In this document: one piece after another, positions 1 through 64,000 of the stretch
Position numbering within the stretch: position 1 is the first letter of the stretch
Layout of the letters: each line of letters starts with the position of its first letter
NCBI GenBank assembly: GCA_030149295.1
Contig: JASBRV010000135.1
Coordinates: 62,001 to 126,000 of the forward strand
DNA length: 64,000 bases
DNA from: Bacteriovoracales bacterium
GTDB taxonomy: Bacteria > Bdellovibrionota > Bacteriovoracia > Bacteriovoracales > Bacteriovoracaceae
Direction: 5' to 3'
Translations under genes and position numbers: made by a program
The notes under the pieces: generated by a model
What the model was told of the DNA's origin: nothing
Seen by the model: only the letters and a program-made list of their open reading frames with translations
Databases searched by the model: none

Positions 1-255
1 ACCATTAGTTGTGGCCATCCCATTTCGATCTTGGGAAAGAAAGGGAAGGAAATTAAAAGTGGTCAATTTTATAAAGTTAAGGTAGGTCCCTATGTTGGGT
101 TTATTTCAGAGAAGTATTTGAATCGCAAAAAACCAACTTGTTTTCAAGATAAGTATTCTCGATTTTTCGACAATCTTGAACTCAGCCTTACGGATATGTA
201 CTACTGGGGAAAACTCTATGATCAATATGTCTATGGGAGGTCAACAGTTCAATGA
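1..255 (+). CDS. C-terminal part of an SH3-like domain protein (5' end outside window)
   Basis: The reading frame is open from base 1, so the start lies upstream; 84 codons are visible before the TGA at 253-255. The stretch VKVGPYVGFISEKYL resembles the last strands of a bacterial SH3-type (SH3b) module, which binds peptidoglycan or peptides, usually in exported proteins. The remaining 50 or so residues (rich in Tyr, Asp and Leu) match nothing I recognise. The stop overlaps the next gene's start in an ATGA arrangement, so the two are translationally coupled and belong to one operon leading into the tol genes. SH3-like is an inference from a short motif. Confidence 0.55.
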   Translation, partial: TISCGHPISILGKKGKEIKSGQFYKVKVGPYVGFISEKYLNRKKPTCFQDKYSRFFDNLELSLTDMYYWGKLYDQYVYGRSTVQ

Positions 256-1148
256 AGATGTTACCTTTTATCATATTGATCTTTTGTTCTGTAGCCTATA
301 CGGCGCCAGAGGATGTTTCCCAAAAGGAATCTCAAGACTTAGAGCCTATGGTAGCGCCTATCGAATTTGATAAGATCAAAGAGGTCATAAAAAAAGATCG
401 TCTCGATGGAACGGTACAAAAGAAAAAACAAAAAATCGTCAAAAAAACGAATGAAAGACGCCAGAGAAAAATCGACCTTTATAATATTCCTGGTGAAAAG
501 GACTTTTGGAGTTTCTTTTCAGAGTACTGGCTAGTTAAAAATGTCACGATTCTTAAGTGGGACTTTAAAAAACCTGATTACGGTTTAGATATTTCCTTTA
601 AAAACTTTTTAGAGGATCTAGGTATTTTCGAGGTGAAATATAAGATTTTACTCGTCAACACACCTGACATAAGCCACTTTGCTCTACCTAGTGATGATGG
701 GGAAATTCTTTTCCTTCTTTCTGTGCCCTTCATTCGAACACTTGATTTAAGTAAATTGGAGATCTCGATTCTTCTCTTAGAAGATTACTTAAGGGTGAAG
801 GAGGGGTACTTTAAAGAATTTGTCTCCGTAAAGGGGCTAAAAGAATTTATGGGGGGGAACTTTCATAATAAAGATCTTAATACCCAAATCCTAAAGAAGG
901 TCGCTGAAAAATATGATGATATTATCTTTGATAAGGGATTTAATTTTCAGCAGCAATTCAATGTGACGAATAAAATGAATGCCATGCTTAAAAGTAATCT
1001 GAAATGGTGGAATGGTTATTTTCTTCTTTTGGGGAAGATTGATAACCTCGTTAAGACAAATATTCTTTACCAAAAGTATCTTAAAATCTATCCTAGCCCC
1101 GAGCTACAAATTGGTTGGCTAAAGCCTCAAAAGAAGAAAGTACTTTAA
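252..1148 (+). CDS. Exported protein of unknown function, possible degenerate M48-like fold
   Basis: 298 residues. Residues 1-18 form a signal peptide (hydrophobic core PFIILIFCSVAYT, then Ala-Pro), so the product is exported or periplasmic. A very basic stretch (about residues 50-75) follows. The segment FALPSDDGEILFLLS resembles the NAFALPGG-type strand that precedes the HExxH helix in M48 metallopeptidases, but the position where HExxH would fall reads LLEDYLRV, so no zinc site exists. The gene starts with a 4-bp ATGA overlap on the upstream gene and its stop abuts the next ATG directly, indicating an operon. The M48 relation is weak inference; no family is firmly recognised. Confidence 0.7.
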   Translation: MKMLPFIILIFCSVAYTAPEDVSQKESQDLEPMVAPIEFDKIKEVIKKDRLDGTVQKKKQKIVKKTNERRQRKIDLYNIPGEKDFWSFFSEYWLVKNVTILKWDFKKPDYGLDISFKNFLEDLGIFEVKYKILLVNTPDISHFALPSDDGEILFLLSVPFIRTLDLSKLEISILLLEDYLRVKEGYFKEFVSVKGLKEFMGGNFHNKDLNTQILKKVAEKYDDIIFDKGFNFQQQFNVTNKMNAMLKSNLKWWNGYFLLLGKIDNLVKTNILYQKYLKIYPSPELQIGWLKPQKKKVL

Positions 1149-1970
1149 ATGGTCAAAGCGACATTTTTCACAACAAATCTTTCCCGACATTTTTATTACT
1201 TTTTTGGCTTTCAATTTATTAATGCGATAGTCCATCTCGTTATTTTATCGATCATCTCATTTTTTCATTTTCTCTTAGATCACCGTATGGCGGATATTCA
1301 GGATTGGGTTTTCTTCCATGGTTGGGAAGTTTTGGCTTTGGGAAAAATTATTGCATTGGTTGCTATTTTTAGGTTCCTAGGAATTCTCTCTTTCGAGAGA
1401 AAACCTCTTCTTCATTTGCTTGCTTTTAATCGGGGGTTTTGGCGCAAGGAACTCTTTATATGTATATCATTTAGTCTTATTGGGATTCTTTTTTTGGGTT
1501 CTCCCATCCAGGATGAGACCTATGAATTTAATCTTTATAGATTCATTGTTAATCTCATCGGCGTTTCCTCATTTTATTTGGGTGAAGGACTTCTCGTTTT
1601 AGCTCTGAACAAATGGCTTCCCCTAAAAAGAGGACAATTTTCCATTGAGGTTGTTTGCTTTAGTCTTATCTCTTTTCTTATTCATAAAAACCTCTTTGTT
1701 TACGGACAGGGGTGGAATGGGGTAATTATTTTTCATTTAATCATGGTCTTTTCTCTTTTAAAGATGAGAGGAGATTTTTCTTGGCTTCACAGTTTTCTTT
1801 GGACTCTCTTATTTCTCGTACCACTTGCTATCGGTTTTGGAATGGACCCGATATGGACTGACCAATTTAGTCCTTTTGAGTTTCTCAATGAAATGACAGG
1901 AATTGAGGTGGGAGTTTTCACTTTGTTGACACTTTTTTACGTCAGACGTCGTAAGCTAGGTGGTATTTAA
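1149..1970 (+). CDS. Multispanning membrane protein of unknown function
   Basis: 273 residues, strongly hydrophobic throughout with roughly seven predicted membrane segments separated by short charged loops. No family-specific motif is visible. The ATG follows the preceding TAA with no gap, so it is translated with the upstream exported protein. A promoter-bearing gap of 112 bases separates it from tolQ, so the tol genes may be transcribed independently. Its position suggests an inner-membrane envelope role, but no function can be assigned. Confidence 0.7.
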   Translation: MVKATFFTTNLSRHFYYFFGFQFINAIVHLVILSIISFFHFLLDHRMADIQDWVFFHGWEVLALGKIIALVAIFRFLGILSFERKPLLHLLAFNRGFWRKELFICISFSLIGILFLGSPIQDETYEFNLYRFIVNLIGVSSFYLGEGLLVLALNKWLPLKRGQFSIEVVCFSLISFLIHKNLFVYGQGWNGVIIFHLIMVFSLLKMRGDFSWLHSFLWTLLFLVPLAIGFGMDPIWTDQFSPFEFLNEMTGIEVGVFTLLTLFYVRRRKLGGI

Positions 1971-2014
1971 ACCAACTTTATTCCTCGGGAAAAAGGTTTA
2001 GCCATGTTCTTTCC

Positions 2015-2043
2015 TCGAAAGGTAGGCATGTTGTTGTTATAAT
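2015..2043 (+). promoter_or_regulatory. Candidate extended -10 promoter for the tol genes
   Basis: A perfect TATAAT at 2038-2043 is preceded by TGT (TGTTATAAT, an extended -10). The -35 position at 2015-2020 (TCGAAA) is poor, as is usual when an extended -10 is present. It lies 40 bases upstream of the tolQ ATG. Confidence 0.5.
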
Positions 2044-2082
2044 GGAAGGGTTCTATAAATCTTAAATGGAGTTAGAGATTTT

Positions 2083-2763
2083 ATGAGTGGTGAAATGGAT
2101 ATCGTTAAAATCTTGCTTGACTCGGGCTATGTCGTAAAAGGAGTTTTGATACTCCTCATCTTAGCCTCAGTTTTTTCTTGGGCAATTGTTTTCATGAAGA
2201 AGAAATTATTAGACCAAACTGAAAATCTCAATCAGGAATTTCTCAATATGTTCAGAAGTGCAGGAAGTCTGAAGGCAGCAGCAGATGAAGCCAAGCACAT
2301 GCCTTTCTCTCCTTTCAAAGCAGTCTTTGATGAGGCCTATAATGAATTTCTTCATTTTAGAAATAGTGTAGGGGATGACCAGTTAAAGCACCACTTTGAA
2401 ACCTTCGGTTTTTCTTCCATTGAAAGGGCGATGAAGAAAGGTGCTAATCGCGCTAATCAAAAACTTGAAGAAAAACTCTCTACCCTTGCTTCTATAGCCT
2501 CTGTGTCACCTTTTGTTGGTCTCTTTGGAACTGTCTGGGGGATCATTAACAGTTTTACTGGTCTTGCTGGTGGAGGGGCTACTCTTGATGCCGTTGCTCC
2601 TGGTATTGCAGAAGCGCTTGTTGCAACAGCAGTAGGCTTGGCGGCTGCCATTCCAGCTGTTTGGTATTTTAATGCTTTTAATAGTCGGGTTGGTAGTGTC
2701 AACACTGAGCTTGAATCATTTGAATTAGAACTTCTTAATAATATTGAAAGAGTGGTCATATAA
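2083..2763 (+). CDS. tolQ: TolQ, proton-channel subunit of the Tol system
   Basis: 226 residues, the usual TolQ length. An N-terminal membrane helix (about residues 17-37) is followed by a cytoplasmic domain, then the conserved MotA/TolQ/ExbB channel block with SPFVGLFGTVWGI and a Gly/Ala-rich pair of helices ending near AAAIPAVWYFN. TolQ with TolR forms the inner-membrane motor that uses proton-motive force to drive TolA and outer-membrane constriction at division. tolR follows after 12 bases. ExbB is the alternative reading, but the downstream tolB settles it as Tol. Confidence 0.93.
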   Translation: MSGEMDIVKILLDSGYVVKGVLILLILASVFSWAIVFMKKKLLDQTENLNQEFLNMFRSAGSLKAAADEAKHMPFSPFKAVFDEAYNEFLHFRNSVGDDQLKHHFETFGFSSIERAMKKGANRANQKLEEKLSTLASIASVSPFVGLFGTVWGIINSFTGLAGGGATLDAVAPGIAEALVATAVGLAAAIPAVWYFNAFNSRVGSVNTELESFELELLNNIERVVI

Positions 2764-2775
2764 GGAAAGTATATT

Positions 2776-3195
2776 ATGGGCGCTAAAGTAGGAAAGGGAA
2801 AAGGTAATACAATTTCTGATATCAACGTGACTCCACTAGTGGATGTCATGCTTGTCCTTCTTGTCATTTTCATGATTACTGCCCCACTGATGTTAAATGG
2901 AATTAAGTTGGAGCTTCCTAAAACTAAAGAAGTGAACCCAATGAATTTAACCACCAAGCAAGTGGTTCTTTCCTTGACCCTTTCAGGTGAGCTATTTATT
3001 GGAAAAGATAAAGTATTGAAAGATGAAGTGATAAGCCTTGTTCAAGAAAGATTTAAAGAAGCCAAGTCTGAGGTTCTTTATCTTAGGGCAGACTACGGTA
3101 TCAAATATGGAGCCGTCGCAAAACTTATGTCCTTTTTAAAATCTTCAGGCATTACCAATATTGCATTAGTAACAGAGATAGAAAAAGGTAAGTAA
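2776..3195 (+). CDS. tolR: TolR, ExbD/TolR-family subunit
   Basis: 139 residues. A short cytoplasmic N-terminus (SDINVTPLVDVML) leads into the single membrane helix at about residues 21-41. Asp23 in LVDVMLVLLV is the proton-carrying acid of the ExbD/TolR family. The rest is the small periplasmic domain. It follows tolQ closely and precedes a TonB/TolA-type gene with essentially no gap, in the standard order Q-R-A-B. Confidence 0.93.
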   Translation: MGAKVGKGKGNTISDINVTPLVDVMLVLLVIFMITAPLMLNGIKLELPKTKEVNPMNLTTKQVVLSLTLSGELFIGKDKVLKDEVISLVQERFKEAKSEVLYLRADYGIKYGAVAKLMSFLKSSGITNIALVTEIEKGK

Positions 3196-3196
3196 T

Positions 3197-3994
3197 TTGC
3201 AGCGAATGTATGGAGTGAAACCATTCTCATTTTATACGGGAAAGTCTTTTACCATTCATATTCTATTTGTTGTTTTTTGTTTGGTGTTTTCCGCTTGGCA
3301 GTGGAATCGTCATGAAGAGCAAAGAAAAGCCAATATTAAGCTCATTCAATCTTCGGTGAGAGTTGATGTTGTCGCCATGCCTAGAAAAACCTTTCAGGAG
3401 CTTAAGGCCTTACAAACAAATGCTGTGGAAGCCGGTGGTGTAAAGGCAGAACCCGTTGTGGAAAAAGTAGCTCCAGAAACTCCGGATACTGGAAATGAGT
3501 TCATCAAGAAAAAGGAAAAGACCTCCTTTGCTGATCTTATGAAAAAATACAGTAAGGATAAAGTTGAGGACGCTAAACCCAAAAAACGCGTAAAAGCGAA
3601 AGAGCAAAAATTTGATGGGAAAAGTCTCGCGAAGCTTCAGGGATTAATAAAAAGAGGTAATAAAGTTCAGGCAGGCCAGGCACTCGTCGGTAATGGTAGT
3701 GCTGGGGATTTAACTGCCTTGCAAGGCTATGCATCGAATCTTCCCAATAAGGTGAAGCCTTTTTGGAAGTTGCCTAGTTATTTAGCAGATCAAAATTATA
3801 AGTGTCGCATACAAGTCTTCATCAATGGACAAGGAAGACTTTTGCAGGCGCGAGTTTTTGAAAGAAGTGAGAGTCCAGAGTATGATCAACGAGCCCTTGA
3901 AGCCGTAAAAAAAGCAGCTCCCTTTCCTAGTCCGCCTGAGTCAATTGTTTCTATGACGAATAGGGGAGATATTTTATTAGGATTCCCTCTTTAG
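3197..3994 (+). CDS. tolA: TolA-like energy transducer (TonB C-terminal fold)
   Basis: 265 residues. There is a membrane anchor at about residues 18-36, a charged Lys/Glu/Ala-rich periplasmic stretch (about 70-170), and a C-terminal TonB/TolA-type domain with YKCRIQVFINGQGRLLQARV and the FPSPPE strand. It should span the periplasm and link TolQR to TolB/Pal. The start is TTG at 3197, one base after the tolR stop; an in-frame ATG at 3206 is the alternative and cannot be excluded. The linker is short compared with the long helical domain of enterobacterial TolA. The call rests on position and the C-terminal fold. Confidence 0.85.
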   Translation: MQRMYGVKPFSFYTGKSFTIHILFVVFCLVFSAWQWNRHEEQRKANIKLIQSSVRVDVVAMPRKTFQELKALQTNAVEAGGVKAEPVVEKVAPETPDTGNEFIKKKEKTSFADLMKKYSKDKVEDAKPKKRVKAKEQKFDGKSLAKLQGLIKRGNKVQAGQALVGNGSAGDLTALQGYASNLPNKVKPFWKLPSYLADQNYKCRIQVFINGQGRLLQARVFERSESPEYDQRALEAVKKAAPFPSPPESIVSMTNRGDILLGFPL

Positions 3995-4002
3995 GAGAAA
4001 TT

Positions 4003-5346
4003 ATGAAAAGCCTTTTATTTTTATTTCTTAGTATGATTATTTTTCCCTCATTTGCAGAAGAGGGTCTTACCGTAGTCGCTGTAGGTGAAGCAGAAGTTGA
4101 AACTGAGAAAATGGTTTTCGTGGCCACGGAGCTTCCGAATAACTCAACTCCCGCTGAGAAAAAGCAAATCAACGAATTCCAAAAACTTTTGCAAAACGAC
4201 TTTTCTTTTTATCGACAACTCTTCGATGTCGTTAATTCTTCTGGCTATGAAACAATGGTGGCCAATAGCGATTATTCAAAATTAAAGCTTAAAGGCGTTG
4301 CCTATTTTCTCTCCTCGGAGTATTCGAAAAGCATGAATGGTCAATTGAGTGTTGATCTTAAGCTTCATAGCGTGCGAGAGGAGAAAGTCTTAGAGAAGGT
4401 AAACGTACTTTTTAGTAGCGGAAATTTGCGAGAAAAAGGGCACGAAGCAACAGATCTACTTTATCAAAGGGTCACAGGGAAGGGCTCAATTTTTCGATCT
4501 AAAATTGTCTTTGTGAGTGACCGCGATTCACGTAAAGGAATAGATATTAAAGAGCTATATATCATGGACTTTGATGGTTTTAATAAGAAAAGGCTCACTC
4601 GTCATGAGGGGACTGTTATATCACCGGCTTTTTCTTTTGATGGTAAAAAGGTTCTTTATAGTTTGATTAAAAATAGTCGCTCTAAATACAGAAATGTAAA
4701 CCTCTACCTCATGGATATCGAAACAGGAAAAACGAGAATTCTTTCTAAGAAAAAAGGAATTAACTCTGGTGCTGTCTTTATGCCGGATGGAGATCATATT
4801 GCTCTCACGATGTCCCATGAAGGCAATGCAGAGATTTATGCTCTCAACGTAAATACGGGAAAAACGCGAAGGATCACAAAGCACTTCGCACCGGATGTCG
4901 ACCCGTCAATCAATGTCTCGGGCACCAAAATGGCCTTTCTTTCAGGACGCTCAGGTACCGGAAGGCCCATGATTTACATAGCTGATCCAAGAGACCTTGA
5001 AAAAAGTGTCAAAAGAATTAGCTATGTCGGAAAGTATAACGCTACCCCTCGCTTCTCTCCGGATGGTTCTCAGATCGCCTTCTCAAGCTGGTTAGATAAC
5101 CGTTTTGATATTTTCAGGGTTGATGATAATGGGGATAATCTTTATCGGCTCACAAAGGATTTTGGCTCAAATGAGGACCCAACCTATTCAAATGATGGAC
5201 AGTTTATCGCTTTTTCAAGCCAAAGGGTCCTCTCAAGGACCAAAGCTGTTCAAAATATATACATAATGAATGCTGATGGGGAGATTTTAGGCCGCCTCAC
5301 AGAAAACTATGGAAATTGTTCAACTCCTAGATGGTCTAAGTACTAA
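4003..5346 (+). CDS. tolB: TolB, periplasmic beta-propeller of the Tol-Pal system
   Basis: 447 residues, the family length. A signal peptide (1-18) precedes an N-terminal alpha/beta domain (about 20-155), then a six-bladed WD40/PD40-type propeller with repeated F-S-x-DG motifs (SFDGKKVLYS, SPDGSQIAFSSW, SNDGQFIAFSSQ). TolB cycles between Pal and TolA in the periplasm. It starts 8 bases after tolA. No pal or cpoB follows; the next gene is a regulator, so Pal must be encoded elsewhere if present. Confidence 0.95.
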   Translation: MKSLLFLFLSMIIFPSFAEEGLTVVAVGEAEVETEKMVFVATELPNNSTPAEKKQINEFQKLLQNDFSFYRQLFDVVNSSGYETMVANSDYSKLKLKGVAYFLSSEYSKSMNGQLSVDLKLHSVREEKVLEKVNVLFSSGNLREKGHEATDLLYQRVTGKGSIFRSKIVFVSDRDSRKGIDIKELYIMDFDGFNKKRLTRHEGTVISPAFSFDGKKVLYSLIKNSRSKYRNVNLYLMDIETGKTRILSKKKGINSGAVFMPDGDHIALTMSHEGNAEIYALNVNTGKTRRITKHFAPDVDPSINVSGTKMAFLSGRSGTGRPMIYIADPRDLEKSVKRISYVGKYNATPRFSPDGSQIAFSSWLDNRFDIFRVDDNGDNLYRLTKDFGSNEDPTYSNDGQFIAFSSQRVLSRTKAVQNIYIMNADGEILGRLTENYGNCSTPRWSKY

Positions 5347-5394
5347 AAATTACATAATAGTGTGCATTTTTTTCAACAACCGAGCATTTTAGTC

Positions 5395-5424
5395 TTGTAA
5401 AATGTTCAGACGCACTGTATCATT
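5395..5424 (+). promoter_or_regulatory. Candidate sigma-70-type promoter for the GAF/AAA+ regulator
   Basis: -35 TTGTAA (5395-5400) and -10 TATCAT (5419-5424) are separated by 18 bases. Two copies of the 13-mer AAAATTACATAAT flank it at 5346-5358 and 5452-5464, possibly as operators. Confidence 0.45.
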
Positions 5425-5487
5425 TTCCTAGCTACGCATGGCGTTACTATCAAAATTACATAATTCAAACTGTCTAGGAGATGAACA

Positions 5488-7038
5488 ATGATGGATTCGG
5501 TGGCTAAAGATTTAACAAAAATTCAGGAAATTTCGGCTAATTTACTGTCTTCACTAGATGAATCTGTATTTTTTCCAACTATTGGGAAGCTTTTTCACGA
5601 TCATATGGGTGTGGACCAAACTTTGGTTTTTATGGCCCAAGAAAATGGTTCAATGAAGCTTATTTCGAAAAATGGGCGTCTTCTAAAGAAAGGCAAAACC
5701 CTAGAAAAGGGAATGGGTCCATGTGGTCACGTTATCAGAACCAAGAAGCCTTACTTTTCGAATAATACTGAGAGAGATCCACTTTTTGCTGATGCCAGTG
5801 AAGAAGGCATTCGTGCTGAACTTGCCATTCCAGTTTCGCATGAAGGGATTGTCATTGCGACGATTCACTTTCAATGTATTGACTCTGAAAAAGAATTTAC
5901 AAGAGATGATATCACAGCAGTTCTTGAGATCCTTAATGAATTACGTCAGCCACTCGCCAACATGAAAATGTTCCTTGCGGCTAAACACCTAAATGAATCT
6001 CTATTAAGACAAATAGAGGTCAAAGAAAAAGAGATTGCCAAACGTGATTCAGGTGTTTCAATTGGTGATAGCTTTAGAATTGAAGAAAAAGAAATTGTAG
6101 GAAAATCAGATGCTATGAAGACACTCATTCACCTCGGTGACAAAGTGGCTCAAGCTGACGTTAATGCCCTTCTTATAGGAGAGAGAGGAGTTGGAAAAGA
6201 GATGATTGGCCGTCGTATTCACTGTCGTTCAGTGAGAGGTGATAAGGCCTTTATCAGTATCGACTGTTCTGCTCTAGATGAACTTGCCTTAGAAAGAGAG
6301 ATCTTTGGTGAAGAAGGTGGAACTTTCAATGAAATTAAAGTCAAGAATGGTCTTCTTGAACTTGCGAATGGTGGAACACTATTTCTTAATAATGTAGATA
6401 GACTGACTCTTCATCTACAATCAAAAATTTATAACTTTCTTAATGAAAAAATGGCCTTTAGAGTTGGCGGCCACATGCCTTATCGCTCAAATGTCCGTTT
6501 GATTGTTGCAGCGACAATGGATCTTAATGAGCTCGTCGCCGAGGGAAGATTTAGAGAGGATCTCCTTTTTGCGGTCAATACGATGATTTTGAGAGTGCCT
6601 TCGCTTAAAGAAAGACAAGATGATATTGAAACTCTTGCAACTCACTTTCTTAACCTTCACAAGAAAGCCGAGGAGCAAAAGTCTTTGTCTCCTGGTGTAA
6701 TTAAGGCGCTTAGAGACTATAATTGGCCAGGCAATGTGCGTGAGTTACAAAACGTAGTTGAAAGAGCTTACATTCTTTCGGACGGCATGATTGTCGAGCG
6801 CGACCACTTAGCGGACTCTGTCACTGAGTGTCAATTAGAAGAGGAAAAGGTAGAAGAGGATATCATTCACTTCTCTGAAATGACTCTCGATGAGCTTGAA
6901 AAGAGACATATCTGTATGACTTTAGAGCACTTAGGTGGCAATAAGACGAAGACGGCTAAGATGCTAGGGATTACGGTTAAGACGCTTTACAACAAGCTTC
7001 ATTCTTATGGAATGATTGGAAACCAACAGGAAGCCTAA
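5488..7038 (+). CDS. GAF-AAA+-Fis regulator of the sigma-54 activator family, ATPase motifs degraded
   Basis: 516 residues. Order of domains: GAF sensor (about 15-165), short coiled linker (165-195), AAA+ domain (about 200-395), Fis-type helix-turn-helix (about 465-508, GGNKTKTAKMLGITVKTLYNK). The family opens sigma-54 promoters by ATP hydrolysis. Here Walker A is kept (GERGVGKE, 231-238), as are the arginine-rich REDLLF segment and WPGNVREL. However, the GAFTGA loop reads GGTFNEI (277-283), and Walker B ends in Asn-Asn (LFLNNV, residues 301-302) where Asp-Glu is expected. It should still dimerise and bind DNA but probably cannot remodel sigma-54 holoenzyme. It may act as a repressor or sigma-70 regulator. 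A good RBS (AGGAG) precedes the ATG. Confidence 0.9.
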   Translation: MMDSVAKDLTKIQEISANLLSSLDESVFFPTIGKLFHDHMGVDQTLVFMAQENGSMKLISKNGRLLKKGKTLEKGMGPCGHVIRTKKPYFSNNTERDPLFADASEEGIRAELAIPVSHEGIVIATIHFQCIDSEKEFTRDDITAVLEILNELRQPLANMKMFLAAKHLNESLLRQIEVKEKEIAKRDSGVSIGDSFRIEEKEIVGKSDAMKTLIHLGDKVAQADVNALLIGERGVGKEMIGRRIHCRSVRGDKAFISIDCSALDELALEREIFGEEGGTFNEIKVKNGLLELANGGTLFLNNVDRLTLHLQSKIYNFLNEKMAFRVGGHMPYRSNVRLIVAATMDLNELVAEGRFREDLLFAVNTMILRVPSLKERQDDIETLATHFLNLHKKAEEQKSLSPGVIKALRDYNWPGNVRELQNVVERAYILSDGMIVERDHLADSVTECQLEEEKVEEDIIHFSEMTLDELEKRHICMTLEHLGGNKTKTAKMLGITVKTLYNKLHSYGMIGNQQEA

Positions 7039-7090
7039 GCTTGTGCATTTAAAACCGAATCGCTAAAATCAACTTTCAATTGGAGGAACT

Positions 7091-7303
7091 ATGGCCGCAA
7101 CACAAGAAGAAAACCAAGCGTCAGGAGAAGGCGTAAAAAGCTTAAAGACATTTCGTAAGTCAAAAGAGCTTGAAGACTTCTACCGCTTCATCAATGAGAA
7201 CCACCTCAGAAGAGAAGCCCACCATGCACTTGAGTTTATTACGAACCGTCTGAGTAAACCTAAAAAGAAAACTCGCGGACGTAAACCTAAAACGTTACAA
7301 TAA
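7091..7303 (+). CDS. Small basic protein with AT-hook-like C-terminus
   Basis: 70 residues with a clear GGAGGA ribosome site just upstream and a strong terminator just downstream, so it is a real short gene. The middle (residues 20-54) is predicted helical. The tail is highly basic and contains TRGRKPK, which resembles the RGRP core of an AT-hook minor-groove binder. It follows the degenerate sigma-54-type regulator by 52 bases. A nucleic-acid-binding role is inference from charge; no family is recognised. Confidence 0.75.
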   Translation: MAATQEENQASGEGVKSLKTFRKSKELEDFYRFINENHLRREAHHALEFITNRLSKPKKKTRGRKPKTLQ

Positions 7304-7315
7304 GATATTAAAGCG

Positions 7316-7346
7316 AAAGGCTCCTTAGAGGAGCCTTTCTTTTTTG
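7316..7346 (+). terminator. Strong intrinsic terminator
   Basis: A perfect 9-bp stem AAAGGCTCC (7316-7324) / GGAGCCTTT (7330-7338) with a 5-base loop is followed by a T-rich run to 7345. It closes the transcript of the small basic protein and precedes the HD gene. Confidence 0.92.
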
Positions 7347-7365
7347 GGCCCTTCAAGGATGAATA

Positions 7366-8841
7366 ATGAGCCTATTTGATCACAACAAAAGCAAACCTTC
7401 TCATAAAACCCACATCATTTTTGATCCGATCTATGGATTTATCCATCTGACTCCGGTTGAAAGAGAAATCATTCATTCTCCCTTTTATCAGAGATTACGC
7501 TGGATAAAGCAACTTGGCTTTTCCTTCTTCGTTTTCCCCGGAGCAGAGCACTCACGGTTCGGCCATTCTATTGGTGTGATGTGGAATGGACACAAGATTG
7601 TCCAATCATGTGGTAGGGCCGTCAGTGAAACTGAACTTATGGATCCCAATTGTCACACCAAAGAGAAGGACTATCATCAAATGGTTCGTTTGGGTGCGCT
7701 CATGCATGATCTTGGAACCTTTTGTTTTTCCCACACAACTGAGGCTGCTTATATTCGTTTTGGGGAGACTACGAATCGTGCCGGTGGAAAAGGCCTTAAA
7801 GACGATCATGAAAACTTAGGTGCCTACATTATTAAGAACACGGACTATCCTGGAGGGATAACTTATATACTTAAAAAGTATGGTTATGATCCTCAAAGAA
7901 TTAGTGATCTGGTGAAAGGCGTTGACCCCTCCGTGATGGCCAACCAAATTCTTCATTCGGAAATCGATTGTGACCGCATGGACTATCTCTTACGAGATGC
8001 TCACTATACTGGTTTAAAATATGGTTCTTATGATAGGGACTATCTTCTTCACCATTTTGAACCAAGAAGAGTCGGAGATCATGACATTTTAACGATTAAG
8101 CACAACGCTCTTCATTGTGTTGAGGACTTTCTTCAATCTCGTTTCGCCTGGTATTCACAAGTGATCCGCTCAGCAAGAGGAGCAAAGTATGATGCTATTG
8201 CTGAAACTCTTTGCTTTTATTTTTTAGAGAAGGGCTTAATGTACCGCTACAGCGACCTGTTGGAGCTCATTGAAAAAAATCCTCCCGGTTTCTATGGCTT
8301 TAATGACGGCTACTTTATGGGTCTAGTCCATGAACATTATGGAAAGGGGACTCTTGATAAAGACCCTGGCATAAAAAGCATGGCCGAAACACTTCTCTTT
8401 GCTCAAGGAGCTCGTCATGTTCGTTGCGAAGAGCTCAAGCAACGTTTACTTAATCAAGACCATCAAGAAGAAGTGAAAAAGTATGTGAAAAAGGCCAATG
8501 TTAAGGCAGAGGAAATTAAAGAGGTTTTAGAAAAGAAAGGGGAGAAGGAGCATTGGATGATTGCCGATATCCCTGAAAAACAAATTGTCTTTGTTAAGTC
8601 CTCTAAAAATATCGTTGCTAGTAATGTTAGTGGAAACGTCCTCTTAGAGCGTGATCCCGTTAAAATCTCCTATGAAAATGGTGATATCAAGCTCTTGGCA
8701 GAGGTCGAAAACTCGGTGATCTCCCGTCTCCATAACACGATGAATTTTATTCCCAATATTTTCTGTTCTGAGTCGGCTTATCAACTGCTTACCAAAGAAG
8801 GCCTGATAGAGAATGTTCTCCCTTCTGAAGAGAGGCTTTGA
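7366..8841 (+). CDS. HD-superfamily phosphohydrolase (dNTPase/SAMHD1-like)
   Basis: 491 residues. It carries the HD metal-binding signature in the order EHSRFGHS (61-68), LMHDLG (HD at 114-115) and SEIDCDRMDYL (Asp201/203/206), characteristic of the COG1078 group of bacterial HD proteins related to dGTPases and SAMHD1. The expected activity is hydrolysis of nucleoside triphosphates or related phosphate esters in the cytoplasm. The C-terminal 200 residues are less conserved and end in a regulatory-type alpha/beta region. It lies alone between a terminator and the ftsE promoter. The substrate cannot be read from sequence. Confidence 0.88.
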   Translation: MSLFDHNKSKPSHKTHIIFDPIYGFIHLTPVEREIIHSPFYQRLRWIKQLGFSFFVFPGAEHSRFGHSIGVMWNGHKIVQSCGRAVSETELMDPNCHTKEKDYHQMVRLGALMHDLGTFCFSHTTEAAYIRFGETTNRAGGKGLKDDHENLGAYIIKNTDYPGGITYILKKYGYDPQRISDLVKGVDPSVMANQILHSEIDCDRMDYLLRDAHYTGLKYGSYDRDYLLHHFEPRRVGDHDILTIKHNALHCVEDFLQSRFAWYSQVIRSARGAKYDAIAETLCFYFLEKGLMYRYSDLLELIEKNPPGFYGFNDGYFMGLVHEHYGKGTLDKDPGIKSMAETLLFAQGARHVRCEELKQRLLNQDHQEEVKKYVKKANVKAEEIKEVLEKKGEKEHWMIADIPEKQIVFVKSSKNIVASNVSGNVLLERDPVKISYENGDIKLLAEVENSVISRLHNTMNFIPNIFCSESAYQLLTKEGLIENVLPSEERL

Positions 8842-8932
8842 AGACTGATCGCCCAGGTCGGGTTTTTGAGGGGGAAGGCTAAGTGGCAAAGCGCACCATG
8901 TAAAGATTCCGTCTATATAGCCCCTGTCTTCT

Positions 8933-8961
8933 TTACTTCAATGGGCCATACAAGGTAGAAT
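8933..8961 (+). promoter_or_regulatory. Candidate promoter of the ftsE-ftsX-envC operon
   Basis: -35 TTTACT (8933-8938) and -10 TAGAAT (8956-8961) are separated by exactly 17 bases. A 7-bp inverted repeat, ACGAATC/GATTCGT (8980-8998, 5-base gap), follows in the presumed leader. Confidence 0.55.
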
Positions 8962-9020
8962 AATAGAGAGATTTTGGCGACGAATCAGGACGATTCGTTA
9001 GAACTCAAGGATTGGAACAC

Positions 9021-9719
9021 ATGTTCGACTTTCATAAAAATCAAACCCCACGGCATCGCGCATCTGTTGGACCAAAGCTCTTTGGTCTAGAGAATGCTTC
9101 CGTTAAATATGGAACAACCTACGCCATGAAGGGAGTCGATTTTTCCGTTAATCGAGGAGAGATCGTTTTTGTGACAGGAGTATCTGGGGCCGGGAAGACG
9201 ACACTTCTTAAAACTCTTGGCGGCTTGATTGAGCCAGATCAGGGAAGAGTTCATAGACCAAGCCTTCGGGAAGCTTTCACTGTACCAATTTTTCAAGACC
9301 TCAAACTTTTTTCAAATCAAACATGTGAACAAAACCTTGTGAGTGCCTATGATTCTCATGTCTATAAAAGTAGGAAAGAGTTCGATCAGGATTTAAAAGA
9401 ACTCTCTCGCATCCTCGGTGTTTCCTCTCGATTAGAACTTAAAATTAAAGATGCAAATGGCGGCTTAAAGCAAAAGGTGGCTTTTATGAGGGCCCTTTTA
9501 ACTCGACCAGATGTCATTTTAGCTGATGAGCCCACAGCTGCTCTCGACTTTGAAAATGCGAGAAAAATGTTTGATATCTTGAACCTTTATAACGTTAAAC
9601 AAGGTTTAACAGTTGTATGGGCGACTCATAGCAAAGAATTGGCAAAAAAGTTCACTGGGCGCTTAGTTCATATGGATAAAGGTAAACTCATATACTCAGG
9701 ACATGCATGTTTTATTTAA
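9021..9719 (+). CDS. ftsE: FtsE-like ABC ATPase of the divisome
   Basis: 232 residues from the ATG at 9021. This start is preferred over the in-frame TTG at 9012 because AAGG at 9007-9010 gives correct spacing only to the ATG. Walker A is GVSGAGKTT, Walker B VILADEP, the D-loop AALD and the H-loop ATHSKE, all intact. The ABC signature, normally LSGGxQ, reads ANGGLKQ and lacks the Ser. It overlaps ftsX by 13 bases and is followed by an EnvC-like gene, which supports FtsEX: a signalling pair that couples cytoplasmic ATP hydrolysis to periplasmic murein hydrolases. An N-terminal extension of about 15 residues is unusual. Confidence 0.85.
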   Translation: MFDFHKNQTPRHRASVGPKLFGLENASVKYGTTYAMKGVDFSVNRGEIVFVTGVSGAGKTTLLKTLGGLIEPDQGRVHRPSLREAFTVPIFQDLKLFSNQTCEQNLVSAYDSHVYKSRKEFDQDLKELSRILGVSSRLELKIKDANGGLKQKVAFMRALLTRPDVILADEPTAALDFENARKMFDILNLYNVKQGLTVVWATHSKELAKKFTGRLVHMDKGKLIYSGHACFI

Positions 9720-10489
9720 AAATATATTATGAAGTCCTTTTTAAAAAACCTACCGCCCTTCTTTTTTGGGTGAGTGGATTGTTTATTCTCTTTTTCTCTT
9801 TCCTCGCGAAGCCACAGATTCAAAAGCTTTTAACTATTGAGACCACAGTACAAAACCATAGACCTTATTTTTTTGCCGTTATGCCTAAGAAGGTGAACGC
9901 AGAATACATCAAAAGAAAGTTACTCGATTTACCCGGGGTCGATAATGTTAATGTTATGGCTCAAGAAAGTATTATTGGTCATGTCAAATCAGTTCTTGAT
10001 AGTACTCAATTGGATTGGGATCAAGATATGCTTGACCTCAATTATGCTGGTCTTAAGGTCTTCCTTTCTCCGGATCTTCAGCCTCGTAGTCAAAGTTTAA
10101 TAAGAAATTATTTAACGAGAATAGCTGGTGAAAAGGAAGTGACTTTAGGAGCGGTAAAAAAACCTCAAAGGAAAAAAGACAAAATTCAATATCAAGATAT
10201 TTTTTCTCGATTCATTAATTATTTACCCTTGGTGGGTGTGTTCCTTTTACTTTTAAGTCTTTGGACAATTCGAAATGACTTTGGGAAAAAATCATTTATT
10301 GTGGAAACATATCAGAGACGCTCTCAAGTATATGAAAGAGGCATGGCATTCGCGCAAGCACCTTTGATTTTCATTCTTGGTCTCTTTGCTTTCTTTTACG
10401 GTTTTCCTGCAATTGCAGGCCTCATCATTTTTACCTTGGGTCTTGTCTTACTCTTAGGATTAGGGAAACGATCAAAACTATGGACTTAA
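9707..10489 (+). CDS. ftsX: FtsX-like membrane partner of FtsE
   Basis: 260 residues. One membrane helix at about 15-35 is followed by a periplasmic domain of about 130 residues, then a cluster of two to three helices (about 172-192 and 215-252) at the C-terminus. The topology matches FtsX, though it is shorter than the usual 300 or so. The primary sequence is divergent, so the call depends on its 13-base overlap with ftsE and the 10-base overlap with the EnvC-like gene. It should pass FtsE conformational changes to the coiled-coil activator in the periplasm. Confidence 0.78.
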   Translation: MFYLKIYYEVLFKKPTALLFWVSGLFILFFSFLAKPQIQKLLTIETTVQNHRPYFFAVMPKKVNAEYIKRKLLDLPGVDNVNVMAQESIIGHVKSVLDSTQLDWDQDMLDLNYAGLKVFLSPDLQPRSQSLIRNYLTRIAGEKEVTLGAVKKPQRKKDKIQYQDIFSRFINYLPLVGVFLLLLSLWTIRNDFGKKSFIVETYQRRSQVYERGMAFAQAPLIFILGLFAFFYGFPAIAGLIIFTLGLVLLLGLGKRSKLWT

Positions 10490-11505
10490 GTCTAAGAACG
10501 ATATTTATTACTTTTATCCTTTGTTTGAGTCTGCCAGCCTCAAGCGCTGTCAATAAAAGTAAGTCTCTTAGAAAGAATCTCAAACAAGAAAAAGTGAAAC
10601 TCCAAAAAATTACAACGGCCATAGAAGGAATTGAAAAAAAACTCGAACTTTCAAATCAAAAAGTTTTAAAAATGAGTGCCAGTAAGAGGAAACTTGAAGA
10701 AGTGATATTTGGTCTCAAGAGAGAGTTGTTGACTTCCCTGTCGAACTTGAACTTGGGCAAACAAGAAATTCGCCATCTTTTGACTTCGATAGCAGTTAAT
10801 ACATTTGAAGATGACGAGGGGCCCGCCGCCATACTTTCCAGAAAAATCTTGGTTCAAGAACTCAAAAAACGTCTCAAGAATTATAATAATCAAATTAAAG
10901 TGACCAAAGGGTATCAACAACGCCTTAGTAATATTGAAACAGACATCAAATTATATGAAACTAAGGAGCAAATGCTTCTTGAAACGATTGCTCATCTTGA
11001 AGAAACCAAGCGCCTAGAGGCTCAAAACTATATTCAAACGAAAAAACGTTACCAAGCGTCATTAAAAGAATGGCAAAAAGTAAAGGTATCAAAAAGCAAA
11101 AATAGAAAAGGCTCTGGGTTAAGAAAAAAACTTGGGGTCTTTTCTCTGCCCCTTGAAAAACACACCTCTATGGATTTTAGGAAAAAAGGCGTGACCTTTC
11201 TCTTTAATGAATCTCAACCAGTCAGGGCAACAAGAAAAGGCAAGGTCGTACATATTGGCTCACTTTCTACTTATGGAAACGTTGTGATGATTGACCACGG
11301 AAAAGAGACATTTAGTGTTTGTCTTGGTGATTTCAAACCGCGTTTGAAGAAAGGGGATTCTGTTCAAAAAGGTCAGGTCCTCGGCTATACTCCGGATAAG
11401 TCTGGAAAATTGTATTTTGAGGTAAGAAATAGAGATAAAGCCCAAGAGACGATTCACCTGCTAGATATGGATGAGCGTTCTTTGGCCATGAATAGTAAAA
11501 AATAA
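10480..11505 (+). CDS. EnvC-like murein hydrolase activator (coiled coil plus degenerate LytM)
   Basis: 341 residues. A signal peptide (1-23) precedes a long coiled coil (about 28-205, Lys/Glu/Leu heptads), a linker, and a LytM/M23-fold domain (about 225-330). The catalytic HxxxD and HxH zinc motifs of active M23 peptidases are absent, as in E. coli EnvC, which activates amidases rather than cutting murein. It overlaps ftsX, giving the complete FtsE-FtsX-EnvC signalling chain for daughter-cell separation. A predator would also use it when its filament septates inside prey (inference). Confidence 0.88.
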   Translation: MDLSLRTIFITFILCLSLPASSAVNKSKSLRKNLKQEKVKLQKITTAIEGIEKKLELSNQKVLKMSASKRKLEEVIFGLKRELLTSLSNLNLGKQEIRHLLTSIAVNTFEDDEGPAAILSRKILVQELKKRLKNYNNQIKVTKGYQQRLSNIETDIKLYETKEQMLLETIAHLEETKRLEAQNYIQTKKRYQASLKEWQKVKVSKSKNRKGSGLRKKLGVFSLPLEKHTSMDFRKKGVTFLFNESQPVRATRKGKVVHIGSLSTYGNVVMIDHGKETFSVCLGDFKPRLKKGDSVQKGQVLGYTPDKSGKLYFEVRNRDKAQETIHLLDMDERSLAMNSKK

Positions 11506-11523
11506 TAACACTGGGAATAATAT

Positions 11524-12888
11524 ATGAACTTCATGAAAGTAGGACTTCTTTGTCTACTCCTGAGCGTTTCTGCCGGGGCTGAGCCTAAAGTTAAAAAATC
11601 GAGATTTGAAAAGTTAGAGCTTTTTAATAAGGTCCTCTTTCTTATTGAGAGTCAATACTATCGACCAGTGGATACGGAAAAGCTGATTGAGGGTGCTATT
11701 ACAGGTATGATGAACACTCTCGATCCCCATTCAACATTTTTGGATGAGAAGGTTTATTCAAAAATGCAAGAGGACACTCAAGGCGAGTTTGGTGGTCTTG
11801 GAATTGAAGTCTCTCAAAAAGATGGTGTGATTATTGTCATCACTCCCATTGATGATACTCCGGCCTATAAAGCTGGAATTAAAGCTGGTGACAAAATTGT
11901 AGAAATCAATCATGAAAGCACTCTCGGCATTACTCTTGAAGAAGCTGTTGAGAAAATGCGTGGTAAGCCTGGATCAGAAATCACCGTTGGTATTTCAAGA
12001 GAAGGTGTGGAAGGTATTAAGCGCTATGAGCTGAAAAGAAAGGCCATCAAAGTCAGCGCTGTTAAGTCTGAGTTGATTCAAAATGAATTTGCCTATGTGA
12101 GACTTACTCAGTTTCAAAAGGACGCTGGTAAGGGAATTAGAAAAGCTCTCAAAAAATTAAAAAAATCGGCAAAAGGAAAAAAATTAAAAGGGATTGTTCT
12201 CGACTTAAGAAGTAATCCAGGAGGACTCCTTGATGAGGCGGTAAATGTATCTTCCATTTTTCTCAATGATGGTATTGTTGTGTCTACTGAGCCTAGAGAT
12301 GCTAAACAAAAAGAAATCCGTTATGTGAAAAAAACTGGTTTTAAAGATTTGGATACTCCACTCGCTGTACTCATTAACGGCGCTAGTGCCTCAGCGTCCG
12401 AAATTGTAGCCGGTGCTCTCCAAGACCATGGTAGGGCGATTATTATGGGCTCACAGTCCTTTGGGAAAGGTTCTGTCCAGTCTGTCGCTAAGATTGATGA
12501 TGTTCAGGGAGTGAAGCTTACGATCGCTCAGTATATGACCCCAAAAGATCGTAAAATTCAGGCAGTGGGTATTAAACCAGATGTTATTATTAGTGAGTAC
12601 GAAGGGGCGTGGAAGCGAGAAAATGAAACGGAGAGTCGTTATATTCGAGAAAGGGACCTTCGCAATCATTTAACAGCGACAATTGAGACAGAGCAGGAAA
12701 AAGCTGAACGTGAGAAAAAAGAAAAAGAGGAGCGAAAAGAGCGTATCGCTGCAATCAAAGAGCGCAAAAAAAATAAAGATAAAGAAGACAATAAAAGGCC
12801 CTCTGGTCCCAAAGAGGATTATCAAGTCAATCAGGCAATTAAGTATCTGAAAGCCTATAAACTGATTGAAAAAATTGTTAAGAAATAA
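11524..12888 (+). CDS. ctpA: C-terminal processing peptidase (S41, CtpA/Prc type)
   Basis: 454 residues. Signal peptide 1-19; PDZ domain at about 85-165 (GEFGGLGIEV to the end of the peptide-binding groove); S41 protease domain at about 185-345. The catalytic Ser lies in GASASASE (287-293) and the general-base Lys is Lys315 in SFGKG. The C-terminal 90 residues are extremely charged (Lys/Glu coiled helix). These periplasmic proteases trim C-termini of envelope proteins, often murein enzymes. The place directly after envC fits the common envC-ctpA pairing. Confidence 0.94.
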   Translation: MNFMKVGLLCLLLSVSAGAEPKVKKSRFEKLELFNKVLFLIESQYYRPVDTEKLIEGAITGMMNTLDPHSTFLDEKVYSKMQEDTQGEFGGLGIEVSQKDGVIIVITPIDDTPAYKAGIKAGDKIVEINHESTLGITLEEAVEKMRGKPGSEITVGISREGVEGIKRYELKRKAIKVSAVKSELIQNEFAYVRLTQFQKDAGKGIRKALKKLKKSAKGKKLKGIVLDLRSNPGGLLDEAVNVSSIFLNDGIVVSTEPRDAKQKEIRYVKKTGFKDLDTPLAVLINGASASASEIVAGALQDHGRAIIMGSQSFGKGSVQSVAKIDDVQGVKLTIAQYMTPKDRKIQAVGIKPDVIISEYEGAWKRENETESRYIRERDLRNHLTATIETEQEKAEREKKEKEERKERIAAIKERKKNKDKEDNKRPSGPKEDYQVNQAIKYLKAYKLIEKIVKK

Positions 12889-12909
12889 GTGAACCTGTAG
12901 AATGTTGGC

Positions 12910-14205
12910 ATGGAAGCCAGCAGCGTTACAACACTCGTTAATGAAATTAAAAAAGACCTCGAGAATCAGTTTCGAGGGGTGAGCGTTGTCGGAGAGGTTT
13001 CCAATCTCAGCTCTTCGGGGGCAGGTCACTTTTATTTTACCCTCTCAGATTCTCAGAGTTCCTTGAGTGCTTGCCTCTTTAAAATGGACGCCATGAGAAA
13101 CCCTCTGATAAGAGAATTAAAAGATGGGGATAAAATCATTGCCAGTGGTTCCATTGGTGTCTACGCGAGAAGAGGAACTTTTCAGCTCGTGGCAAAGAGA
13201 ATTGTGCCAGCAGGGGCAGGAAATCTTAAGCAAGAATTAGAGAGGTTAAAGAAACGACTGGCAAGTGAAGGCCTTTTTGACCTAGATGTAAAAAAGGCTA
13301 TTCCTCGTTTTCCTAAAAGAATTGGATTAATAACAGCTTACGATTCCGCGGCCTATCATGACTTTGTTAATGTTTTTAAAAGAAGAAGCCTTTGGACTGA
13401 TATTTTGGTGAGCCCTGCACTGGTTCAAGGTAAGAATGCGCCTCAATCAATAAAAAAAGCTCTCTACAATCTCATCGCCTATCATCAAAAAGTTCCTGAA
13501 GATAAAAAACTTGATGTTATTGTTTTGAGTCGAGGTGGTGGCTCATTAGAAGATCTCTGGTCTTTTAATGATGAAGCCTTAGCATGGGAAATTTATAATT
13601 GCCCCATACCGACGATTTCAGCAGTAGGGCACGAAGTCGATTATTCGATTTCAGACTTTGTTGCCGATAAGAGATGTGAAACACCAACAGCAGCTGCAGA
13701 AGTTCTCAGTGCCGGTCAGATGGAGTTAAAGAAGCAATTTACCCATACAAGAAAAATGTTAAAGAGTTTTGGTTCACAGATGACTCACCGGGAAAGAAGA
13801 AAACTTGAACGGTTATCACCTATACAAAATTTAAGAAAAATTGAGACTCGCCTTTATCATTATCAAACAAGGTTGGAGCGTTGCAAAATCAATAAACGAT
13901 TGCCAGAGTTTACGGGTCTTCATGACAAGACGTTACGATTGGAAGAATGCTGGAGAGTGTTGAAAGACTTCCCAAGGGGATTAAATGAGCTCAATAAAAA
14001 AGTGGAGAATCAATATGGCCTTCTTCGACTTTTGAACCCTGACAATATCCTCGGTCGAGGTTACGCTTATGTTAAGGATCCTAATGGAAAACTTGTCGGG
14101 ACCACAGAGAAATTTGATGAGGTACCGGAAGGAAGTGAACTCAATATCCACTTTAGTGATGGAATGAGGTCTACTCTAAAAAAGAAAGAGGATAAAAGCC
14201 CATGA
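12910..14205 (+). CDS. xseA: Exodeoxyribonuclease VII large subunit
   Basis: 431 residues. It has the N-terminal OB-fold (VSVVGEVSNLSSSGAGHFYFTL) followed by the XseA catalytic core with PAGAGNLKQ, PKRIGLIT, RGGGSLEDLW, SAVGHEVDYSI and the CETPTAAAE block. The enzyme degrades single-stranded DNA together with the small subunit XseB. No xseB lies next to it here. A 4-bp ATGA overlap links it to the M23 gene downstream. Confidence 0.95.
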   Translation: MEASSVTTLVNEIKKDLENQFRGVSVVGEVSNLSSSGAGHFYFTLSDSQSSLSACLFKMDAMRNPLIRELKDGDKIIASGSIGVYARRGTFQLVAKRIVPAGAGNLKQELERLKKRLASEGLFDLDVKKAIPRFPKRIGLITAYDSAAYHDFVNVFKRRSLWTDILVSPALVQGKNAPQSIKKALYNLIAYHQKVPEDKKLDVIVLSRGGGSLEDLWSFNDEALAWEIYNCPIPTISAVGHEVDYSISDFVADKRCETPTAAAEVLSAGQMELKKQFTHTRKMLKSFGSQMTHRERRKLERLSPIQNLRKIETRLYHYQTRLERCKINKRLPEFTGLHDKTLRLEECWRVLKDFPRGLNELNKKVENQYGLLRLLNPDNILGRGYAYVKDPNGKLVGTTEKFDEVPEGSELNIHFSDGMRSTLKKKEDKSP

Positions 14206-15137
14206 TAAAGATATTCCTATCGTGCCTTCTTCTCATGTTTACCTCATCTTGTGCTCTGATGAAGAGTAGGGGTGAAATCTCTCAGCAAAAGAATGAGGAA
14301 AAAGAAAAACTTGAAAATAAGGAAGCTCCAGAAGTCGATAAGCAATGGAAGCTTACCATTGAACCGCAAAATATTACGATAAAACCTGGAGAAGCAACTC
14401 TTCTCGTCGTGCCGGGGGATTTTTATCAAGAAGGTACCTTGGCTTGTCTTGATAAAGAAATTCCTTTCTTTTTGAGAGACCATCATTTGGTAGCTTTTAT
14501 TTCTGAAACTTATTTTTCTGAAATTAAGCCCTATCATTGTTTCTACACTTTGGGTGAGGATCAAATCAAAGTTGCCGAAGTCGAGGTTCTCCCTAAGCGT
14601 TTTCCGTCGGAGAGAATTTATGTCGACAGAAAAAAAGTTTTTCTCAGTAAGAAAGATCAAGATAGAGTCAATAAAGAGAGAAAAATTCGCTATAAGGCCT
14701 ATGCCTCAAGTCCAGATCGACCTTTTTTCTATGGCCCCTTTGAGCTGCCTATACGATCAAAAGTTACCAGTATCTATGGTAGCAAGAGAGTTTTTAATAA
14801 AAAGAAACAAACACAACATCTCGGGACAGATTATAGGGCCGCTGTTGGTGTGCCCATTAAAGCTGCAAATAGAGGCAAGATCGTTTTAAGTAGAGACTTT
14901 TTTTACACGGGAAATACCATCGTTATTGATCACGGTCTTGGCATTTTTACCACCTATGGTCACCTTTCGAAGCGTCTTGTTGAAGAAGGTGAGGTTGTTC
15001 CTGCTGGCGCCATTATTGGAAAGGCAGGATCAACGGGACGTTCTACTGGGCCACATCTTCATTGGGGGGTTACGGTTAATGGACTTGCGGTAGAAGGTGA
15101 CTCTCTCATTGAGGCTTCCTTGGGTATGCCTAGATGA
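14202..15137 (+). CDS. M23 peptidoglycan endopeptidase lipoprotein
   Basis: 311 residues. A lipoprotein signal ends at Cys17 (FTSSC), so it is membrane-anchored outside the cytoplasm. After a beta-rich region (about 50-170) comes a complete LytM/M23 domain with His206 and Asp210 in HLGTD, the YGH motif near 254, and HLH at 285-287. The zinc site is intact and it should cleave peptide crosslinks in murein, unlike the EnvC-like protein upstream. It overlaps xseA and the next gene by 4 bases each. It may remodel self or prey wall (inference). Confidence 0.9.
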   Translation: MIKIFLSCLLLMFTSSCALMKSRGEISQQKNEEKEKLENKEAPEVDKQWKLTIEPQNITIKPGEATLLVVPGDFYQEGTLACLDKEIPFFLRDHHLVAFISETYFSEIKPYHCFYTLGEDQIKVAEVEVLPKRFPSERIYVDRKKVFLSKKDQDRVNKERKIRYKAYASSPDRPFFYGPFELPIRSKVTSIYGSKRVFNKKKQTQHLGTDYRAAVGVPIKAANRGKIVLSRDFFYTGNTIVIDHGLGIFTTYGHLSKRLVEEGEVVPAGAIIGKAGSTGRSTGPHLHWGVTVNGLAVEGDSLIEASLGMPR

Positions 15138-16810
15138 GTTTTGATTTATTAAATGCTAATGATCGCTTCTCTAGTCTTGATATTTATGCCGAGTATAAAT
15201 TTCCTTTAACTGATGAAGAGTTCCAAACTCATTTTGGGGTGAGCCCTAAGAGAGGCGCATTTTTCGATATTCCATGGCATGAGGATATGGTTTACTTTAT
15301 GCGTGACGAGGAGTTGTCTCAAGCGGCTTCCCTCAAAGAAAAATATCCTGGGATCTTTTTGCTCAGTTTTGCTCATGTACCGGAAGAAGTTCGTCAATGG
15401 GTTTATCCGTTGGCAGAAGGAGATGCTCAAGTTCTCAACACCCTCCACTTCATTCAAGGAGTTATGCGTGAGCGAAAGAAGTTAAAAATTCTACAACAGG
15501 CACAGTCTCAATCATCCTTACTTTTTAAAGAAGCTAGCCTTTATATCGGACACTTAGAGAAGGTGGGCTCGATGAGTCCGATCGTTGAAACCTTTCTTAC
15601 GTTAAATAATGACCTTTTAAAACTTGAGAAATTACAGGACTTCATCTACCAATCGCAAGAGCATTTCATCAAAATAGATCCATGGAAGGAGTTAAAGCTC
15701 TCTTCTCTTGATGAAATGATTGATATGAAAAAAGAAGATGACCAATGGGAGTTGTTTCCTCTGGACTGGATGGGTCTCCCTCATTTCCTTGGTTTTAGGC
15801 TTTTTCCTGAGAGAAAGCGTGAGGGTTATTTTGCCTTATCACTGTTTTTGGAATGGCTTGAGAAGTATGCGGCTTTCCATAGTGAAGATACCGAGGAAGA
15901 ATCAAACCTAAGCCTTTGGGATGAGGCCTTAGGACAAATTCCCATACCTCTAGCTTTAATTAATACTCATGGTGACCTTCTTGTTTATAATCAACGTTTT
16001 ACTAAACTCAATATAATACCGAGGGACTGTTTAGCCTTTGCTAATGATGAAGCGATTGAAGTTAAGAGAGAGTTGTTTAAGGTAAAGAAAATTGAAATTA
16101 ATCGTAGTGACGGACTTTGTTACCTTTTTCTTTTCTCCAACAATGAAAGACTTAAAAGTGAACATCCTCAATCTAATAGTGTTAAATCGATCTCGTCTCA
16201 AGAATTGGGAATTATTTCCAGTTCGATTGCTCATGAGCTTAATAATCCTTTGGCGGGAATTTTAGCGGCCATTGGTCTCTTAGAGTTAGAGGATTGGAAA
16301 GAAGACGAAAGTGATGCTCTTAAAGATATGAAAAATTCTGCAAAGAGATGTAAAACTCTTGTCGAAATTTTTCTAGGATTTTCTCGAGCAAAAGACAAGC
16401 AGCAAAGACAAGGAACCATTCGCGAAGCACTAGGGCAAGCACTAGATCTTCTTCGCTTTCGCATGATTGAATCCAATATCAGAATTGAGGTAGAAGTTGA
16501 AAGCGCAAGTGAGCCTTTCAAAAGATACGTAAATCTCTCACTGGCTTCGATGATATTTTATTTGGTTTTAGGTGAGATTCTTACTCTTTTTAACCACTAT
16601 AGGTTAGTTTTAAGAGAAAAAGATCTTAAAGTACTTATGACTCACTTTAAAGAAGAGACAGATAAGATTACTTTAACTTTTCCAAAAGACTTTGATCTGG
16701 GTGACAAAATTACAGATTCTAAACTGATTAAATATTTAGTCGATGTTCTAGGGTTACAAATGGAGTTAGAGAATAACCGCCTAACCTTACAAGATTGGAA
16801 GTTGCTATGA
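15134..16810 (+). CDS. Histidine-kinase-like protein with degraded ATPase domain
   Basis: 558 residues. The N-terminal 250 residues are unrecognised and partly helical. A PAS-like segment covers about 260-340 (IPLALINTHGDLLVYNQRF). The dimerisation H-box is intact at IAHELNNPLAG with phospho-acceptor His367. The C-terminal 130 residues should be HATPase_c, but I find no N-box Asn, no DxGxG G1 box and no GxGxG G2 box. It can probably dimerise and accept a phosphoryl group but not bind ATP. No response regulator is adjacent. Four-base overlaps on both sides place it inside the xseA-to-crcB operon. Confidence 0.75.
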   Translation: MSFDLLNANDRFSSLDIYAEYKFPLTDEEFQTHFGVSPKRGAFFDIPWHEDMVYFMRDEELSQAASLKEKYPGIFLLSFAHVPEEVRQWVYPLAEGDAQVLNTLHFIQGVMRERKKLKILQQAQSQSSLLFKEASLYIGHLEKVGSMSPIVETFLTLNNDLLKLEKLQDFIYQSQEHFIKIDPWKELKLSSLDEMIDMKKEDDQWELFPLDWMGLPHFLGFRLFPERKREGYFALSLFLEWLEKYAAFHSEDTEEESNLSLWDEALGQIPIPLALINTHGDLLVYNQRFTKLNIIPRDCLAFANDEAIEVKRELFKVKKIEINRSDGLCYLFLFSNNERLKSEHPQSNSVKSISSQELGIISSSIAHELNNPLAGILAAIGLLELEDWKEDESDALKDMKNSAKRCKTLVEIFLGFSRAKDKQQRQGTIREALGQALDLLRFRMIESNIRIEVEVESASEPFKRYVNLSLASMIFYLVLGEILTLFNHYRLVLREKDLKVLMTHFKEETDKITLTFPKDFDLGDKITDSKLIKYLVDVLGLQMELENNRLTLQDWKLL

Positions 16811-17160
16811 GTTTAATGGTGATTCCTTACGTTTTTATCGGAGGTGGTCTCGGTGCTTGCCTTCGTTTCCTGCTGAGTTTTACATTTAAACAATTGAATT
16901 ACAAAATTTGGATTGCTACTCTTTTAGTGAATATTCTAGGGACTCTTTTTTATTTCATTTCTTATAAAGGTGTTAATGCTCAAAGCGAAGCTCTTCAGTA
17001 TTTTTTTAGATTTGGGCTCCTTGGTGCTCTCACTACTTTTTCTACTTTCAGCTTTGAAGTGGCTTTTGCTATGAAGGAAGGACGAGTATATGAAGCCGCG
17101 GCAATATTCCTATTAAATATACTCGCTGGGGTACTGATAGCTATTGGGATGTTCCGATAG
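16807..17160 (+). CDS. crcB: Fluoride exporter CrcB/Fluc
   Basis: 117 residues from the ATG at 16807, which overlaps the upstream stop as ATGA; an in-frame TTG at 16795 is less likely. Four membrane helices carry the Fluc signatures GGGLGACLRF, LLVNILG and GLLGALTTFSTFSFE, including the Asn and the Phe/Thr/Ser-rich pore segment. The protein acts as a dual-topology dimer that lets fluoride leave the cell. I see no fluoride riboswitch upstream, because the gene is embedded in an operon. Its last 48 bases overlap the convergent exonuclease gene. Confidence 0.93.
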   Translation: MSLMVIPYVFIGGGLGACLRFLLSFTFKQLNYKIWIATLLVNILGTLFYFISYKGVNAQSEALQYFFRFGLLGALTTFSTFSFEVAFAMKEGRVYEAAAIFLLNILAGVLIAIGMFR

Positions 17161-18450
17161 GTAATCATCTAATTCTTTTAGAAAATCCGCGGGCCTACTA
17201 AGAGGTTTCTTCTTTTTGAAAATAAAAAGACCTTGAATTGCCTCTTTCTCTTTAATTAAATAGTGATCAATGAAGGTCTTTAACAGAGGATTGAAATGAG
17301 GCTTTTTTAATTTTCCATCTCTAATTCTTTGGCTTTTTGAGTTAATGAATTGAAGTAGCTTTTTTTGATGGCTAGGGTAGCGAAAAATAAGTTGATTCTT
17401 CATATTCAAAGACTGTAATGGGAATATAATCATTTGTTCTGGCACCAGATGGTGAGCTATAACAAAATCGCCAAAATCATGATCCAGTTTAGCCTCGGGA
17501 AGAAGATGCTCTTGTCCTTTGGCAGGAAGGCTGATGTTGGGAAGATGAAGCTCCCACATAAGTCTTATTGTTTCGCCTCTTGCTGTCGGCTCCATCTTGC
17601 TAAACAGGTTATTAAAATGAATGAGTGCTTCAAGAAAAGGTCCAAACAACTTTATGGTCGCCGTTACCCAGTCCGTATTCTTCAATTTTTCAAGGATAAA
17701 GGCTATCTCTTCTTCCTTTTGGGTACAAGGAAGAGAATAAAGGATAATTCCATTCTCTCCTTTTAAAGTAACTAAGGAAGGTGTTTTGAGCTTTCGAAGT
17801 TTCTTTTCTATCACTTCAATTTTGTGATTCTCACGTTTGTAATGAATGCGATCAAGCTCGTATCTATTTCGTGGATAGTACAGATGATTGAGCTTTTGAA
17901 TTTCTTTATCGATAAATATTTTTAAATAATTAAGAAGCAACTCAGCTGTAGCCCTAGCATCGTCTAGCGCTCTGTGAGCCTTAGAATGCTTAATGTTAAA
18001 AATCTTACACATGTAATTGAGATTAGAGTTTAACAAGTTAGGTATGAGGTATTTAGTCATGAGGTTGGTACAAAGACTATTGTTCTCTAGCTCAGGTCTT
18101 CCAAGTCTTCTGAGAACTGAATTAAAAAAAGGAATATCGAAAGACGTATTGTGAGCCACGAGAATAGAATCACCCATAATTTCGAGAATCTTGTCAATGA
18201 CATCTTCAATAAGAGGAGCATCGGTAACATCATTTTGCTTAATTCCTGTTAGCTTTTGAATAAATTCAGGAATCTTAATTTCAGGCTGAATGAGATAACT
18301 TACTTCTTGTACGACCTCTAGATTCTTTATTTTAACGAGACCAATTTCGATAATTTTATCGGACTTTTGATTGCCACCCGTGGTCTCCAAGTCGAAGACC
18401 ACGAATTCTAATTCTTTAAGGGTGTCGGGAGTGGATTTTTCTAGATTCAT
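17113..18450 (-). CDS. DEDDh 3'-5' exonuclease, DnaQ/DNA polymerase III epsilon-like
   Basis: 445 residues. The N-terminal exonuclease domain (about 12-180) has all DEDDh motifs: Exo I FDLETTG (Asp20, Glu22), Exo II HNTSFD (Asp105) and Exo III HRALDDA (His159, Asp163/164). The C-terminal 260 residues carry no domain I recognise and are Lys-rich. Similar epsilon-like proteins with long tails occur beside polymerase genes or alone; here it is alone. It could proofread or trim DNA or RNA ends. Its 3' end overlaps crcB tail-to-tail by 48 bases. Confidence 0.88.
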   Translation of the reverse strand: MNLEKSTPDTLKELEFVVFDLETTGGNQKSDKIIEIGLVKIKNLEVVQEVSYLIQPEIKIPEFIQKLTGIKQNDVTDAPLIEDVIDKILEIMGDSILVAHNTSFDIPFFNSVLRRLGRPELENNSLCTNLMTKYLIPNLLNSNLNYMCKIFNIKHSKAHRALDDARATAELLLNYLKIFIDKEIQKLNHLYYPRNRYELDRIHYKRENHKIEVIEKKLRKLKTPSLVTLKGENGIILYSLPCTQKEEEIAFILEKLKNTDWVTATIKLFGPFLEALIHFNNLFSKMEPTARGETIRLMWELHLPNISLPAKGQEHLLPEAKLDHDFGDFVIAHHLVPEQMIIFPLQSLNMKNQLIFRYPSHQKKLLQFINSKSQRIRDGKLKKPHFNPLLKTFIDHYLIKEKEAIQGLFIFKKKKPLSRPADFLKELDDYLSEHPNSYQYPSEYI

Positions 18451-18494
18451 TTAAGTCCTGTACGAACATTCGCTCGATACTGAGATGATTTCTT

Positions 18495-18524
18495 ATGAAC
18501 CCATTATATAGCGAAACCTATACT
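18495..18524 (+). promoter_or_regulatory. Candidate promoter of the L,D-transpeptidase-like gene
   Basis: -10 TATACT at 18519-18524 with a weak -35 around 18495-18500 (ATGAAC, 18-base spacer). It overlaps the divergent exonuclease promoter. Confidence 0.35.
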
Positions 18525-18531
18525 TTAGTAA
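18503..18531 (-). promoter_or_regulatory. Candidate promoter of the exonuclease gene
   Basis: On the minus strand a perfect TATAAT (plus 18503-18508) lies 17 bases from a weak TTACTA (plus 18526-18531). Confidence 0.45.
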
Positions 18532-18608
18532 GGACTTTTCTTAGGCGGAAAATGTACCCGTCTAGGAATGAATCGTAGGCCTTGCTAGGCTATTGGAAAG
18601 GGGAAATT

Positions 18609-19397
18609 ATGGTTCTCAAACACTCGGTAAATCTTGCCACAATATTTTGTCTGTGTCTTTTTTATGTCAATAACACCGAAGGTGCACGTGCGAAATGGAG
18701 TACGATAGAAAAGAATTTTAAGGATGCTGGGGGTGATCTTAAGGCACTTTCACATGTGAAATGCTTTCTTTCACTTTACGGGGAAAAGGAATTTTCTTTT
18801 AGGAGACCTGACTCTTCTTCAAATGATCGCCGTTGTTATAATATTCAAAGCGCTAAATACACTCATCCTCGTTATTTCACTGTAATTGATTATATTAAAA
18901 GTGGATTCAAAAGAAGACTTTTCCTTGTCGATACGGAGACAGGTAATGTTAAGCCACTGGGAGTTGCCCATGGTCGTTATAAATCAGGTTATGTTCGTTT
19001 CTTTCTAAAACCATATAAAAACTCACTTAAGTATGCTCGCTACTTTGCCAATATTCCAGGCTCTAAAGCTCCGAGTAGTGGTTTCTACTTCGCCGGACAA
19101 GAGTACGTCGGTAAGTTTGGTCGAAGTATGATTCTTCATGGATTAGAACCGGGAATCAATGACAAAGCTTGTGAGAGAGCAATTGTCATTCACAAGCATT
19201 CCATGGTGACTAAAAGACGGGCTTATGTCATGTCTTCTGGTTGTCCCATGGTTTCCCCCTCTCAAATTAATCCACTCATTGATGCTCTTAAAGGTGATCA
19301 GGAAGGATTAGGATTAACAGCTCCGGGTGGTCTTGTTTTTATTTACGGGCCAAGAGAGAGGGCATGGACCTATGGTCATTGCCCACTTTCTAAATAA
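18609..19397 (+). CDS. Exported L,D-transpeptidase-like catalytic domain protein (YkuD_2 type)
   Basis: 262 residues from the ATG at 18609, chosen because AAGGGG sits immediately upstream; an in-frame TTG at 18582 lacks such a site. A signal peptide (about 1-25) is followed by one domain with the SMILHGLEPG strand and the SSGCPMVSP motif, whose Cys is the expected nucleophile, preceded by HKH. This is the murein L,D-transpeptidase catalytic family distinct from classical ErfK. It would modify 3-3 crosslinks or tetrapeptides in the periplasm; predators carry several such enzymes for reshaping prey wall (knowledge of the group). Its 3' end overlaps the PNP gene by 22 bases. Confidence 0.82.
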   Translation: MVLKHSVNLATIFCLCLFYVNNTEGARAKWSTIEKNFKDAGGDLKALSHVKCFLSLYGEKEFSFRRPDSSSNDRRCYNIQSAKYTHPRYFTVIDYIKSGFKRRLFLVDTETGNVKPLGVAHGRYKSGYVRFFLKPYKNSLKYARYFANIPGSKAPSSGFYFAGQEYVGKFGRSMILHGLEPGINDKACERAIVIHKHSMVTKRRAYVMSSGCPMVSPSQINPLIDALKGDQEGLGLTAPGGLVFIYGPRERAWTYGHCPLSK

Positions 19398-20212
19398 TAA
19401 AGTGAACTTTCAATAAGAGAGATAAATATATCTTTTACTTTATTGGCTTCTTCTTTGATATCCGCATGATCAAGTTCTTCAGCACCTAAGCCTGCTGCCA
19501 TATTGGTAATGCAGGATATCCCTGCCATTTTTAGACCACAGTGATGGCCTGCGATGGCTTCAGCAACAGTAGACATACCTACCATATCTCCACCAAGTGT
19601 TTGATACATCTTTATCTCCGCAGGAGTTTCGTAACTTGGACCTAAAACTCCCACATAGACACCGGACTTAAGTGAGTAATTAATTTCTTTAGCTGCCTTT
19701 TTGATGGCTTCACGGAGACCGGGACAATAAGTGTTGGTCATATCTGGAAAACGAGGGCCAAGAAAATCATGATTCTTTCCCATAAGGGGATTATGACCAG
19801 TGAGATTGAGATGATCTTTGATAAGAACTAAGTCACCTGCCTTAAAGTGAGAGTTCATGCCACCACTGGCGTTGGTGAGAATAAGGTTTCTTACTCCTAG
19901 CGTTTTTAAGACACGTGTAGGGAAAACAACTTCCTCAAAACTATGGCCCTCATAGGCATGAATTCGCCCTTGAAGGGCAAGGACGTGACTTCCTTTTTCT
20001 GTTTTCCCTATGACCATTTGGCCAGCATGCCCAACAACAGTTGTGTGATGAAAATGGGGGATCTCTTGATAGGGAATTACGGTTTTATCACTGAGTTTGT
20101 CGGCAAATTCCCCGAGACCACTTCCTAAAGTGACAGCTGTTTGAGGAATATTTTCCCCTAATTTTCCTTTGATGAACTCTGCTGTTTCGTTGAGAGTTTT
20201 TTCTAAGCTCAT
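19376..20212 (-). CDS. Purine nucleoside phosphorylase
   Basis: 278 residues from the ATG at 20212, which overlaps the deoA stop as ATGA and has GGAG 8 bases upstream; the TTG at 20224 is a less likely start. Motifs of the trimeric PNP/MTAP family are present: LGSGLG near the N-terminus, VVGHAGQ, NASGGMN, GPSYETPAE with the substrate-site Glu, and GMSTVAEAI. It cleaves purine (deoxy)nucleosides with phosphate to base and (deoxy)ribose-1-phosphate. It pairs with a pyrimidine phosphorylase upstream and a nucleoside transporter across the divergent gap. Confidence 0.93.
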   Translation of the reverse strand: MSLEKTLNETAEFIKGKLGENIPQTAVTLGSGLGEFADKLSDKTVIPYQEIPHFHHTTVVGHAGQMVIGKTEKGSHVLALQGRIHAYEGHSFEEVVFPTRVLKTLGVRNLILTNASGGMNSHFKAGDLVLIKDHLNLTGHNPLMGKNHDFLGPRFPDMTNTYCPGLREAIKKAAKEINYSLKSGVYVGVLGPSYETPAEIKMYQTLGGDMVGMSTVAEAIAGHHCGLKMAGISCITNMAAGLGAEELDHADIKEEANKVKDIFISLIESSLYYLESGQ

Positions 20213-21537
20213 TTTTGACTCCAAGATGTCTCCGTCTCATAGATAAGATTAGGAATTTTGGCTGGTTTTTGACGACCTATTTTAATATCTTTTGAAAGCA
20301 TTTCATCACTTATTTTTAAAGCTAAGTCCCTTTGGTTTTCGTTGTGATGAATGGTGAGTATTGGCTCACCTTCTTTTACTTTTTGTCCTACCTTCTTATG
20401 AAAACTAAAGCCAACACCAAAGTCGATTTTGTCCTCTGCTTTTTTGCGACCACCTCCTAAGCTGACACAATGAAGGCCAATTCGTGTAGCCTCTATTTTG
20501 GTAATAAATCCAGAGCGAGGTGCGGCGACCACGTGGTGATGGCTTGCTTGAGGAAGGAGGGAGTAGTCCTCTACAACAGCGGGATTTCCCCCTTGACGCT
20601 CAATCATCTCTTTAAAGGACTGAAGGGCGGCACCGGACTTAAGTACTTCTTTCGCTTTTCTTATTCCCGCGGTATGGGTTTTCGCTTTACCTGCAAGATA
20701 GATCATGCCTCCTGCAAGATGAAGAGAAAGATCAGTCAGATCCTTAGGACCCTTTCCCTTTAGCGTTTCAATAGATTCTATAATTTCCAAAGAGTTGCCT
20801 ACAGCATCTCCTAAGGGTTGATTCATATCACTAAGAACAGTCATCATATTGCGATCAAAGCGAAGTCCAGTTTGACGAATAGATTTTGCAAGTTTCTTGG
20901 CTTGAGACTTGCTCTTCATAAAAGCGCCATTTCCGACTTTGATATCCATGACAATTCCCTGTGCTCCTTCGGCAAGTTTCTTTGACATAATAGAAGCCGT
21001 AATAAGGGGAATCGAATCAATGGTCGCAGTAACGTCTCTTAGGCCATAGATAATCTTATCTGCTGGAGCGATCTCGCCAGTTTGACCGATAAGAACAAGT
21101 CCATGATCTTCTAGCATTTTTTGAAATTCTTTAAGAGAGAGGCTGGTTTTAAATCCTTCTATGGATTCAATTTTATCAACTGTTCCACCTGTGTGGCCAA
21201 GACCACGACCTGCAATCATAGGAACGTACACACCACAAGCCTGAGCAATAGGAGCGAGAATAAAACTCGTTTTATCTCCAATGCCTCCAGTGGAATGTTT
21301 ATCAACGACACCAGTGACATTGAAACTTAAAGTCTCACCTGAATAAAGCATGGCATCGGTTAGCGCTGCTGTTTCTTTTGTGTTGAAACCATTTAAATAA
21401 ATGGCCATTAGGAGCGCTGTCATTTGGTAGTTACCAATATCTCCTGATATTAATCCGTTGATGAACCATTTGATTTCTTCCTCGGACAATTCTAGTCCGT
21501 CTCTTTTTTTTGCAATGATGTTATAGGCACTTAGCAT
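20209..21537 (-). CDS. deoA: Thymidine/pyrimidine-nucleoside phosphorylase
   Basis: 442 residues, the family length. Recognisable blocks: DKHSTGGIGDKTS (phosphate and substrate loop), AGRGLGHTGGTVDK, the YGLRDVTATIDS region, KVGNGAFM and the C-terminal alpha/beta domain ending with a biotinyl-like fold (GFITKIEA). The enzyme splits thymidine and uridine type nucleosides to base and sugar phosphate. A GAGGAC ribosome site precedes the ATG. It forms a two-gene operon with the purine phosphorylase. Confidence 0.93.
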   Translation of the reverse strand: MLSAYNIIAKKRDGLELSEEEIKWFINGLISGDIGNYQMTALLMAIYLNGFNTKETAALTDAMLYSGETLSFNVTGVVDKHSTGGIGDKTSFILAPIAQACGVYVPMIAGRGLGHTGGTVDKIESIEGFKTSLSLKEFQKMLEDHGLVLIGQTGEIAPADKIIYGLRDVTATIDSIPLITASIMSKKLAEGAQGIVMDIKVGNGAFMKSKSQAKKLAKSIRQTGLRFDRNMMTVLSDMNQPLGDAVGNSLEIIESIETLKGKGPKDLTDLSLHLAGGMIYLAGKAKTHTAGIRKAKEVLKSGAALQSFKEMIERQGGNPAVVEDYSLLPQASHHHVVAAPRSGFITKIEATRIGLHCVSLGGGRKKAEDKIDFGVGFSFHKKVGQKVKEGEPILTIHHNENQRDLALKISDEMLSKDIKIGRQKPAKIPNLIYETETSWSQK

Positions 21538-21574
21538 GAGTCCTCACTTGACGTAACGGGGTTTTCGCCTCACG

Positions 21575-21604
21575 ATAAATTGTAGAGAAGTTTCCTAACT
21601 TTTG
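21575..21604 (-). promoter_or_regulatory. Candidate promoter of the nucleoside phosphorylase operon
   Basis: On the minus strand a -10-like TACAAT lies within the 72-base gap before deoA, with TTTTCA about 18 bases further upstream. The match is moderate. Confidence 0.35.
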
Positions 21605-21609
21605 AAAAT

Positions 21610-22071
21610 GTGGACTTTATTATGATGAAAAATAGTATTCTCACACTTCTGTGCTTTGCGTTGTTTTTGGTAAACCCCCAAAAGGCACAGGCACAGGCCG
21701 GTGGAGGAGATGATATTTTTGCTGAGTCGATGACCGATGCATTGACTGTGGCCTCTATTGGGGGAATTGGTGCGATATTAGGACTTTCAACTCTTTCATT
21801 TGTTGAGGAACCTAGTGAGCATCTCAAAAATATCGTTGTCGGTGGTGCGATTGGAATCATCGTAGGGGTTGCCGTCGTTGCTTATAAGCAAGCTAGTGTA
21901 AGTAAAGACCTTTATCAGGAAAGTGCATTTCTTTCACCCTCTGAAACACCTGAAATGACGACGGCAATGAGAAACTCATGGCATAACAAAAATCACTACC
22001 AAATCAATGATGGCCTTGGTACAAACTCCGCATCAACCGTGCCGGGTGTCAATTTCCAATTCTCCTTTTAG
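21610..22071 (+). CDS. Small exported Gly-rich protein of unknown function
   Basis: About 150 residues; the start could be GTG 21610 or the tandem ATGs at 21622/21625, and no strong ribosome site decides. A signal peptide ends near KAQAQA. The mature part has two Gly/Ala-rich helices of the glycine-zipper type (GGIGAILGLS; GGAIGIIVGVAVVA), suggesting membrane insertion or oligomerisation. The tail is polar. It sits between the divergent phosphorylase operon and nupC. No family is recognised. Confidence 0.65.
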   Translation: MDFIMMKNSILTLLCFALFLVNPQKAQAQAGGGDDIFAESMTDALTVASIGGIGAILGLSTLSFVEEPSEHLKNIVVGGAIGIIVGVAVVAYKQASVSKDLYQESAFLSPSETPEMTTAMRNSWHNKNHYQINDGLGTNSASTVPGVNFQFSF

Positions 22072-22121
22072 AGGAGTTCTCGTGTAAATTTGTGCTCGGC
22101 TTTCGTTAGCTGGGAGTAGTA

Positions 22122-23336
22122 ATGGAGCGCCTGATTTCACTTGTTGGTCTCCTCGTCATGGTAGGCATAGCCTTTCTATGTAGTGATAATAAAAAGAAAA
22201 TCAATTGGAAGACAGTCGGATCTGGTCTTGCTCTTCAAGTAACCCTTGGGCTTGTCATCTTAAAAACTGACGCTGGCCAAGCCGTTTTTGAAGGAGCTCG
22301 TGCTTTTTTTACGGGCATACTTGCTTATACCAATGAGGGATCAAAATTTATTTTTGGAAGCCTTATGGAGACCAATCGCTTTGGTTTCATTTTCTTTGTC
22401 ATGGTTCTACCTACTATTATTTTCATGAGCTCACTTATGAGCATTCTGTATCACATTGGTGTCATGCAGATTGTGATTAAGGCGACTGCTAAAGTTATGG
22501 TGAAAATTATGGGCACTTCTGGTGCCGAATCTCTTTCGGCAGCGGCCAATATCTTTGCCGGTCAAACAGAAGCCCCCCTCGTGGTAAAGCCTTTTATATC
22601 GGCTATGACTCGCTCTGAACTGATGGCCCTTATGACTGGAGGGATGGCAACGGTTGCCGGGGGAGTGCTTGCTGCTTACGTTGGGATGGGAATTGATGCC
22701 GGTCACCTATTGGCAGCTTCGGTGATGTCCGCCCCTGCCGCTTTGGTGTGTGCCAAACTCTTAGTCCCAGAAGTGTCTCAATCTAAAACTGAAGGGGATG
22801 TAAAGCTAGAACTTCCCAACACTACCGCAAATCTTATCGATGCCGCTGCCAATGGCGCCGCAGAAGGGGTTCGTTTAGCCATCAATGTTGGGGCGATGCT
22901 CTTAGCCTTTATTGCTTTAATTGCTTTAGTTAATGGAACTCTTGGCTGGGCAGGTGGTCTTGTTGGTTATCCTCAGCTTTCCCTAGAGCTCGTGACAGGA
23001 TATCTCTTTAGTCCTGTGGCTTTTTTGATGGGTGTTCCTTGGGAAGACGCCTTTAATGTGGGCACTCTTTTAGGAAAAAAGCTCATCATCAATGAATTTG
23101 TGGCCTATCTTGATCTTCAAGCAATGATTCCTAATCTGTCAGAGAGATCGGTTGTGATTTCTACCTATGCTCTATGTGGCTTTGCTAACTTTAGCTCGAT
23201 CGCTATTCAAGTTGGTGGAATTGGTACCATTGCACCAGATCGAAGACAAGACTTAGCTCTTTTGGGAATGAAATCCCTTATTGGGGGAACTTTGGCGTGT
23301 CTTATGACCGCTTGTATTGCAGGGATTTTTATTTAA
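22122..23336 (+). CDS. nupC: Concentrative nucleoside transporter NupC (CNT family)
   Basis: 404 residues with about ten membrane segments. CNT landmarks are NIFAGQTEAPLVVKP (substrate helix hairpin), MTRSELMALMTGGMATVAGG, VLAAYVGMG and the late GTLLGKKLIINEFVAY plus CGFANFSSIAIQ. It imports nucleosides with H+ or Na+. Together with the adjacent purine and pyrimidine phosphorylases it makes a complete uptake-and-cleavage route, as expected for a bacterium that digests prey nucleic acids (inference). It ends 13 bases from the convergent receptor gene. Confidence 0.95.
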   Translation: MERLISLVGLLVMVGIAFLCSDNKKKINWKTVGSGLALQVTLGLVILKTDAGQAVFEGARAFFTGILAYTNEGSKFIFGSLMETNRFGFIFFVMVLPTIIFMSSLMSILYHIGVMQIVIKATAKVMVKIMGTSGAESLSAAANIFAGQTEAPLVVKPFISAMTRSELMALMTGGMATVAGGVLAAYVGMGIDAGHLLAASVMSAPAALVCAKLLVPEVSQSKTEGDVKLELPNTTANLIDAAANGAAEGVRLAINVGAMLLAFIALIALVNGTLGWAGGLVGYPQLSLELVTGYLFSPVAFLMGVPWEDAFNVGTLLGKKLIINEFVAYLDLQAMIPNLSERSVVISTYALCGFANFSSIAIQVGGIGTIAPDRRQDLALLGMKSLIGGTLACLMTACIAGIFI

Positions 23337-23348
23337 GATCGATAGATT

Positions 23349-25493
23349 TTAAAATTTATAATCGAGCGCAAGTTGGACTTGGCGACCAGCATTTGGTCCC
23401 CACGTATGGAGGCCATCGAAATGGGCATGGTTAAAGTGCCAGTGCCAAGTCGAGGGAGAATCCCCTGCACTTGTTTGGGTGTAATCAAAGACATTTAAAA
23501 TCGAAAGATCAAAAGTGAGAGATTCATTCCATTTATAAGAAAGACCGAGATCAACTTGGGCAAACCAGGGGGCTCTTTGATCTTTCTTTTCAAGACTTGA
23601 ATCGAGAACTGGTTCTAAACTTTGATTTCTATTCACGTAATGATCATAATAGCGACCATAGCGAGAAATATCTCGGCCTGGAACAACTTGAATATTAACT
23701 GTATTGCCCCAGCGTCCATAATCAAAATCAGATCTAAGGGAAATTCGCTTTTCAATTGCTGCTGTTGGGAGCCTTCGAGTGTAGTCATTTTGGTACTCGA
23801 AAACTTCAAAGCTTGTCTCCAACAACCACCATTCTTTAGGTTTATACCCTAAGAGAAGGTCCGCGACGATAATATCAAAGTCTTCATTACTGCTGCGATA
23901 GCGGATGGGTTGATTGAATTCTTCAAAACCAAAGGCCATATTATCAAGATGTGTGTAATGAACGCCACCCGTTACATAACCTTTAGGCGTATTGTAGCTG
24001 AGGCTATAAACAAAACTATGGGCTTTTTCTAAGCGAGTGATGTCGATTTCATAGCCATTTTCCTCATTACCATGAGCGGATTCAAAGAAAGTTAGCGGGG
24101 CTCGATAACCAAGACCATAAGAAAAACGTTGAGTGAGATGGTCATTAAATCGGTGTAAAAAAAGAAAGCGAGGAGCCAATATCCATTCTTGAATTTCATT
24201 GGTGAGTTCTAGCCAATTGATGTCCACTCGATCAGCTCTCAAGGCAAGGGAAAGGTCAATATTGTCACCAAACCAGTTGAGACCAAGATAACCAGCAGTA
24301 GAAAGATAATCAAAATTATCTTTGGCTATGTCATTGGGATCACTAGGAGCATAACGCTCAAAAAGTGCCTGAGAAGCTGAGCGCAGCCTTTCATCTTTAG
24401 CAAAAAGACCTGCTTTAATACTTAAGTCTTCTTTTAAATAATGCTCAATCGAAATATCGCCGACAAAGGCATTATCGATATGAGCATAATCAAATCCATG
24501 TTGATATATCGCTTCTTGGTTTTGACGAGCATAACCTGCTTTCGTATAGAGAGTTGTGTTCTCATTGATTAAGCGGGTGTGATTAGCAGATACTTCTGTC
24601 CTTTTTAAACTCACCCAATCGGTAATCTTAAAGGGATCACCAATGAATGGTTTTTCAACCGAGCCATCCACAAAGTCGCTTTGACCGGCAGCAACTGGTC
24701 TGACTTGAGTGGGCCTTGATGGGTTTCGAAATCCACCAAGAATTTCAAGCTCAGAGTGGCCAATTCTCACACTGAGGTCATCCTTTTCACTAAAGAGCCA
24801 GCGTCCTTTTGCTAAAAGGCTCATGCCTTCACGTTGGGGAAGTTCTGCGACATTGTTATTATCTTCATCCCAAGTTTCATTTCGGTGAAAACTTCCGCCA
24901 ATAACAAATCCAAGACTCTTCTCTTTATTCTTTTTTCCCCACAGGACATTATAGTTTTGTGACTGACGAGAACCACCATCATTGACTCCAAAAGAAGTTT
25001 TTAATTTATTCTCAGCATCCAGGGGATTTACAGTGATGAGGTTTAAAGTTCCACCGATGGCTTCAGGATTGGTGAGAGAAGCCCCTGAGCCCCTCATGAC
25101 TTCAACTTCAGAAAGGCCAAGAAGAGGCACACTGTCCACTCCATAAAAACTTGAAACTGCGGAATGAAGGGGAAGACCATCGATGAGGATAGAGGTGTGT
25201 TCGCCTTTTAAGCCATTAATGGTTAAACGTTTTGCACCGCAGTTGGCACAATAAACTTGGGTGTCCACACCAACTTGATCTTTGACGAGATCTGCAAGAG
25301 TTTGGTTGGAAGCATCATTGATTTTTTCTTGAGAAACCCTTTCTACCTTAAACATTCGAAGCGGGTTGATTGGATTTTGTGCTTTCTTTTCTTCAATGAG
25401 AATTTCTCCTGTCGAGTACGATTGAGCCAAAAGCACTCGACAGAAGAATAGAAAAATAAAGGAAAATGTAATTTTTTTCTTAATCGTGGTCAT
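23349..25493 (-). CDS. TonB-dependent outer-membrane receptor, probable metal or metallophore uptake
   Basis: 714 residues from the ATG at 25493, chosen because it is followed by a proper signal peptide (ITFSFIFLFFCRVLLAQ). In-frame starts further upstream (to 25559) only read the upstream His-Asp repeat out of frame. Plug domain about 35-165 with YCANCGAKRLTINGLKG and ILIDGLPLHS; the rest is a 22-strand barrel ending in Phe (QVQLALDYKF). The Cys pair in the plug and the His-rich C-terminal loop (HWHFNHAHFDGLH) suggest metal handling. It overlaps the His-rich lipoprotein gene by 14 bases, with no ribosome site, so it relies on coupling. The substrate is not determined. Confidence 0.9.
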   Translation of the reverse strand: MTTIKKKITFSFIFLFFCRVLLAQSYSTGEILIEEKKAQNPINPLRMFKVERVSQEKINDASNQTLADLVKDQVGVDTQVYCANCGAKRLTINGLKGEHTSILIDGLPLHSAVSSFYGVDSVPLLGLSEVEVMRGSGASLTNPEAIGGTLNLITVNPLDAENKLKTSFGVNDGGSRQSQNYNVLWGKKNKEKSLGFVIGGSFHRNETWDEDNNNVAELPQREGMSLLAKGRWLFSEKDDLSVRIGHSELEILGGFRNPSRPTQVRPVAAGQSDFVDGSVEKPFIGDPFKITDWVSLKRTEVSANHTRLINENTTLYTKAGYARQNQEAIYQHGFDYAHIDNAFVGDISIEHYLKEDLSIKAGLFAKDERLRSASQALFERYAPSDPNDIAKDNFDYLSTAGYLGLNWFGDNIDLSLALRADRVDINWLELTNEIQEWILAPRFLFLHRFNDHLTQRFSYGLGYRAPLTFFESAHGNEENGYEIDITRLEKAHSFVYSLSYNTPKGYVTGGVHYTHLDNMAFGFEEFNQPIRYRSSNEDFDIIVADLLLGYKPKEWWLLETSFEVFEYQNDYTRRLPTAAIEKRISLRSDFDYGRWGNTVNIQVVPGRDISRYGRYYDHYVNRNQSLEPVLDSSLEKKDQRAPWFAQVDLGLSYKWNESLTFDLSILNVFDYTQTSAGDSPSTWHWHFNHAHFDGLHTWGPNAGRQVQLALDYKF

Positions 25494-26205
25494 GGTTGTG
25501 ATCATGGTCGTGGTCATGATCGTCGTCGTGGTCATGGTCATCATCGTGATCATGTTCACCTAGTTCAAAAGTCACTTTTTTTACTTCAATTAAATTAAGT
25601 CCAATACAACCAGAGGCATCATAGTGACCTGCATGGGCAAGTTTAAAAATAGCTCGGCCAATTTGATTGAGGGTCGATGAATAAGCGGCGAACTGAGAAG
25701 GGTCGGCCACCACTTCCTCTACAGCTTCTTCAAAGTTTTCAAAATTGCCTGCATTTAAATCAATTCGCAAAGAGTAGATAAGTTCACCTTGAGCTTCATA
25801 GGTAGGAAGAAGATTAAGGTCAACATCAGTCGCTTCATGCACAAGAGCGCCACCTAAAACAAGATTTCCTTGAGTTGCTGTGATGTCAGCATAAGTGTTT
25901 TGACCAAGATCATAGCGATAGGCATTTGTTTCAATCGCAGGAAGAGCTTCTCCGTGAAGAACATAATCAAGCTTAGTAAGGAATACATGCTTTCCATTTT
26001 CTTCTTTAATAGAAAGACTGAGTCCGCAGCCTTTACCGAAGAAATCAGAGCCTTTATAGATAAGTGCGTTCACTGTCTCATCTTGTGTTGGTTGTTGAGA
26101 ATCAAGGCCTACAAAGCTGGAAATGGGTCCAACAACAGAGCTGGGTTCCTCTGCACATCCAGTGAAAGAAAAAAGACACAGTGTGCCAATTAAGATATTT
26201 TTCAT
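25480..26205 (-). CDS. Lipoprotein with His/Asp-rich metal-binding tail
   Basis: 241 residues. The lipobox FTGC (Cys16) marks a lipoprotein. The body (about 30-215) is beta-rich and unrecognised, with Cys pairs. The last 25 residues are a His-Asp repeat (HDHDDDHDHDDDH and so on, then HNHDHD), a typical multi-site binder of Zn, Ni, Co or Cu. It is the first gene of an operon with the TonB-dependent receptor and is divergent from tonB. It may buffer or hand metal to the receptor. A GGAGGAAG ribosome site precedes the ATG. Confidence 0.85.
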   Translation of the reverse strand: MKNILIGTLCLFSFTGCAEEPSSVVGPISSFVGLDSQQPTQDETVNALIYKGSDFFGKGCGLSLSIKEENGKHVFLTKLDYVLHGEALPAIETNAYRYDLGQNTYADITATQGNLVLGGALVHEATDVDLNLLPTYEAQGELIYSLRIDLNAGNFENFEEAVEEVVADPSQFAAYSSTLNQIGRAIFKLAHAGHYDASGCIGLNLIEVKKVTFELGEHDHDDDHDHDDDHDHDHDHNHDHD

Positions 26206-26223
26206 GCTTCCTCCTAAAGGTTT

Positions 26224-26275
26224 ACTTGCAACTCACTTGCAGGTAATATAAGAATGGCTCAATGCTCTTGCAAGT
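26224..26275. promoter_or_regulatory. Divergent promoter/operator region of the metal locus
   Basis: On the minus strand a -35 TTGCAA (plus 26268-26273) and -10 TATATT (plus 26245-26250) are 17 bases apart. The -35 is buried in the palindrome CTTGCAAG (26267-26274). Two further ACTTGCA copies lie downstream of the -10 at 26224-26230 and 26235-26241, 11 bases apart. This arrangement suggests repressor control of the lipoprotein-receptor operon and perhaps of tonB. Confidence 0.6.
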
Positions 26276-26294
26276 TATTTTTTAAGGAATGTAG

Positions 26295-26900
26295 GTGTTT
26301 CGTATAGGTTTTATCATTAGTTTAGCCCTTCACCTTCTTGTCTTTGGATGGGGGTTACTATGGTTAAAAAATCATGAAGACATTAAACAAGTTTTTCAAA
26401 AGGAAAGTCATCACCACCACGGTGAGGTTTTTAAAGTCACCTTGAAAATCAAGGAAGAGAGAATTCCTGAAATTCAAAAAGTCATTGAAAAGAAACTTAA
26501 ACGAGAAAAAGCAAAGAAGGGAAGAACAGTCGTAAAAAAGGCGACTTCTCAAAAAAGAGCCCTTGTCAAAAAATCTATTGCTCAACAAAAAAAAGAAGAG
26601 AGATTGGGAAAAGAAGAGCTTGAAGCTTACATCATGGAGCTTCGCCATTTCATTGAAAAGAAGAAGTTTTACCCTCGCAAAGCTGCGCGCCTTAAGCAGA
26701 CAGGTGAAGTTGAAATAGATATTGAAATCGACCAGCTTGGTCACTTTGTCAGTGTTGATATTAAGCGCGCTTCCCGTTTTTCTTCTTTAAACCGGGCCGC
26801 CTTGAGGCTCGCTAAAGAGATCTCAAAGTTTAAGCCTCTCCCTCAAAAGATGGGTGACAAAATCACCTTAAGTGTTCCCCTTAAATATCAAATAAAATGA
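26295..26900 (+). CDS. tonB: TonB-family energy transducer with His cluster
   Basis: 201 residues from a GTG start with AAGGA 6 bases upstream. N-terminal membrane anchor about 4-23; HHHH at about 39-42 in the periplasmic part; a basic Lys/Glu-rich spacer to about 110; a C-terminal TonB domain with YPRKAARLKQTGEVEIDIEID and FKPLPQ. It should energise the divergent receptor. The His cluster next to the membrane is unusual and matches the metal theme of the locus. No exbB/exbD copy is adjacent, so it may use those encoded elsewhere or TolQR. Confidence 0.85.
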   Translation: MFRIGFIISLALHLLVFGWGLLWLKNHEDIKQVFQKESHHHHGEVFKVTLKIKEERIPEIQKVIEKKLKREKAKKGRTVVKKATSQKRALVKKSIAQQKKEERLGKEELEAYIMELRHFIEKKKFYPRKAARLKQTGEVEIDIEIDQLGHFVSVDIKRASRFSSLNRAALRLAKEISKFKPLPQKMGDKITLSVPLKYQIK

Positions 26901-27340
26901 GAGCCTTCCTTTTTTGTCTTATCATTTTAAGTAGCGAAAGTTGTTTCGCCTTTTCTATAAGGTCCCTTTGGGAATATAAGAGCTTCGAGTTTAGCTCTCT
27001 GAGCAAAGGGAAAACGATTTGGATTTTATACCGGCCTGATTGTTCGTCTTGTCTTTATCAATTCAAAGAGCTCAAATGTTTTAAAAGACTAGACCAGTTT
27101 AGAGTGGTTGGTTTTGGGGGAAATGAGAAACGGCTTAAAGACGAGAGTCGTCATTTTGAAAATCTTGAAAAAATTCAAAAAAATAACGCTAGCCCTTTTT
27201 ATGGAGACAAAGAAGTTCTTAAAAACCTAGGGGTCGACAAAGACCTTTCCCCTCAGATTCTCATTTATGAGAACCAAAAGAAGATTGTCCATCATATTGG
27301 TGCTCTAAAGTGCTCTCAGCTGCAAAAAATGGCCGACTGA
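26897..27340 (+). CDS. Exported thioredoxin-fold protein with CxxC
   Basis: 147 residues. A signal peptide (1-18) precedes a thioredoxin-like fold with DCSSC (Cys49, Cys52) after a beta strand WILYRPD, in the place of the usual WCxxC. It overlaps tonB by 4 bases (ATGA) and so is translated with it. A role in keeping Cys residues of the receptor plug or of a metal carrier reduced is an inference; it could also be an AhpC/TSA-like redox protein. The family assignment is moderate. Confidence 0.72.
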   Translation: MRAFLFCLIILSSESCFAFSIRSLWEYKSFEFSSLSKGKTIWILYRPDCSSCLYQFKELKCFKRLDQFRVVGFGGNEKRLKDESRHFENLEKIQKNNASPFYGDKEVLKNLGVDKDLSPQILIYENQKKIVHHIGALKCSQLQKMAD

Positions 27341-27420
27341 TAAAGAATACCCTCTACCTATACTATTAGGAATTTGTTAGCATGGAGGGGATTTATGATT
27401 TTAAAATTTAGGATTTATCA

Positions 27421-28998
27421 ATGGCTAAACAACTGTTTATCAACCAGACGCTGGGGGAATGCCGAGCTGCGTTGGTTGAGAGTGGGGAGATCTTGGATTT
27501 CCTCATGGTTCGAGGCGAACAAATTCGCTCGGACCATCCCTCTGTGGGCAATATCTACAAGGGGAAGGTGCTAAGAGTTTTACCTGGTATGCAGTCAGCA
27601 TTTGTTGATATCGGGTATGAGAAAGCGGCTTTTCTCTATGTTGATGATGCCTATATCCCTACGCTTGAAGAGCAAAGGGATATTGCCGACAGAACAAAGA
27701 AAGAACTCGAAAGTAGAAGAGAGAAAATGGGGGAAGTCATCCCTGATGAGCTATCTACTCTCTCTGACCATGTGAATATGCGCTATCGTCCGGACATCTC
27801 AATTGAGTCCTTCCTTAAGGAAGGGGATGAAATTCTTGTTCAAGTGGCAAAAGAGCCTATTTCAACAAAAGGACCAAGAGTTACTCGTCATATTACCTTA
27901 GCCGGTCGCTATGTCGTTTTCATGCCCTTCATTGAGCACACTGGTGTTTCTAGGCGAATTGAAAACGAGGGGGAGCGCGATCGTTTGCGTGAAATTCTCG
28001 ATACCATTAGACCAGATGGAAAAGGAATTATCGCAAGAACCGTTGCAGAAGGGCAGTCCTATAAAACACTGAAGGCCGATTACAATATGCTCAATCGCAT
28101 CTGGAAAGATGTATTGAAATCAACGGATTCTATCAAGGCGCCTAACCTTTGCTATAAAGATCTTAATTTTGTCCAAAAAACTCTTAGAGATATTACAGAT
28201 GAAGACGTGGAAGAGATTATTGTTGATAGCAAAGATAATTTAAAAGAAGTCGAAAAATTCATTCAAAAATTTCTTCCCAACATTAAGGGCAAGGCAAAGC
28301 TTTACAATGATGACATCCCTCTTTTTGAAAAAAATGGTCTTGATATGGAGATTGAAAGGGGACTTTCTAATAAAGTCTTCCTAAGATCAGGGGGGTCCCT
28401 CAATATTGATCAAACGGAAGCCCTCGTTTCTGTCGATGTGAATACGGGAAAATTTGTTGGGAGAAAAACCTTAGAAGAGACGATTTTGAGAACGAATCTT
28501 GAAGCCGTCAAAGAGATCGCTTACCAACTTCGCCTAAGAAATTGTGGTGGAATTATCATCATTGATTTCATTGACATGGAAAAGGAAGATCATCGAGAGC
28601 AAGTTTATAACTCCCTTTTAGAAGCTCTTAAAAAAGATCGTGCCAAGACTAATGTGCTGCCAATCTCTGGGCTTGGCCTAGTGGAGATGACGAGAAAGAG
28701 AACCCGAGACACGCTAACACGTCTAATGTGTACAGGTTGTCCTTATTGTGAGGGAACTGGCGTTGTGAAATCTACTGTAACAGTCTGTTATGAGTTGGTG
28801 CGCGAGCTTATGAAAGTCATCAAAAAAGCGGAAGGCAATAAAGTTTTTATCTATGCCCATCCAGAAGTGACAGCAAGGCTTTGCTCAGAGGATGCGGAAA
28901 TGGTTGAGACTCTTGAAGAAACTTTCGGTAAACAATTGGTGATTCGTTCGGAAAATAATTATCACATTGAGCAATACGAAATTTTTCCGAATTCATAA
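27421..28998 (+). CDS. rng: Ribonuclease G (RNase E/G family)
   Basis: 525 residues, RNase G length without the long RNase E scaffold tail. An S1-like domain (about 38-130, GNIYKGKVLRVLPGMQSAFVDIGYEKAAFLYV) is followed by the catalytic DNase I-like region with the two metal-binding Asp in VDVNTGKF and IIIDFIDME, then the zinc-link CTGCPYC. The enzyme cleaves 5'-monophosphorylated RNA in single-stranded A/U-rich sites and matures 16S rRNA 5' ends. AGGA at 27408-27411 supports the ATG. Confidence 0.95.
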   Translation: MAKQLFINQTLGECRAALVESGEILDFLMVRGEQIRSDHPSVGNIYKGKVLRVLPGMQSAFVDIGYEKAAFLYVDDAYIPTLEEQRDIADRTKKELESRREKMGEVIPDELSTLSDHVNMRYRPDISIESFLKEGDEILVQVAKEPISTKGPRVTRHITLAGRYVVFMPFIEHTGVSRRIENEGERDRLREILDTIRPDGKGIIARTVAEGQSYKTLKADYNMLNRIWKDVLKSTDSIKAPNLCYKDLNFVQKTLRDITDEDVEEIIVDSKDNLKEVEKFIQKFLPNIKGKAKLYNDDIPLFEKNGLDMEIERGLSNKVFLRSGGSLNIDQTEALVSVDVNTGKFVGRKTLEETILRTNLEAVKEIAYQLRLRNCGGIIIIDFIDMEKEDHREQVYNSLLEALKKDRAKTNVLPISGLGLVEMTRKRTRDTLTRLMCTGCPYCEGTGVVKSTVTVCYELVRELMKVIKKAEGNKVFIYAHPEVTARLCSEDAEMVETLEETFGKQLVIRSENNYHIEQYEIFPNS

Positions 28999-29013
28999 GA
29001 TTAAAAAGGTGAT

Positions 29014-29670
29014 TCAGTGGCCGTGGTCATGGTGATCACCACCTTTATGATCTTCTTCATTTGGTTTGTCACCGAGACCACCATCCATTTGTAGGATGCC
29101 TTTTTTAATATTTTCAAAATAATCTTCGCCTCTTTTCTTATGCTCGAGCACCTGTTTCGCTATTCTGATTAACGCCGGGTCTTTAGCCTTAGAGATAATC
29201 GATTCAAGAAAGCTCCTTGATTGAGGGTAATCAAGTTCGTTGATTCTCTTAATAGCATAAACACGAAGAGAGGCTTCTTTTTGGAGAAGGTTTGCTTTGT
29301 AACTATTATGCTCGTGAGCTTCGGGATCATTGATGAGGTCATTTTCGGAATTGATAAAAACCACAAGAGAATCAAGATTTTTTGCTCCTCTGTCACTTGA
29401 AGGATTGAGATCGAGATCTTTAACAAGATAAACTCGCTCCTGAGGGCTTATTTTTCTGTCTATTAGCTTGTCACTTAAACCCTGAGGAGCACTGGTGGTG
29501 TTTTGCTTCCCTTTGGGCTTATCCATGTCCAACGGGAGGTCTATGGATGAGGGTTGCTCACTCATCTCTTTTTGTTTGGTCCTGTTTTGAGGGGAGTCTT
29601 TCTGAAAGAAAAAAAATAGACCAACACTTAAAAGAATGAGACCCCCTATCGGGATGATTTTTTTAAGCAT
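29014..29670 (-). CDS. Membrane-anchored periplasmic protein with His-rich C-terminus, unknown
   Basis: 218 residues. One N-terminal membrane helix (about 5-22) anchors a soluble domain on the outer side of the inner membrane. The middle (about 70-190) looks like helical-repeat material (short amphipathic helices, HEAT-like). The C-terminus ends GGDHHDHGH, a second His-rich tail in this window and a possible metal ligand. It lies 11 bases after the protease gene on the same strand and is convergent to rng. No family is recognised. Confidence 0.7.
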   Translation of the reverse strand: MLKKIIPIGGLILLSVGLFFFFQKDSPQNRTKQKEMSEQPSSIDLPLDMDKPKGKQNTTSAPQGLSDKLIDRKISPQERVYLVKDLDLNPSSDRGAKNLDSLVVFINSENDLINDPEAHEHNSYKANLLQKEASLRVYAIKRINELDYPQSRSFLESIISKAKDPALIRIAKQVLEHKKRGEDYFENIKKGILQMDGGLGDKPNEEDHKGGDHHDHGH

Positions 29671-29681
29671 TGGCCACTAAC

Positions 29682-31094
29682 TTACTTTTTAGGTGTATTT
29701 TCAAATACGTTGTAGACTTTCAATGGAGTTGCACTTACCCAGTTATTATCTTGAGAAAGTGTAGCTTCATAAGCTCTGGTGTTGAGATCGTAAGACTTAA
29801 GCTCTCCAGCATCAGTAAGAACAATTGTTTTGCTATTACTAAGCTCAAATCCCATCGCCATTTCTTGAGGAAGAGTTGTCTTAGTTGCTGATGTGCTCAT
29901 GACCCCAGTTTTGTCATTACAATCAAAAGTGAAGACATCTCCTGAATCATTGAGAACGAGCGTTTTATCGGCTCCTTCCTCATCCTTTAAAGTTGGAAGG
30001 GCTTTGATGGTACCACGAGAAAATCCAAGCGCTGATAGATCAGTCGCAGTTTCACCACAGAATGCATAGAGTGAATTGTCTTTCACAATGGCACCCATTC
30101 CAAAATAGACAACTGGTCCATAGGCTTTACGGTCAGCATCAGCATTGTACTTATTGGCAAAAGCACCAATGGCAGCGGCGTTTACAGAGAAGTCCTTATC
30201 AATTCGATAAGCATTTTTAGTTGTATCAACCGGGTAGACAGTAAACTGAGAACCATTTGAGTAAATCTTTGCTGGATCAGCAAGAGTTGTAATGAGCTCT
30301 TTTACGTCTGTGTTTTTTTCGGCCATTCTCCAAACTTCACCTTCAGTGTTAGAAGCATAAATATACTGAGTAGCTTTGACTGTAGGAAGAGAGTTGAATT
30401 TGTTGTTTACAGAGTAAATAGCACCAGATTCGGCGAGAATACGATCAGCACTATTAAGTTGCTCTACATAAGAAAGTTCGACATTAGCCTGGACACTTAC
30501 AGCGTAGGAGCCACCATTTTTTATTTGACGGTCACAAGCACCGGGTGTTCCTTCTTCATTACCTTGAGTACAAGTAACGTGGGCATGACCATCAAAGTGA
30601 CGAACTTCATGCATAAGAACTTCAATCTGGCTTGCGGAGTCCATTTCAAAGAATCGAGGACAAAGGTTAATTGATCCGCGAAAGAAAGGATAAACAAAAG
30701 CTACGACATTAGGGTTACCATTACAGCGAGATGGTTCAATAACATATCGATTGGCCCTTTGAGTGTAGTAAGTCCACCAATCTCTCTGACCGATGGGACG
30801 ACGAGTAAGGTCGTCATTTTGATCTCTTTGCAGATCGTCAGTGACAACGAGTCTTTGCATGGCAAGTGTACTTCTTACGAGTTCAAACCATTTTTCTCCA
30901 ACTTCTTGACGACATACTTTATCTTGAGAAGTTTTTGTAAAGTCTTTGAACTGAGGAAATTGGTTTTCAATGGCCTTAATATCAGCAACTTTTAAGCAAG
31001 TTTCTGCCTTATCAAAGTAGTTTTGAGCGTAGACACTTGAAACGAGTGTAGCTAAGAGAGAGATCAAGCCTAGTTTCATTAATGAGTTTTTCAT
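29682..31094 (-). CDS. Exported zincin metallopeptidase with propeller-like C-terminal half
   Basis: 470 residues. Signal peptide 1-23. The catalytic half (about 30-230) contains HEVRHFDGH at 162-170: the HExxHxxxH pattern gives His162, His166 and His170 as ligands and Glu163 as catalytic base. Several Cys (DRQ/CNG/CTQ/CDR) suggest disulphides. The C-terminal half consists of repeated beta units (TQYIYASNTEGEVWRM, TIVLTDAGELKSYDL) like a beta-propeller. It resembles predatory exoproteases by architecture only. AAAAGGAAA precedes the ATG. The exact peptidase family is not recognised. Confidence 0.8.
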   Translation of the reverse strand: MKNSLMKLGLISLLATLVSSVYAQNYFDKAETCLKVADIKAIENQFPQFKDFTKTSQDKVCRQEVGEKWFELVRSTLAMQRLVVTDDLQRDQNDDLTRRPIGQRDWWTYYTQRANRYVIEPSRCNGNPNVVAFVYPFFRGSINLCPRFFEMDSASQIEVLMHEVRHFDGHAHVTCTQGNEEGTPGACDRQIKNGGSYAVSVQANVELSYVEQLNSADRILAESGAIYSVNNKFNSLPTVKATQYIYASNTEGEVWRMAEKNTDVKELITTLADPAKIYSNGSQFTVYPVDTTKNAYRIDKDFSVNAAAIGAFANKYNADADRKAYGPVVYFGMGAIVKDNSLYAFCGETATDLSALGFSRGTIKALPTLKDEEGADKTLVLNDSGDVFTFDCNDKTGVMSTSATKTTLPQEMAMGFELSNSKTIVLTDAGELKSYDLNTRAYEATLSQDNNWVSATPLKVYNVFENTPKK

Positions 31095-31139
31095 TTTTTT
31101 CCTTTTTGCAATGTGTGCGAATCAAAATCTTGCTGCCCT

Positions 31140-31168
31140 AATAAATAAGATTGTTGGCCCAGCGTCAA
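31140..31168 (-). promoter_or_regulatory. Candidate promoter of the HEVRHFDGH protease gene
   Basis: On the minus strand -35 TTGACG (plus 31163-31168) and -10 TTTATT (plus 31140-31145) are 17 bases apart, 46 bases upstream of the ATG. Confidence 0.5.
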
Positions 31169-31338
31169 TCGATGTTGGTTATTGTTAGAAAACTGTAAGA
31201 ATTGGTGAAATTTCTACAAGTCACTGAAAAAGCGAGGATATTTTATTTTCTTACAATGCGTTATTTTCACCATGTAAATAAGTAAACGTCATATGAATTG
31301 AGTTCTTCTTTAATTAGCTTACCCCACAACACGCAACA

Positions 31339-31344
31339 TATAAT
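31339..31344 (+). promoter_or_regulatory. Candidate -10 element of the exported protein at 31368
   Basis: A perfect TATAAT 24 bases before the ATG; no good -35 at 17 bases. The 273-base gap between the two divergent genes otherwise holds two interleaved inverted repeats at 31194-31271. Confidence 0.4.
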
Positions 31345-31367
31345 GATCATCTCTAAGGGAGAACTCT

Positions 31368-32156
31368 ATGAAGAACTGCTTTTTTATGGCCCTTTTGCTT
31401 AGCTCGCTTATGGTTTTAGGCAAAACAGACAATGCCCTTATTCAATTGGAGTCATGTAAAAGAACGGGCGCTATTGAAGAGGTGGTAAGAAGTTCTGAGT
31501 TTTCGTGGGGCATGAGCCTTGGGGAGATTAAGGCAAAAGAGAAAGAGATTTATGAGCGGGGTTTGCGTTTAAGTGATAGGGCCTATGTAGAAAATGGACA
31601 AGCTTATCTTCCTATCACCCCCTACGGTCAGGATGAGAAAAAGGTCCAGTTATCAGACCGCTTTATAAAGAGTGTTATTAAACATGTCGAAGAAGGACTT
31701 AAAAGAGGCTACATCGATGCCCTCATCTTTCCCGATATGGGTCATAGTCACTTATTTGTGGATCAAAAGTTTTATGATGAAGTGCTTAAGCCAATTCCTA
31801 TCAAAGAAAACCATAAAAGATATGAGCTTATGCTCAATCACCCTGAAACACGTTTTCTCTATCATACGGCCGAGCAACTCTCTTTGTTAGATAAAGATAA
31901 AAAGCTTTTAGATGATCGCCATATTCAATGGCGCTTTTTTACGCGAAACCTGGTTGGGGGAAATAAGGCATTGGGAAAAATGGAGCTTCTTCACAATGAG
32001 GGACACAGTCATAATACCGCACGAGATTATGATGAAGGTTTTCGCTATTGGGGAGCTGGTTTTTATATCAATGGCTCTAAGAATGGTTGTTTCGCCTATC
32101 AAAGAGAAGGAAAAACCTTCTATTTTGACCTTAGTCTAAAAAGTTTAGAACCTTAA
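31368..32156 (+). CDS. Exported protein of unknown function
   Basis: 262 residues with a signal peptide (1-19, FMALLLSSLMVLG). The mature protein is mixed alpha/beta with several His-containing motifs (DMGHSHLFV, LLHNEGHSHNTARD) and a C-terminal beta segment (YWGAGFYINGSKNG). The His clusters could bind metal, but the spacing fits no metallopeptidase signature I know. AAGGGAGA precedes the ATG at good spacing. It is monocistronic or cotranscribed with the DUF2071 gene 39 bases downstream. Confidence 0.7.
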   Translation: MKNCFFMALLLSSLMVLGKTDNALIQLESCKRTGAIEEVVRSSEFSWGMSLGEIKAKEKEIYERGLRLSDRAYVENGQAYLPITPYGQDEKKVQLSDRFIKSVIKHVEEGLKRGYIDALIFPDMGHSHLFVDQKFYDEVLKPIPIKENHKRYELMLNHPETRFLYHTAEQLSLLDKDKKLLDDRHIQWRFFTRNLVGGNKALGKMELLHNEGHSHNTARDYDEGFRYWGAGFYINGSKNGCFAYQREGKTFYFDLSLKSLEP

Positions 32157-32195
32157 GAAAGGGAGAATCAAGCTTTCTCTGTTATTATCCTATGT

Positions 32196-32864
32196 ATGGA
32201 TAATTGGGTGATATCCCAAACGTGGAAGCACATTCTCTTTTTAAACTTTAAGGTTGCACCCGAAGAAATTCGAAAGCGTCTTCCAACTTGCCTCAGTTTA
32301 GACACCTATCAAGGGGACGCTTTTCTTTCTGTCGTTCCCTTTCGAATGGAGGGGATCCGTTTTCCTTATACTCCGGTTCTGCCTTTTTCTTCCTTGTGGG
32401 AGCTCAACCTTCGCACTTATGTGACTTATAAAGGCCGACCTGGCATTTATTTTTTTACTCTAGATACAGATCATTTACTAAGTGAGTGGATTGCGAATTC
32501 ATTTTTTCATCTTCCCTATCGCTATAGAAGTATGCGGGCATCCTTTTCTCCTGTTGAAAGGTTGTATCAATTTGAAGCCCTAGGATCTTTGGAATCCCAA
32601 GTTTTGGTTTCGAAAACACCTCTTGTGACGTCATCTCTAAGTGAGTGGTTAGTGGAGCGCTATTCTTTATATACCATAAAGAAAGGAAAGCTTTATCGTG
32701 GGGATGTTATTCATGACCCCTGGGACCTTCATTTCTCTAAAGTGGTCTCTCTCAAGGAAGGCCTTTGTGAGGAATTCTTCCCTCAGGTTGATACCGAATT
32801 AGAGAATAGCTTTTATTCCCCTGAGCTACCCGTTTCATTTAAGCCCTTTCAGCGCTTACTGTAG
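32196..32864 (+). CDS. DUF2071 (YqjF-like) protein
   Basis: 222 residues. The order of conserved features fits DUF2071: LFLNFKVAPEEIRKRLP near the N-terminus, DAFLSVVPFRMEG, WELNLRTYVTYKGRPGIYFFTLDTD and a PYRYRSM segment. The family has an acetoacetate-decarboxylase-like beta fold with unknown physiological substrate. No ribosome site is obvious just before the ATG; the AAAGGGAG 28 bases upstream is too far. Confidence 0.8.
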   Translation: MDNWVISQTWKHILFLNFKVAPEEIRKRLPTCLSLDTYQGDAFLSVVPFRMEGIRFPYTPVLPFSSLWELNLRTYVTYKGRPGIYFFTLDTDHLLSEWIANSFFHLPYRYRSMRASFSPVERLYQFEALGSLESQVLVSKTPLVTSSLSEWLVERYSLYTIKKGKLYRGDVIHDPWDLHFSKVVSLKEGLCEEFFPQVDTELENSFYSPELPVSFKPFQRLL

Positions 32865-32915
32865 TGGGAACCTGACACCATTTTGAGGGGGCAAAGTGAC
32901 CCTGAAGCCAATTTG
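32861..32915. repeat. Imperfect direct repeat, REP-like remnant
   Basis: Two diverged copies of about 20 bases: AACCTGACACCATTTTG (32867-32883) and CCCTGAAGCCAATTTG (32900-32915). Sequences like GGTGTCAGGTTCCCA accompany REP-associated transposase families in other genomes (from memory). No transposase is nearby. Confidence 0.25.
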
Positions 32916-33017
32916 CACCTGCATTTTTTACAAATGCTCTTTGCGTTAATTCGCATTTGTGACATAAGCGCTTCACGTCAAAGAAAAAACTTTACCCAAA
33001 AAACCAAAGGAAGAGAG

Positions 33018-33890
33018 ATGAAATTAAAGAATGCAATCCTAGGTGTCACACTAGCAACAACAGCACTACTGAATGGCTGTGGCGGCGGTGGTGGCTCATC
33101 AACTTATGGTGTTTATAGTTCACCCTATATCACAGCGAACGGTTTTGTTAACGCTCTTAACGATGTTGATGGTGCTCCTATTTATGATGAATCAGAAGTG
33201 ATTCTCTACACTGATGAAACGATTCGTTCGGCGATTGCAGGCCAAGAAGATTGGTTTGTTATCTACGACGCAAAATACGATGAATATAAGGCCGTAAGTC
33301 TTCAGTACATCAGAGCTCTTACTTACTACGATTACTACAGCAATAACTACTCTACTGCAGAGGAGTTTCGTGACCGTGAAACAGACGATATCCTTGCTGG
33401 ATACGTTAATGGTGACCTTTGGGGAGATGACTACGAAGTACTTTCTGACCTGACTTACAGTAGCTTTTACGGACAATTCGTATACTACGGAGAAGAGTCT
33501 GGATACGCTTACGAAGACGAGGCTGAAACAACTGACGTTAACCTTCTTGCTGGTGAATCTCAAATGAAGAAGCTTGCGCAAAAGGTTTCAAATATCTCTT
33601 ACGCTTATCAGGTTTCTCCTGAAACTGCTCTTTCATTAGTTTCTTTAGGACAAAAAGTGGAAACTATGGTTAAGAAAGGGGCATCTCAAGAAGAGCTGAC
33701 TGCTGCCGATCAAGAAGTTTTACTTTCAGATCTTGAGAGCCTTACCGGTCTTACTTTAGAAGATGCGATGGCCGCTGCTATTAGCGACGATGCGAAAGCT
33801 GCAGCTGTAGCAAAAATTGCTGAGAAGACAGGAGCAAATGCTCAAACTTTAGAAAATAAACTTCTTCCTGAGCTTTTTGGAATTAAGTAA
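33018..33890 (+). CDS. Tyr/Asp-rich lipoprotein, first of a tandem paralogous pair
   Basis: 290 residues from the ATG at 33018, preferred over an upstream in-frame start at 32883 because AAGGAAGAG lies just before it and a lipoprotein signal follows. Lipobox LLNGC (Cys21), then a Gly/Ser linker. The domain at about 30-170 is rich in Tyr, Asp and Glu (QEDWFVIYDAKYDEYKAVS; YEDEAETTDVNLLAGES); the C-terminal third is helical and ends LLPELFGIK. It is about 60 percent identical by eye to the next gene. Family unknown; probably surface or periplasmic. A strong terminator follows. Confidence 0.82.
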   Translation: MKLKNAILGVTLATTALLNGCGGGGGSSTYGVYSSPYITANGFVNALNDVDGAPIYDESEVILYTDETIRSAIAGQEDWFVIYDAKYDEYKAVSLQYIRALTYYDYYSNNYSTAEEFRDRETDDILAGYVNGDLWGDDYEVLSDLTYSSFYGQFVYYGEESGYAYEDEAETTDVNLLAGESQMKKLAQKVSNISYAYQVSPETALSLVSLGQKVETMVKKGASQEELTAADQEVLLSDLESLTGLTLEDAMAAAISDDAKAAAVAKIAEKTGANAQTLENKLLPELFGIK

Positions 33891-33917
33891 TTTTTAAACA
33901 AAAACTTACAAAATAAA

Positions 33918-33953
33918 AAAAGCCCCGCCGATAACGCGGGGCTTTTGTTTTTT
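33918..33953 (+). terminator. Strong intrinsic terminator
   Basis: A perfect 11-bp stem AAAAGCCCCGC (33918-33928) / GCGGGGCTTTT (33936-33946), 7-base loop, then GTTTTTT. It separates the two paralogous lipoprotein genes transcriptionally. Confidence 0.95.
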
Positions 33954-33968
33954 GGCATACAAAATGCA
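33952..33968 (+). promoter_or_regulatory. Candidate sigma-54 (-24/-12) promoter of the second lipoprotein
   Basis: TTGGCATACAAAATGCA has GG at 33954-33955 and GC at 33966-33967 with the obligatory 10 bases between, and TTGGCA plus TGCA matches. The predicted start of transcription is near 33979, 34 bases before the ATG. Confidence 0.55.
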
Positions 33969-34012
33969 CCCCTCGACTTTATCACACGCAATGTTGGAGA
34001 AAAGGAGAGAAC

Positions 34013-34915
34013 ATGTTGCAAAAAAAGAGCGCAAAGAAATTAGCTATGACATCAATGACCCTTGCAGCTTTAGCCCTTACAAGCTGTAGTGGCGGTGGCG
34101 GCGGAAGTAGCAGCGGCGGTGGAGGCGGCTCTACTGGGGGTGGTTCAACCTTTGGTGCTTACAGTTCCCCTTCCATTACGGCGAATCGTTTTATCAGTGC
34201 CCTCAATGATGCTGATGGGGCGCCACTCTATGATGAATCAGAAATCGTTCTCTATGAAAATGAAACAGAAAGATCTCAAATTGCAGGTCAGGAAGATTGG
34301 TTTGTCATTTATGACGCCAAATTTGACGAGTATAAAGCAGTCTCCCTTCAATATGTTCGCTCAATTATCTATTACGATTATTATTCAAATGATTTTGCTG
34401 CCGCCGATGAATTTCGTGGCATTGAAAGCGATGATATCGCCGCTGGTTACATCAACGGAGATCTCTACGGAGATGACTACGAGGTCGTTGATCTGGCCTT
34501 AGATGGTTACTTCTATGGTCGCGAATCAGGTTATGCTTACGAAGATGAGTCGGAGACTACCGATGTAAACCTCATGGCCGGTGAAAGCGAGCAAAAGAAA
34601 TTTTTCCAACAAGCGTCTAACGTTAGCTATGCTTATTCCGTTTCTATTGAAACGGCCATGAGCCTTGTGACTCTTGGAAGTAAAGTAGAAAAAATGATCA
34701 AAAAATCAGAAGGAACCCTCACTCTAGAAGACCAGGCGGCTTTAATGGGTGATATTGAAAACCTCACAGGGGTGACTCTTGAAGAAGTTGTCGCTGCTGG
34801 ATTTGATAATGCTAAAAAAGATGAAGTTCTAGAGAAAGTCTCGGCCAAAATTGGATCGAGCCCTCAAAAGATTGAAGGTGAACTCCTTCCTGAGCTTTTT
34901 GGAGTTCAGCTGTAA
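34013..34915 (+). CDS. Tyr/Asp-rich lipoprotein, second of a tandem paralogous pair
   Basis: 300 residues. Lipobox ALTSC (Cys25) followed by an extended Gly/Ser linker (three GGG runs), which would hold the globular domain away from the membrane. The remaining sequence parallels the upstream gene almost block by block: AYSSPSITANRFISALNDADGAP, AGQEDWFVIYDAKFDEYKAVS, GESGYAYEDESETTDVNLMAGES-like and LLPELFGVQ. A tandem duplication with divergence of the promoters is evident. AAAAGGAGAG precedes the ATG. Function unknown. Confidence 0.82.
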   Translation: MLQKKSAKKLAMTSMTLAALALTSCSGGGGGSSSGGGGGSTGGGSTFGAYSSPSITANRFISALNDADGAPLYDESEIVLYENETERSQIAGQEDWFVIYDAKFDEYKAVSLQYVRSIIYYDYYSNDFAAADEFRGIESDDIAAGYINGDLYGDDYEVVDLALDGYFYGRESGYAYEDESETTDVNLMAGESEQKKFFQQASNVSYAYSVSIETAMSLVTLGSKVEKMIKKSEGTLTLEDQAALMGDIENLTGVTLEEVVAAGFDNAKKDEVLEKVSAKIGSSPQKIEGELLPELFGVQL

Positions 34916-34929
34916 TACCTAGCCTTGCC

Positions 34930-34986
34930 AAACAAGATAAGGGCTCGGGGAGAGGCCCTCAGGGGTGAGTTCTTATCTTGTTTTCT
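34930..34986 (+). terminator. Intrinsic terminator with long stem
   Basis: A 12-bp perfect outer stem AAACAAGATAAG (34930-34941) / CTTATCTTGTTT (34972-34983), enclosing a GC-rich inner hairpin, then TTCTTTTG. It ends the second lipoprotein transcript. Confidence 0.82.
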
Positions 34987-35067
34987 TTTGTTAGCAGGGC
35001 TGGATAGTCCACTGTCAAAAAATTAATCACTTATCTGGCCCTAAGCTCCCGTTTTAACTAGATAGTG

Positions 35068-35084
35068 TTGGAATAAGCTTTGCA
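35068..35084 (+). promoter_or_regulatory. Candidate sigma-54 promoter of the exported protein/subtilase operon
   Basis: TTGGAATAAGCTTTGCA has GG (35070-35071) and GC (35082-35083) separated by exactly 10 bases, with TTGG and TTGCA intact. Predicted start near 35095, 29 bases before the gene. A 12-base perfect palindrome TGAATCGATTCA (35096-35107) follows immediately. Confidence 0.5.
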
Positions 35085-35123
35085 TCTTATTGGAATGAAT
35101 CGATTCAACACAAAGGTTATAAC

Positions 35124-38100
35124 TTGCTTAAGGTCAGTTTACTTATATTCTTTTTCTCTTTCTTTGCCTTCGCTCAAGAAGAGAGAGTGCCTCTCGCTTC
35201 CATTCGTCAGCCAAGTAATGACCTCATCTACAATGGGCGTATTCTTACGGCCGAAGAAGCATGGCGCTTACAACAAGATCCTGTTAACCCACTGGACCTA
35301 TCAAAGCTTAACCCCAATCCTTCTATCGTTTGGAAAGATGCTCTTGGAGTTCCACTTCTTTCTGAATTAGATGAAATACCTATCTCTGAAGAGGAAGAAT
35401 ATATTTTTAAGGGAACGATCACCTCTAATCAGGGCATTATGAGATTTAATGTTCTCCCTAAAGAGGGACGCGATCAGGTCTTTACCCTATTGATGGAAAA
35501 GACCCTACATACAACGTTATTGAGAAGAAACTTATTAAGGAAGTTGGGTTATCAAATTCCACCGATGAAATACCTTAAATCGATTAAAGTCACTTTTGAT
35601 AATATTGTCGAGAGGGATCGGTTCATTGGGCGTTCTCTACCAGAGGCAACCTTTGGTGCCCCATCAAGGTGGTTAGGCTTTGATCATAAAGACTTAACAG
35701 ATGAGCAATTAACGGTGACTTTTTATGATGTAGCCGCCTTTATGCCTCAGGAAACCGATCATTATAATGTGGCCATGGGGGTTCCACCCCGTAGGCTGAC
35801 TTCAAGAACTTTGCGATCTCTTTTAATTCCCTATGCTCTCGTCAATCTTGGGGAGTCTGTTAATAAATACGATTGGAATGTTGGGAAAATTGATAATGAA
35901 ACCATTGTTTTTCCTCACTTCACTTTCGCTAATATGAATACTGCCATTGAGGATGCAACTTGGGCCCTAAGAAGGCTCGCTAAATTAGACCGCAAAGATT
36001 TTGAGGAAATTGTCTACGGGGCTGACTTTCCTTTACCGGTAGCTAAGATTCTCATTGAAAAAATTATCAGTCGTAGAAACTCTCTGGTTAATTTACTGGG
36101 AATTCAAGCTGAAGAAATTGCTTTTGATAACGAGATTAGTTTTGAGAGTACCTTAAAAGAGGGTCTGATCACTCAAGAAGATTGGCCTGGTTTCGCTTCT
36201 CGCTTTGCTCATGGCCAACCTGATTCTCCATTTAAAGACTTTGAGTATTTCATTTTTTCTAAAATCCAAAGCTCGACTCTCACCAATTTACTTGATCTCG
36301 TGAATGAGAAACTTTCAGTCTTTGATCCGACTGAGAAAAAACTGGAATTCTTTCAGAATCAATTTGAAGAAGGACTTGAGCATTTTGTGGAAACTGGAGA
36401 GTTCCTTGAGTTTGGAATTGGAACGTGGTTCAGTCCTATTGTTGATGGGTCCTTAATTTTAAACCGTGACATAGTCGTAGGAAACTATCTCGGAACGGAT
36501 AACCTTGTTCAGTTAGCGGATACCGTTGGTGTTTCCATTACGCTTGGAGGAATTATGGGCATTGAGAATGTTCCTCAATGGCCTTCCGCTAATGCCACTG
36601 GGATTGTGAACGCCGTTCGTACTTATACTCATCTGAAGCCGGTAAAGACCTTAAAGGCATCTTTTAAAGAGCCTTATAAGAATATGATTGTTCCTTTGAT
36701 GAAGCGAAACTTAAGAAAAACCCTGTCTCAATTGGGAGATCTTCCTAATCAAAACAGTGAAGTCGATGACGATGGGGTCGACCCGCGTCTAAAAGCGATT
36801 GAAGGATTTATCACTGACATCAATGAATCACTAGGAGTCGGAGAGTCCCTTCTTGTGACAGACAGACTAACGCCTAGTGCTCTTTTGACTGGATCTTTTA
36901 ATATGATGGACACTCGCTTCTCCTTAAGTGGTGGTACAAGTGGTGTGGTTGTGAGACGCCTTCATCTCTTTAGAAAAGATCCAACTACTATTCATGTCTA
37001 TGAAGATCTTGGCCATGGCTTTACTCTTAAACTCTCTGCTTCTTTGGATCATTATATTCCTGTCCTTCGCATTGATAGTGGCCGCACCAAAGGGAAGTAT
37101 CGCGTAAAGTTTCATTCAGTGGATATTAATGGTGAAGTAAAAGAAAATCCCAATCTTTTTACCAACGCTTTAGCCCTTAGTAGTTTGTTAGAAGATGGCT
37201 CTAGTGAGCTTCTCGAAACACAAGAGAAACCCCATCTCATTGAAGGGGACTTTCTAGATCGCTCCGTGAAACTCTCTTTTCTTGTTTGGAGAGCAAAATA
37301 TCTCAATACCGACAATGAGATAACTCTAACGACTCCAGATCAAAACAGAACAGAATACGTGAGTTTATCAACCGCTTCTCAGTCTGGAGTCAATTATCAA
37401 AGTTTTGCTTATGACATTTTAAATTATTATTTAAAAGAATGGACCAAAGACCTTCCTATTCAGCCACAATTAAACCCTGAGAGAAATAAAAACCCTGGTC
37501 AGAGTATTTTTGGCGTTAGCGAAACCGTGTCGGGAAGATTTGAAGCGAGGAAGAAAGAACAGTCACTTTCTGAGCGTTTCATTGGGCTTTCTCATAAGAG
37601 AGAGGGCTGGTCGGCAAGTCAGAAAAGATTGAAACGTTATATTAAAGAAATTAATGAAAAATATGGGACAACTCTTTTTAATCCTGGCTCTGTCAATGAC
37701 GCAAGTTCACTCCAGTTATTTGAAGTGACGGTAAATACCAACATCTATGAAAAAGGGATCGATCGCTTATCAGATGTTAGTGAATCGACAATTAAAAGAA
37801 TCGGTCGCAAGTATGCTCGTACTCGCTGGTCGGATTGTGATAGAAGAAATCGTCGCATTCGCACGGCAAGAAGCTTGAGAGAATGTGGCAATCTCAATAA
37901 TTTGATCTCTAAAGCAGGTCAGTGCCAGAGAATTCAAAGATTAACTAAAAAGCATAGTCAATGTGTTCTTGAACTCTCAAAGGCCATGGCAAGAGATTTA
38001 GAGTTTGAAGACTTTAAAACAATTGTAGGCCTTGAAAATATTTTTGTTCATGGAGTTATCAATGGTTTTCGTAAGGAGTCGGAAATTTTAAATGATCCCA

Positions 38101-38225
38101 TCCGCTCAAATACCATAGGAAAGGTAAGGAGCCGTTTTTGGAATGGTCCTATCGATAGGCTTAAAGAAATTATTGGAATTCAAGGTGGTGAATTTGAAGG
38201 TAAGTGGATAAGGGAGAGTCTATAA
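35124..38225 (+). CDS. Large exported protein of unknown function
   Basis: 1033 residues from a TTG start with AAAGG 7 bases upstream. Signal peptide 1-17 (LLIFFFSFFAFAQ). No repeat or catalytic signature stands out. The region about 60-420 is alpha/beta, the middle about 500-800 beta-rich with FTLKLSASLDHYIPVLRID, and about 890-960 carries Cys and Arg clusters (DCDRRNRRIRTARS; GQCQRIQRL) that suggest disulphides or polyanion contact. Its stop overlaps the start of the subtilisin gene as TAATG, so the two are made together and may form an exported pair. No family is recognised. Confidence 0.75.
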   Translation: MLKVSLLIFFFSFFAFAQEERVPLASIRQPSNDLIYNGRILTAEEAWRLQQDPVNPLDLSKLNPNPSIVWKDALGVPLLSELDEIPISEEEEYIFKGTITSNQGIMRFNVLPKEGRDQVFTLLMEKTLHTTLLRRNLLRKLGYQIPPMKYLKSIKVTFDNIVERDRFIGRSLPEATFGAPSRWLGFDHKDLTDEQLTVTFYDVAAFMPQETDHYNVAMGVPPRRLTSRTLRSLLIPYALVNLGESVNKYDWNVGKIDNETIVFPHFTFANMNTAIEDATWALRRLAKLDRKDFEEIVYGADFPLPVAKILIEKIISRRNSLVNLLGIQAEEIAFDNEISFESTLKEGLITQEDWPGFASRFAHGQPDSPFKDFEYFIFSKIQSSTLTNLLDLVNEKLSVFDPTEKKLEFFQNQFEEGLEHFVETGEFLEFGIGTWFSPIVDGSLILNRDIVVGNYLGTDNLVQLADTVGVSITLGGIMGIENVPQWPSANATGIVNAVRTYTHLKPVKTLKASFKEPYKNMIVPLMKRNLRKTLSQLGDLPNQNSEVDDDGVDPRLKAIEGFITDINESLGVGESLLVTDRLTPSALLTGSFNMMDTRFSLSGGTSGVVVRRLHLFRKDPTTIHVYEDLGHGFTLKLSASLDHYIPVLRIDSGRTKGKYRVKFHSVDINGEVKENPNLFTNALALSSLLEDGSSELLETQEKPHLIEGDFLDRSVKLSFLVWRAKYLNTDNEITLTTPDQNRTEYVSLSTASQSGVNYQSFAYDILNYYLKEWTKDLPIQPQLNPERNKNPGQSIFGVSETVSGRFEARKKEQSLSERFIGLSHKREGWSASQKRLKRYIKEINEKYGTTLFNPGSVNDASSLQLFEVTVNTNIYEKGIDRLSDVSESTIKRIGRKYARTRWSDCDRRNRRIRTARSLRECGNLNNLISKAGQCQRIQRLTKKHSQCVLELSKAMARDLEFEDFKTIVGLENIFVHGVINGFRKESEILNDPIRSNTIGKVRSRFWNGPIDRLKEIIGIQGGEFEGKWIRESL

Positions 38226-41137
38226 TGAAAAGAACGATTCTTTTGTTCCTATTTAGCCTTTTCTCTTTCGGTTCAGTAATAGCAACTGCTCCAGACAAGA
38301 ATGATACTCTTTTTGATAAGTTGTGGGGTTTAAAAAATAGTGGCCAAACAATTTTGAGACGAAGCGGTGATCTAACTCGAGAAGAAATTAAAGGAATCCC
38401 TGGGGTCGATATTAATTGGGTGGATTTAAAAGATTTACCTGTCGCCAGTAATATTCCAAGTGAAAGGGAAATCGTCGTTGCTGTGTTGGACTATGGAATT
38501 GATAAGGAGCATCCTGATTTAAAAGATAGAATTTTCTTCGATAAAAAACTTTGTCCTAATTCTGAAGATAAGAAGGAAAAACCATGTTCTGGAATCAATG
38601 TCTTAAAAAAGAATTTAGAGATTGATGACGATAATGGACATGGAACCCATGTAGCAGGAATCATTGCTGCAAGTGCAAATAATCAACTCGGTGTGACTGG
38701 GGTTAGTGATTCCCGGGTAAAAATCTTGCCTATTAAGGTTCTTTCTCAAGACACTAATGAGTTCGTTTATGAGGGTCGTCTCATCACAGACATCTTTGCT
38801 GATGGAATTATCTTTGCTCTTGAGAGAGGAGCGCATGTCATTAATATGTCGATTGGATGGCCTAAGTTAGTAGAGACACCCAAAATGAAAAGGGCGCTAC
38901 AAGTTGCGGCTCAAAGAGATGTCGTCATCGTGGCAGCTGCTGGAAACAATAACAAACAAATCCCAACCTATCCTTGTACCAATGAAACCGTTATCTGTGT
39001 TGGTGCCATTGATAATCAGGGTAAAATCACTGAATTCTCTAATTATGGGGGGAAAGTAGACATCCTTGCTCCTGGTGAATTCATTGTTTCTACCTATCCT
39101 CGTGAATCGGTTGAGTCAAGAATTTTAAGAATTCGTGGGTATGAAGCCAAAAATGGGACATCTCAAGCAGCTCCTTACGTCGCGGCAATTGCTGCGAGCT
39201 TGAAGCTCATTGATCCCAAAATGAGTTTAAGAGAAGTAAAGGCACGCCTTTTTTCTAGTGCTAAAGAGGTTATTCTCAGTAAAAAAGAAAACAAATTTTC
39301 TAAATACGGACTTGTGGATATGAAGGCAGCCTTGTCTGATTCAACAACTCGTTTTGCCAGTCCCGATTTTAAAAACCTATTAGATCTGAACTTTAAAGTA
39401 AGTGATGGAAGCTTTTTCTTTGGTCTCCCTATTGAGTCACTCAGGGGGGAGTTTGAAAACCTCAGTGTCACGGCGAGTTTTCAGCGTCAGGATATCTCAC
39501 TGGAAAAGGTGACGCAGGCGGTTGATCTTAGAGATGGGCAAAGAAAGAGTGTTCTCTTTAAAGGGAAATTAGAAGACCTAAGTCGTGATTCTCAATTTCG
39601 ACTTAAAGTGGAATTAAAAGATGAATTAGGTTTTCATTCTGTTACCGAGACGACTCTTATCTTTGCGCGAGACCTATCGAGAGAAGATGGTCTTCAGAGT
39701 GAATTGATCGAGGGTTTTAAAGATCAAGATCTTACTTTCTTTCGAGGAGAGAGAAAGGTCAGCCGATTAAAAAGAGTTCAAGGGAGAGAGAGCTCTCCAC
39801 ATTATCCTATCTTTTATACTGAGATTCCATCTCTTCAAAGTGATGACAAATCTGTCGTTTCTCTGATGAAGAGAAGTCACGAGAAGTGGGAGAAAATTGA
39901 TTTAGAGCTTGAAAAGCGCTTTGAAATTGTCTCGGTCACCAATGAAGACCTGGATGATGATGGGCATCCCGACTTTCTGATTACTGGTGTGAGTGGCGAT
40001 CAAAAATTTGTCACCTTTGACTATATCCTTCAAGAGAAAAAAATTACTTTTCAATTTCCTCTTTTGGAATACAAGAATTTTCCTCTTGAGTATAATCAGC
40101 TGGGGGGATTACCTCTTGTGACAATTAAGACGGGTTTAAATGATCTTCCCAAACTAAAGGTACCAACTTTTTATGCTCGTTACACTTTACCTGAAAAAGA
40201 CAATAGTGAGGACATCCTCGATAGAGTACCAGAGGATGCCTTAGGAAATCATCAGTATTATTTGAATCCTATCAATAATGAAGAGAGTCTTCTCTTTGAG
40301 CTAAGAGTGTTTGATTCTTTGGCCGCTCTTGAAGAATTTAGAAATAATAATTTTATAGAGTCATGGCAGTCATTAGCTTTTGATCGTCCCTTTCCTCAAA
40401 GCCAAAAGGAAAAGAAAAGGGGGGAAATAAAAGGACTCATCTCTGTTGGTGATGAATTTGCCAGAGATTATTTTCTTTATTTTATAAAAGAGGGCGAACT
40501 TAGTTATAGAAGGGTCTTTTTTCCCGATACACTTTTAGCGGGCAATAATGTGAGACCTCTCATTAGTGTGGACGACAAAAATCTTGGTGCTATTACTGAA
40601 AAGGTAGAATTCTTAGCTCAGTTGCAACGAGACCAGGTTCGTTCCTATGTTTGGGCCCCAACTTCTGCGCAGGGTAATTCTCTTCTCATTGATACAAAGA
40701 GATGGAGTGACCCGGTATTTAACTCAATCATTGCTTTTGATAATGAAGAAAACACTCGTCTCATTGAGACACGCTATTATTTAAGAGCGTTCAATCAAGA
40801 TGGCGAAGTGGGGAGATTGCGAATTAACAGAGAAAGTTCGTTCCCTGGTGTTCAATTTTCTGAGACGTTAAACCCTGTCATTGTAAAGAGTAAGGAGAGA
40901 AATTATCCCGGTCTCTTCATTAATTCAACCCTAATCTTTGGAAATCGGCTTTATACGATGGTTGAAAAAGGTGATGAATTCATTCGTCCTTTGGGGTTCT
41001 CTGTGGATATCCCAAAGCAATGTGTTCACATGAGGCCACAGGTTATTGAGGGAAGTTATCATTATGTCCTTCTCTGTCGTAAGGGAAGGGGGAGAATCGC
41101 CATAGAAACATTAAAACTTGAGTTTGAATCAAATTAA
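38225..41137 (+). CDS. Exported subtilisin-like serine protease (S8) with long C-terminal region
   Basis: 970 residues from the ATG at 38225 (TAATG coupling, GGGAG upstream); the GTG at 38204 is less likely. Signal peptide 1-20. The S8 catalytic triad is complete: Asp89 in VAVLDYGID, His139 in DNGHGTHVAGI, Ser313 in NGTSQAAPYVA, with the oxyanion Asn near AAGNNN. The pro-region is short. The C-terminal 600 residues are beta-rich and include an FG-GAP/VCBS-like Asp motif (NEDLDDDGHPDFLITG), often calcium-binding. It is likely secreted and active on external or prey protein (inference). Confidence 0.92.
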   Translation: MKRTILLFLFSLFSFGSVIATAPDKNDTLFDKLWGLKNSGQTILRRSGDLTREEIKGIPGVDINWVDLKDLPVASNIPSEREIVVAVLDYGIDKEHPDLKDRIFFDKKLCPNSEDKKEKPCSGINVLKKNLEIDDDNGHGTHVAGIIAASANNQLGVTGVSDSRVKILPIKVLSQDTNEFVYEGRLITDIFADGIIFALERGAHVINMSIGWPKLVETPKMKRALQVAAQRDVVIVAAAGNNNKQIPTYPCTNETVICVGAIDNQGKITEFSNYGGKVDILAPGEFIVSTYPRESVESRILRIRGYEAKNGTSQAAPYVAAIAASLKLIDPKMSLREVKARLFSSAKEVILSKKENKFSKYGLVDMKAALSDSTTRFASPDFKNLLDLNFKVSDGSFFFGLPIESLRGEFENLSVTASFQRQDISLEKVTQAVDLRDGQRKSVLFKGKLEDLSRDSQFRLKVELKDELGFHSVTETTLIFARDLSREDGLQSELIEGFKDQDLTFFRGERKVSRLKRVQGRESSPHYPIFYTEIPSLQSDDKSVVSLMKRSHEKWEKIDLELEKRFEIVSVTNEDLDDDGHPDFLITGVSGDQKFVTFDYILQEKKITFQFPLLEYKNFPLEYNQLGGLPLVTIKTGLNDLPKLKVPTFYARYTLPEKDNSEDILDRVPEDALGNHQYYLNPINNEESLLFELRVFDSLAALEEFRNNNFIESWQSLAFDRPFPQSQKEKKRGEIKGLISVGDEFARDYFLYFIKEGELSYRRVFFPDTLLAGNNVRPLISVDDKNLGAITEKVEFLAQLQRDQVRSYVWAPTSAQGNSLLIDTKRWSDPVFNSIIAFDNEENTRLIETRYYLRAFNQDGEVGRLRINRESSFPGVQFSETLNPVIVKSKERNYPGLFINSTLIFGNRLYTMVEKGDEFIRPLGFSVDIPKQCVHMRPQVIEGSYHYVLLCRKGRGRIAIETLKLEFESN

Positions 41138-41153
41138 ATAATTTTTCCAATGG

Positions 41154-41396
41154 CTACTTTTTGATGCATATCCAGTCGTGGCAGTCACATTGTACGGCCT
41201 TATGACCCTCGTCTTGGCATTTCATTCCAAAGGCATCGGCTTCGGTGAAGACCTCGGTGCAGATCGTACCTGGTGTCATGGGCTGGCAACTTCTTGAGAC
41301 GCCTTTGTGGTCAATCCCCAATAGTTTATCTTCGCTTGATTGGCACGAAACGAGTACCCAGCAAGAAATGAGGACAAGAGAAATAGTGTTTTTCAT
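41154..41396 (-). CDS. Small Cys-rich lipoprotein
   Basis: 80 residues from the ATG at 41396, chosen for AAGGAT six bases upstream and the lipoprotein signal that follows; longer in-frame starts to 41459 lack this. Lipobox VLVSC (Cys18). Six further Cys in a short domain (SRSCQPMTPGTIC, MKCQDEGHKAVQCDCHDWIC) imply three disulphides. It is convergent with the subtilase gene, 17 bases away. It could be a small protease inhibitor-like fold by Cys density, but that is speculation; no family is recognised. Confidence 0.65.
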   Translation of the reverse strand: MKNTISLVLISCWVLVSCQSSEDKLLGIDHKGVSRSCQPMTPGTICTEVFTEADAFGMKCQDEGHKAVQCDCHDWICIKK

Positions 41397-41516
41397 AGGC
41401 ATCCTTAATATTAACCACATTCTAAGGACTTTTTGAAAATTCGTCTTATTTTTTGTCATCGATGAATTATTTACAAGTAATTACAGGTGTTTAGCTGGCT
41501 TTGATAGAATTGAGAG

Positions 41517-42185
41517 ATGAATTTTAAACTTCTCGCAACCTCGATATTCCTTTTGTTTCTCTGTCATGCTTCTTGGGCCGGTTATCATATGATTGCCGAG
41601 GTCGCAGACGTAAAATGCCTTTCACAAAGTAGTCTTAATAATGACCTGATTACCAGGGTTGGGATCAAGGTTGAAGGGGCTACGCATGAGGAGATGAAAC
41701 AGTTGTCTCAATTTATTCAAAGCCTTATTGAATTGACCAATGAGCAACAGGCAATTCACCTTTTATCTGGCTTAAAGGTTGTTTTTAAGGACATTCTAGG
41801 TGATACGAGTGTGGGCAGTTGCTTACCCGCTCATCAACTTGTGAGAAATCAGATTCATATAGGAAGGTTTTGTAAAAGCTCCAAAGGAAAAAAACTTGTC
41901 ATTCCCTATCGTGAGGGCATTCTCATTCATGAAATGGGTCATTTTGTTGCCAATAAGCATGGTTTCTATGGGCAGTATAAAGCAAGTGTAAAAAGAAAGT
42001 GTAAGCTTTCACCTTATATGTCAAAAATGAGCAATGGAAAAAAACATCGCAATCGCAACGAAGAGTTTGCTGAAGTATTCGCATCTTATTTTCTCTATGG
42101 TAAAAAACTAAGAAGAAAGTGCAGAAAGAGTTACGCTTTCTTTAAAGAAAGGCTTTTTCTCGATAATAATTCGAATTGTTTATAG
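41517..42185 (+). CDS. Exported HEMGH zinc metallopeptidase-like protein
   Basis: 222 residues. Signal peptide 1-21 (cleavage near SWAG). The zinc motif is LIHEMGHFVANKHG with His138, Glu139 and His142; a downstream helix NEEFAEVFASYF (181-192) offers the third, acidic ligand of a gluzincin such as the anthrax lethal-factor-like group. The Cys residues and short length fit a small secreted protease. It is the third exported protease candidate within 12 kb. Family level is not certain. Confidence 0.78.
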   Translation: MNFKLLATSIFLLFLCHASWAGYHMIAEVADVKCLSQSSLNNDLITRVGIKVEGATHEEMKQLSQFIQSLIELTNEQQAIHLLSGLKVVFKDILGDTSVGSCLPAHQLVRNQIHIGRFCKSSKGKKLVIPYREGILIHEMGHFVANKHGFYGQYKASVKRKCKLSPYMSKMSNGKKHRNRNEEFAEVFASYFLYGKKLRRKCRKSYAFFKERLFLDNNSNCL

Positions 42186-42205
42186 TTCTTAAAAGGAACT
42201 TCTCA

Positions 42206-43405
42206 TTGATTGAAAGTAAGACCCACTATACTCCTACTCAAAAGAGGCACATATCTCAAAAAGTCACAATCCTTGGCTCAATAGCAGACGCGCTTCTTGG
42301 CTTTTTAAAGATTTTTATTGGCCTTAGTTTTCACTCTCAAGCACTCATTATTGATGGGATTCATAGTTTTACGGATGTCTTTTCGGATGTCTTTGTGGTT
42401 TTTATTACAAGACTTTCCCATGAAGGTCCGGATGAAAATCATCCTTACGGACATGAGAAGTTCGAAACGATTGGTTCAGCAGCTCTAGGTTCTATCTTAA
42501 TCGCCACTGGTGGCGCCCTTATTTATGAAACGGTGAAGTCTCTTTGGTCCGGTGAGCTTCCACCTCCCCCAGGAACCCTTACTTACTATGCTGCAGGTCT
42601 TTCCTTAGTTGTTAAGGAGTTTCTCTTTCAATACACCTATCGTGCGGGTCAAAAGATTGAAAGTAAGTTGATAATGGCCAATGCTTGGCACTCGCGAACT
42701 GATGCTCTTTCTTCACTTGTTGTTTTGATTGGCCTCATTTTTTCCGGTTTTGGTTTTACTGTGGTTGATAATATCGCGGCTATTATCGTTTCTTTGATTA
42801 TTGCCAAGGTGGGCTGGAGCTTTGTTAAAGAGAGTTTAGTTGAATTGGCCGAAACGAGTGCATCCGATGAACTGGAAAATAAAATAAAAGACATAATCCT
42901 TAATGTTGGGGGAGTAGAGAGTTGTCATGCTTTAAGAACTCGAACGATGGGGCATAAAGTTTTATTAGATGTTAATATAGAGGTCGATGCTCATTTCAGT
43001 GCCTCTGAAGGCCATGAAATTTCAGCTTGGGTTATCAAGAATTTAAAAGAGAGTGTTAAAGAGGTGGAGGATGTGACAGTTCACATTGACGTTGAAGATG
43101 ATCGAGATCCAACAAATGAGGAGCTGCACGCTCATGATTATGAAAATCTTCTCCCTCTTCGCAATGAAGTCCTAACTGAATTAGAGAAGCGATGGTCTGA
43201 ATTCCCACTTTTAAAAGATGCTCATGCTATTAGGCTTCACTACATTAAAAGAAAGATAATCGTTGAAATTGTTCTTCCCTTAAACCTTAAAGAGAGCTCT
43301 CTTTACTCCGATCCAAATTCCTTGGAGTCTGAACTCGATGAAAAAGCTAAATGTCTAAATTGGTATGGAAAGACCACTCTTCTCTTTGGACGATTAGGTT
43401 ATTAG
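42206..43405 (+). CDS. Cation diffusion facilitator (CDF) transporter
   Basis: About 399 residues from TTG 42206, which has AAAAGGAAC at proper spacing; TTG 42176 is the in-frame alternative and would overlap the protease gene. Six membrane helices with the CDF metal site in LIIDGIHSFTDVFSD (helix 2), ENHPYGHEKFE and AWHSRTDALSS (helix 5, HxxxD). The C-terminal cytoplasmic domain (about 220-300) has the metal-binding ferredoxin-like fold, followed by a second similar domain to the end. The family exports Zn, Fe, Mn or Co. The duplicated C-terminal domain is longer than usual. Confidence 0.9.
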   Translation: MIESKTHYTPTQKRHISQKVTILGSIADALLGFLKIFIGLSFHSQALIIDGIHSFTDVFSDVFVVFITRLSHEGPDENHPYGHEKFETIGSAALGSILIATGGALIYETVKSLWSGELPPPPGTLTYYAAGLSLVVKEFLFQYTYRAGQKIESKLIMANAWHSRTDALSSLVVLIGLIFSGFGFTVVDNIAAIIVSLIIAKVGWSFVKESLVELAETSASDELENKIKDIILNVGGVESCHALRTRTMGHKVLLDVNIEVDAHFSASEGHEISAWVIKNLKESVKEVEDVTVHIDVEDDRDPTNEELHAHDYENLLPLRNEVLTELEKRWSEFPLLKDAHAIRLHYIKRKIIVEIVLPLNLKESSLYSDPNSLESELDEKAKCLNWYGKTTLLFGRLGY

Positions 43406-43413
43406 GTTGAGTT

Positions 43414-43480
43414 GCTATCTAAGTGGTTGAAATTACTCGCATTTGGTGCCTGTAATCAATAGCTTAGATAGTTGTCAATT
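43414..43480 (+). promoter_or_regulatory. Long inverted repeat upstream of rpsF::rpsR
   Basis: Perfect 9-bp arms CTATCTAAG (43415-43423) and CTTAGATAG (43463-43471) enclose 39 bases; flanking TTGA/TCAA (43407-43410 and 43475-43478 region) can extend the stem. It ends at the -35 of the ribosomal promoter. It could be a terminator-like structure for the CDF transcript or an operator. Confidence 0.4.
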
Positions 43481-43500
43481 GTTCTTCGCAGTGCTAGACT
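43472..43500 (+). promoter_or_regulatory. Candidate ribosomal-operon promoter
   Basis: -35 TTGTCA (43472-43477) and -10 TAGACT (43495-43500), spacer exactly 17, followed by a GC-rich discriminator TCGCGC as in stringently controlled promoters. The transcript would begin near 43507, giving a leader of about 66 bases. Confidence 0.6.
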
Positions 43501-43572
43501 TCGCGCTTTAACATTCACTAGACCCCGCTTTTGGGCATTGGGCCCATTAGCCGTTTAGTCCAGGAGGTTTTT

Positions 43573-44196
43573 ATGATCTATGAGTTGGCCCTAGTGGCGA
43601 AACCGGAATCTACTGAACAGGACGTTGCTACGCTTAAAGCAATTGTTCACGAAGTAGTCAAAGCTCACGACGGTGAAGTTTTCATCGAAGATGAGTGGGG
43701 AAAAATGACTTTTGCACAACCTACAACAGAGGGTATTGGTGCAGGTCATTTTGTTTATTTCATCTTTAAGGCGAATAGCGAAAACAACAAAGAGCTTATC
43801 CGTCGTCTTAAAATTAGCGATTTTCACCTACGTCACATGTTTGTTGCCCTCGGGGAAGATGAAGAGCGTGAAGCCATCGTTAAAGGCTACAAAACTCCTT
43901 TCTCAAAGACTTACAAAGGTTCTGTCACCGAAAAAGAAGGTGATGAAGAAAGTGATAATCCAAAGAAATTTGCTCGTCGTAAGTCATGTTACTTCAAAGC
44001 AAATGCTGTAAAGGCTGATTGGAAAGATCCAGCGACTTTTACTTGGCTTATTAATGAATTTGGAAAGATCTCTCCAGCTCGTGTTACAGGTGTAAGCCGT
44101 AAACACCAAAGATTTGCTACGACTGCTATTAAAAGGGCTCGTCAAATTGGTGTTGCTGCCTACGTTTCTAATAGAACTGCGGAGCTTCGCGCTTAA
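43573..44196 (+). CDS. rpsF-rpsR: Fusion of ribosomal proteins S6 and S18 in one polypeptide
   Basis: 207 residues from the ATG at 43573 (AGGAGG five bases upstream). Residues 1-105 are S6: MIYELALVAKP start, WGKMTFAQP, GHFVYFIFKA, LRHMFVAL. Residues about 106-132 are a charged linker (VTEKEGDEESDNPKK). Residues 133-207 are a full S18: FARRKSCYF, GKISPARVTGVSRKHQRF, AIKRARQIGVAAY. All codons read through in one frame, and there is no in-frame ATG, GTG or TTG in the linker to start S18 separately. S6 and S18 bind each other on the 30S platform. The gene starts the conserved order S6-S18-DUF2232-L9-DnaB. Confidence 0.95.
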   Translation: MIYELALVAKPESTEQDVATLKAIVHEVVKAHDGEVFIEDEWGKMTFAQPTTEGIGAGHFVYFIFKANSENNKELIRRLKISDFHLRHMFVALGEDEEREAIVKGYKTPFSKTYKGSVTEKEGDEESDNPKKFARRKSCYFKANAVKADWKDPATFTWLINEFGKISPARVTGVSRKHQRFATTAIKRARQIGVAAYVSNRTAELRA

Positions 44197-44206
44197 GTAG
44201 AAAGAA

Positions 44207-45256
44207 ATGATGTCAGAAGAAAAGAAGAACGAAACACATTCTCAAGATCTAGGAAATCATGGCAGCGATGACATGAAATCTCTTTTGATCCCTGAGTTGA
44301 ATACAAGTAAGCTTGCCTTTCTTGGTGTTCTAGCGTTCCTTTTTTCTAGCCTAGAGCCCTTTGCTCTCTTTGCTTCTATTCCTTTTACCATTAGTTTTTT
44401 ACTTTATGGAAAATGGAAAACGTTTGCTATGGGAGTTGTGGGATGCTTAGTTGCTTTTCTTCTCGTTCAGGTGAAATTTAACCAAGGAAGTGCCTTGGGA
44501 ACTTTTCCCTTAGCCCTCATCTATGGTTACCTTATTTCGAGAACCATACGTTTGAAAAACCATCCTCTACAGGGCATCGTAACCAATGGTGCAGCCATAT
44601 TTGCTGTGATCATAGGTCTTGTCCTAATGGTCAATTTTCAAACAGAAGGTGGACTTAGAGGAATATTGACTCCGTATGTGGAGCAAACGGCAACTCAGTA
44701 TCACGAGAGTCTCGTTAATGCCGTTGGTGCGCAAGGTGAGCAGTTACGTCAATTGAAAGATGTTATGAATGATCCATCACTCGTGGTTGATCCTATCCTT
44801 CAATATGGAACGGGCTTTGTCTTTGTCACCATTATGATTTCCTTTTGGGTGGGAACGTTTGTGGTTCTTAGAATGGGTGCCTTGTGGAGACCCTTTCATG
44901 AGTATCCTCACGATGTAAAAACCCTAACAAGCTTGAAGTTGCCCTTTCCCATGGTTTGGCCCCTCATGGGAGTCCTTGCTTTGGCAATAGGTCATGCTTA
45001 TGAGTTTTTAGGAAGTTGGGCAGAAATTATTGGTCTCAATGGCTTAATGGTCTTTGGAGTATTTTATTTCTTCCAAGGCTTCGGCATTTTAAGTGAGCTG
45101 CTCACTTACTGGCATTTCTTTGGTTTCTTAAGAAGTATGGCGATTTTTTTCGCTGTGATTATGGCCTATCAAATTCTAACCCTCGTCGGAGTACTCGACA
45201 CTTGGATTGATTTTCGTAGGTTTTTTACAAACAAAAATGAAGAAGAAAAATTTTAA
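44207..45256 (+). CDS. DUF2232 (YybS-like) membrane protein
   Basis: 349 residues with about eight membrane helices; the N-terminal 30 residues are polar. It lies between the S6/S18 gene and rplI, exactly where DUF2232/YybS genes sit in Firmicutes and delta-proteobacteria, and the hydrophobic profile agrees (ALIYGYLISR, MVWPLMGVLALAIG). Its biochemical role is unknown; the steady genomic partnership suggests a link to ribosome or division physiology. The start may be ATG 44207 or the adjacent ATG 44210. Confidence 0.85.
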   Translation: MMSEEKKNETHSQDLGNHGSDDMKSLLIPELNTSKLAFLGVLAFLFSSLEPFALFASIPFTISFLLYGKWKTFAMGVVGCLVAFLLVQVKFNQGSALGTFPLALIYGYLISRTIRLKNHPLQGIVTNGAAIFAVIIGLVLMVNFQTEGGLRGILTPYVEQTATQYHESLVNAVGAQGEQLRQLKDVMNDPSLVVDPILQYGTGFVFVTIMISFWVGTFVVLRMGALWRPFHEYPHDVKTLTSLKLPFPMVWPLMGVLALAIGHAYEFLGSWAEIIGLNGLMVFGVFYFFQGFGILSELLTYWHFFGFLRSMAIFFAVIMAYQILTLVGVLDTWIDFRRFFTNKNEEEKF

Positions 45257-45267
45257 GGAGATACAAA

Positions 45268-45894
45268 ATGAAAGTTATTCTTACTGAAAAGGTAGCTTCT
45301 CTTGGTAACGTAGGTGAAGTAGTGAATGTTTCTGCTGGTCATGCAAGAAACTTCCTCATTCCTAACAAGAAAGCTGTTCTTGCTGATGAAGCAAACAAAG
45401 CGCAAATGAACCATTACAACAAGATGCTTGCGAAAAAAGTATCTGAGGAAAAAGCAGCTGCCGAAGCACTAGCGAAGCAATTAAATGGTCAGAATATCGA
45501 ACTTATCAAGAAAGTTGGATCTAATGGTCGTCTTTTTGGGACAGTAACAACTACTGAGCTTTCAAAAATCCTTTCTGACAAAGGTATTGAAGTTGAAAAG
45601 CGTGTCCTTACTGTTGATAACCCAATTAAAGCGGTAGGTTCTTACACTGTTAAAGCAAAGCTTTTTTCTGGAGTAGAAGCTGAGTTTGGTGTGAAAGTTG
45701 AAATGGACCCTAAGCAAGCAGAAGAAATGAAGAAAAAGGCTGAAGCTGCAGCGAAGAAAAAAGCGGCAAAGGCTGAGGCTCAAGCTGAAGGCGCAGAAAA
45801 TGGTGAAGCCGAAGGTGAAGAAGCTAAGGAAAATCAACCTCTTACTGACGAGCAAAAACTCGCCAAAGAAGCTGACGAACTTCTTCGTTCTTAG
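45268..45894 (+). CDS. rplI: 50S ribosomal protein L9 with C-terminal extension
   Basis: 208 residues, against about 149 usual. Residues 1-50 hold the classic N-domain (MKVILTEKVASLGNVGEVV, AGHARNFLIP), followed by the connecting helix and C-domain (KVGSNGRLFGTVTTTEL) ending near residue 150. The extra 58 residues are Lys/Ala-rich and then Glu/Ala-rich (KKKAAKAEAQAEG, GEAEGEEAKEN), probably disordered or helical. The ribosome site AAGGAG sits before the ATG. A strong terminator follows. Confidence 0.95.
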   Translation: MKVILTEKVASLGNVGEVVNVSAGHARNFLIPNKKAVLADEANKAQMNHYNKMLAKKVSEEKAAAEALAKQLNGQNIELIKKVGSNGRLFGTVTTTELSKILSDKGIEVEKRVLTVDNPIKAVGSYTVKAKLFSGVEAEFGVKVEMDPKQAEEMKKKAEAAAKKKAAKAEAQAEGAENGEAEGEEAKENQPLTDEQKLAKEADELLRS

Positions 45895-45921
45895 TAGAAT
45901 CAAAGACAATTGCAACTGAAG

Positions 45922-45955
45922 AAGGGCCCGTTTTTTCGGGCCCTTTCTATTTTTA
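45922..45955 (+). terminator. Strong intrinsic terminator after rplI
   Basis: A 9-bp stem AAGGGCCCG (45922-45930) / CGGGCCCTT (45937-45945), 6-base T loop, then TTTCTATTTTT. It ends the S6/S18-L9 transcript and separates dnaB. Confidence 0.92.
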
Positions 45956-45998
45956 GGTAAGCACAATGGTCGCATATTAAGAAGATGGGAGACTTCGC

Positions 45999-47387
45999 AT
46001 GGATATGATGAATGAGGGAGCCGCACCTCAAAATAATCAAACCAAGAAAAGTTTTAATAAGGAACTTCCTCATGATCTTCTTGCAGAGAGATCTCTTCTG
46101 GGCTGTCTTATTATTGATGGTCAATCTTTTGATGATGTTTCCGACCTTAAGTTAGAAGGAAAAGATTTTTATCAACCAAAGTATGGAGTCATCTTTGAGG
46201 CCATCAGTGACCTTGCCATGGGTAACCAGGCCATTGATTACGTAACGATTAGCTCTCGCTTAAATGAGGCGGGAAAGCTGGAGCAAATTGGTGGCACCAG
46301 TGCAATCACGGATCTAGTTGAAGACCAGGCTTCAGCTGCGAATATTTATCACTACGCTAAAACAGTAAAAGATAAGTCTTCCTTGCGGGAAATTATTCGC
46401 ACTTCAATGAGAGTTACCGAAAGAGGCCTAAGTTTTCAGGGAAAGACCGAAGACTTTATCCAAGATGTCGAAGCTTCATTTTTTAAACTTACCAATGATG
46501 CCAAGTCAGGAAAAATGATGAAGCTCAATAGCTGTTTGAGGGAAAATCTCAAAGAGCTGGAAGATATGTCGCGAAACCCTGGGGAGATTCAAGGTCTAAG
46601 TACAGGTTATCCTAGGCTTGACTCGCTCCTTCTTGGAATGCAGCCCGGTCAGTTAATTATCTTAGCGGCCCGTCCTGCTATGGGGAAAACCTCACTAGCC
46701 CTAAATATTGCTAATAATGTTTGTGAACACCATGGAAAGCCTGTCGCTATTTTCTCTCTGGAGATGCTCGACAAAGAACTTTCTATGCGTCTTTTAAGTT
46801 CAAAGGCTAAAGTAGACTCTAAAAGATTGAGAACTAAAAACTTCTTGGATACTGATCTTCGAAATATTGGTCAAGCTGTGAAGGAGCTTTCGAGTTTTCC
46901 AATTTTCATCAATGATAATGGTGAATCGACGATTCTTGATATCCAGTCTCAGTGTAGGAAAATACAAGCAGAGCATGGATTAGGTCTTATTCTTATCGAT
47001 TATCTTCAGTTAATGAATCCTCATAACAAAACTATTTCTCGTGAACAGCAGATTTCGGAAATGTCCCGGGGCCTTAAGACATTGGCAAAAGAATTAGAAT
47101 GTCCTGTCGTTGCTCTATCTCAGCTTAATCGTGGAGTTGAGTCTCGCCCTAATAAAAGACCAACCACTGCGGACCTTCGTGAATCTGGTGCAATCGAACA
47201 GGATGCGGATATCGTCATGTTTGTTTATCGCGATGAAGTTTATAACCCTGATACAAAAGAGCCTGGGGTAGCCGAGATTATTGTGGGTAAAAACCGTGCC
47301 GGAGAAACAGGAACGGCTAAGCTGGCGTGGGTTGGTGCTTACACTAGTTTCGAAAACTTAACCTATCAGGACAATGAGCGCGATTAA
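45999..47387 (+). CDS. dnaB: Replicative DNA helicase DnaB
   Basis: 462 residues. The N-terminal domain (about 20-130) is the DnaG/loader-binding part (LPHDLLAERSLLGCLI), linked to a RecA-like motor with Walker A ARPAMGKTSLA, Walker B LILIDYLQLM, the QISEMSRGLK segment, SQLNRGVE and arginine-finger region. There is no intein. The hexamer unwinds DNA at the fork. GGGAG seven bases before the ATG supports the start. It follows rplI after a terminator, and its 3' end overlaps the pabB-like gene by 14 bases. Confidence 0.97.
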   Translation: MDMMNEGAAPQNNQTKKSFNKELPHDLLAERSLLGCLIIDGQSFDDVSDLKLEGKDFYQPKYGVIFEAISDLAMGNQAIDYVTISSRLNEAGKLEQIGGTSAITDLVEDQASAANIYHYAKTVKDKSSLREIIRTSMRVTERGLSFQGKTEDFIQDVEASFFKLTNDAKSGKMMKLNSCLRENLKELEDMSRNPGEIQGLSTGYPRLDSLLLGMQPGQLIILAARPAMGKTSLALNIANNVCEHHGKPVAIFSLEMLDKELSMRLLSSKAKVDSKRLRTKNFLDTDLRNIGQAVKELSSFPIFINDNGESTILDIQSQCRKIQAEHGLGLILIDYLQLMNPHNKTISREQQISEMSRGLKTLAKELECPVVALSQLNRGVESRPNKRPTTADLRESGAIEQDADIVMFVYRDEVYNPDTKEPGVAEIIVGKNRAGETGTAKLAWVGAYTSFENLTYQDNERD

Positions 47388-48603
47388 AGGCCTTCCCGAT
47401 GGAGACTTTTGGAGTCTTCAGTTCATAGAAGGAAAACCTTTTATTTTTAATCATGTTAAAACCGCCTATGCTATTTATGAAGATAGGGTGGAGTGCCTCC
47501 TTTCTAACGAAATCATTAGTCGACAACCATGTCTTTATCTAGAAGGGCTTCTAGAGGAAGAGTCCCTTGATAAGTCATCGCACGATCATCTAGTCTTTCA
47601 TGCTTTTTATGAGCTGGGATCTTTCTGGCTCAATCAGCTAAAGCACCCCAATCAAGTTTTAGGAATTTGGATGGTCTTTAAAGAAAAGACCGAAGTGGAT
47701 GAATCTTTTTTTAGGGGGAGTGAAAAGCACTTTAAGACCCAATGGAAAAAACCTTCATTTGTTCACTATAAAGAGGCGTTTGAGAGGGGAAAAAATCATC
47801 TAAAAAGAGGGGACTGCTACCAATACAATTTAACTTTTCCCTTTAAAGGAAAAATCCTCAAGGGAAATATTGAAGACTTTATTGGTCTCCTTTGGCAGCA
47901 TCCTAGCAATAGAGGTGCCTATGCCGGTATCTCTAAAGTGAATGACCTTTTTTATTATAGCAATAGTCCTGAATGTCTTTTTAATATTTCAAAGAAATTA
48001 ATACCGGGCTCATCTGTCAGTGGTAAGAGTGAAGCGGACTTTTCTTATGTTCTTGAAACGAAACCGATCAAGGGAACTGTTTCTTTAACAGAGAACGAGG
48101 ATCTTGATTGGGAAACTCTTAAGCATTGCCCTAAGAACGAGTCCGAACTGTATATGATTACCGACCTTTTAAGAAATGATCTCAATGGAATTGAAAAACC
48201 AATTGTTAAAGTCGTAGCAAAAAAAGCACCTTTGAGAGTTCCTGGTCTTTTACACAGTTATTCTCATCTAGAAGTTTGTCTCTCTTCCAAGGTAACATTG
48301 AAAAATATCATGAAGTCTGTCTTTCCCGGTGGCTCCATTACAGGAGCTCCAAAAAGAAGGGTCATGGAAATTATCGCTGAACTCGAAGTTGCTCCACGCG
48401 GTTTTTATTGTGGCTCCACAATCCTAAGAAGCCATGAAATCTTTCGGGCCTCTATTAATATAAGAGGGGGGCGGATAGACATTCACAAAGGCTCTCTTTG
48501 CTATCATGCTGGCTCTGGCGTGACCTATGAAAGTACCTTAGAGGGTGAGTATAACGAGATGCTTGATAAACATAAGAGTCTCACCCGCCTCCTCCACAAA
48601 TGA
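47374..48603 (+). CDS. pabB: Aminodeoxychorismate synthase component I-like (chorismate-binding) enzyme
   Basis: 409 residues. The chorismate-utilising domain is seen from about residue 130 with RGDCYQYNLTFPF, ETKPIKGTVS (the PIKGT motif of PabB/TrpE), LLRNDLNGI, VFPGGSITGAPKRRVMEII and AGSGVTYEST. The PIKGT Lys is typical of PabB and anthranilate synthases that form an amino-chorismate adduct. It would make aminodeoxychorismate for folate. No pabA or pabC is adjacent, and TrpE or a salicylate-type enzyme cannot be fully excluded. It is coupled to dnaB by a 14-base overlap. Confidence 0.85.
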   Translation: MSAIKGLPDGDFWSLQFIEGKPFIFNHVKTAYAIYEDRVECLLSNEIISRQPCLYLEGLLEEESLDKSSHDHLVFHAFYELGSFWLNQLKHPNQVLGIWMVFKEKTEVDESFFRGSEKHFKTQWKKPSFVHYKEAFERGKNHLKRGDCYQYNLTFPFKGKILKGNIEDFIGLLWQHPSNRGAYAGISKVNDLFYYSNSPECLFNISKKLIPGSSVSGKSEADFSYVLETKPIKGTVSLTENEDLDWETLKHCPKNESELYMITDLLRNDLNGIEKPIVKVVAKKAPLRVPGLLHSYSHLEVCLSSKVTLKNIMKSVFPGGSITGAPKRRVMEIIAELEVAPRGFYCGSTILRSHEIFRASINIRGGRIDIHKGSLCYHAGSGVTYESTLEGEYNEMLDKHKSLTRLLHK

Positions 48604-48685
48604 AAATAGTTGATATATACGAATAATTTTCAACACTTATAACTCTAAAATCTTCTTACACGTCGCCCTGATTGGGCTGTATTTG

Positions 48686-48715
48686 TTGACAGTGAAAAAA
48701 AACACTCGATATGAT
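48686..48715 (+). promoter_or_regulatory. Strong sigma-70-type promoter for the small acidic protein
   Basis: Perfect -35 TTGACA (48686-48691), -10 TATGAT (48710-48715), 18-base A-rich spacer. The transcript should begin around 48722. Confidence 0.7.
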
Positions 48716-48723
48716 TTCGTAAA

Positions 48724-48802
48724 GCGCAAGGATATGTGCACGGTAGCCAACGCCATGCCCTATTTATGGATGAATAGGACAGAGACAAATTGCATGAGTT
48801 GG
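48724..48802 (+). ncRNA. Candidate structured 5' leader RNA
   Basis: Starting at the predicted transcript start, a hairpin GCGCA/TGTGC (48724-48739, one G-U) is followed by nested helices: CCAAC (48747-48751) with GTTGG (48798-48802), ATGC (48755-48758) with GCAT (48792-48795), CCTATT (48759-48764) with AATAGG (48773-48778), and a 13-base internal loop. It ends 28 bases before the ATG. It could be a cis-regulator or a small RNA. It matches no riboswitch I know. Confidence 0.45.
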
Positions 48803-48830
48803 TGATGTTAAAACACAAAGGAGTGTGAGA

Positions 48831-49070
48831 ATGCAAGCAACAGAGGCAGTTGCTAATAAATCGGAAACGGTTTTAGGCGAGAAGAACAAAACAAATTCAA
48901 AAGCTGAAGCGGAAACTGTTGTCGCTCTCTCATCTCTCTCAGAGATGACGGGCTTCCCTGTGGACTTTATTAAATCTGAGCTTATCGTAGAGGGTGAGGA
49001 GTTGTCCATGGAATCCTTGAGAAAGAGTATGGCCGGATATTTGGAGTCAACTTTCAAAGAGGTCAATTAG
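48831..49070 (+). CDS. Small acidic protein of unknown function
   Basis: 79 residues from the ATG at 48831 with AAAGGAG seven bases upstream. The first 30 residues are polar and probably disordered. The second half (SSLSEMTGFPVDFIKSELI, SMESLRKSMAGYLEST) forms two or three amphipathic helices. It has its own very good promoter, a folded leader and a terminator, implying high or regulated expression. No family is recognised; protein-protein interaction is the likely kind of role. Confidence 0.8.
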   Translation: MQATEAVANKSETVLGEKNKTNSKAEAETVVALSSLSEMTGFPVDFIKSELIVEGEELSMESLRKSMAGYLESTFKEVN

Positions 49071-49120
49071 TATTTGATTCAATTCGCTTTCCGCTGTCAG
49101 GATGGACTATGGAAATGAAG

Positions 49121-49158
49121 AACCCTACAACGCCGAAGCTTTGTAGGGTTTTTTTTTA
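49121..49158 (+). terminator. Strong intrinsic terminator
   Basis: Perfect 10-bp stem AACCCTACAA (49121-49130) / TTGTAGGGTT (49141-49150), 10-base loop, then a run of T to 49157. It ends the small-protein transcript and comes just before the 3' end of the convergent lipoprotein gene. Confidence 0.93.
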
Positions 49159-49163
49159 TCATT

Positions 49164-52100
49164 CTAATTTAATTCCTGATAATCGTAACTTATTTGCACT
49201 TGAGCATACTTGAGAATGACCAATTCATTATTTTTTGTTTGAGAATTAAGTACTATTTTTACATGGCCTAATCCGCCTGGCCTTGTGAAAAGAAGGGAGT
49301 TTACTGGGCTTCCTGTAATGACCTGAAAAAGTGAATTATCAGAAGAACTTGGTTTTATGGGAGAAAATGTTTTATTGAGGAGATCAATTTTCGCGCCCCA
49401 AGTATGTTTGTCTTCATGAGTGAAAGTATAGGTTTCATCCTTACTTTCAAGCCTTGAAACTCCTAAAGTTTGGAATGAGAGGATTGCTTGGCCAAAGTCA
49501 CTTTCATTGCTTTCTTGATTCATATATTCTATATCAAGGTCTTCAATCTTTATGTCATTGATCCTAATACTTTGACCTTCAACGCCTCCAAGAAGATGAT
49601 CTTCTCCTAAGTTAAGATAAATTTCATGTCCTTTATTTAATGCACTCAATTGCTCTTGAGTGAGGTTAAAAGTCATTTGAGAGGAATAGTGGCGATCGTA
49701 GTCTCTGGCAATGGTCTCTACGACCTTACTTATTTGAGCACTATAAGCCTCTTTTAAGCTATGAAACTCAGAAGAACTTAAACGAGGTTCTTCACTTTTG
49801 CTGGCCAGAGTCTTTATTTTATCAATGATACTTTTTGAACTTAATTGACTAGGGTAGGATTTGAGAACTCGATATTGGTAAGCTTTTCTAAAAAGATAAA
49901 GATAGTAGTCCAGACGGTCTTGTTGTTCTTGTTCGATTGCGTTCAAGGTTTTTCGCAAACGACGGTCATTGCCTTTTGCCAAATCAAGTTTTGCCTCACT
50001 TAACTCACCTAATTTAAGATAGGACTGTGTAAGAGTTGATGAAAGTTCTAGTAGCTCATTGTGGGTATCGGTAATGTGTCTATTGAGAGTCGCTCTTTTG
50101 ATGACCAAGGTTTGAAGAGATTGTGTGATAGATTTAAATAATGGATGTGCCTTTCTTATCCTAAAGATTTCCTTATCAATCTCACTTCTCCCTACTTGTG
50201 CTTTCTTTAAAGAGGCTATCTGTTTGATCGTTTCAGTAGCAATAGGAGAAGCGAAGTCTTTTACCTTTTTGAGAAAGCTTTGTTTGATCTTTCTAATTTC
50301 TTCCTTTGTAAATTCTGAGTTCTCTGGAGAGAGAGAGAATATCCGTTTATATTCAGAGTAATTAACTTCTCTTTTTAAGGTCTCCCATGACTTTATAGAA
50401 CTATCAATTTTTGATGGTGTAAGGTTTTTAAGCTGATCGGGCAGGTTTTCAAGGAGGTAGCTTGTAGGGCTTTCTTGGTCAAAACTATTGACGATAGTAC
50501 TGATACTTGTTGCTGCTGCACCGAGTGCTGGCTGCCCTACGGGAACTACTCGACTTATGGCCGCTAAGCTTTTTAAGGCTTTTTTATAGAAGGGGATTTT
50601 GTTTCTTTCTTCGACATTCCTCTGAGCCTGCTTGAGGATCTCTTTCTCAATTTTAAGAAGTTGAGTTTCAAAATAAGCTTCCTCTTGCTTTATATTTTCT
50701 AATTGAGTTTTAATTCTTGGTATTAAAAGTTCAAGCTGATTAAATTGTTTTTCCGTTTGATGAATACCTTCTTGTATTTCTATTTGTTGACCTTCGATTC
50801 CTTGAATTCTCTCTTCAAGTTTATTCGCTTTATTAAGGGACCAATAACTCAAAAAAAGGATACGAAAACTGCGATCAATTTCTTCATTAAAAATATGATA
50901 ATTTGATTCCAAGGAAAGGCTTGGTGTCCATGAAGCCTCATTTCCATAATAATCAAGTTGTGAGAGAAGGGTGTAGCCATCCTTGATACTCTTTTGACAC
51001 TCAAATTGATATTGGTCGTTTTCCATTAACTCATCACAAGTTTTAAGAACTTTTTCATTAATAAGTTTTGCATCTTGGATATGGTTATTTTTATAAAGAT
51101 GTTGAATATACCTTTGGGAGAACTCAAGATAGCCTTGACTTACCCATGATTCTTTTTCTAAGAGGTGTACTTCTCCCTTTTCGGCTTCAAGATAATCTGC
51201 TTTTGGTCCCTTAACTTTTATGGGATTAGGAAAGCGTCTCTCTTTCTTTTGATTTCTTTCATTGATGACATAGAAGGGGTGAGGTTTACCATGGTTGCCT
51301 TGAGATACAGGGGGGGCTTCTTTACCAGCGAGGCCTCCTGAGAGGTCGACAAGTGAGGAGGGGATGGTAATATTGCTAATGAGAGTACCTCCTTTTCCCC
51401 CAACACCTGGTTTTCCTGGAGGCGTTGGCATAGAGCCTTTTGTAGGTGTTTCATAACTTCCTTCTACAAGTATAGGTTCTCCTCGGATGAAGCGAATCAC
51501 TTGAACTAGCCCCCCTCCTAAGTCTTCCACACTTTCGCCATTTACGCCGTCCTTTCCATAGCCTGCAGGTTGACCGTTAGCTCCTCGTAATACAAAAAGT
51601 GCCCTCTTTCTTTGTGTAGGAAATTGAAGGTTTTCAATATTGAGAGTTAAAATCGCTCCGTCTTTACCTCTCTTTCCATTTCTTTTCATTGGGTCTTCAT
51701 GAAATGAAGGAATCGTGTTTTTTGAAAGGGGAGTAAGGTTGATGGATCCTTCCTTATTGATGATTAAGTCACGAGCTTTAATTTCTACATCCACGCCTGG
51801 TAGGGTAAGCGCCTTTTGCAATTCAAAAACTTCACAATGAAAGGAAATTTTTTCAAGGTCTGATCTATTATTGAGAGATTTATAGAGGTCTTGGGTATCA
51901 AAAGTATCAAAAGAGATCTTTAGACCTTCAACGATGAGCTCCTTCCCTTGCTGAGAAATACGAAGGAAGCTCTTATCTCCAGGATTAAGTTTGGGCCCTT
52001 GCCATAGTATTGTTTTACTTTCTTGATTAAGAAGAGGAGGAGAAAGGATATCAGAAGGGATTTCACTGTCGGGAGTCGGCCTTTCTAATTCCTGAGGCTT

Positions 52101-52205
52101 TTCACTTGGTTTTTCCCAGGTAGTTTCTTGGTTTTGAGAGTTGTGCTTACTTCCACAACTTGCCATAAGGGTGGCTGAGAGAAGGATTAGGATGTGTCGT
52201 TTCAT
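49164..52205 (-). CDS. Giant coiled-coil lipoprotein with Gly-rich segments
   Basis: 1013 residues from the ATG at 52205 (GAGG site upstream; the GTG at 52217 is weaker). Lipobox MASC (Cys17). After a Pro/Glu-rich linker, residues about 90-320 are beta-rich with collagen-like Gly triplets (GKRGKDGA, GANGQPAGYGKDGVNGE, GKPGVGGKGG). Residues about 420-820 are long helices and coiled coils, interrupted by a Gly/Ala-Pro hydrophobic stretch near 560. A beta-rich C-terminus follows. The design recalls surface or periplasm-spanning lipoproteins. No family is recognised. It stands alone, divergent to motA. Confidence 0.75.
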   Translation of the reverse strand: MKRHILILLSATLMASCGSKHNSQNQETTWEKPSEKPQELERPTPDSEIPSDILSPPLLNQESKTILWQGPKLNPGDKSFLRISQQGKELIVEGLKISFDTFDTQDLYKSLNNRSDLEKISFHCEVFELQKALTLPGVDVEIKARDLIINKEGSINLTPLSKNTIPSFHEDPMKRNGKRGKDGAILTLNIENLQFPTQRKRALFVLRGANGQPAGYGKDGVNGESVEDLGGGLVQVIRFIRGEPILVEGSYETPTKGSMPTPPGKPGVGGKGGTLISNITIPSSLVDLSGGLAGKEAPPVSQGNHGKPHPFYVINERNQKKERRFPNPIKVKGPKADYLEAEKGEVHLLEKESWVSQGYLEFSQRYIQHLYKNNHIQDAKLINEKVLKTCDELMENDQYQFECQKSIKDGYTLLSQLDYYGNEASWTPSLSLESNYHIFNEEIDRSFRILFLSYWSLNKANKLEERIQGIEGQQIEIQEGIHQTEKQFNQLELLIPRIKTQLENIKQEEAYFETQLLKIEKEILKQAQRNVEERNKIPFYKKALKSLAAISRVVPVGQPALGAAATSISTIVNSFDQESPTSYLLENLPDQLKNLTPSKIDSSIKSWETLKREVNYSEYKRIFSLSPENSEFTKEEIRKIKQSFLKKVKDFASPIATETIKQIASLKKAQVGRSEIDKEIFRIRKAHPLFKSITQSLQTLVIKRATLNRHITDTHNELLELSSTLTQSYLKLGELSEAKLDLAKGNDRRLRKTLNAIEQEQQDRLDYYLYLFRKAYQYRVLKSYPSQLSSKSIIDKIKTLASKSEEPRLSSSEFHSLKEAYSAQISKVVETIARDYDRHYSSQMTFNLTQEQLSALNKGHEIYLNLGEDHLLGGVEGQSIRINDIKIEDLDIEYMNQESNESDFGQAILSFQTLGVSRLESKDETYTFTHEDKHTWGAKIDLLNKTFSPIKPSSSDNSLFQVITGSPVNSLLFTRPGGLGHVKIVLNSQTKNNELVILKYAQVQISYDYQELN

Positions 52206-52367
52206 ATGTGACCTCACTGTGGTTATTTATTGTGTTTGTCTTATGCCTGAATAAGGCCGGTGAACCCAGTCATGAGGCGTACTCATTTCATTTTTGAAAT
52301 CTGATCATTGAGGACAGGAATTTTTTTCCATATTCATGGGCTATCAACACCTTAGAGAGACATTTTT

Positions 52368-52395
52368 TAAAGGTGGTCTCGTAAAGTGCCGATTT
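52368..52395 (+). promoter_or_regulatory. Candidate FliA (sigma-28) promoter of motAB
   Basis: TAAA (52368-52371), 16 bases, GCCGATTT (52388-52395); the flagellar consensus is TAAA-N15-GCCGATAA. One base longer spacing and two mismatches at the end. It lies 37 bases before motA. Confidence 0.45.
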
Positions 52396-52431
52396 TAAGA
52401 ACGAAAGCAAAATTCTTTAAGGAAGAAGACT

Positions 52432-53202
52432 ATGGATATAGCAACGGTTATTGGATTGGTTCTTGCCTTCGGGGCGATTATTGGCTCGATTCTAGTTGGG
52501 GGTGATATTACGGCCTTCATCGATATTCCCTCCGTCATTGTTGTGATTTTTGGGATGATTGGGGCGACTTTTGTGAAGTGGCCTTTAGAAGTTGTAAAAG
52601 GCCTGGTGGGAATAGGGATGAAAGCTCTGTTTTTCACACCAGCAGACCCGAAAGAAACTATAGATGAAATTGGTAATCTTGCTGAGACAGCAAGAAGAGA
52701 ATCAGTTTTTGCTCTAGAGAAACAACCCATTGACGATCCTTTTATGAAGAAAGCAATGACCCTAGCTGCCGATAATAGGCCGCCTGAGGTGATAAGTTCA
52801 ATTTTGCAATTAGAAATAGATGCTATGGAAGAGCGCCATAGAGTAGGTGCCGATGTTTTCTCTGGTATGGCCGAAGATGGCCCTGCTTTTGGAATGATTG
52901 GGACCCTGATTGGTCTGGTGATCATGCTCGGGAACCTTTCCGACCAAGCGGCTATTGGTCCTGCGATGGCGGTTGCCCTTTTGACAACTTTTTATGGGGC
53001 GGTTATTGCCAACGCGATCTGTAACCCCTTTAAAAATAAACTCCAGTATCGATCAAAGGCGGAAATAACTAAGATGAGTATTGTTATCGCGGGAACCCTA
53101 GGGATTGTTGCCGGAGAAAACCCTCGTCTTATTAAAGAAAAACTCAATAGCTTTCTCCCACCAGCTCAACGTGAAGTTGATGACGGTGGTGGTGAAGAAT
53201 AA
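52432..53202 (+). CDS. motA: Flagellar motor stator protein MotA
   Basis: 256 residues, four membrane helices (about 3-20, 30-50, 150-170, 180-200). The conserved blocks GDITAFIDIPSVIVVIFG, the cytoplasmic loop with Arg/Glu (AETARRESVFALE), and GPAFGMIGTLIGLVIML are all present. MotA with MotB forms the ion channel that drives the flagellum. GGAAG precedes the ATG. motB follows after 9 bases. Confidence 0.95.
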   Translation: MDIATVIGLVLAFGAIIGSILVGGDITAFIDIPSVIVVIFGMIGATFVKWPLEVVKGLVGIGMKALFFTPADPKETIDEIGNLAETARRESVFALEKQPIDDPFMKKAMTLAADNRPPEVISSILQLEIDAMEERHRVGADVFSGMAEDGPAFGMIGTLIGLVIMLGNLSDQAAIGPAMAVALLTTFYGAVIANAICNPFKNKLQYRSKAEITKMSIVIAGTLGIVAGENPRLIKEKLNSFLPPAQREVDDGGGEE

Positions 53203-53211
53203 GGATAAGTT

Positions 53212-54063
53212 ATGGCCGATGAAGGTGAAAATCTCGTAGGCGGAGACGAAGGCGGAGCACCAGAGTGTCCGAAATGTGAAATTTGTGTTCCCGGACTTCC
53301 CGGTTGGATGGCCACGTTTTCGGATCTTGTGACGCTTCTCCTGACGTTCTTTGTTCTTCTTCTCTCTTTTGCTAAGACAGAGTCAGCTAAATATGAAGCA
53401 GCTCTAGGCTCTATTCGTAATGCCTTTGGTGGTAATGTTCTTAAGCATGGCGAAGTTATCCAAAGAGGTAAATCCCCTGACGATTCTCCCACAATGCTTG
53501 AATCTCAAGAGCCTATTAAACCTTTTCCTATCGATTTTCTTACCATGGAAGGCATTCTTGATAAGCATGAGATCAATAGGGAATCCGATGAGACATTAAA
53601 GATTGCAAGGCAAGATCTCAATGATTTCAATTTGTCGGAAAATGTTGATGTCTACGAAATGAAAGAGGGAATCAAAATAGCATTTAAAGATAAAATTTAT
53701 TTTAAAGAGGGAAGCGTTGTGCCCACTAATGTGAATATTGAAGTTTATGATCGCCTCGTTAACCTTCTCAATGAGAAAAATTGGACGATATATGTCCTCG
53801 GTCATGCTAGTCGCGGAGAAATCGGCGCTGGTAGTATCGATGCTTTTGAGCTCAGTGCTAAAAGGGCTTCTGCAGTGGCAAGGAATCTCATTAAGCAAGG
53901 GGTAAGGCCTGAACAAGTGACGACAACCTTTTATGGAGACACTCGACCCGATAAGGTACTCAAGAAAAATGGACAACAAAGGCAAGACTTGAATCGCCGA
54001 GTTGAGTTTTTTATGAGAAAGAGAGATGTCTCAACTACAGGGCATAAAGTCCGTTCTCGCTAA
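53212..54063 (+). CDS. motB: Flagellar motor stator protein MotB
   Basis: 283 residues. A cytoplasmic N-terminus with PECPKCEICVPG (CxxCxxC) precedes the membrane helix WMATFSDLVTLLLTFFVLLLSF, whose Asp38 is the ion-carrying acid. The plug helix and linker lead to a C-terminal OmpA/MotB peptidoglycan-binding domain (about 145-270; LVLGHASRGE-like block and NRRVEFF). It anchors the stator to the wall. Its stop overlaps the next start as TAATG. Confidence 0.95.
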   Translation: MADEGENLVGGDEGGAPECPKCEICVPGLPGWMATFSDLVTLLLTFFVLLLSFAKTESAKYEAALGSIRNAFGGNVLKHGEVIQRGKSPDDSPTMLESQEPIKPFPIDFLTMEGILDKHEINRESDETLKIARQDLNDFNLSENVDVYEMKEGIKIAFKDKIYFKEGSVVPTNVNIEVYDRLVNLLNEKNWTIYVLGHASRGEIGAGSIDAFELSAKRASAVARNLIKQGVRPEQVTTTFYGDTRPDKVLKKNGQQRQDLNRRVEFFMRKRDVSTTGHKVRSR

Positions 54064-54887
54064 TGAAAGTTTGCTGGCTCCATGAAAGTACTTCACTTGA
54101 AGGAGCCCTTAGGGAATTAGGTTTTTCTAAGAGCTCACTCAAAAAGACTGGCTTAAAAAGATCGGTCCTCAATAGAGTGATCAATAAGAAATCTCTTGTA
54201 GAAATTCCTGAGGAGCTTTTTAATAAAGGCTTAATAAATCCCAAGTATTCCGGCCCACTTACTCCAAAAATTATTGAGGAAAAAAAAGAGCTTTTAGCCT
54301 TATCAAAACCTTCTTTTATTCATTGCCATCCACTGAATTATTTTGAGGGAAATAATCTTTTAAGCTTTTTAAGAGAAAAAAAATATTTTCCTTATCTAGA
54401 GGTTAATAGAAAGAATTACGATAGAGGGCTTCTTTATCGCATAGACTATGAGACCTCCGGCTTATGCCTTTTGACAAAAAGCCAAAGTCTTTATGAAGAA
54501 TTTAGAGAGAATCATCATGAGGCAAGGAAAATTTACCTTGCTGTTGTGAGAGGAAATTACCAAGCGTCGAATGAATTAATTCATGAGATTTCTACAAGTG
54601 GCTCAATAGTATCGGTTGTTGAAAGTGGTAAGACAGTAAAAATTCAAATATTGGATAAGAGCTTCTATGAGGAACACAACCTCTCTCTTCTTAAGATATC
54701 TCTAGAGGGTGGTGCTCGTCATCAGATACGCGTGCAACTCTCTCATAGCGGCTATCCGCTTTTAGGAGATGAACTCTATGGCGGAGAGAAAGGTTCTTTT
54801 TTTGGCCTTCATTGTTTGAATTATGAGTGGAGAGACTTCTCTTTTTCTGATTCTTCTTTTGATATCAATCAGTTTTTAACTTCTTGA
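54063..54887 (+). CDS. RluA-family pseudouridine synthase
   Basis: 274 residues. Motif II reads LLYRIDYETSGLCLL with catalytic Asp128 (usual HRLD is YRID here). Motif I remnants (ALSKPSFIHCHP) and motif III (GGARHQIRVQLSHSGYPLLGDELYGG) are clear. It isomerises uridine in rRNA or tRNA. The N-terminal 60 residues look like a short, altered S4-type domain. Coupling to motB by TAATG is unusual company for an RNA-modifying enzyme. The 3' end overlaps the convergent gene by 19 bases. Confidence 0.88.
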   Translation: MKVCWLHESTSLEGALRELGFSKSSLKKTGLKRSVLNRVINKKSLVEIPEELFNKGLINPKYSGPLTPKIIEEKKELLALSKPSFIHCHPLNYFEGNNLLSFLREKKYFPYLEVNRKNYDRGLLYRIDYETSGLCLLTKSQSLYEEFRENHHEARKIYLAVVRGNYQASNELIHEISTSGSIVSVVESGKTVKIQILDKSFYEEHNLSLLKISLEGGARHQIRVQLSHSGYPLLGDELYGGEKGSFFGLHCLNYEWRDFSFSDSSFDINQFLTS

Positions 54888-55378
54888 ACTTGCACTGTTG
54901 TTTGGAAGTGCTGAGCGATGAGATTCTTATCGGTCATGGTTTGAAGTTTGACTAGAAACCTTCCCTCTGTAATGGCATTCACCGATTTTTGAGGATGATT
55001 AAAACGAATGCGGACAATATCAGTTCTCTCTAAATTATCCGAGGGAGAGTTTTTGGCCACTGAGATCATATTGTTAGCCAGCTCCCGATAAATAAGCTGA
55101 TTGAGCTCTTTCTCATTTGGCTCCTTGGCATCTTTTGGAACCGGAAAATTAATGATGACGGCAAGGTTGTTATAAGTGCTTCCTTCGCACAATGCTTTCC
55201 AATTGGCAGGAATTCGTCTTTCCAATTTAACGAGGACGGCCTTACAGCTTGAGGGCATCAGCTTTTGCCTTCTTGAAGGCCACCAGTTGTAGCGCTCACC
55301 TGCCTGAAATAGGAAAATGATGGCAAAAAGAATACCGATGGCAAGAATAGGATTTTTCATTAATGATTTTAAGGGCAT
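54869..55378 (-). CDS. Membrane-anchored protein of unknown function
   Basis: 169 residues (or 163 from the in-frame ATG at 55360; neither start has a clear ribosome site). One N-terminal membrane helix (NPILAIGILFAIIFLFQAG), then a soluble domain outside the cytoplasm with two Cys (SSCKAVLVK, ALCEGST) and alternating beta/alpha elements. No family is recognised. Confidence 0.65.
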   Translation of the reverse strand: MPLKSLMKNPILAIGILFAIIFLFQAGERYNWWPSRRQKLMPSSCKAVLVKLERRIPANWKALCEGSTYNNLAVIINFPVPKDAKEPNEKELNQLIYRELANNMISVAKNSPSDNLERTDIVRIRFNHPQKSVNAITEGRFLVKLQTMTDKNLIAQHFQTTVQVQEVKN

Positions 55379-55477
55379 AGCATTATTATGGCCTGAATTA
55401 CTTAAAAAAGCACTAAAGCTATGGGAGATATTTCCGACAAGATTGCTACGGTATTTCTACCCTAAAAAGGTGCGATA

Positions 55478-56467
55478 ATGACATCAAAATTCAAAATATT
55501 TGATGATAAGTTCTGGAAAATTCTAGTGACTCTCGATGGACTCAATCAAGATGTTTCTTTCTCCGAGCTGCTTCATCACTTTGGTTCAGATGTAGATGAA
55601 AAAGATATTTTAGAAGTGGCTTCTTTTATGAGGAAGTTTCACTATCCCTTGAGTGCTCAAAAGAAGGACGGAAAGAATTGGCTGTGCCTTCATGGAAAAA
55701 AACCGCGAATCTCAATAGATCTCTCCTTTTCTGAATGGCTTGCTCTTCAGGCACAATTTCCTCTCATGGAGCAGTCTCAACATAAATCTATGCTCGCCAC
55801 TCTAAGTGAAAAGCTAAGCCTTATGGAAAGTAAGTATCCCAGTCAGGATCTTTATCGAGTCCTAGAAGAGGAAGAGGAACTCCAAAAGTTTCGAAATGTT
55901 ATGTCCGCAGATCGAGAAGAGATTTTAGGACTTCTAACCGAGGCGACTCATGCAGGTGCTATTTTAAGGATTGAGACAACAGAAAATAATTCTATCAAGG
56001 CTTATCCTCACAAAGTGGTCTTTCTCGACGGGGAGCTTTCCCTTATTGCGGAAGATGGCCAAGATCGGTGTATGATTTGTGTGGCCTTTGATAATATTAA
56101 AAGTGTTAAAGTAGAAATTGATCATCAATACCGTCCTAACTTTGTTATGGCCGAAGTTGATGACTTTATTATGGCAATTCGATCAATTACTGGAAACGAA
56201 GAAAGACTCGTTCTTCGCATCTCTGCTCCAGAAAAAGTTAATTTGAATCCTAAATACCATTTTCTAGGTAGTCCTTATGTCACGACGAATACCGAGGGGG
56301 AATTTATTTGGGCAGCCTCTGTTGAAATTTCACCAGAGCTTTTCAAATGGTTAGCCTCTATTCAGGACGAAGTCGAGATTCTCGATCCTCAAGAGGTGAA
56401 AGAGGAATTTAGAAACTTTTTAGAGTCTGAACAAAATCAAACGACTCCTTTAAAGAAGGCATCTTAG
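55478..56467 (+). CDS. WYL-domain transcription regulator-like protein
   Basis: 329 residues. The N-terminal 75 residues have a winged-helix look (SFSELLHHFGSDVDEKDILEV). The middle third is helical. Residues about 150-225 fit a WYL domain (AILRIETTENNSIKAYPHKVVFLDGELSLIAE), with the usual Trp-Tyr-Leu diverged, followed by a C-terminal WCX-like extension (ERLVLRISAPEKVN). WYL proteins sense ligands or nucleic acids and control transcription, often in defence or repair loci; no such neighbour exists here. AAAAGGTG precedes the ATG. Confidence 0.7.
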   Translation: MTSKFKIFDDKFWKILVTLDGLNQDVSFSELLHHFGSDVDEKDILEVASFMRKFHYPLSAQKKDGKNWLCLHGKKPRISIDLSFSEWLALQAQFPLMEQSQHKSMLATLSEKLSLMESKYPSQDLYRVLEEEEELQKFRNVMSADREEILGLLTEATHAGAILRIETTENNSIKAYPHKVVFLDGELSLIAEDGQDRCMICVAFDNIKSVKVEIDHQYRPNFVMAEVDDFIMAIRSITGNEERLVLRISAPEKVNLNPKYHFLGSPYVTTNTEGEFIWAASVEISPELFKWLASIQDEVEILDPQEVKEEFRNFLESEQNQTTPLKKAS

Positions 56468-56579
56468 CGCCTTTTATGGGCTCACGAACATTAGATGCTT
56501 AACTTTAAAAATTCTTCCTCCCTTTAAATAATGTGCATCGCACAGAGACCATTAGCGCTTTGATTGTCACAATGCTCTT

Positions 56580-57173
56580 ATGAAACAAAAGAATTTCTTT
56601 CTTATTTCTTTTTTACCGGCTCTTGCTTATTGGTATCTAGAAGAAAATTATCCCATTAAGATTGCCGTCATTGGTGGTTTAAGCTTAGCTGTCTTAGAAA
56701 TTGCTATCGAATATTTTTTAACCAAGCATGTGCATACTATCTCAAAATTTAATTTCTTTTTAATTGGATTCTTGGGGGGGCTTAGCTTACTTGGGGATGA
56801 GGGCTTATGGTTTAAACTACAGCCTGCCTTTACTGGGGTTTGCATCGGTCTTTTTATGGTTTATCGCTTGTGGCAAGGAGAAGGCTTAATGTGGGAGACC
56901 ATGCAGTCCATGCCGCAAAAGCCTCTGATTCCAAAATTCTTAGTTCGCATGATGGAAAAACATATGGTTTTCCTCTTTGGTGGTTATGGGATTTTTATGG
57001 CCTATGTTGCTCTTTCTTGGAGTACGGATAGATGGGTGTTCTTTAAAACCATTGGTTTTTATATCGTTTTTGCGATCTTTGCTGTTCTAGAGGTAATTTA
57101 TCTTAGAAGGCGTTTGGCTTCTTTGCTTCGTGATAAGTCCCAAGAATTTTCACATGGTGAGCATCAAGGTTAA
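56580..57173 (+). CDS. YciB/IspZ-family inner-membrane protein
   Basis: 197 residues with about five membrane helices. The pattern of an N-terminal FLPALAYWYLEE, YRLWQGEGLMW and a Trp/Lys-rich late segment (WSTDRWVFFKTIGF) resembles the septation protein A (YciB/IspZ) family, which affects envelope synthesis and division. The start is ATG 56580; the upstream sequence has no obvious ribosome site. Its last 71 bases overlap the 3' end of pheA on the opposite strand, so both C-termini are encoded by the same DNA. Confidence 0.75.
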   Translation: MKQKNFFLISFLPALAYWYLEENYPIKIAVIGGLSLAVLEIAIEYFLTKHVHTISKFNFFLIGFLGGLSLLGDEGLWFKLQPAFTGVCIGLFMVYRLWQGEGLMWETMQSMPQKPLIPKFLVRMMEKHMVFLFGGYGIFMAYVALSWSTDRWVFFKTIGFYIVFAIFAVLEVIYLRRRLASLLRDKSQEFSHGEHQG

Positions 57174-57948
57174 GTTCCTCCAGACATTCTTTAGTTTTTG
57201 GATGATTTAGAGGTAATTGAAGATCAGCGTAAAAAATATATTCAAATGGATTTTCAACGACAGGGCGACTTTCAAGCTTTGTTAGGTTGATGGAGAATTT
57301 TTTAAAAATTTCAAGGCAATCAAGAAGGGCACCTGGGTGGTGGTGCGCTCTGAAAGCAATAGAGGTCTTTCCGTGGTTAGTTATACCTTTGGAGAGGTCT
57401 TTGAATTCCTTGTTTCGACACAAGATAAAAAATCTTGTGATATTGTGGTGCACTTTTTGAATTTGATGATGAAGGACTTTTAGCCCGTAAGCTCTAGCAC
57501 AAAGCTTGGAGCCGATAGCTGCTTGGTTAAGGGCTCCACGTTCCTTTAAAAGTTTAGCTGAGCCTGCCGTATCATAGTCACTCACTGGACGCATACTATG
57601 TTTATTTAAAAAGTCTCTGCACTGGGCCAGGGCAATAGGATGGGAATAGACCTCTTTGATATCTTCAATCTTGGCAGCATCTAGTGCAAGTAAGTGATGG
57701 TGAATATTATGATAGACCTCACCAACCGCTTTGATGGGTAACTGATAAAGTAGATCTATGTTGACATTAACATTACCGACTATGGAATTTTCAACAGGAA
57801 GAATTGCTTGATCTATTTCTTTATGAATAAGTGCTTCGACGACTTGTTCACTGAGTGCAAAACCTTTTGTTTCACACTCCTTTCCAAAATAAGAGAAAGC
57901 TGCTTCCTGGGAGTAAGCCCCAGGTTCTCCTTGGAAACCAATGATCAT
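57103..57948 (-). CDS. pheA: Prephenate dehydratase
   Basis: 281 residues, dehydratase plus ACT only, with no chorismate mutase domain. The catalytic part has FQGEPGAYSQEAA, ILPVENSIVGNVN, YDTAGSAKLL and the HHNITRFFIL motif with the TRF catalytic Thr. The ACT domain has HHPGALLDCLEIF and ESRPVVENPFEYIFYAD (Phe-binding site). It converts prephenate to phenylpyruvate. Mutase activity is supplied by the DAHP synthase fusion in the same operon. It overlaps tyrA as ATGA. Confidence 0.95.
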   Translation of the reverse strand: MIIGFQGEPGAYSQEAAFSYFGKECETKGFALSEQVVEALIHKEIDQAILPVENSIVGNVNVNIDLLYQLPIKAVGEVYHNIHHHLLALDAAKIEDIKEVYSHPIALAQCRDFLNKHSMRPVSDYDTAGSAKLLKERGALNQAAIGSKLCARAYGLKVLHHQIQKVHHNITRFFILCRNKEFKDLSKGITNHGKTSIAFRAHHHPGALLDCLEIFKKFSINLTKLESRPVVENPFEYIFYADLQLPLNHPKTKECLEELNLDAHHVKILGTYHEAKKPNAF

Positions 57949-58673
57949 TGATCAACCTTTTGATGGATATTTTCCATGCTTTTGAGAAAGTTTTCTCGCG
58001 TTTCCTTAGCATAGGGATTGAAATGATTCATGTCTTGAAAGAGTTGCCACGTATCGTTTTCTACCGTTTCAAGGATCTTCATTAAACGGCGATAGCCTTT
58101 GGTATCAATGAGGAGGGACTCTGCTTTAAAGTCCATAAGACTTCTTCCAATAAAATGAGTGAGTAGAAGGCTGTGGGCAATTTGTTTATCATGTTCTTCA
58201 GGGCTAGCCTCTATCACACGCAAGCCATTTGTCTCTAAGTATGAACGTATTTCCTCAAAGACCTCTCTCTTGATTCTCACTGGGCATAAAACAATTTTGC
58301 AGCCGTATAAAGTATTTTTGGCCGAATCAGGCCCAAACATGGGGTGCGTGCCCAGAAGAGAAATATTCTCAGGGAGATGCTTCTTCATCCAGTTGACGGG
58401 CTCTGTTTTAACAGAGCATACATCGATCACTAAGGAGTTTTCACTCAAAAGAGGTCCCATCTGCTTAAGAAGGTTTTCAAATTCACTCATGGGCACAAAG
58501 GGAATGACAATCGGACACGCACAGGCTTCAGCAAGACTCGCTGGGCTCGCCCCTAATGATTTTATCTCTTTATCCGTATCGGCAATATCATGAATGTAAA
58601 GATCCGCATCTTGGGCCAGGTTTTTTGCCACAAGTTTTCCGAGTCGTCCAAAACCAATGAAGCCAATTTTCAT
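57945..58673 (-). CDS. tyrA: Prephenate dehydrogenase
   Basis: 242 residues from the ATG at 58673, which overlaps the aminotransferase stop as ATGA. Rossmann motif IGFIGFGRLGKLVAK at the N-terminus, then VIDVCSVKTEPVNWM, LGTHPMFGPDSA with the catalytic His, and IAHSLLLTHFIGRSL. It oxidises prephenate to 4-hydroxyphenylpyruvate using NAD(P)+. No ACT or REG domain follows, so Tyr feedback must act elsewhere. It is shorter than most TyrA proteins. Confidence 0.93.
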   Translation of the reverse strand: MKIGFIGFGRLGKLVAKNLAQDADLYIHDIADTDKEIKSLGASPASLAEACACPIVIPFVPMSEFENLLKQMGPLLSENSLVIDVCSVKTEPVNWMKKHLPENISLLGTHPMFGPDSAKNTLYGCKIVLCPVRIKREVFEEIRSYLETNGLRVIEASPEEHDKQIAHSLLLTHFIGRSLMDFKAESLLIDTKGYRRLMKILETVENDTWQLFQDMNHFNPYAKETRENFLKSMENIHQKVDQ

Positions 58674-59833
58674 AAGCAATCCTTGATTGCTTTAAATCCA
58701 TCGCGAATATTTTCTTCGCTGGAGGCGAAACATATTCTCAAAAAACCTGATTGACCAAAAAAGGAACCTGGTAACAGAGCCACTTTTGCTTCTTTAAGGA
58801 TATGAAGGGCTAGGGCTTCATCAGATTCGAAGCGTTTTATGAGTTCTTCTTGAATCTTAGGAAAGAGATAGAAAGCTCCTTGAGGTTTGGGAGTCTCCGG
58901 AAAAATATCTTTACAAAGCTCATAGGCAAGGAGGCTTCTCTTTCTAAAAGTTTGACGCATTTGAGAGACAATTTCTTTTTCATTTTTTAACGCGGCTTCT
59001 GCTCCTTTTTGGACGAAGACAGGAGTATTTCCACAGAGATGGCTTTGAAGCTTATTAAGGGCTTTGATAAACGATTCGGATCCGGCTACATAACCCAGTC
59101 GAAAGCCTGTCATGCAATAGCTTTTAGAAAAACTTTGCACGATGAGGGTATTTTGAAGCTTCTGATCCGCCACGCCAGCAGGACCAATAAAGGAGTCCTC
59201 TTCATAAATAAGAGTTTCATAGGCTTCATCACTTATGAGATACAAATGATGTTTGCGACACAATTCAACCAGTCTTTGTTTCTGCTCTTTGGTAAAAACC
59301 AGTCCTGACGGATTATTGGGGCTATTGATGATAATGGCCTTAGTCTTATCGTTTATCACCTTTTCGATCCCTTCAATATTAAGTTCTCCTTTTTCTGAGG
59401 AGACAAACCTGGGATGGGCTCCCGCTAGGCGAATGGCTTCAGGAAAGCTTACCCAGTAAGGAATTGGGACAATGACTTCATCTCCCGTGTCGCAGATGAC
59501 TTGAAAAATAGAGTAAAGGACTTGCTTAGAACCATTGCTGACACAAATATTTTTCGCTGAGGCCTCAATCCCTTGATCTCTTCTTAGCTTATGGGCAATA
59601 GCGTCTCTGAGAAAGGGTTCACCTGGTACTAAGGCATAACGAGTATGGCCTTCTTTAAGAGCTTTTTGGGTCGCCTCAATCACTTCTTGAGGAGTTTCAA
59701 AGTCAGGTTCACCAACATTAAAGCTGATAATTGTCTCACCCTGGGCACGGAGCTCTGATATGACAGCTGCAAGCTGAACAGATTTTGACTCAACGACTGA
59801 GTTAATACGTTGGGCAATGGGAAGTTCATTCAT
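58670..59833 (-). CDS. Class I aminotransferase (aspartate/aromatic type)
   Basis: 387 residues. The fold-type I PLP features are ISFNVGEPDF, TRYALVPGEP, NSPNNPSG, DEAYETLIY and SFSKSYCMTGFRLGYV with the PLP-binding Lys, then the Arg of LRICFA for carboxylate binding. In this operon it is expected to transaminate phenylpyruvate and hydroxyphenylpyruvate to Phe and Tyr, though aspartate activity is also likely in the AspC Ib subgroup. It lies 19 bases after the DAHP synthase gene. Confidence 0.93.
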   Translation of the reverse strand: MNELPIAQRINSVVESKSVQLAAVISELRAQGETIISFNVGEPDFETPQEVIEATQKALKEGHTRYALVPGEPFLRDAIAHKLRRDQGIEASAKNICVSNGSKQVLYSIFQVICDTGDEVIVPIPYWVSFPEAIRLAGAHPRFVSSEKGELNIEGIEKVINDKTKAIIINSPNNPSGLVFTKEQKQRLVELCRKHHLYLISDEAYETLIYEEDSFIGPAGVADQKLQNTLIVQSFSKSYCMTGFRLGYVAGSESFIKALNKLQSHLCGNTPVFVQKGAEAALKNEKEIVSQMRQTFRKRSLLAYELCKDIFPETPKPQGAFYLFPKIQEELIKRFESDEALALHILKEAKVALLPGSFFGQSGFLRICFASSEENIRDGFKAIKDCL

Positions 59834-59852
59834 GAGAATCTACTTTATTAAA

Positions 59853-60959
59853 TTATTCTGAATCTTTTGTGTCCTTCTTTAGGAAAGACCTCATCATTTC
59901 AGTTTGTATTTTAACAGATTCTTCGTGAATGACATGATAAAGTTCATGCGCAAATTGGCCGCGAAGCCCCATACTTTTAGCCAAATCTGAAACTTTTTTA
60001 ATCATCTCGTCCATTCGATGAACTTGAAGGGCTGTCACGTTATTCTTCATTTTAAGATCACCAATTCTCTCGACAATATTAAAACGCATATGCAGGTTTT
60101 CCATCAGTTCACTATCAATTCGGTCAATTTGAGAACGCAAATCATTAAGTTCTTGATCAAAGGAGCGATCATGGGAGAATTCGGTCTTAAGCTTTAGGGA
60201 TTTTAGAATTTCTCCCAACATTGTCGGAGTGACTTGTTGGGCGGCATCACTCCAGGCTTCGTCAGGCTGGGGATGAGTTTCCACCATAAGGCCATCCATA
60301 TCCACGTCCATGGCCTTTTGACAAACGAGATTAACGCGGTTTCTATCACCGGTAATGTGTGACGGATCACAAATAATGGGAAGCTCTGGCAATCTTCTTT
60401 TTAACTCTATGGGAATTCTCCAGAGAGGAATATTTCGATAGTCTGTTTTTTCTGCGGTAGAAAAACCTCTGTGGATGGCCACAAGTTTGTCGATACCCGC
60501 AAGACTAAGTCTTTCCAATGCTCCGATCCAAAGGGCAAGGTCAGCGTTGATAGGGTTTTTTACCATAACGGGAATATTGGTTCCTTTGAGAGCGTCGGCA
60601 ATTTCTTGAACAGAAAAGGGATTCACTGTCGTCCTGGCACCAATCCATAAAATATCAATATCGTGTTTGAGGGCGAGTTCAACGTGACCCGCATTGGCCA
60701 CTTCAGTGGTCACAAGGAGTCCCGTTTCTTCTTTGACTTCCTTAAGCCATTGGAGACCTTTTTCTCCCACTCCTTCAAAGCTATTGGGACGAGTTCTGGG
60801 TTTCCATATGCCTGCTCTGAAAATACGAACGTCTTCGAGCTCCACCACGGCCTTAGCTGTTGCCATCATTTGTTCTCTGGTCTCAGCAGAACAGGGACCA
60901 GCGATGACGAGTGGACGTTTCAAGTTTGGGATCCACTTGCTAATGGGTTTGATTTTCAT
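59853..60959 (-). CDS. Bifunctional DAHP synthase / chorismate mutase
   Basis: 368 residues. The N-terminal domain (about 10-265) is a KDO8P-like type I-beta DAHP synthase: LVIAGPCSAET, FRAGIWKPRTRP, WIGARTTVNPF, VMVKNPIN, IHRGF and CDPSHITGDR. The C-terminal domain (about 272-355) is AroQ chorismate mutase: LRSQIDRIDSELMENL and RIGDLKMKNNV. It performs both the first and the branch-point step of aromatic synthesis; the fused mutase is usually an allosteric regulator. GAGGAGAAG is the ribosome site. It heads the operon with the aminotransferase, tyrA and pheA. Confidence 0.94.
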   Translation of the reverse strand: MKIKPISKWIPNLKRPLVIAGPCSAETREQMMATAKAVVELEDVRIFRAGIWKPRTRPNSFEGVGEKGLQWLKEVKEETGLLVTTEVANAGHVELALKHDIDILWIGARTTVNPFSVQEIADALKGTNIPVMVKNPINADLALWIGALERLSLAGIDKLVAIHRGFSTAEKTDYRNIPLWRIPIELKRRLPELPIICDPSHITGDRNRVNLVCQKAMDVDMDGLMVETHPQPDEAWSDAAQQVTPTMLGEILKSLKLKTEFSHDRSFDQELNDLRSQIDRIDSELMENLHMRFNIVERIGDLKMKNNVTALQVHRMDEMIKKVSDLAKSMGLRGQFAHELYHVIHEESVKIQTEMMRSFLKKDTKDSE

Positions 60960-61017
60960 GACTTCTCCTCATTTTGTTTGCTAGGCTTTGTATGCCGTGA
61001 GCAGGTCATCCCACCTC

Positions 61018-61072
61018 TTATATTGTCATATAATAGGGTTCAGGCCATCGACGAACGTATAGCATATACGTT
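61018..61072 (-). promoter_or_regulatory. Promoter/operator region of the aromatic operon
   Basis: A perfect inverted repeat AACGTATA (61054-61061), GCA, TATACGTT (61065-61072) forms a 19-base operator-like site. Between it and the gene, TTATAT/ATATAA (61018-61033) provides several -10-like hexamers on the minus strand (TATTAT). Otherwise the 250-base gap to the acyltransferase gene shows nothing I can name. Confidence 0.45.
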
Positions 61073-61209
61073 GCAATGGCCATGCCGAGTGTATGTCTAT
61101 CCATAACACCAGCTTATCCTTGTAAAAGCCTGAATTTATTAAAAGTCATGATCAGATAAAGTTCATTGAGTGTTTAAAATATGGTCATACTGTCAATGGA
61201 TAAGCCTTG

Positions 61210-62400
61210 ATGATTGGGATGGGGCCTGGGACTTTAAAAGATTTTTCGTTTACACGATTTCAGCATTTTAGATTACAATGGGTTTATCAACATGGAGAGA
61301 GATTTTTGAACATTTTAGTGAGGATATGGAGAGCCTCTTATCAGGAAAAAACGATTAAAAGTCTTGATGGTCTAAGGGCGATTTCTATCTTGATGGTTAT
61401 CTGCGGCCACTTAAGTTTTGCTTATGGAGCGAGCTTTCCTCAAGCTGCTATTTATTTTTCTTTGATGCAATCCACTGGTGTGTCTCTTTTCTTTGTTATA
61501 AGTGGTTTCTTGATTAATGGCTTTTTGATTAAAGAAAAAAAACAATCGGGCTCTATTAATCTGAAGCTGTTTTATTTTAAAAGAATGTTTAGAATCTTCC
61601 CTCCTTATTATTTTTATCTCACGGTTATGATTTTCATTTTGCCTTTTTTTGAGGTTAACCAATTAACAAAAGTGGAAATAGCTTCTGCCTTTAGTTATTT
61701 ATGGAATTATATTTACTCTACTGAAAATTGGTTTTTTGGTCATTCCTGGTCTCTTGCAGTTGAAGAGCAATTTTATATGACCTGGCCATTTCTTCTCGCT
61801 TTTATTTCAATCAAATGGAGTAAACGGTTTTCTGTTTTGATCTTTTTTCTTACTCCTCTCATTAGGGTAGGGAGTTATTATCTTTTTCCTGAGTGGCGAC
61901 CTCGTTTATCGATAATGTTTCATACAAGAATGGATACATTATTATTTGGCTGTTTTCTAGCTTACTATTATCAATTTATCTCGAAAGAAAATTTTCAAAG
62001 GGTAGCAAGAAAGATAAATCGTTTTTACCTGCCGATGATTTCTTTGGTTTTTTTAGTGGGGCTCTCACCCTATCTTCGTTTTCTCTTTAAGGGGTCTTAC
62101 ACGATGACTATCGGCTACTCATTAGAGGGGGTGAGTATGGTCATCCTTTTGGTTTATGTACTGACCATGGACGGCAGGGGCAAAATATTTACTATTCTTA
62201 ATCATCCTGTTTTACGTCAAATTGGTGTTCTTTCGTATGGTCTTTATTTGTGGCAACAATTCTTTTTGGCCCACACCGTGGACTTTGGATCAACTCCGTT
62301 GAGATTGTTTTACTTATATGGAACCGTAATACTACTTTATTTTATTCTGGAATACCCACTGGGACGACTTTCGAAAAAACTTCAACAGTCCTTCTTTTGA
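61210..62400 (+). CDS. Acyltransferase 3 family membrane protein (OafA-like)
   Basis: About 396 residues; ATG 61210 is taken, with little ribosome-site support, and a start closer to residue 35 is possible. The family motif SLDGLRAISILMVICGHLSF marks helix 1 with the catalytic His; GVSLFFVISGFLI, a YFKRMFRIFPPYY Arg motif and HSWSLAVEEQFYMTWPF follow. About ten membrane helices. It O-acylates surface carbohydrate such as LPS or peptidoglycan sugars. No SGNH domain is fused. It is monocistronic. Confidence 0.9.
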   Translation: MIGMGPGTLKDFSFTRFQHFRLQWVYQHGERFLNILVRIWRASYQEKTIKSLDGLRAISILMVICGHLSFAYGASFPQAAIYFSLMQSTGVSLFFVISGFLINGFLIKEKKQSGSINLKLFYFKRMFRIFPPYYFYLTVMIFILPFFEVNQLTKVEIASAFSYLWNYIYSTENWFFGHSWSLAVEEQFYMTWPFLLAFISIKWSKRFSVLIFFLTPLIRVGSYYLFPEWRPRLSIMFHTRMDTLLFGCFLAYYYQFISKENFQRVARKINRFYLPMISLVFLVGLSPYLRFLFKGSYTMTIGYSLEGVSMVILLVYVLTMDGRGKIFTILNHPVLRQIGVLSYGLYLWQQFFLAHTVDFGSTPLRLFYLYGTVILLYFILEYPLGRLSKKLQQSFF

Positions 62401-62427
62401 TAGTTTTTTTTAATTAGTCCTAACTTT

Positions 62428-63084
62428 TTAGGAGTAGGTATCACAAATTTCTTGAAGGCTCTTTTTAGTGATGACGGGAACCTGAGCCTTCTCATGAGGG
62501 AGACCTGCGGCTAAAAGCATAAAAGTTCTTTCATGAGCTGGGCGACCTAATTCATTGGCTAAGAAAGTCATTCTTTTGGGAGTATAAGTTAAAGTGCTCA
62601 GACCACTTAGGTGAAGAGCACTAATAAGCATTCCTGTGGCAATACCTGCGGACTCTTTGGCATAATAATTTGTGCTTTTTTCCCCCACTTCATCGATTTC
62701 AAAATGACGATAGAAAATCGCTATAAGGTAAGGGGCTTGTGTCATGAATTCTTTTTCAACGTTACAGTGAAGATGACTTAAGTCTTTTATCCATTGCTTG
62801 TTAGGTTTTTCAACGTAGAAGCGATATTCTTCTTTTTCCGCAAGATCGCGCAAGTGCTTTTTAAGTTCGTTCTTTTCAATGATGACAAAGCTCCAGGGTT
62901 GTTTATTTGCCCCGGATGGCGCAAGTCCTGCGACTTGAATGGCATTCATGATGATTTCGCGATTGGGTTTGAAGTCAGAGAAGTGACGGATTGTGCGGCG
63001 TCTTTTAAAGATGGGCACTAGTTCGCGGCTAACTTCGAGTAGCTGAGATTCTTTGAATTTTGGGGTCTGATAGCTTTCGAGCAT
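62428..63084 (-). CDS. Nitroreductase-family flavoprotein
   Basis: 218 residues from the ATG at 63084, because GGAGGA lies seven bases upstream; the frame extends to 63150 without such a site. Motifs FKRRRTIRHFSD (FMN-phosphate Arg cluster), AGLAPSGANKQPWSFVII, YYAKESAGIATGMLISALHLSGL and the C-terminal Gly-rich AAGLP. The architecture is close to the iodotyrosine deiodinase/BluB side of the family. It reduces quinones, nitro groups or similar with NAD(P)H. It is divergent to the LysR gene, which probably regulates it. Confidence 0.9.
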   Translation of the reverse strand: MLESYQTPKFKESQLLEVSRELVPIFKRRRTIRHFSDFKPNREIIMNAIQVAGLAPSGANKQPWSFVIIEKNELKKHLRDLAEKEEYRFYVEKPNKQWIKDLSHLHCNVEKEFMTQAPYLIAIFYRHFEIDEVGEKSTNYYAKESAGIATGMLISALHLSGLSTLTYTPKRMTFLANELGRPAHERTFMLLAAGLPHEKAQVPVITKKSLQEICDTYS

Positions 63085-63151
63085 TTTGTATCCTCCTACT
63101 TCAGCCAATTTAGCCCTATAAAAGATATAAAGAAATTGAAAAAAAATCATT

Positions 63152-63168
63152 TTAGGTATAACTACTAA
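63152..63168. promoter_or_regulatory. Possible LysR-type binding site between divergent genes
   Basis: TTAG-N9-CTAA, an interrupted dyad with A/T-rich centre, lies five bases before the LysR ATG in the 88-base gap to the nitroreductase gene. The typical site is T-N11-A, so the match is loose. Confidence 0.25.
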
Positions 63169-63172
63169 GCAT

Positions 63173-64000
63173 ATGTACTTAAGAGAACACCTCGAAAAAC
63201 TACACTACTTTTATGAAATCGCTCATTTAGGATCGATGAAACGAGCAGCTGAAGCCGTGTTTGTCACTCAACCAAGTCTTTCGAAATCAATGAAAATTCT
63301 TGAGGAAGTGGTTGGTCATGAGCTTTTTATTCGCCTTCCTCGTGGGGTGAAATTGACCCAAGCGGGAGAGGTTCTCTTTAATTACTGTCATGAACTTTTC
63401 TCTTCTTTGAAAGACGTGGAACAAAAATTTAAAAGTCTTGATGACCCAATGGCCGGTTCTTTGAGGGTGGGAACTTATGACTCAATTGGTATTTATTTTT
63501 GGCCTGGCTTTCTTAAAAAGTTTTTGTCTAAATATCCTAATCTCTCTCTGGAGATGAGTACTGGGCGTTCTCGTGAAATGCAGAGTTTACTTGAAAATGG
63601 TGAACTTGACCTCATCGTTGTGATTAATCCACAAAAAGGACCTCAGACCATTGTTGAAAAGCTTAATGATGACTCATTTAAATTTTATCAAACGACCAAA
63701 AAGAAAACACTCTTCTCAGATACGAAAACAGCTCCTTTAGTTTTGATGCCGGATAGTTTTGCGCCTGCACAGTCCCTAAAAGAGAAGATGGCCGCATTCA
63801 AAGTAGATGAAAGAAAGATTTATAGTATGTCTTCTCTAGAGTCTGTTAAGGAGCTGACCTTAAATGGACTTGGATTGGGGTTCCTCCCTGAGTTTGTTGC
63901 TCATAGTTTTGTAGAAAAAAACCTTCTTGAAGAGGTTGACCTGGGTCATGGCTCCAAAAAAGGTCTCTTTCCTCATAGTTTAGGTCTTGCCTATCATAAG
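63173..64000 (+). CDS. LysR-family transcription regulator (3' end outside window)
   Basis: 276 codons are visible from the ATG at 63173 to the window end; most of a LysR protein (about 300 residues) is present. The N-terminal winged helix is typical: LHYFYEIAHLGSMKRAAEAVFVTQPSLSKSMKILEEVVGHELFIR, with the recognition helix at TQPSLSKS. The effector domain begins near residue 92 (GSLRVGTYDSIGIYFWP) and contains the DLIVVINP and GLGLGFLPEF features. It probably controls the divergent nitroreductase gene and itself. Confidence 0.92.
   Translation, partial: MYLREHLEKLHYFYEIAHLGSMKRAAEAVFVTQPSLSKSMKILEEVVGHELFIRLPRGVKLTQAGEVLFNYCHELFSSLKDVEQKFKSLDDPMAGSLRVGTYDSIGIYFWPGFLKKFLSKYPNLSLEMSTGRSREMQSLLENGELDLIVVINPQKGPQTIVEKLNDDSFKFYQTTKKKTLFSDTKTAPLVLMPDSFAPAQSLKEKMAAFKVDERKIYSMSSLESVKELTLNGLGLGFLPEFVAHSFVEKNLLEEVDLGHGSKKGLFPHSLGLAYHK

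Follow-up and report, generated by a model that had tools for sequence, protein, structure and literature searches.

Few receptors for the uptake of zinc across the outer membrane are known, among them ZnuD and the Caulobacter proteins ZnuK and ZnuL. In Stenotrophomonas maltophilia, as described in 2026, the gene pair orf2357-orf2358 encodes a CQNC-type TonB-dependent receptor and a periplasmic thioredoxin-fold protein (pTFP), is controlled by MntR, and is induced when manganese and iron are both low (PMC13217887). For Desulfovibrio, the sequence ATGCAACNNNGTTGCAT was predicted in 2004 to be the Zur site of znuABC-zur (PMC545781). Here, we describe four neighboring genes of a predatory-type bacterium that probably constitute a zinc-scavenging cassette under Zur-type control.

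The window, a stretch of 64,000 nucleotides of a Bacteriovoracales genome (the host genome), contains a metal-uptake-like locus in which the genes for a lipoprotein and a receptor (minus strand) are divergent from tonB and the gene for a thioredoxin-like protein (plus strand) (Table 1). The coordinates and gene calls of a preliminary description of positions 23349-27340 were correct, and the divergent arrangement that it had placed around an operator-bearing promoter was found, with a palindrome and a weaker direct copy between the two gene pairs. Beyond the nearest relative, the flanks of the cassette differ; NupC, deoA, and RNase G flank it only here and in that relative and were rejected as cassette parts.

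Table 1. Features of the cassette (positions are those of the window)
Feature	Position	Strand	Remarks
CxxC-plug TonB-dependent receptor	23349..25493	-	714 aa from likely ATG at 25493
His-rich last loop of the receptor, WHWHFNHAHFDGLHTW	23400..23447	-	H685, H688, H690, D692, H695 invariant in 13/13
CANC plug motif of the receptor	25239..25250	-	C81, C84 (numbering of 713-aa query); Cys invariant in 13/13 aligned receptors
Exported lipoprotein	25480..26205	-	241 aa; lipobox-like start; small beta-barrel body; C60 and H191/H194/C200 signature
His/Asp tail of the lipoprotein	25483..25557	-	25 residues, 10 His; ends EHDHDDDHDHDDDHDHDHDHNHDHD
Operator TGCAACTCACTTGCA, Zur-like TGCAANTNANTTGCA box	26227..26241		7-1-7 palindrome, one mismatch
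Sigma-70-like promoter for lipoprotein-receptor	26245..26273	-	TTGCAA-17-TATATT; consensus match only
Second, weaker box copy	26260..26278		Direct copy, 74% identical, 31 bp from first
TonB-type energizer	26295..26900	+	201 aa; PF03544 TonB_C 51.1 bits (cut-off, 24.6)
Exported thioredoxin-fold protein	26897..27340	+	147 aa; CSSC and cis-Pro; 4-nt overlap with tonB

The open frame of the receptor spans positions 23349-25559; from its likely start codon, the gene shares 14 nt with the 3' end of the lipoprotein gene. What precedes this ATG in the frame is the lipoprotein tail repeat in another reading frame. Both Pfam domains scored over their cut-offs (Plug, 57.3 bits versus 23.9; barrel, 42.9 bits versus 27). 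The best NCBIfam matches, which were weak, were heme receptors, and a comparison with the PDB at E 0.001 returned Cir and a siderophore receptor and no ZnuD chains. Both the plug CxxC and the His-rich last loop that had been noted before are present (the C terminus reads WHWHFNHAHFDGLHTWGP), and the invariance of their cysteines and histidines exceeds chance, judged from the aligned receptors.

The His/Asp tail of the lipoprotein is present as first described; it is not conserved, being missing from the relative L062, and the conserved part of the protein is the small beta-barrel body with its C...HxxH...C signature. The predicted structure is confident (mean pLDDT, 90.0), and the model had no match in the PDB at E 0.001. 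A factor-H-binding-protein barrel was considered and rejected, the best VIA-align Z score (6.6) being within the range of common arrangements, and we therefore claim no fold family; ZrgA (NF047873) was likewise rejected, since its match covered the His/Asp tail only and scored 21.5 bits (cut-off, 185). Aligned by hhalign with the shorter exported partners that we call type B (L075-L078, L080, L082-L084, L086, and L135), the lipoprotein body gave a local probability of 59.6% and a global one of 83.1%, carried mainly by the HxxH...C stretch at the C terminus, compared with at most 2.5% for L071, L072, and L074. Lipoprotein and partners are therefore regarded as alike in position and signature, with homology probable for type B only. 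A function of the lipoprotein as a metal buffer is plausible.

The cassette's TonB carries the HHHH of the preliminary description, in the sequence SHHHHGE after the membrane helix, and its TonB_C domain is over the cut-off; the motif is not kept among relatives, being missing from the TonB proteins of the 10 relatives listed, the closest of which has HAHHG, and was rejected as a functional feature. The thioredoxin-like protein had no Pfam match, but its predicted structure matched the ResA fold (E 1.6e-7), with the TlpA-ScoI complex 4txo also among the fold matches, and C49, C52, and P119 are invariant in 19/19 sequences. According to this model, it is the exported CxxC protein that had been described, with a thioredoxin fold of the ResA/TlpA type and a cis-Pro. 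It may reasonably be expected to keep the receptor cysteines reduced, a role independently proposed for the thioredoxin-fold protein of the Stenotrophomonas pair (PMC13217887).

Among 27 cassette-type receptor loci, a thioredoxin-like gene was found nearby in 22, an exported partner in 20, and TonB in 17, and all three lay within 4 kb in 13. This conserved linkage favors metal scavenging through the outer membrane, a reading that is well supported. The cassette is absent from G003, a genome of the same genus that is 98% complete. The receptor tree, made by a quick method, comprised 77 rows including the window's receptor, from 79 loci and the window, with two rows under 550 residues left out (L068, L069, and L073 are truncated); it has several long branches, and its labels cluster without a clean split (L118, with both TGCAA-like and Fur-like matches, was labeled TGCAA by rule order). 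The other clade consists of receptor-thioredoxin pairs with a CS[MI]CG motif from Shewanella, Pseudoalteromonas, and Colwellia. Of its 52 loci, 35 have an adjacent thioredoxin gene and 4 have tonB; neither an exported partner of the cassette type nor an HxHxDxxH loop was recognized in any of the 52, and 22 of the upstream regions contained Fur-like boxes at ≤2 mismatches. Because of these boxes and the MntR-controlled, manganese- and iron-related Stenotrophomonas locus (PMC13217887), the receptor family is not restricted to a single metal, a point against the zinc reading.

The operator has a 15-bp TGCAA-N5-TTGCA frame and sits just downstream of the predicted lipoprotein-receptor promoter. 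Exact TGCAANTNANTTGCA boxes occurred at seven sites in 16 genomes (about 50 Mb) and none was found for the reversed control; three were upstream of ZnuD-type receptors, two at the cassette, one at a MerC-family gene, and one, unassigned, inside an open frame (G131, L159). ZnuD homologues were found in 4 of the 16 genomes searched and not in the host genome, and all four ZnuD-bearing genomes had the box upstream of the gene (three exact, one with one mismatch). The box-bearing L158, the sole ZnuD-type receptor tested, matched ZnuD (4rdr) at E 1.3e-37, with Cir next best at 9e-14. At ≤1 mismatch, the box was present in 13/26 cassette upstream regions, compared with 1/780 shuffles over all 78 regions, and missing from the other 13, including that of the nearest relative L059 (2 mismatches). 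It was found in 15/70 cassette-gene upstream regions versus 13/243 for other frames at the same loci (Fisher P = 1.5e-4), the latter background being inflated by the counting of frames that share one intergenic stretch. The loose pattern TGCAANNNNNTTGCA at ≤1 mismatch occurred at 91 places in the host genome versus 38 for the reversed control. The other one-mismatch boxes of this genome look mostly like chance matches; among those examined, L012 and L014 fall within open frames and C30:19776 falls within a phage-like region. The operator is common to the ZnuD-type receptors of relatives but to no other known zinc gene of the host genome, and since it is shared with ZnuD-type receptors and has the frame of the predicted Desulfovibrio Zur box (PMC545781), zinc is favored among the candidate metals (Zn, Ni, Co, or Cu in the preliminary description). 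We therefore infer zinc to be the best-supported metal of the cassette.

A single Fur-family gene was found in the host genome (contig C44), and its product is the candidate for binding the box. In genomes G002 and G003, a Fur-family gene 61 to 68% identical to that of the host adjoins the box and ZnuD. The host protein has Thr where, in the alignment, the Mycobacterium tuberculosis Zur chain 2o03 has Cys, and its NCBIfam scores, all below cut-off, are no higher for Zur (41.2 bits) than for Fur (53.6 and 45.6 bits); both observations count against the zinc reading. As the only such gene found, it is possibly the iron regulator, and the box might then be a lineage-specific Fur box controlling the uptake of iron, heme, or siderophores. 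The heme-receptor matches and the Fur-like boxes of the CS[MI]CG pairs would agree with this explanation, which is nevertheless unlikely, since Fur-like boxes were found in 0/26 upstream regions of the cassette clade, the exact TGCAA boxes lie at ZnuD-type receptors and MerC, and the His-rich last loop is missing from the clade with Fur-like boxes.

Uptake of manganese, or of manganese and iron, as in the Stenotrophomonas pair, with lipoprotein and box as local additions, is quite improbable. In its favor, the same architecture of CxxC-plug receptor and syntenic exported CxxC thioredoxin is found there at an MntR-controlled locus (PMC13217887). Against it, the cassette box is a 7-1-7 palindrome of the Fur/Zur type that is common to ZnuD-type receptors and not to manganese genes, and no close match to an MntR-type box was found with the sole consensus scanned, an enterobacterial one. 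In addition, from general chemistry, the His-rich and thiolate ligands of the cassette are better suited to zinc than to manganese. Scavenging of copper, nickel, or cobalt, with the thioredoxin as a TlpA/Sco-like copper helper, is very unlikely: Cys/His ligation and folds like that of TlpA (4txo) also serve copper, but no copper, nickel, or cobalt genes were recognized in the parts of the cassette neighborhoods that were read, and the TGCAA box points to zinc.

The MerC-family gene under the TGCAA box (contig C52) matched PF03203 with 76.9 bits (cut-off, 27.6). Because only 3 of the 18 MerC matches in 39 genomes had the box just upstream (L142 and L150, exact; L138, one mismatch), control of MerC by the box is not general. 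The host genome had no match to ZnuA or ZIP, which were matched in 6/16 and 10/16 genomes, respectively, and we speculate that the MerC-family protein is a candidate inner-membrane zinc importer; a literature search for MerC together with zur and zinc found no related report, and searches for Mur or TGCAA boxes likewise gave nothing of use.

In zinc scavenging by the cassette, low zinc would release the Fur-family repressor from the TGCAA box, and the two divergent gene pairs would be expressed. The His-rich last loop of the receptor would capture Zn(II) or a zinc complex, which would be handed on via the CxxC of the plug, opened by the cassette's own TonB, while the periplasmic ResA/TlpA-like protein would act as reductant for the cysteines of the plug and perhaps also for the lipoprotein's Cys pair. 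The metal would then be taken up and buffered by the C/H site and His/Asp tail of the lipoprotein, and the MerC-family protein may, speculatively, import zinc into the cytoplasm. It is a tentative and rather doubtful proposal that all of this holds jointly as a zinc import route without ZnuABC or ZIP (CxxC receptor, own TonB and reductant, His/Asp lipoprotein relay, MerC-family importer, and one Zur-type TGCAA box) and that, across the family, as its last loop changed, one redox-serviced metal receptor was placed by different lineages under the control of a Zur-like regulator, Fur, or MntR. A thiol-bearing plug with a dedicated reductant would, if true, be a different mechanism of metal passage, and the cassette would be a compact, testable form of this idea with its own energizer and metal relay. 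The Bdellovibrionota would gain a predicted zinc regulon, and MerC-family proteins are flagged as possible zinc importers.

Compared with known systems, the cassette receptor is, like ZnuD, TonB dependent, and ZnuD-type receptors of relatives bear the same box, whereas it has no sequence match to ZnuD chains at the threshold given above. The lipoprotein resembles ZrgA in being exported with a His/Asp-rich tail and otherwise falls far below its cut-off. The CS[MI]CG pairs share with the cassette a homologous receptor, a CxxCG plug, and a thioredoxin that is often next door; they differ in lacking a recognized exported partner and the HxHxDxxH loop, in rarely having tonB, and in their Fur-like boxes. 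The predicted Desulfovibrio Zur box has the same 15-bp frame as the cassette box but differs at the inner positions (CNNNG versus CTCAC in the cassette) and in its target, znuABC versus receptors and MerC in the relatives and host (PMC545781). With the Stenotrophomonas pair, the cassette shares the plug CxxC, an adjacent exported CxxC thioredoxin-fold protein, and the context of metal limitation; its own TonB, its His/Asp lipoprotein, its divergent layout, a TGCAA Zur-like box in place of an MntR box, and perhaps the His-rich last loop of its receptor set it apart (PMC13217887). The combination had not been recognized in the preliminary description; its receptor-thioredoxin half has since been published and is not new, and the cassette differs from the published pair in its TonB, lipoprotein, and box (PMC13217887).

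The four genes lie where the preliminary description had placed them, in a genome of 4.0 Mb assembled into 140 contigs. At its start, the receptor gene overlaps the end of the lipoprotein gene by 14 nt, and tonB shares 4 nt with the thioredoxin gene; these overlaps suggest two translationally coupled gene pairs. In Escherichia coli, the residue at position +2 after the lipobox Cys decides the target membrane, Ala directing a lipoprotein to the outer membrane; since the cassette lipoprotein carries Ala there, its place would be the outer membrane under this rule. Among the matches listed, the receptor's nearest named relative (74% identity) comes from an uncultured Bacteriovoracaceae bacterium. 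A putative sigma-70-like promoter adjoins the box between the gene pairs, and a second, direct copy of the operator (74%) lies 31 bp from TGCAACTCACTTGCA.

Coordinates of the cassette, its control elements, and the box-linked MerC-family gene
Feature	Position	Strand	Remark
Receptor	23349-25493	minus	
Lipoprotein	25480-26205	minus	
Operator TGCAACTCACTTGCA	26227-26241		between divergent pairs; 7-1-7 palindrome, one mismatch
Putative promoter of lipoprotein-receptor pair, sigma-70-like	26273-26245	minus	consensus match only
TonB	26295-26900	plus	
Thioredoxin-like protein	26897-27340	plus	
MerC-family gene, window genome (G000)	L010:4492-4920		box 4971-4985, about 50 bp upstream

The exact box, TGCAANTNANTTGCA, occurs at seven places in 16 genomes (about 50 Mb), and the reversed pattern at none: at the cassette in the window genome and genome G002, at the ZnuD-type receptor of each of G002, G003, and G067, at the MerC-family gene of the window genome, and at one unassigned place in G131. 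The G067 receptor matches the ZnuD structure 4rdr (E value, 1.3e-37; runner-up Cir, 9e-14). Four of the 16 genomes yielded a ZnuD homologue, in every case with the box upstream (≤1 mismatch). A Fur-family gene adjoins the box and the ZnuD-type receptor in both G002 and G003; the sole Fur-family protein found in the window genome is 61% and 68% identical to these proteins, respectively. The predicted Zur site of Desulfovibrio, reportedly the work of Rodionov and colleagues, is ATGCAACNNNGTTGCAT (PMC545781). Together, the ZnuD-linked boxes, the box-adjoining Fur-family genes, and the Desulfovibrio site point, at the sequence level, to membership of the cassette in a zinc regulon. Against this reading, the sequence of the window genome's Fur-family regulator does not single out Zur, and 13 of 26 cassette upstream regions are without a close box.

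With the window genome counted, the lipoprotein body found matches in 7 of 144 relatives, and the receptor in 14 of 144 (E value, 1e-20). Scanning contigs with a 13-sequence receptor alignment yielded 79 loci (best 80 of 161 relatives), including repeats of genomes already sampled (e.g., L029 and L059). Taxon and last loop served to sort the 79 loci into 27 of Bdellovibrionota type and 52 others. Because several contigs stop inside the cassette, neighbor counts are lower bounds: in the best 80 of 161, within ≤4 kb of the 27 receptors, thioredoxin-like genes were found at 22, exported partners at 20, TonB at 17, all three together at 13, Fur-family genes at 9, and MerC and COG0523 at 1 each, and the other 52 loci had thioredoxin-like genes at 35, TonB at 4, MerC and COG0523 at 1 each, and exported partners and Fur-family genes at none. 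A lipoprotein-body homologue with a His-rich end (L034:5314-6099, genome G098) has no receptor of the cassette type beside it. Nucleoside-uptake genes adjoin the cassette in two unrelated settings, perhaps by chance: NupC in the window (22122-23336), and, at loci L051 and L053 (f3 genomes), frames named by eye from sequence as an apparent BMP-type binding protein and ABC genes.

Receptor residues C81, C84, H685, H688, H690, D692, and H695 are unchanged across 13 aligned receptors. The C-terminal HxHxDxxH is present in 24 of 27 Bdellovibrionota-type receptors versus 0 of 52 others (best 80 of 161); two of the three exceptions are truncated, and L070 has a variant. The CxxC and cis-Pro are invariant in 19 thioredoxin-like proteins, whose window member (model mean pLDDT, 89.9) matches ResA (E value, 1.6e-7). 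G52, H194, and C200 are invariant in 16 exported partners, and the His/Asp tail is variable and absent in some (e.g., L062). Further His-rich frames were seen nearby: a 218-amino-acid membrane-anchored frame (29014-29670, minus) with the C-terminal tail EDHKGGDHHDHGH and no match in Pfam or NCBIfam, and exported frames adjoining the cassette at L032:8189-8818 (G006) and L049:2485-3027 (G131).

A quick tree of 77 receptors separated the HxHxD and CS[MI]CG types with full support. In the best 80 of 161, the box (≤1 mismatch) lies upstream of 13 of 26 HxHxD-type but 1 of 52 CS[MI]CG-type receptors, whereas a Fur-like box (≤2 mismatches) precedes 0 of 26 and 22 of 52, respectively. CS[MI]CG loci of Shewanella and relatives (L117, L130, L132, and others) are receptor-thioredoxin pairs with exact or near Fur boxes. 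Another locus of this clade, L133 of Pseudoalteromonas rubra, has an exact match to the gammaproteobacterial Zur box consensus. A Stenotrophomonas receptor-thioredoxin pair is under MntR control, a case backed by expression data (PMC13217887). Given this case and the box matches, different lineages seem to wire the pair to different metal regulators.

For the inner membrane, PF01297 (ZnuA) and PF02535 (ZIP) have no match in the window genome at an E value of 0.001, and most control genomes match. MerC adjoins the cassette in L067 and the receptor, thioredoxin, and COG0523 genes in L122; with the box upstream of MerC in the window genome, this allows the speculation that MerC is the next transport step. 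Across 39 genomes, 18 MerC matches turned up, and only 3 of them are immediately preceded by the box.

A literature search with few subscription journals found no description of the four-gene cassette, of a zinc box in Bdellovibrionota, or of a MerC role in zinc uptake. The CxxC receptor-thioredoxin pair is known, having been published in May 2026 (PMC13217887).

Follow-up and report, generated by a model that had tools for sequence, protein, structure and literature searches.

Before joining the rRNA-S15 complex, the ribosomal proteins S6 and S18 pair as a heterodimer, and this S6:S18 complex acts as repressor of rpsF in E. coli (PMC4647458). In the E. coli rpsF leader, hairpin H2 adjoins stem H1, which holds the Shine-Dalgarno sequence, and the protein-binding site has conserved cytosines; repression needs S6 and S18 together (PMC4647458). 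S18 paralogues without the zinc-binding cysteines (C-) were described in mycobacteria (PMC9976891). A fusion of two ribosomal proteins, L10 and L12, was found in Candidatus Sulcia muelleri DMIN and verified by several sequencing methods (PMC2859065). Ribosomal-protein fusions are thus already known; for an S6-S18 fusion, no report was found in the open-access literature, and the preliminary description of this DNA knew of none either.

As shown in Table 1, one stop-free open reading frame in the window (the whole stretch of DNA that was analysed, 64,000 nucleotides) encoded a single chain of 207 amino acids in which bS6 and bS18, both complete, flank an acidic linker. Pfam found both domains in this one frame, in line with the fusion first read from the letters alone, and the S18 model TIGR00165 of NCBIfam also scored above its cut-off. 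The S6 equivalog model TIGR00166 gave 33.5 bits, under its cut-off of 42.9, and the S6 part is therefore divergent; PF01250 was matched by 20 of the 20 members of the Bacteriovorax/Halobacteriovorax family that were compared with it. The AlphaFold2 model of the fusion had a mean pLDDT of 79.5 and a pTM of 0.75, with the S6 part confident and the S18 part moderately confident. The best structural matches in a fold search with this model were ribosomal S6 chains; the matches listed were S6 chains only and bear on the S6 part. No sequence spanning both parts was found among the best 60 PDB matches listed. In-frame ATG, GTG or TTG occurred only at codons 1, 5, 8, 45 and 89; both the linker and S18 lack them, which leaves no common start codon for separate initiation of S18. 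The sole near-cognate start in codons 95-140 was ATC at codon 102. The preliminary description had reported a linker without stop or start codons and an AGGAGG upstream of the S6 start only, and both were confirmed. It had also stated that ssb or priB often lies between the two genes, which does not hold in this phylum: in the loci read from its other families, rpsF and rpsR were separate, usually adjacent and often directly so. The neighbourhood in the window was the usual rpsF-rpsR-rplI-dnaB.

Table 1. Features of the fusion gene, its leader and its downstream neighbours (positions in the window).
Feature	Position	Strand	Evidence or remark
5' strand CCCC (relatives usually ACUC/UCUC)	43523..43526	+	may pair with Shine-Dalgarno GAG/GGG
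Leader hairpin, 25 nt	43527..43551	+	directly 3' of CCCC; position shared in 71 leaders
CCAGGAGG	43560..43567	+	conserved CC and Shine-Dalgarno of the fusion gene
Fusion ORF, 207 aa	43573-44196	+	bS6, linker and bS18 in one frame
bS6 part, residues 1-105	43573..43887	+	PF01250, residues 3-91, 57.4 bits (cut-off 27), profile 2-89 of 90; pLDDT about 92; Z up to 16.1
Linker, residues 106-132	43888..43968	+	pN/pS 0.18 (residues 101-133); homologous tails in unfused sisters; pLDDT under 50 at residues 121-133
bS18 part, residues 133-207	43969..44193	+	PF01084, residues 146-193, 58.6 bits (cut-off 21); TIGR00165, 62.1 bits (cut-off 38.75); zinc cysteines 2 and 3 lost
DUF2232 membrane protein gene	44207..45256	+	PF09991
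rplI (bL9)	45268..45894	+	PF01281, PF03948
dnaB	45999-47387		PF03796

A search of the whole source genome found no second S6 or S18 gene, and so no separate rpsR of the kind that the preliminary description had named as evidence against the fusion; each searched family genome with a match had exactly one S18 copy. The preliminary description had rightly taken the fusion to be real but treated it as a single case, and had proposed searching related genomes for both domains in one frame. In a census of 129 family genomes, 119 gave a match and 110 of these carried a single fused frame. The remaining nine had separate adjacent genes (five genomes; G007, G025, G031, G226 and G034), loci broken at contig ends (three; G014, G210 and G256) or an in-frame TAA (one; G032). 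Some fused census rows carried one stop, which was the normal terminal stop in the five that were read (L015, L018, L021, L032 and L036), and the other seven matched the pattern of these five. In an independent collection of genome contigs, 80 named loci were found; they included Bacteriovorax sp. BSW11_IV, Bacteriovorax sp. DB6_IX, Halobacteriovorax marinus and Bacteriovorax stolpii MAGs. The frame was open and fused in 78 of the 80, including the first three of these organisms. In a search that covered 57 to 59 relatives and 192 phylum genomes, the fusion was present in nearly all members of one family. Genome sizes in the fused family were about 1.6-5.6 Mb, most of them above 2.5 Mb. The fusion is a trait of nearly the whole Bacteriovorax/Halobacteriovorax family; it is real and long-lived, with both domains in one frame, no separate copies and conservation between species. 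In one MAG, a second weak S6-like match (G230:C102:364-744, 30% identity) lay beside the fused gene and is probably contamination.

In the source genus (7 congeneric sequences of equal length), pN/pS was 0.19 for S6, 0.18 for residues 101-133 and 0.13 for S18, and changes in the linker were mostly at third codon positions (15/32/211). These values indicate that the linker is translated and selected as protein, and it evolves under purifying selection in this genus. The linker in the window is made up of an S6 tail (YKTPFSKTYKGS), an acidic stretch and an S18 N-terminal extension. Linkers of other fused proteins read YKTPYSN...DMEKDRKKFAKRKTCWF or similar, with a middle that varies in length and sequence. 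Unfused sisters have an S6 tail of KNYKSPF or similar and an S18 N-terminal extension such as MDFDKDKRMVMKRRSCWFC. In four of them (G034, G025, G031 and G007), rpsF and rpsR are adjacent and their tails match the linker (KNYKSPF..., DFDKDKR..RRSCWFC). Judged by this likeness, most of the linker derives from two older tails that became joined, one at the C-terminus of S6 and one extending the N-terminus of S18. The acidic linker named in the preliminary description was found, but it is more than an unrelated spacer, since much of it is homologous to the native tails. In one locus (L130, G032:C61) an in-frame TAA interrupts the linker at about position 5363 of the locus, at a codon that specifies Glu in relatives. 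Its S18 is of the fused type, with cysteines 2 and 3 lost, and no ATG, GTG or TTG lies between the TAA and S18; for these reasons the TAA is probably not ancestral but due to an error in the sequence, a site of readthrough or recent decay.

A sequencing frameshift, against which the preliminary description had argued, was excluded: the frame is open in independent genomes (78 of the 80 loci), the seven congeneric sequences are equal in length, and purifying selection extends across their linker. An artefact of sequencing or assembly that joined two genes is extremely improbable. The source genome is indeed fragmented (140 contigs), but about 110 genomes from independent projects, together with isolate genomes, carry the same fusion, and the census refutes such an origin. 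Initiation within the linker could also yield a separate S18, making the fusion only part of the S18 pool. Many relatives do have an ATG in the linker, for example in DMEDD or KDKKM, and some of these codons have a weak purine-rich stretch upstream. However, the linker ATGs match Met residues that already lay within the ancestral S18 extension, and the window has no ATG, GTG or TTG from codon 90 to the end, nor do the congeners of the source organism have start codons in the linker. In 27 of the 78 fused genes, no such codon occurs between codon 99 and the S18 start; separate translation of S18 is therefore not general, and we consider internal initiation very unlikely.

A polyprotein deserves somewhat more weight, though it too is improbable. 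Here a protease would cut the disordered acidic linker, mature ribosomes would hold separate S6 and S18, and the fusion would only equalise their synthesis. The 27-residue linker is acidic and charged, and residues 121-133 are predicted to be disordered; eukaryotic ubiquitin-ribosomal protein precursors are cut (PMC8122580). However, the middle of the linker, varying as it does among fused proteins, has no conserved cleavage motif, and the ancestral tails account for its conserved parts. We know of no such protease for bacterial S6 or S18. We regard it as highly probable that the gene is a natural in-frame rpsF-rpsR fusion inherited from the ancestry of the Bacteriovorax/Halobacteriovorax family and that its product works as a single chain. 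The in-frame TAA in G032 and the presence of RimK-family ligases in the source genome, where S6 has no free C-terminus, count against this reading. The fusion protein most likely stays uncut and is built into the 30S subunit as an S6:S18 dimer tethered in advance.

The zinc site of S18 was changed in every fused protein examined. Cysteines 2 and 3 were lost in all 78 fused proteins and the first cysteine was kept in all 78; the second was replaced by S, T, K, A, R, I or L, and the third by S, T, R or N. S18 in the window reads C-Y-F-K ... S-R-K-H and lacks the C+ zinc ribbon C-x2-C ... C-x2-H. The unfused family members examined have C+ S18 (CWFC ... C-x2-H). Zinc ligands are likewise absent from the separate S18 of a Bdellovibrio-like genome (L059), and their loss therefore does not require fusion. 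The upstream neighbour of the fusion gene (42176-43405) encodes a cation efflux protein with a zinc-transporter dimerisation domain; its position beside a zinc-less S18 is probably a coincidence.

The fusion looks like the result of losing the rpsF stop codon and a short spacer between adjacent genes in the ancestry of the family, which would have left a single frame, because the linker resembles the S6 tail and S18 extension of the unfused sisters. In G034, the spacer between rpsF and rpsR is under 40 bases. On the RpoB tree, G034 and the pair G025/G031 lie near the base of the family. Unfused genomes separate two fused groups on the best tree, and a single fused clade was not rejected (p-AU 0.3, lnL difference 4.7). 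A single origin coupled with loss of the zinc site is the simpler explanation, since the two zinc cysteines were lost in common and going back to separate genes would require both to reappear.

In E. coli, a RimK-family ligase glutamylates the free C-terminus of S6, and the N-terminus of S18 is acetylated. RimI and RimK were searched for, as the fusion might have led to their loss, and the pattern was mixed. RimK-family matches above the cut-off were common in fused genomes, and the source genome has such a ligase (G000:C12:200644-201495 and relatives). Because the only S6 there has no free C-terminus, this ligase may act on another substrate or on the C-terminus of the fusion. Canonical RimI exceeded the cut-off in several families with unfused genes but seldom in the fused one; it was weak in unfused Bdellovibrio-like genomes too. 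In an uncut fusion, the N-terminus of S18 is not free for acetylation and the C-terminus of S6 is not free for glutamylation.

The leader upstream of the gene was compared by folding each sequence against dinucleotide shuffles. The conserved elements follow the order ACUC or UCUC, replaced by CCCC in the source genus, then a hairpin starting from the G directly after it, about 7-20 nt of spacer, and CCAGGAGG. Either CCAGGAGG or CCAGGGGG was present in 35 of 46 distinct leaders. The presumed pairing partners were CUC/GAG in 23 of the 46, CUC/GGG in another 13, and CCC/GAG in the source genus. Across 71 leaders, the hairpin region had a median MFE z-score of -3.5 against the shuffles, and a helix of at least 6 bp starting at that G was found in 80% of leaders versus 5.5% of shuffles; pair types varied at positions 2-6. 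A control that reshuffled the arms was biased, the arms having been chosen by folding, and the dinucleotide shuffles are the fairer comparison. RNAalifold gave no structure on the MAFFT alignment of the leaders, because hairpins of variable length misalign; the arms stayed misaligned even after trimming. The element was not clear upstream of two loci (L048 and L049) and partly visible upstream of a third (L050). Of the features of the E. coli rpsF leader, a hairpin and a CC beside AGGAGG are conserved here; the likeness is one of architecture, and no Rfam match for the leader was found. By this analogy, the leader is a candidate S6:S18-binding autoregulatory RNA through whose conserved hairpin the fused protein may repress its own translation.

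Taken as a single chain, the protein would fold into a ready heterodimer, its S6 and S18 parts binding each other and then the 30S platform like the normal S6:S18 heterodimer, with the flexible linker from the old tail and extension joining them. Such a chain would be pre-assembled and, if uncut, would fix the ratio of the two proteins at 1:1, which supports the stoichiometry suggested in the preliminary description on the same proviso. A broader reading, in which the whole family has a 30S subunit with covalently tethered bS6-bS18, a zinc site lost with the fusion and autoregulation through a leader RNA absent from Rfam, seems to us evenly balanced between true and false. If it is true, the 30S subunit of this family has one protein fewer. 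The family would then be a natural test of whether parts of the ribosome can be permanently tethered, and of the need for free exchange of S6 and S18, a free S18 N-terminus and a free S6 C-terminus. The fusion also marks the family clearly at the level of gene structure, and it indicates that two core ribosomal genes can become joined and remain so across a deep radiation, in genomes of mostly ordinary size.

The locus shares with the rpsF-rpsR(-rplI) operon of E. coli and B. subtilis the same two proteins in the same order, and a leader hairpin that contains or adjoins the Shine-Dalgarno sequence; rplI lies downstream, as it does in E. coli. Those bacteria make S6 and S18 as two proteins, with priB between the genes in E. 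coli, whereas here they form a single polypeptide. The S18 part resembles mycobacterial C- bS18 in the loss of zinc-binding cysteines (PMC9976891), but here there is no other S18 beside the C- form, which is fused to S6 and keeps the first cysteine. In eukaryotic ubiquitin fusions a ribosomal protein likewise lies within a longer chain, but the partner is not ribosomal and is cut off. Like L10-L12 of Sulcia (PMC2859065), the fusion joins two interacting neighbour ribosomal proteins in one gene; that case concerns the large subunit stalk in one strain with a tiny endosymbiont genome, whereas the S6-S18 fusion extends through a whole family.
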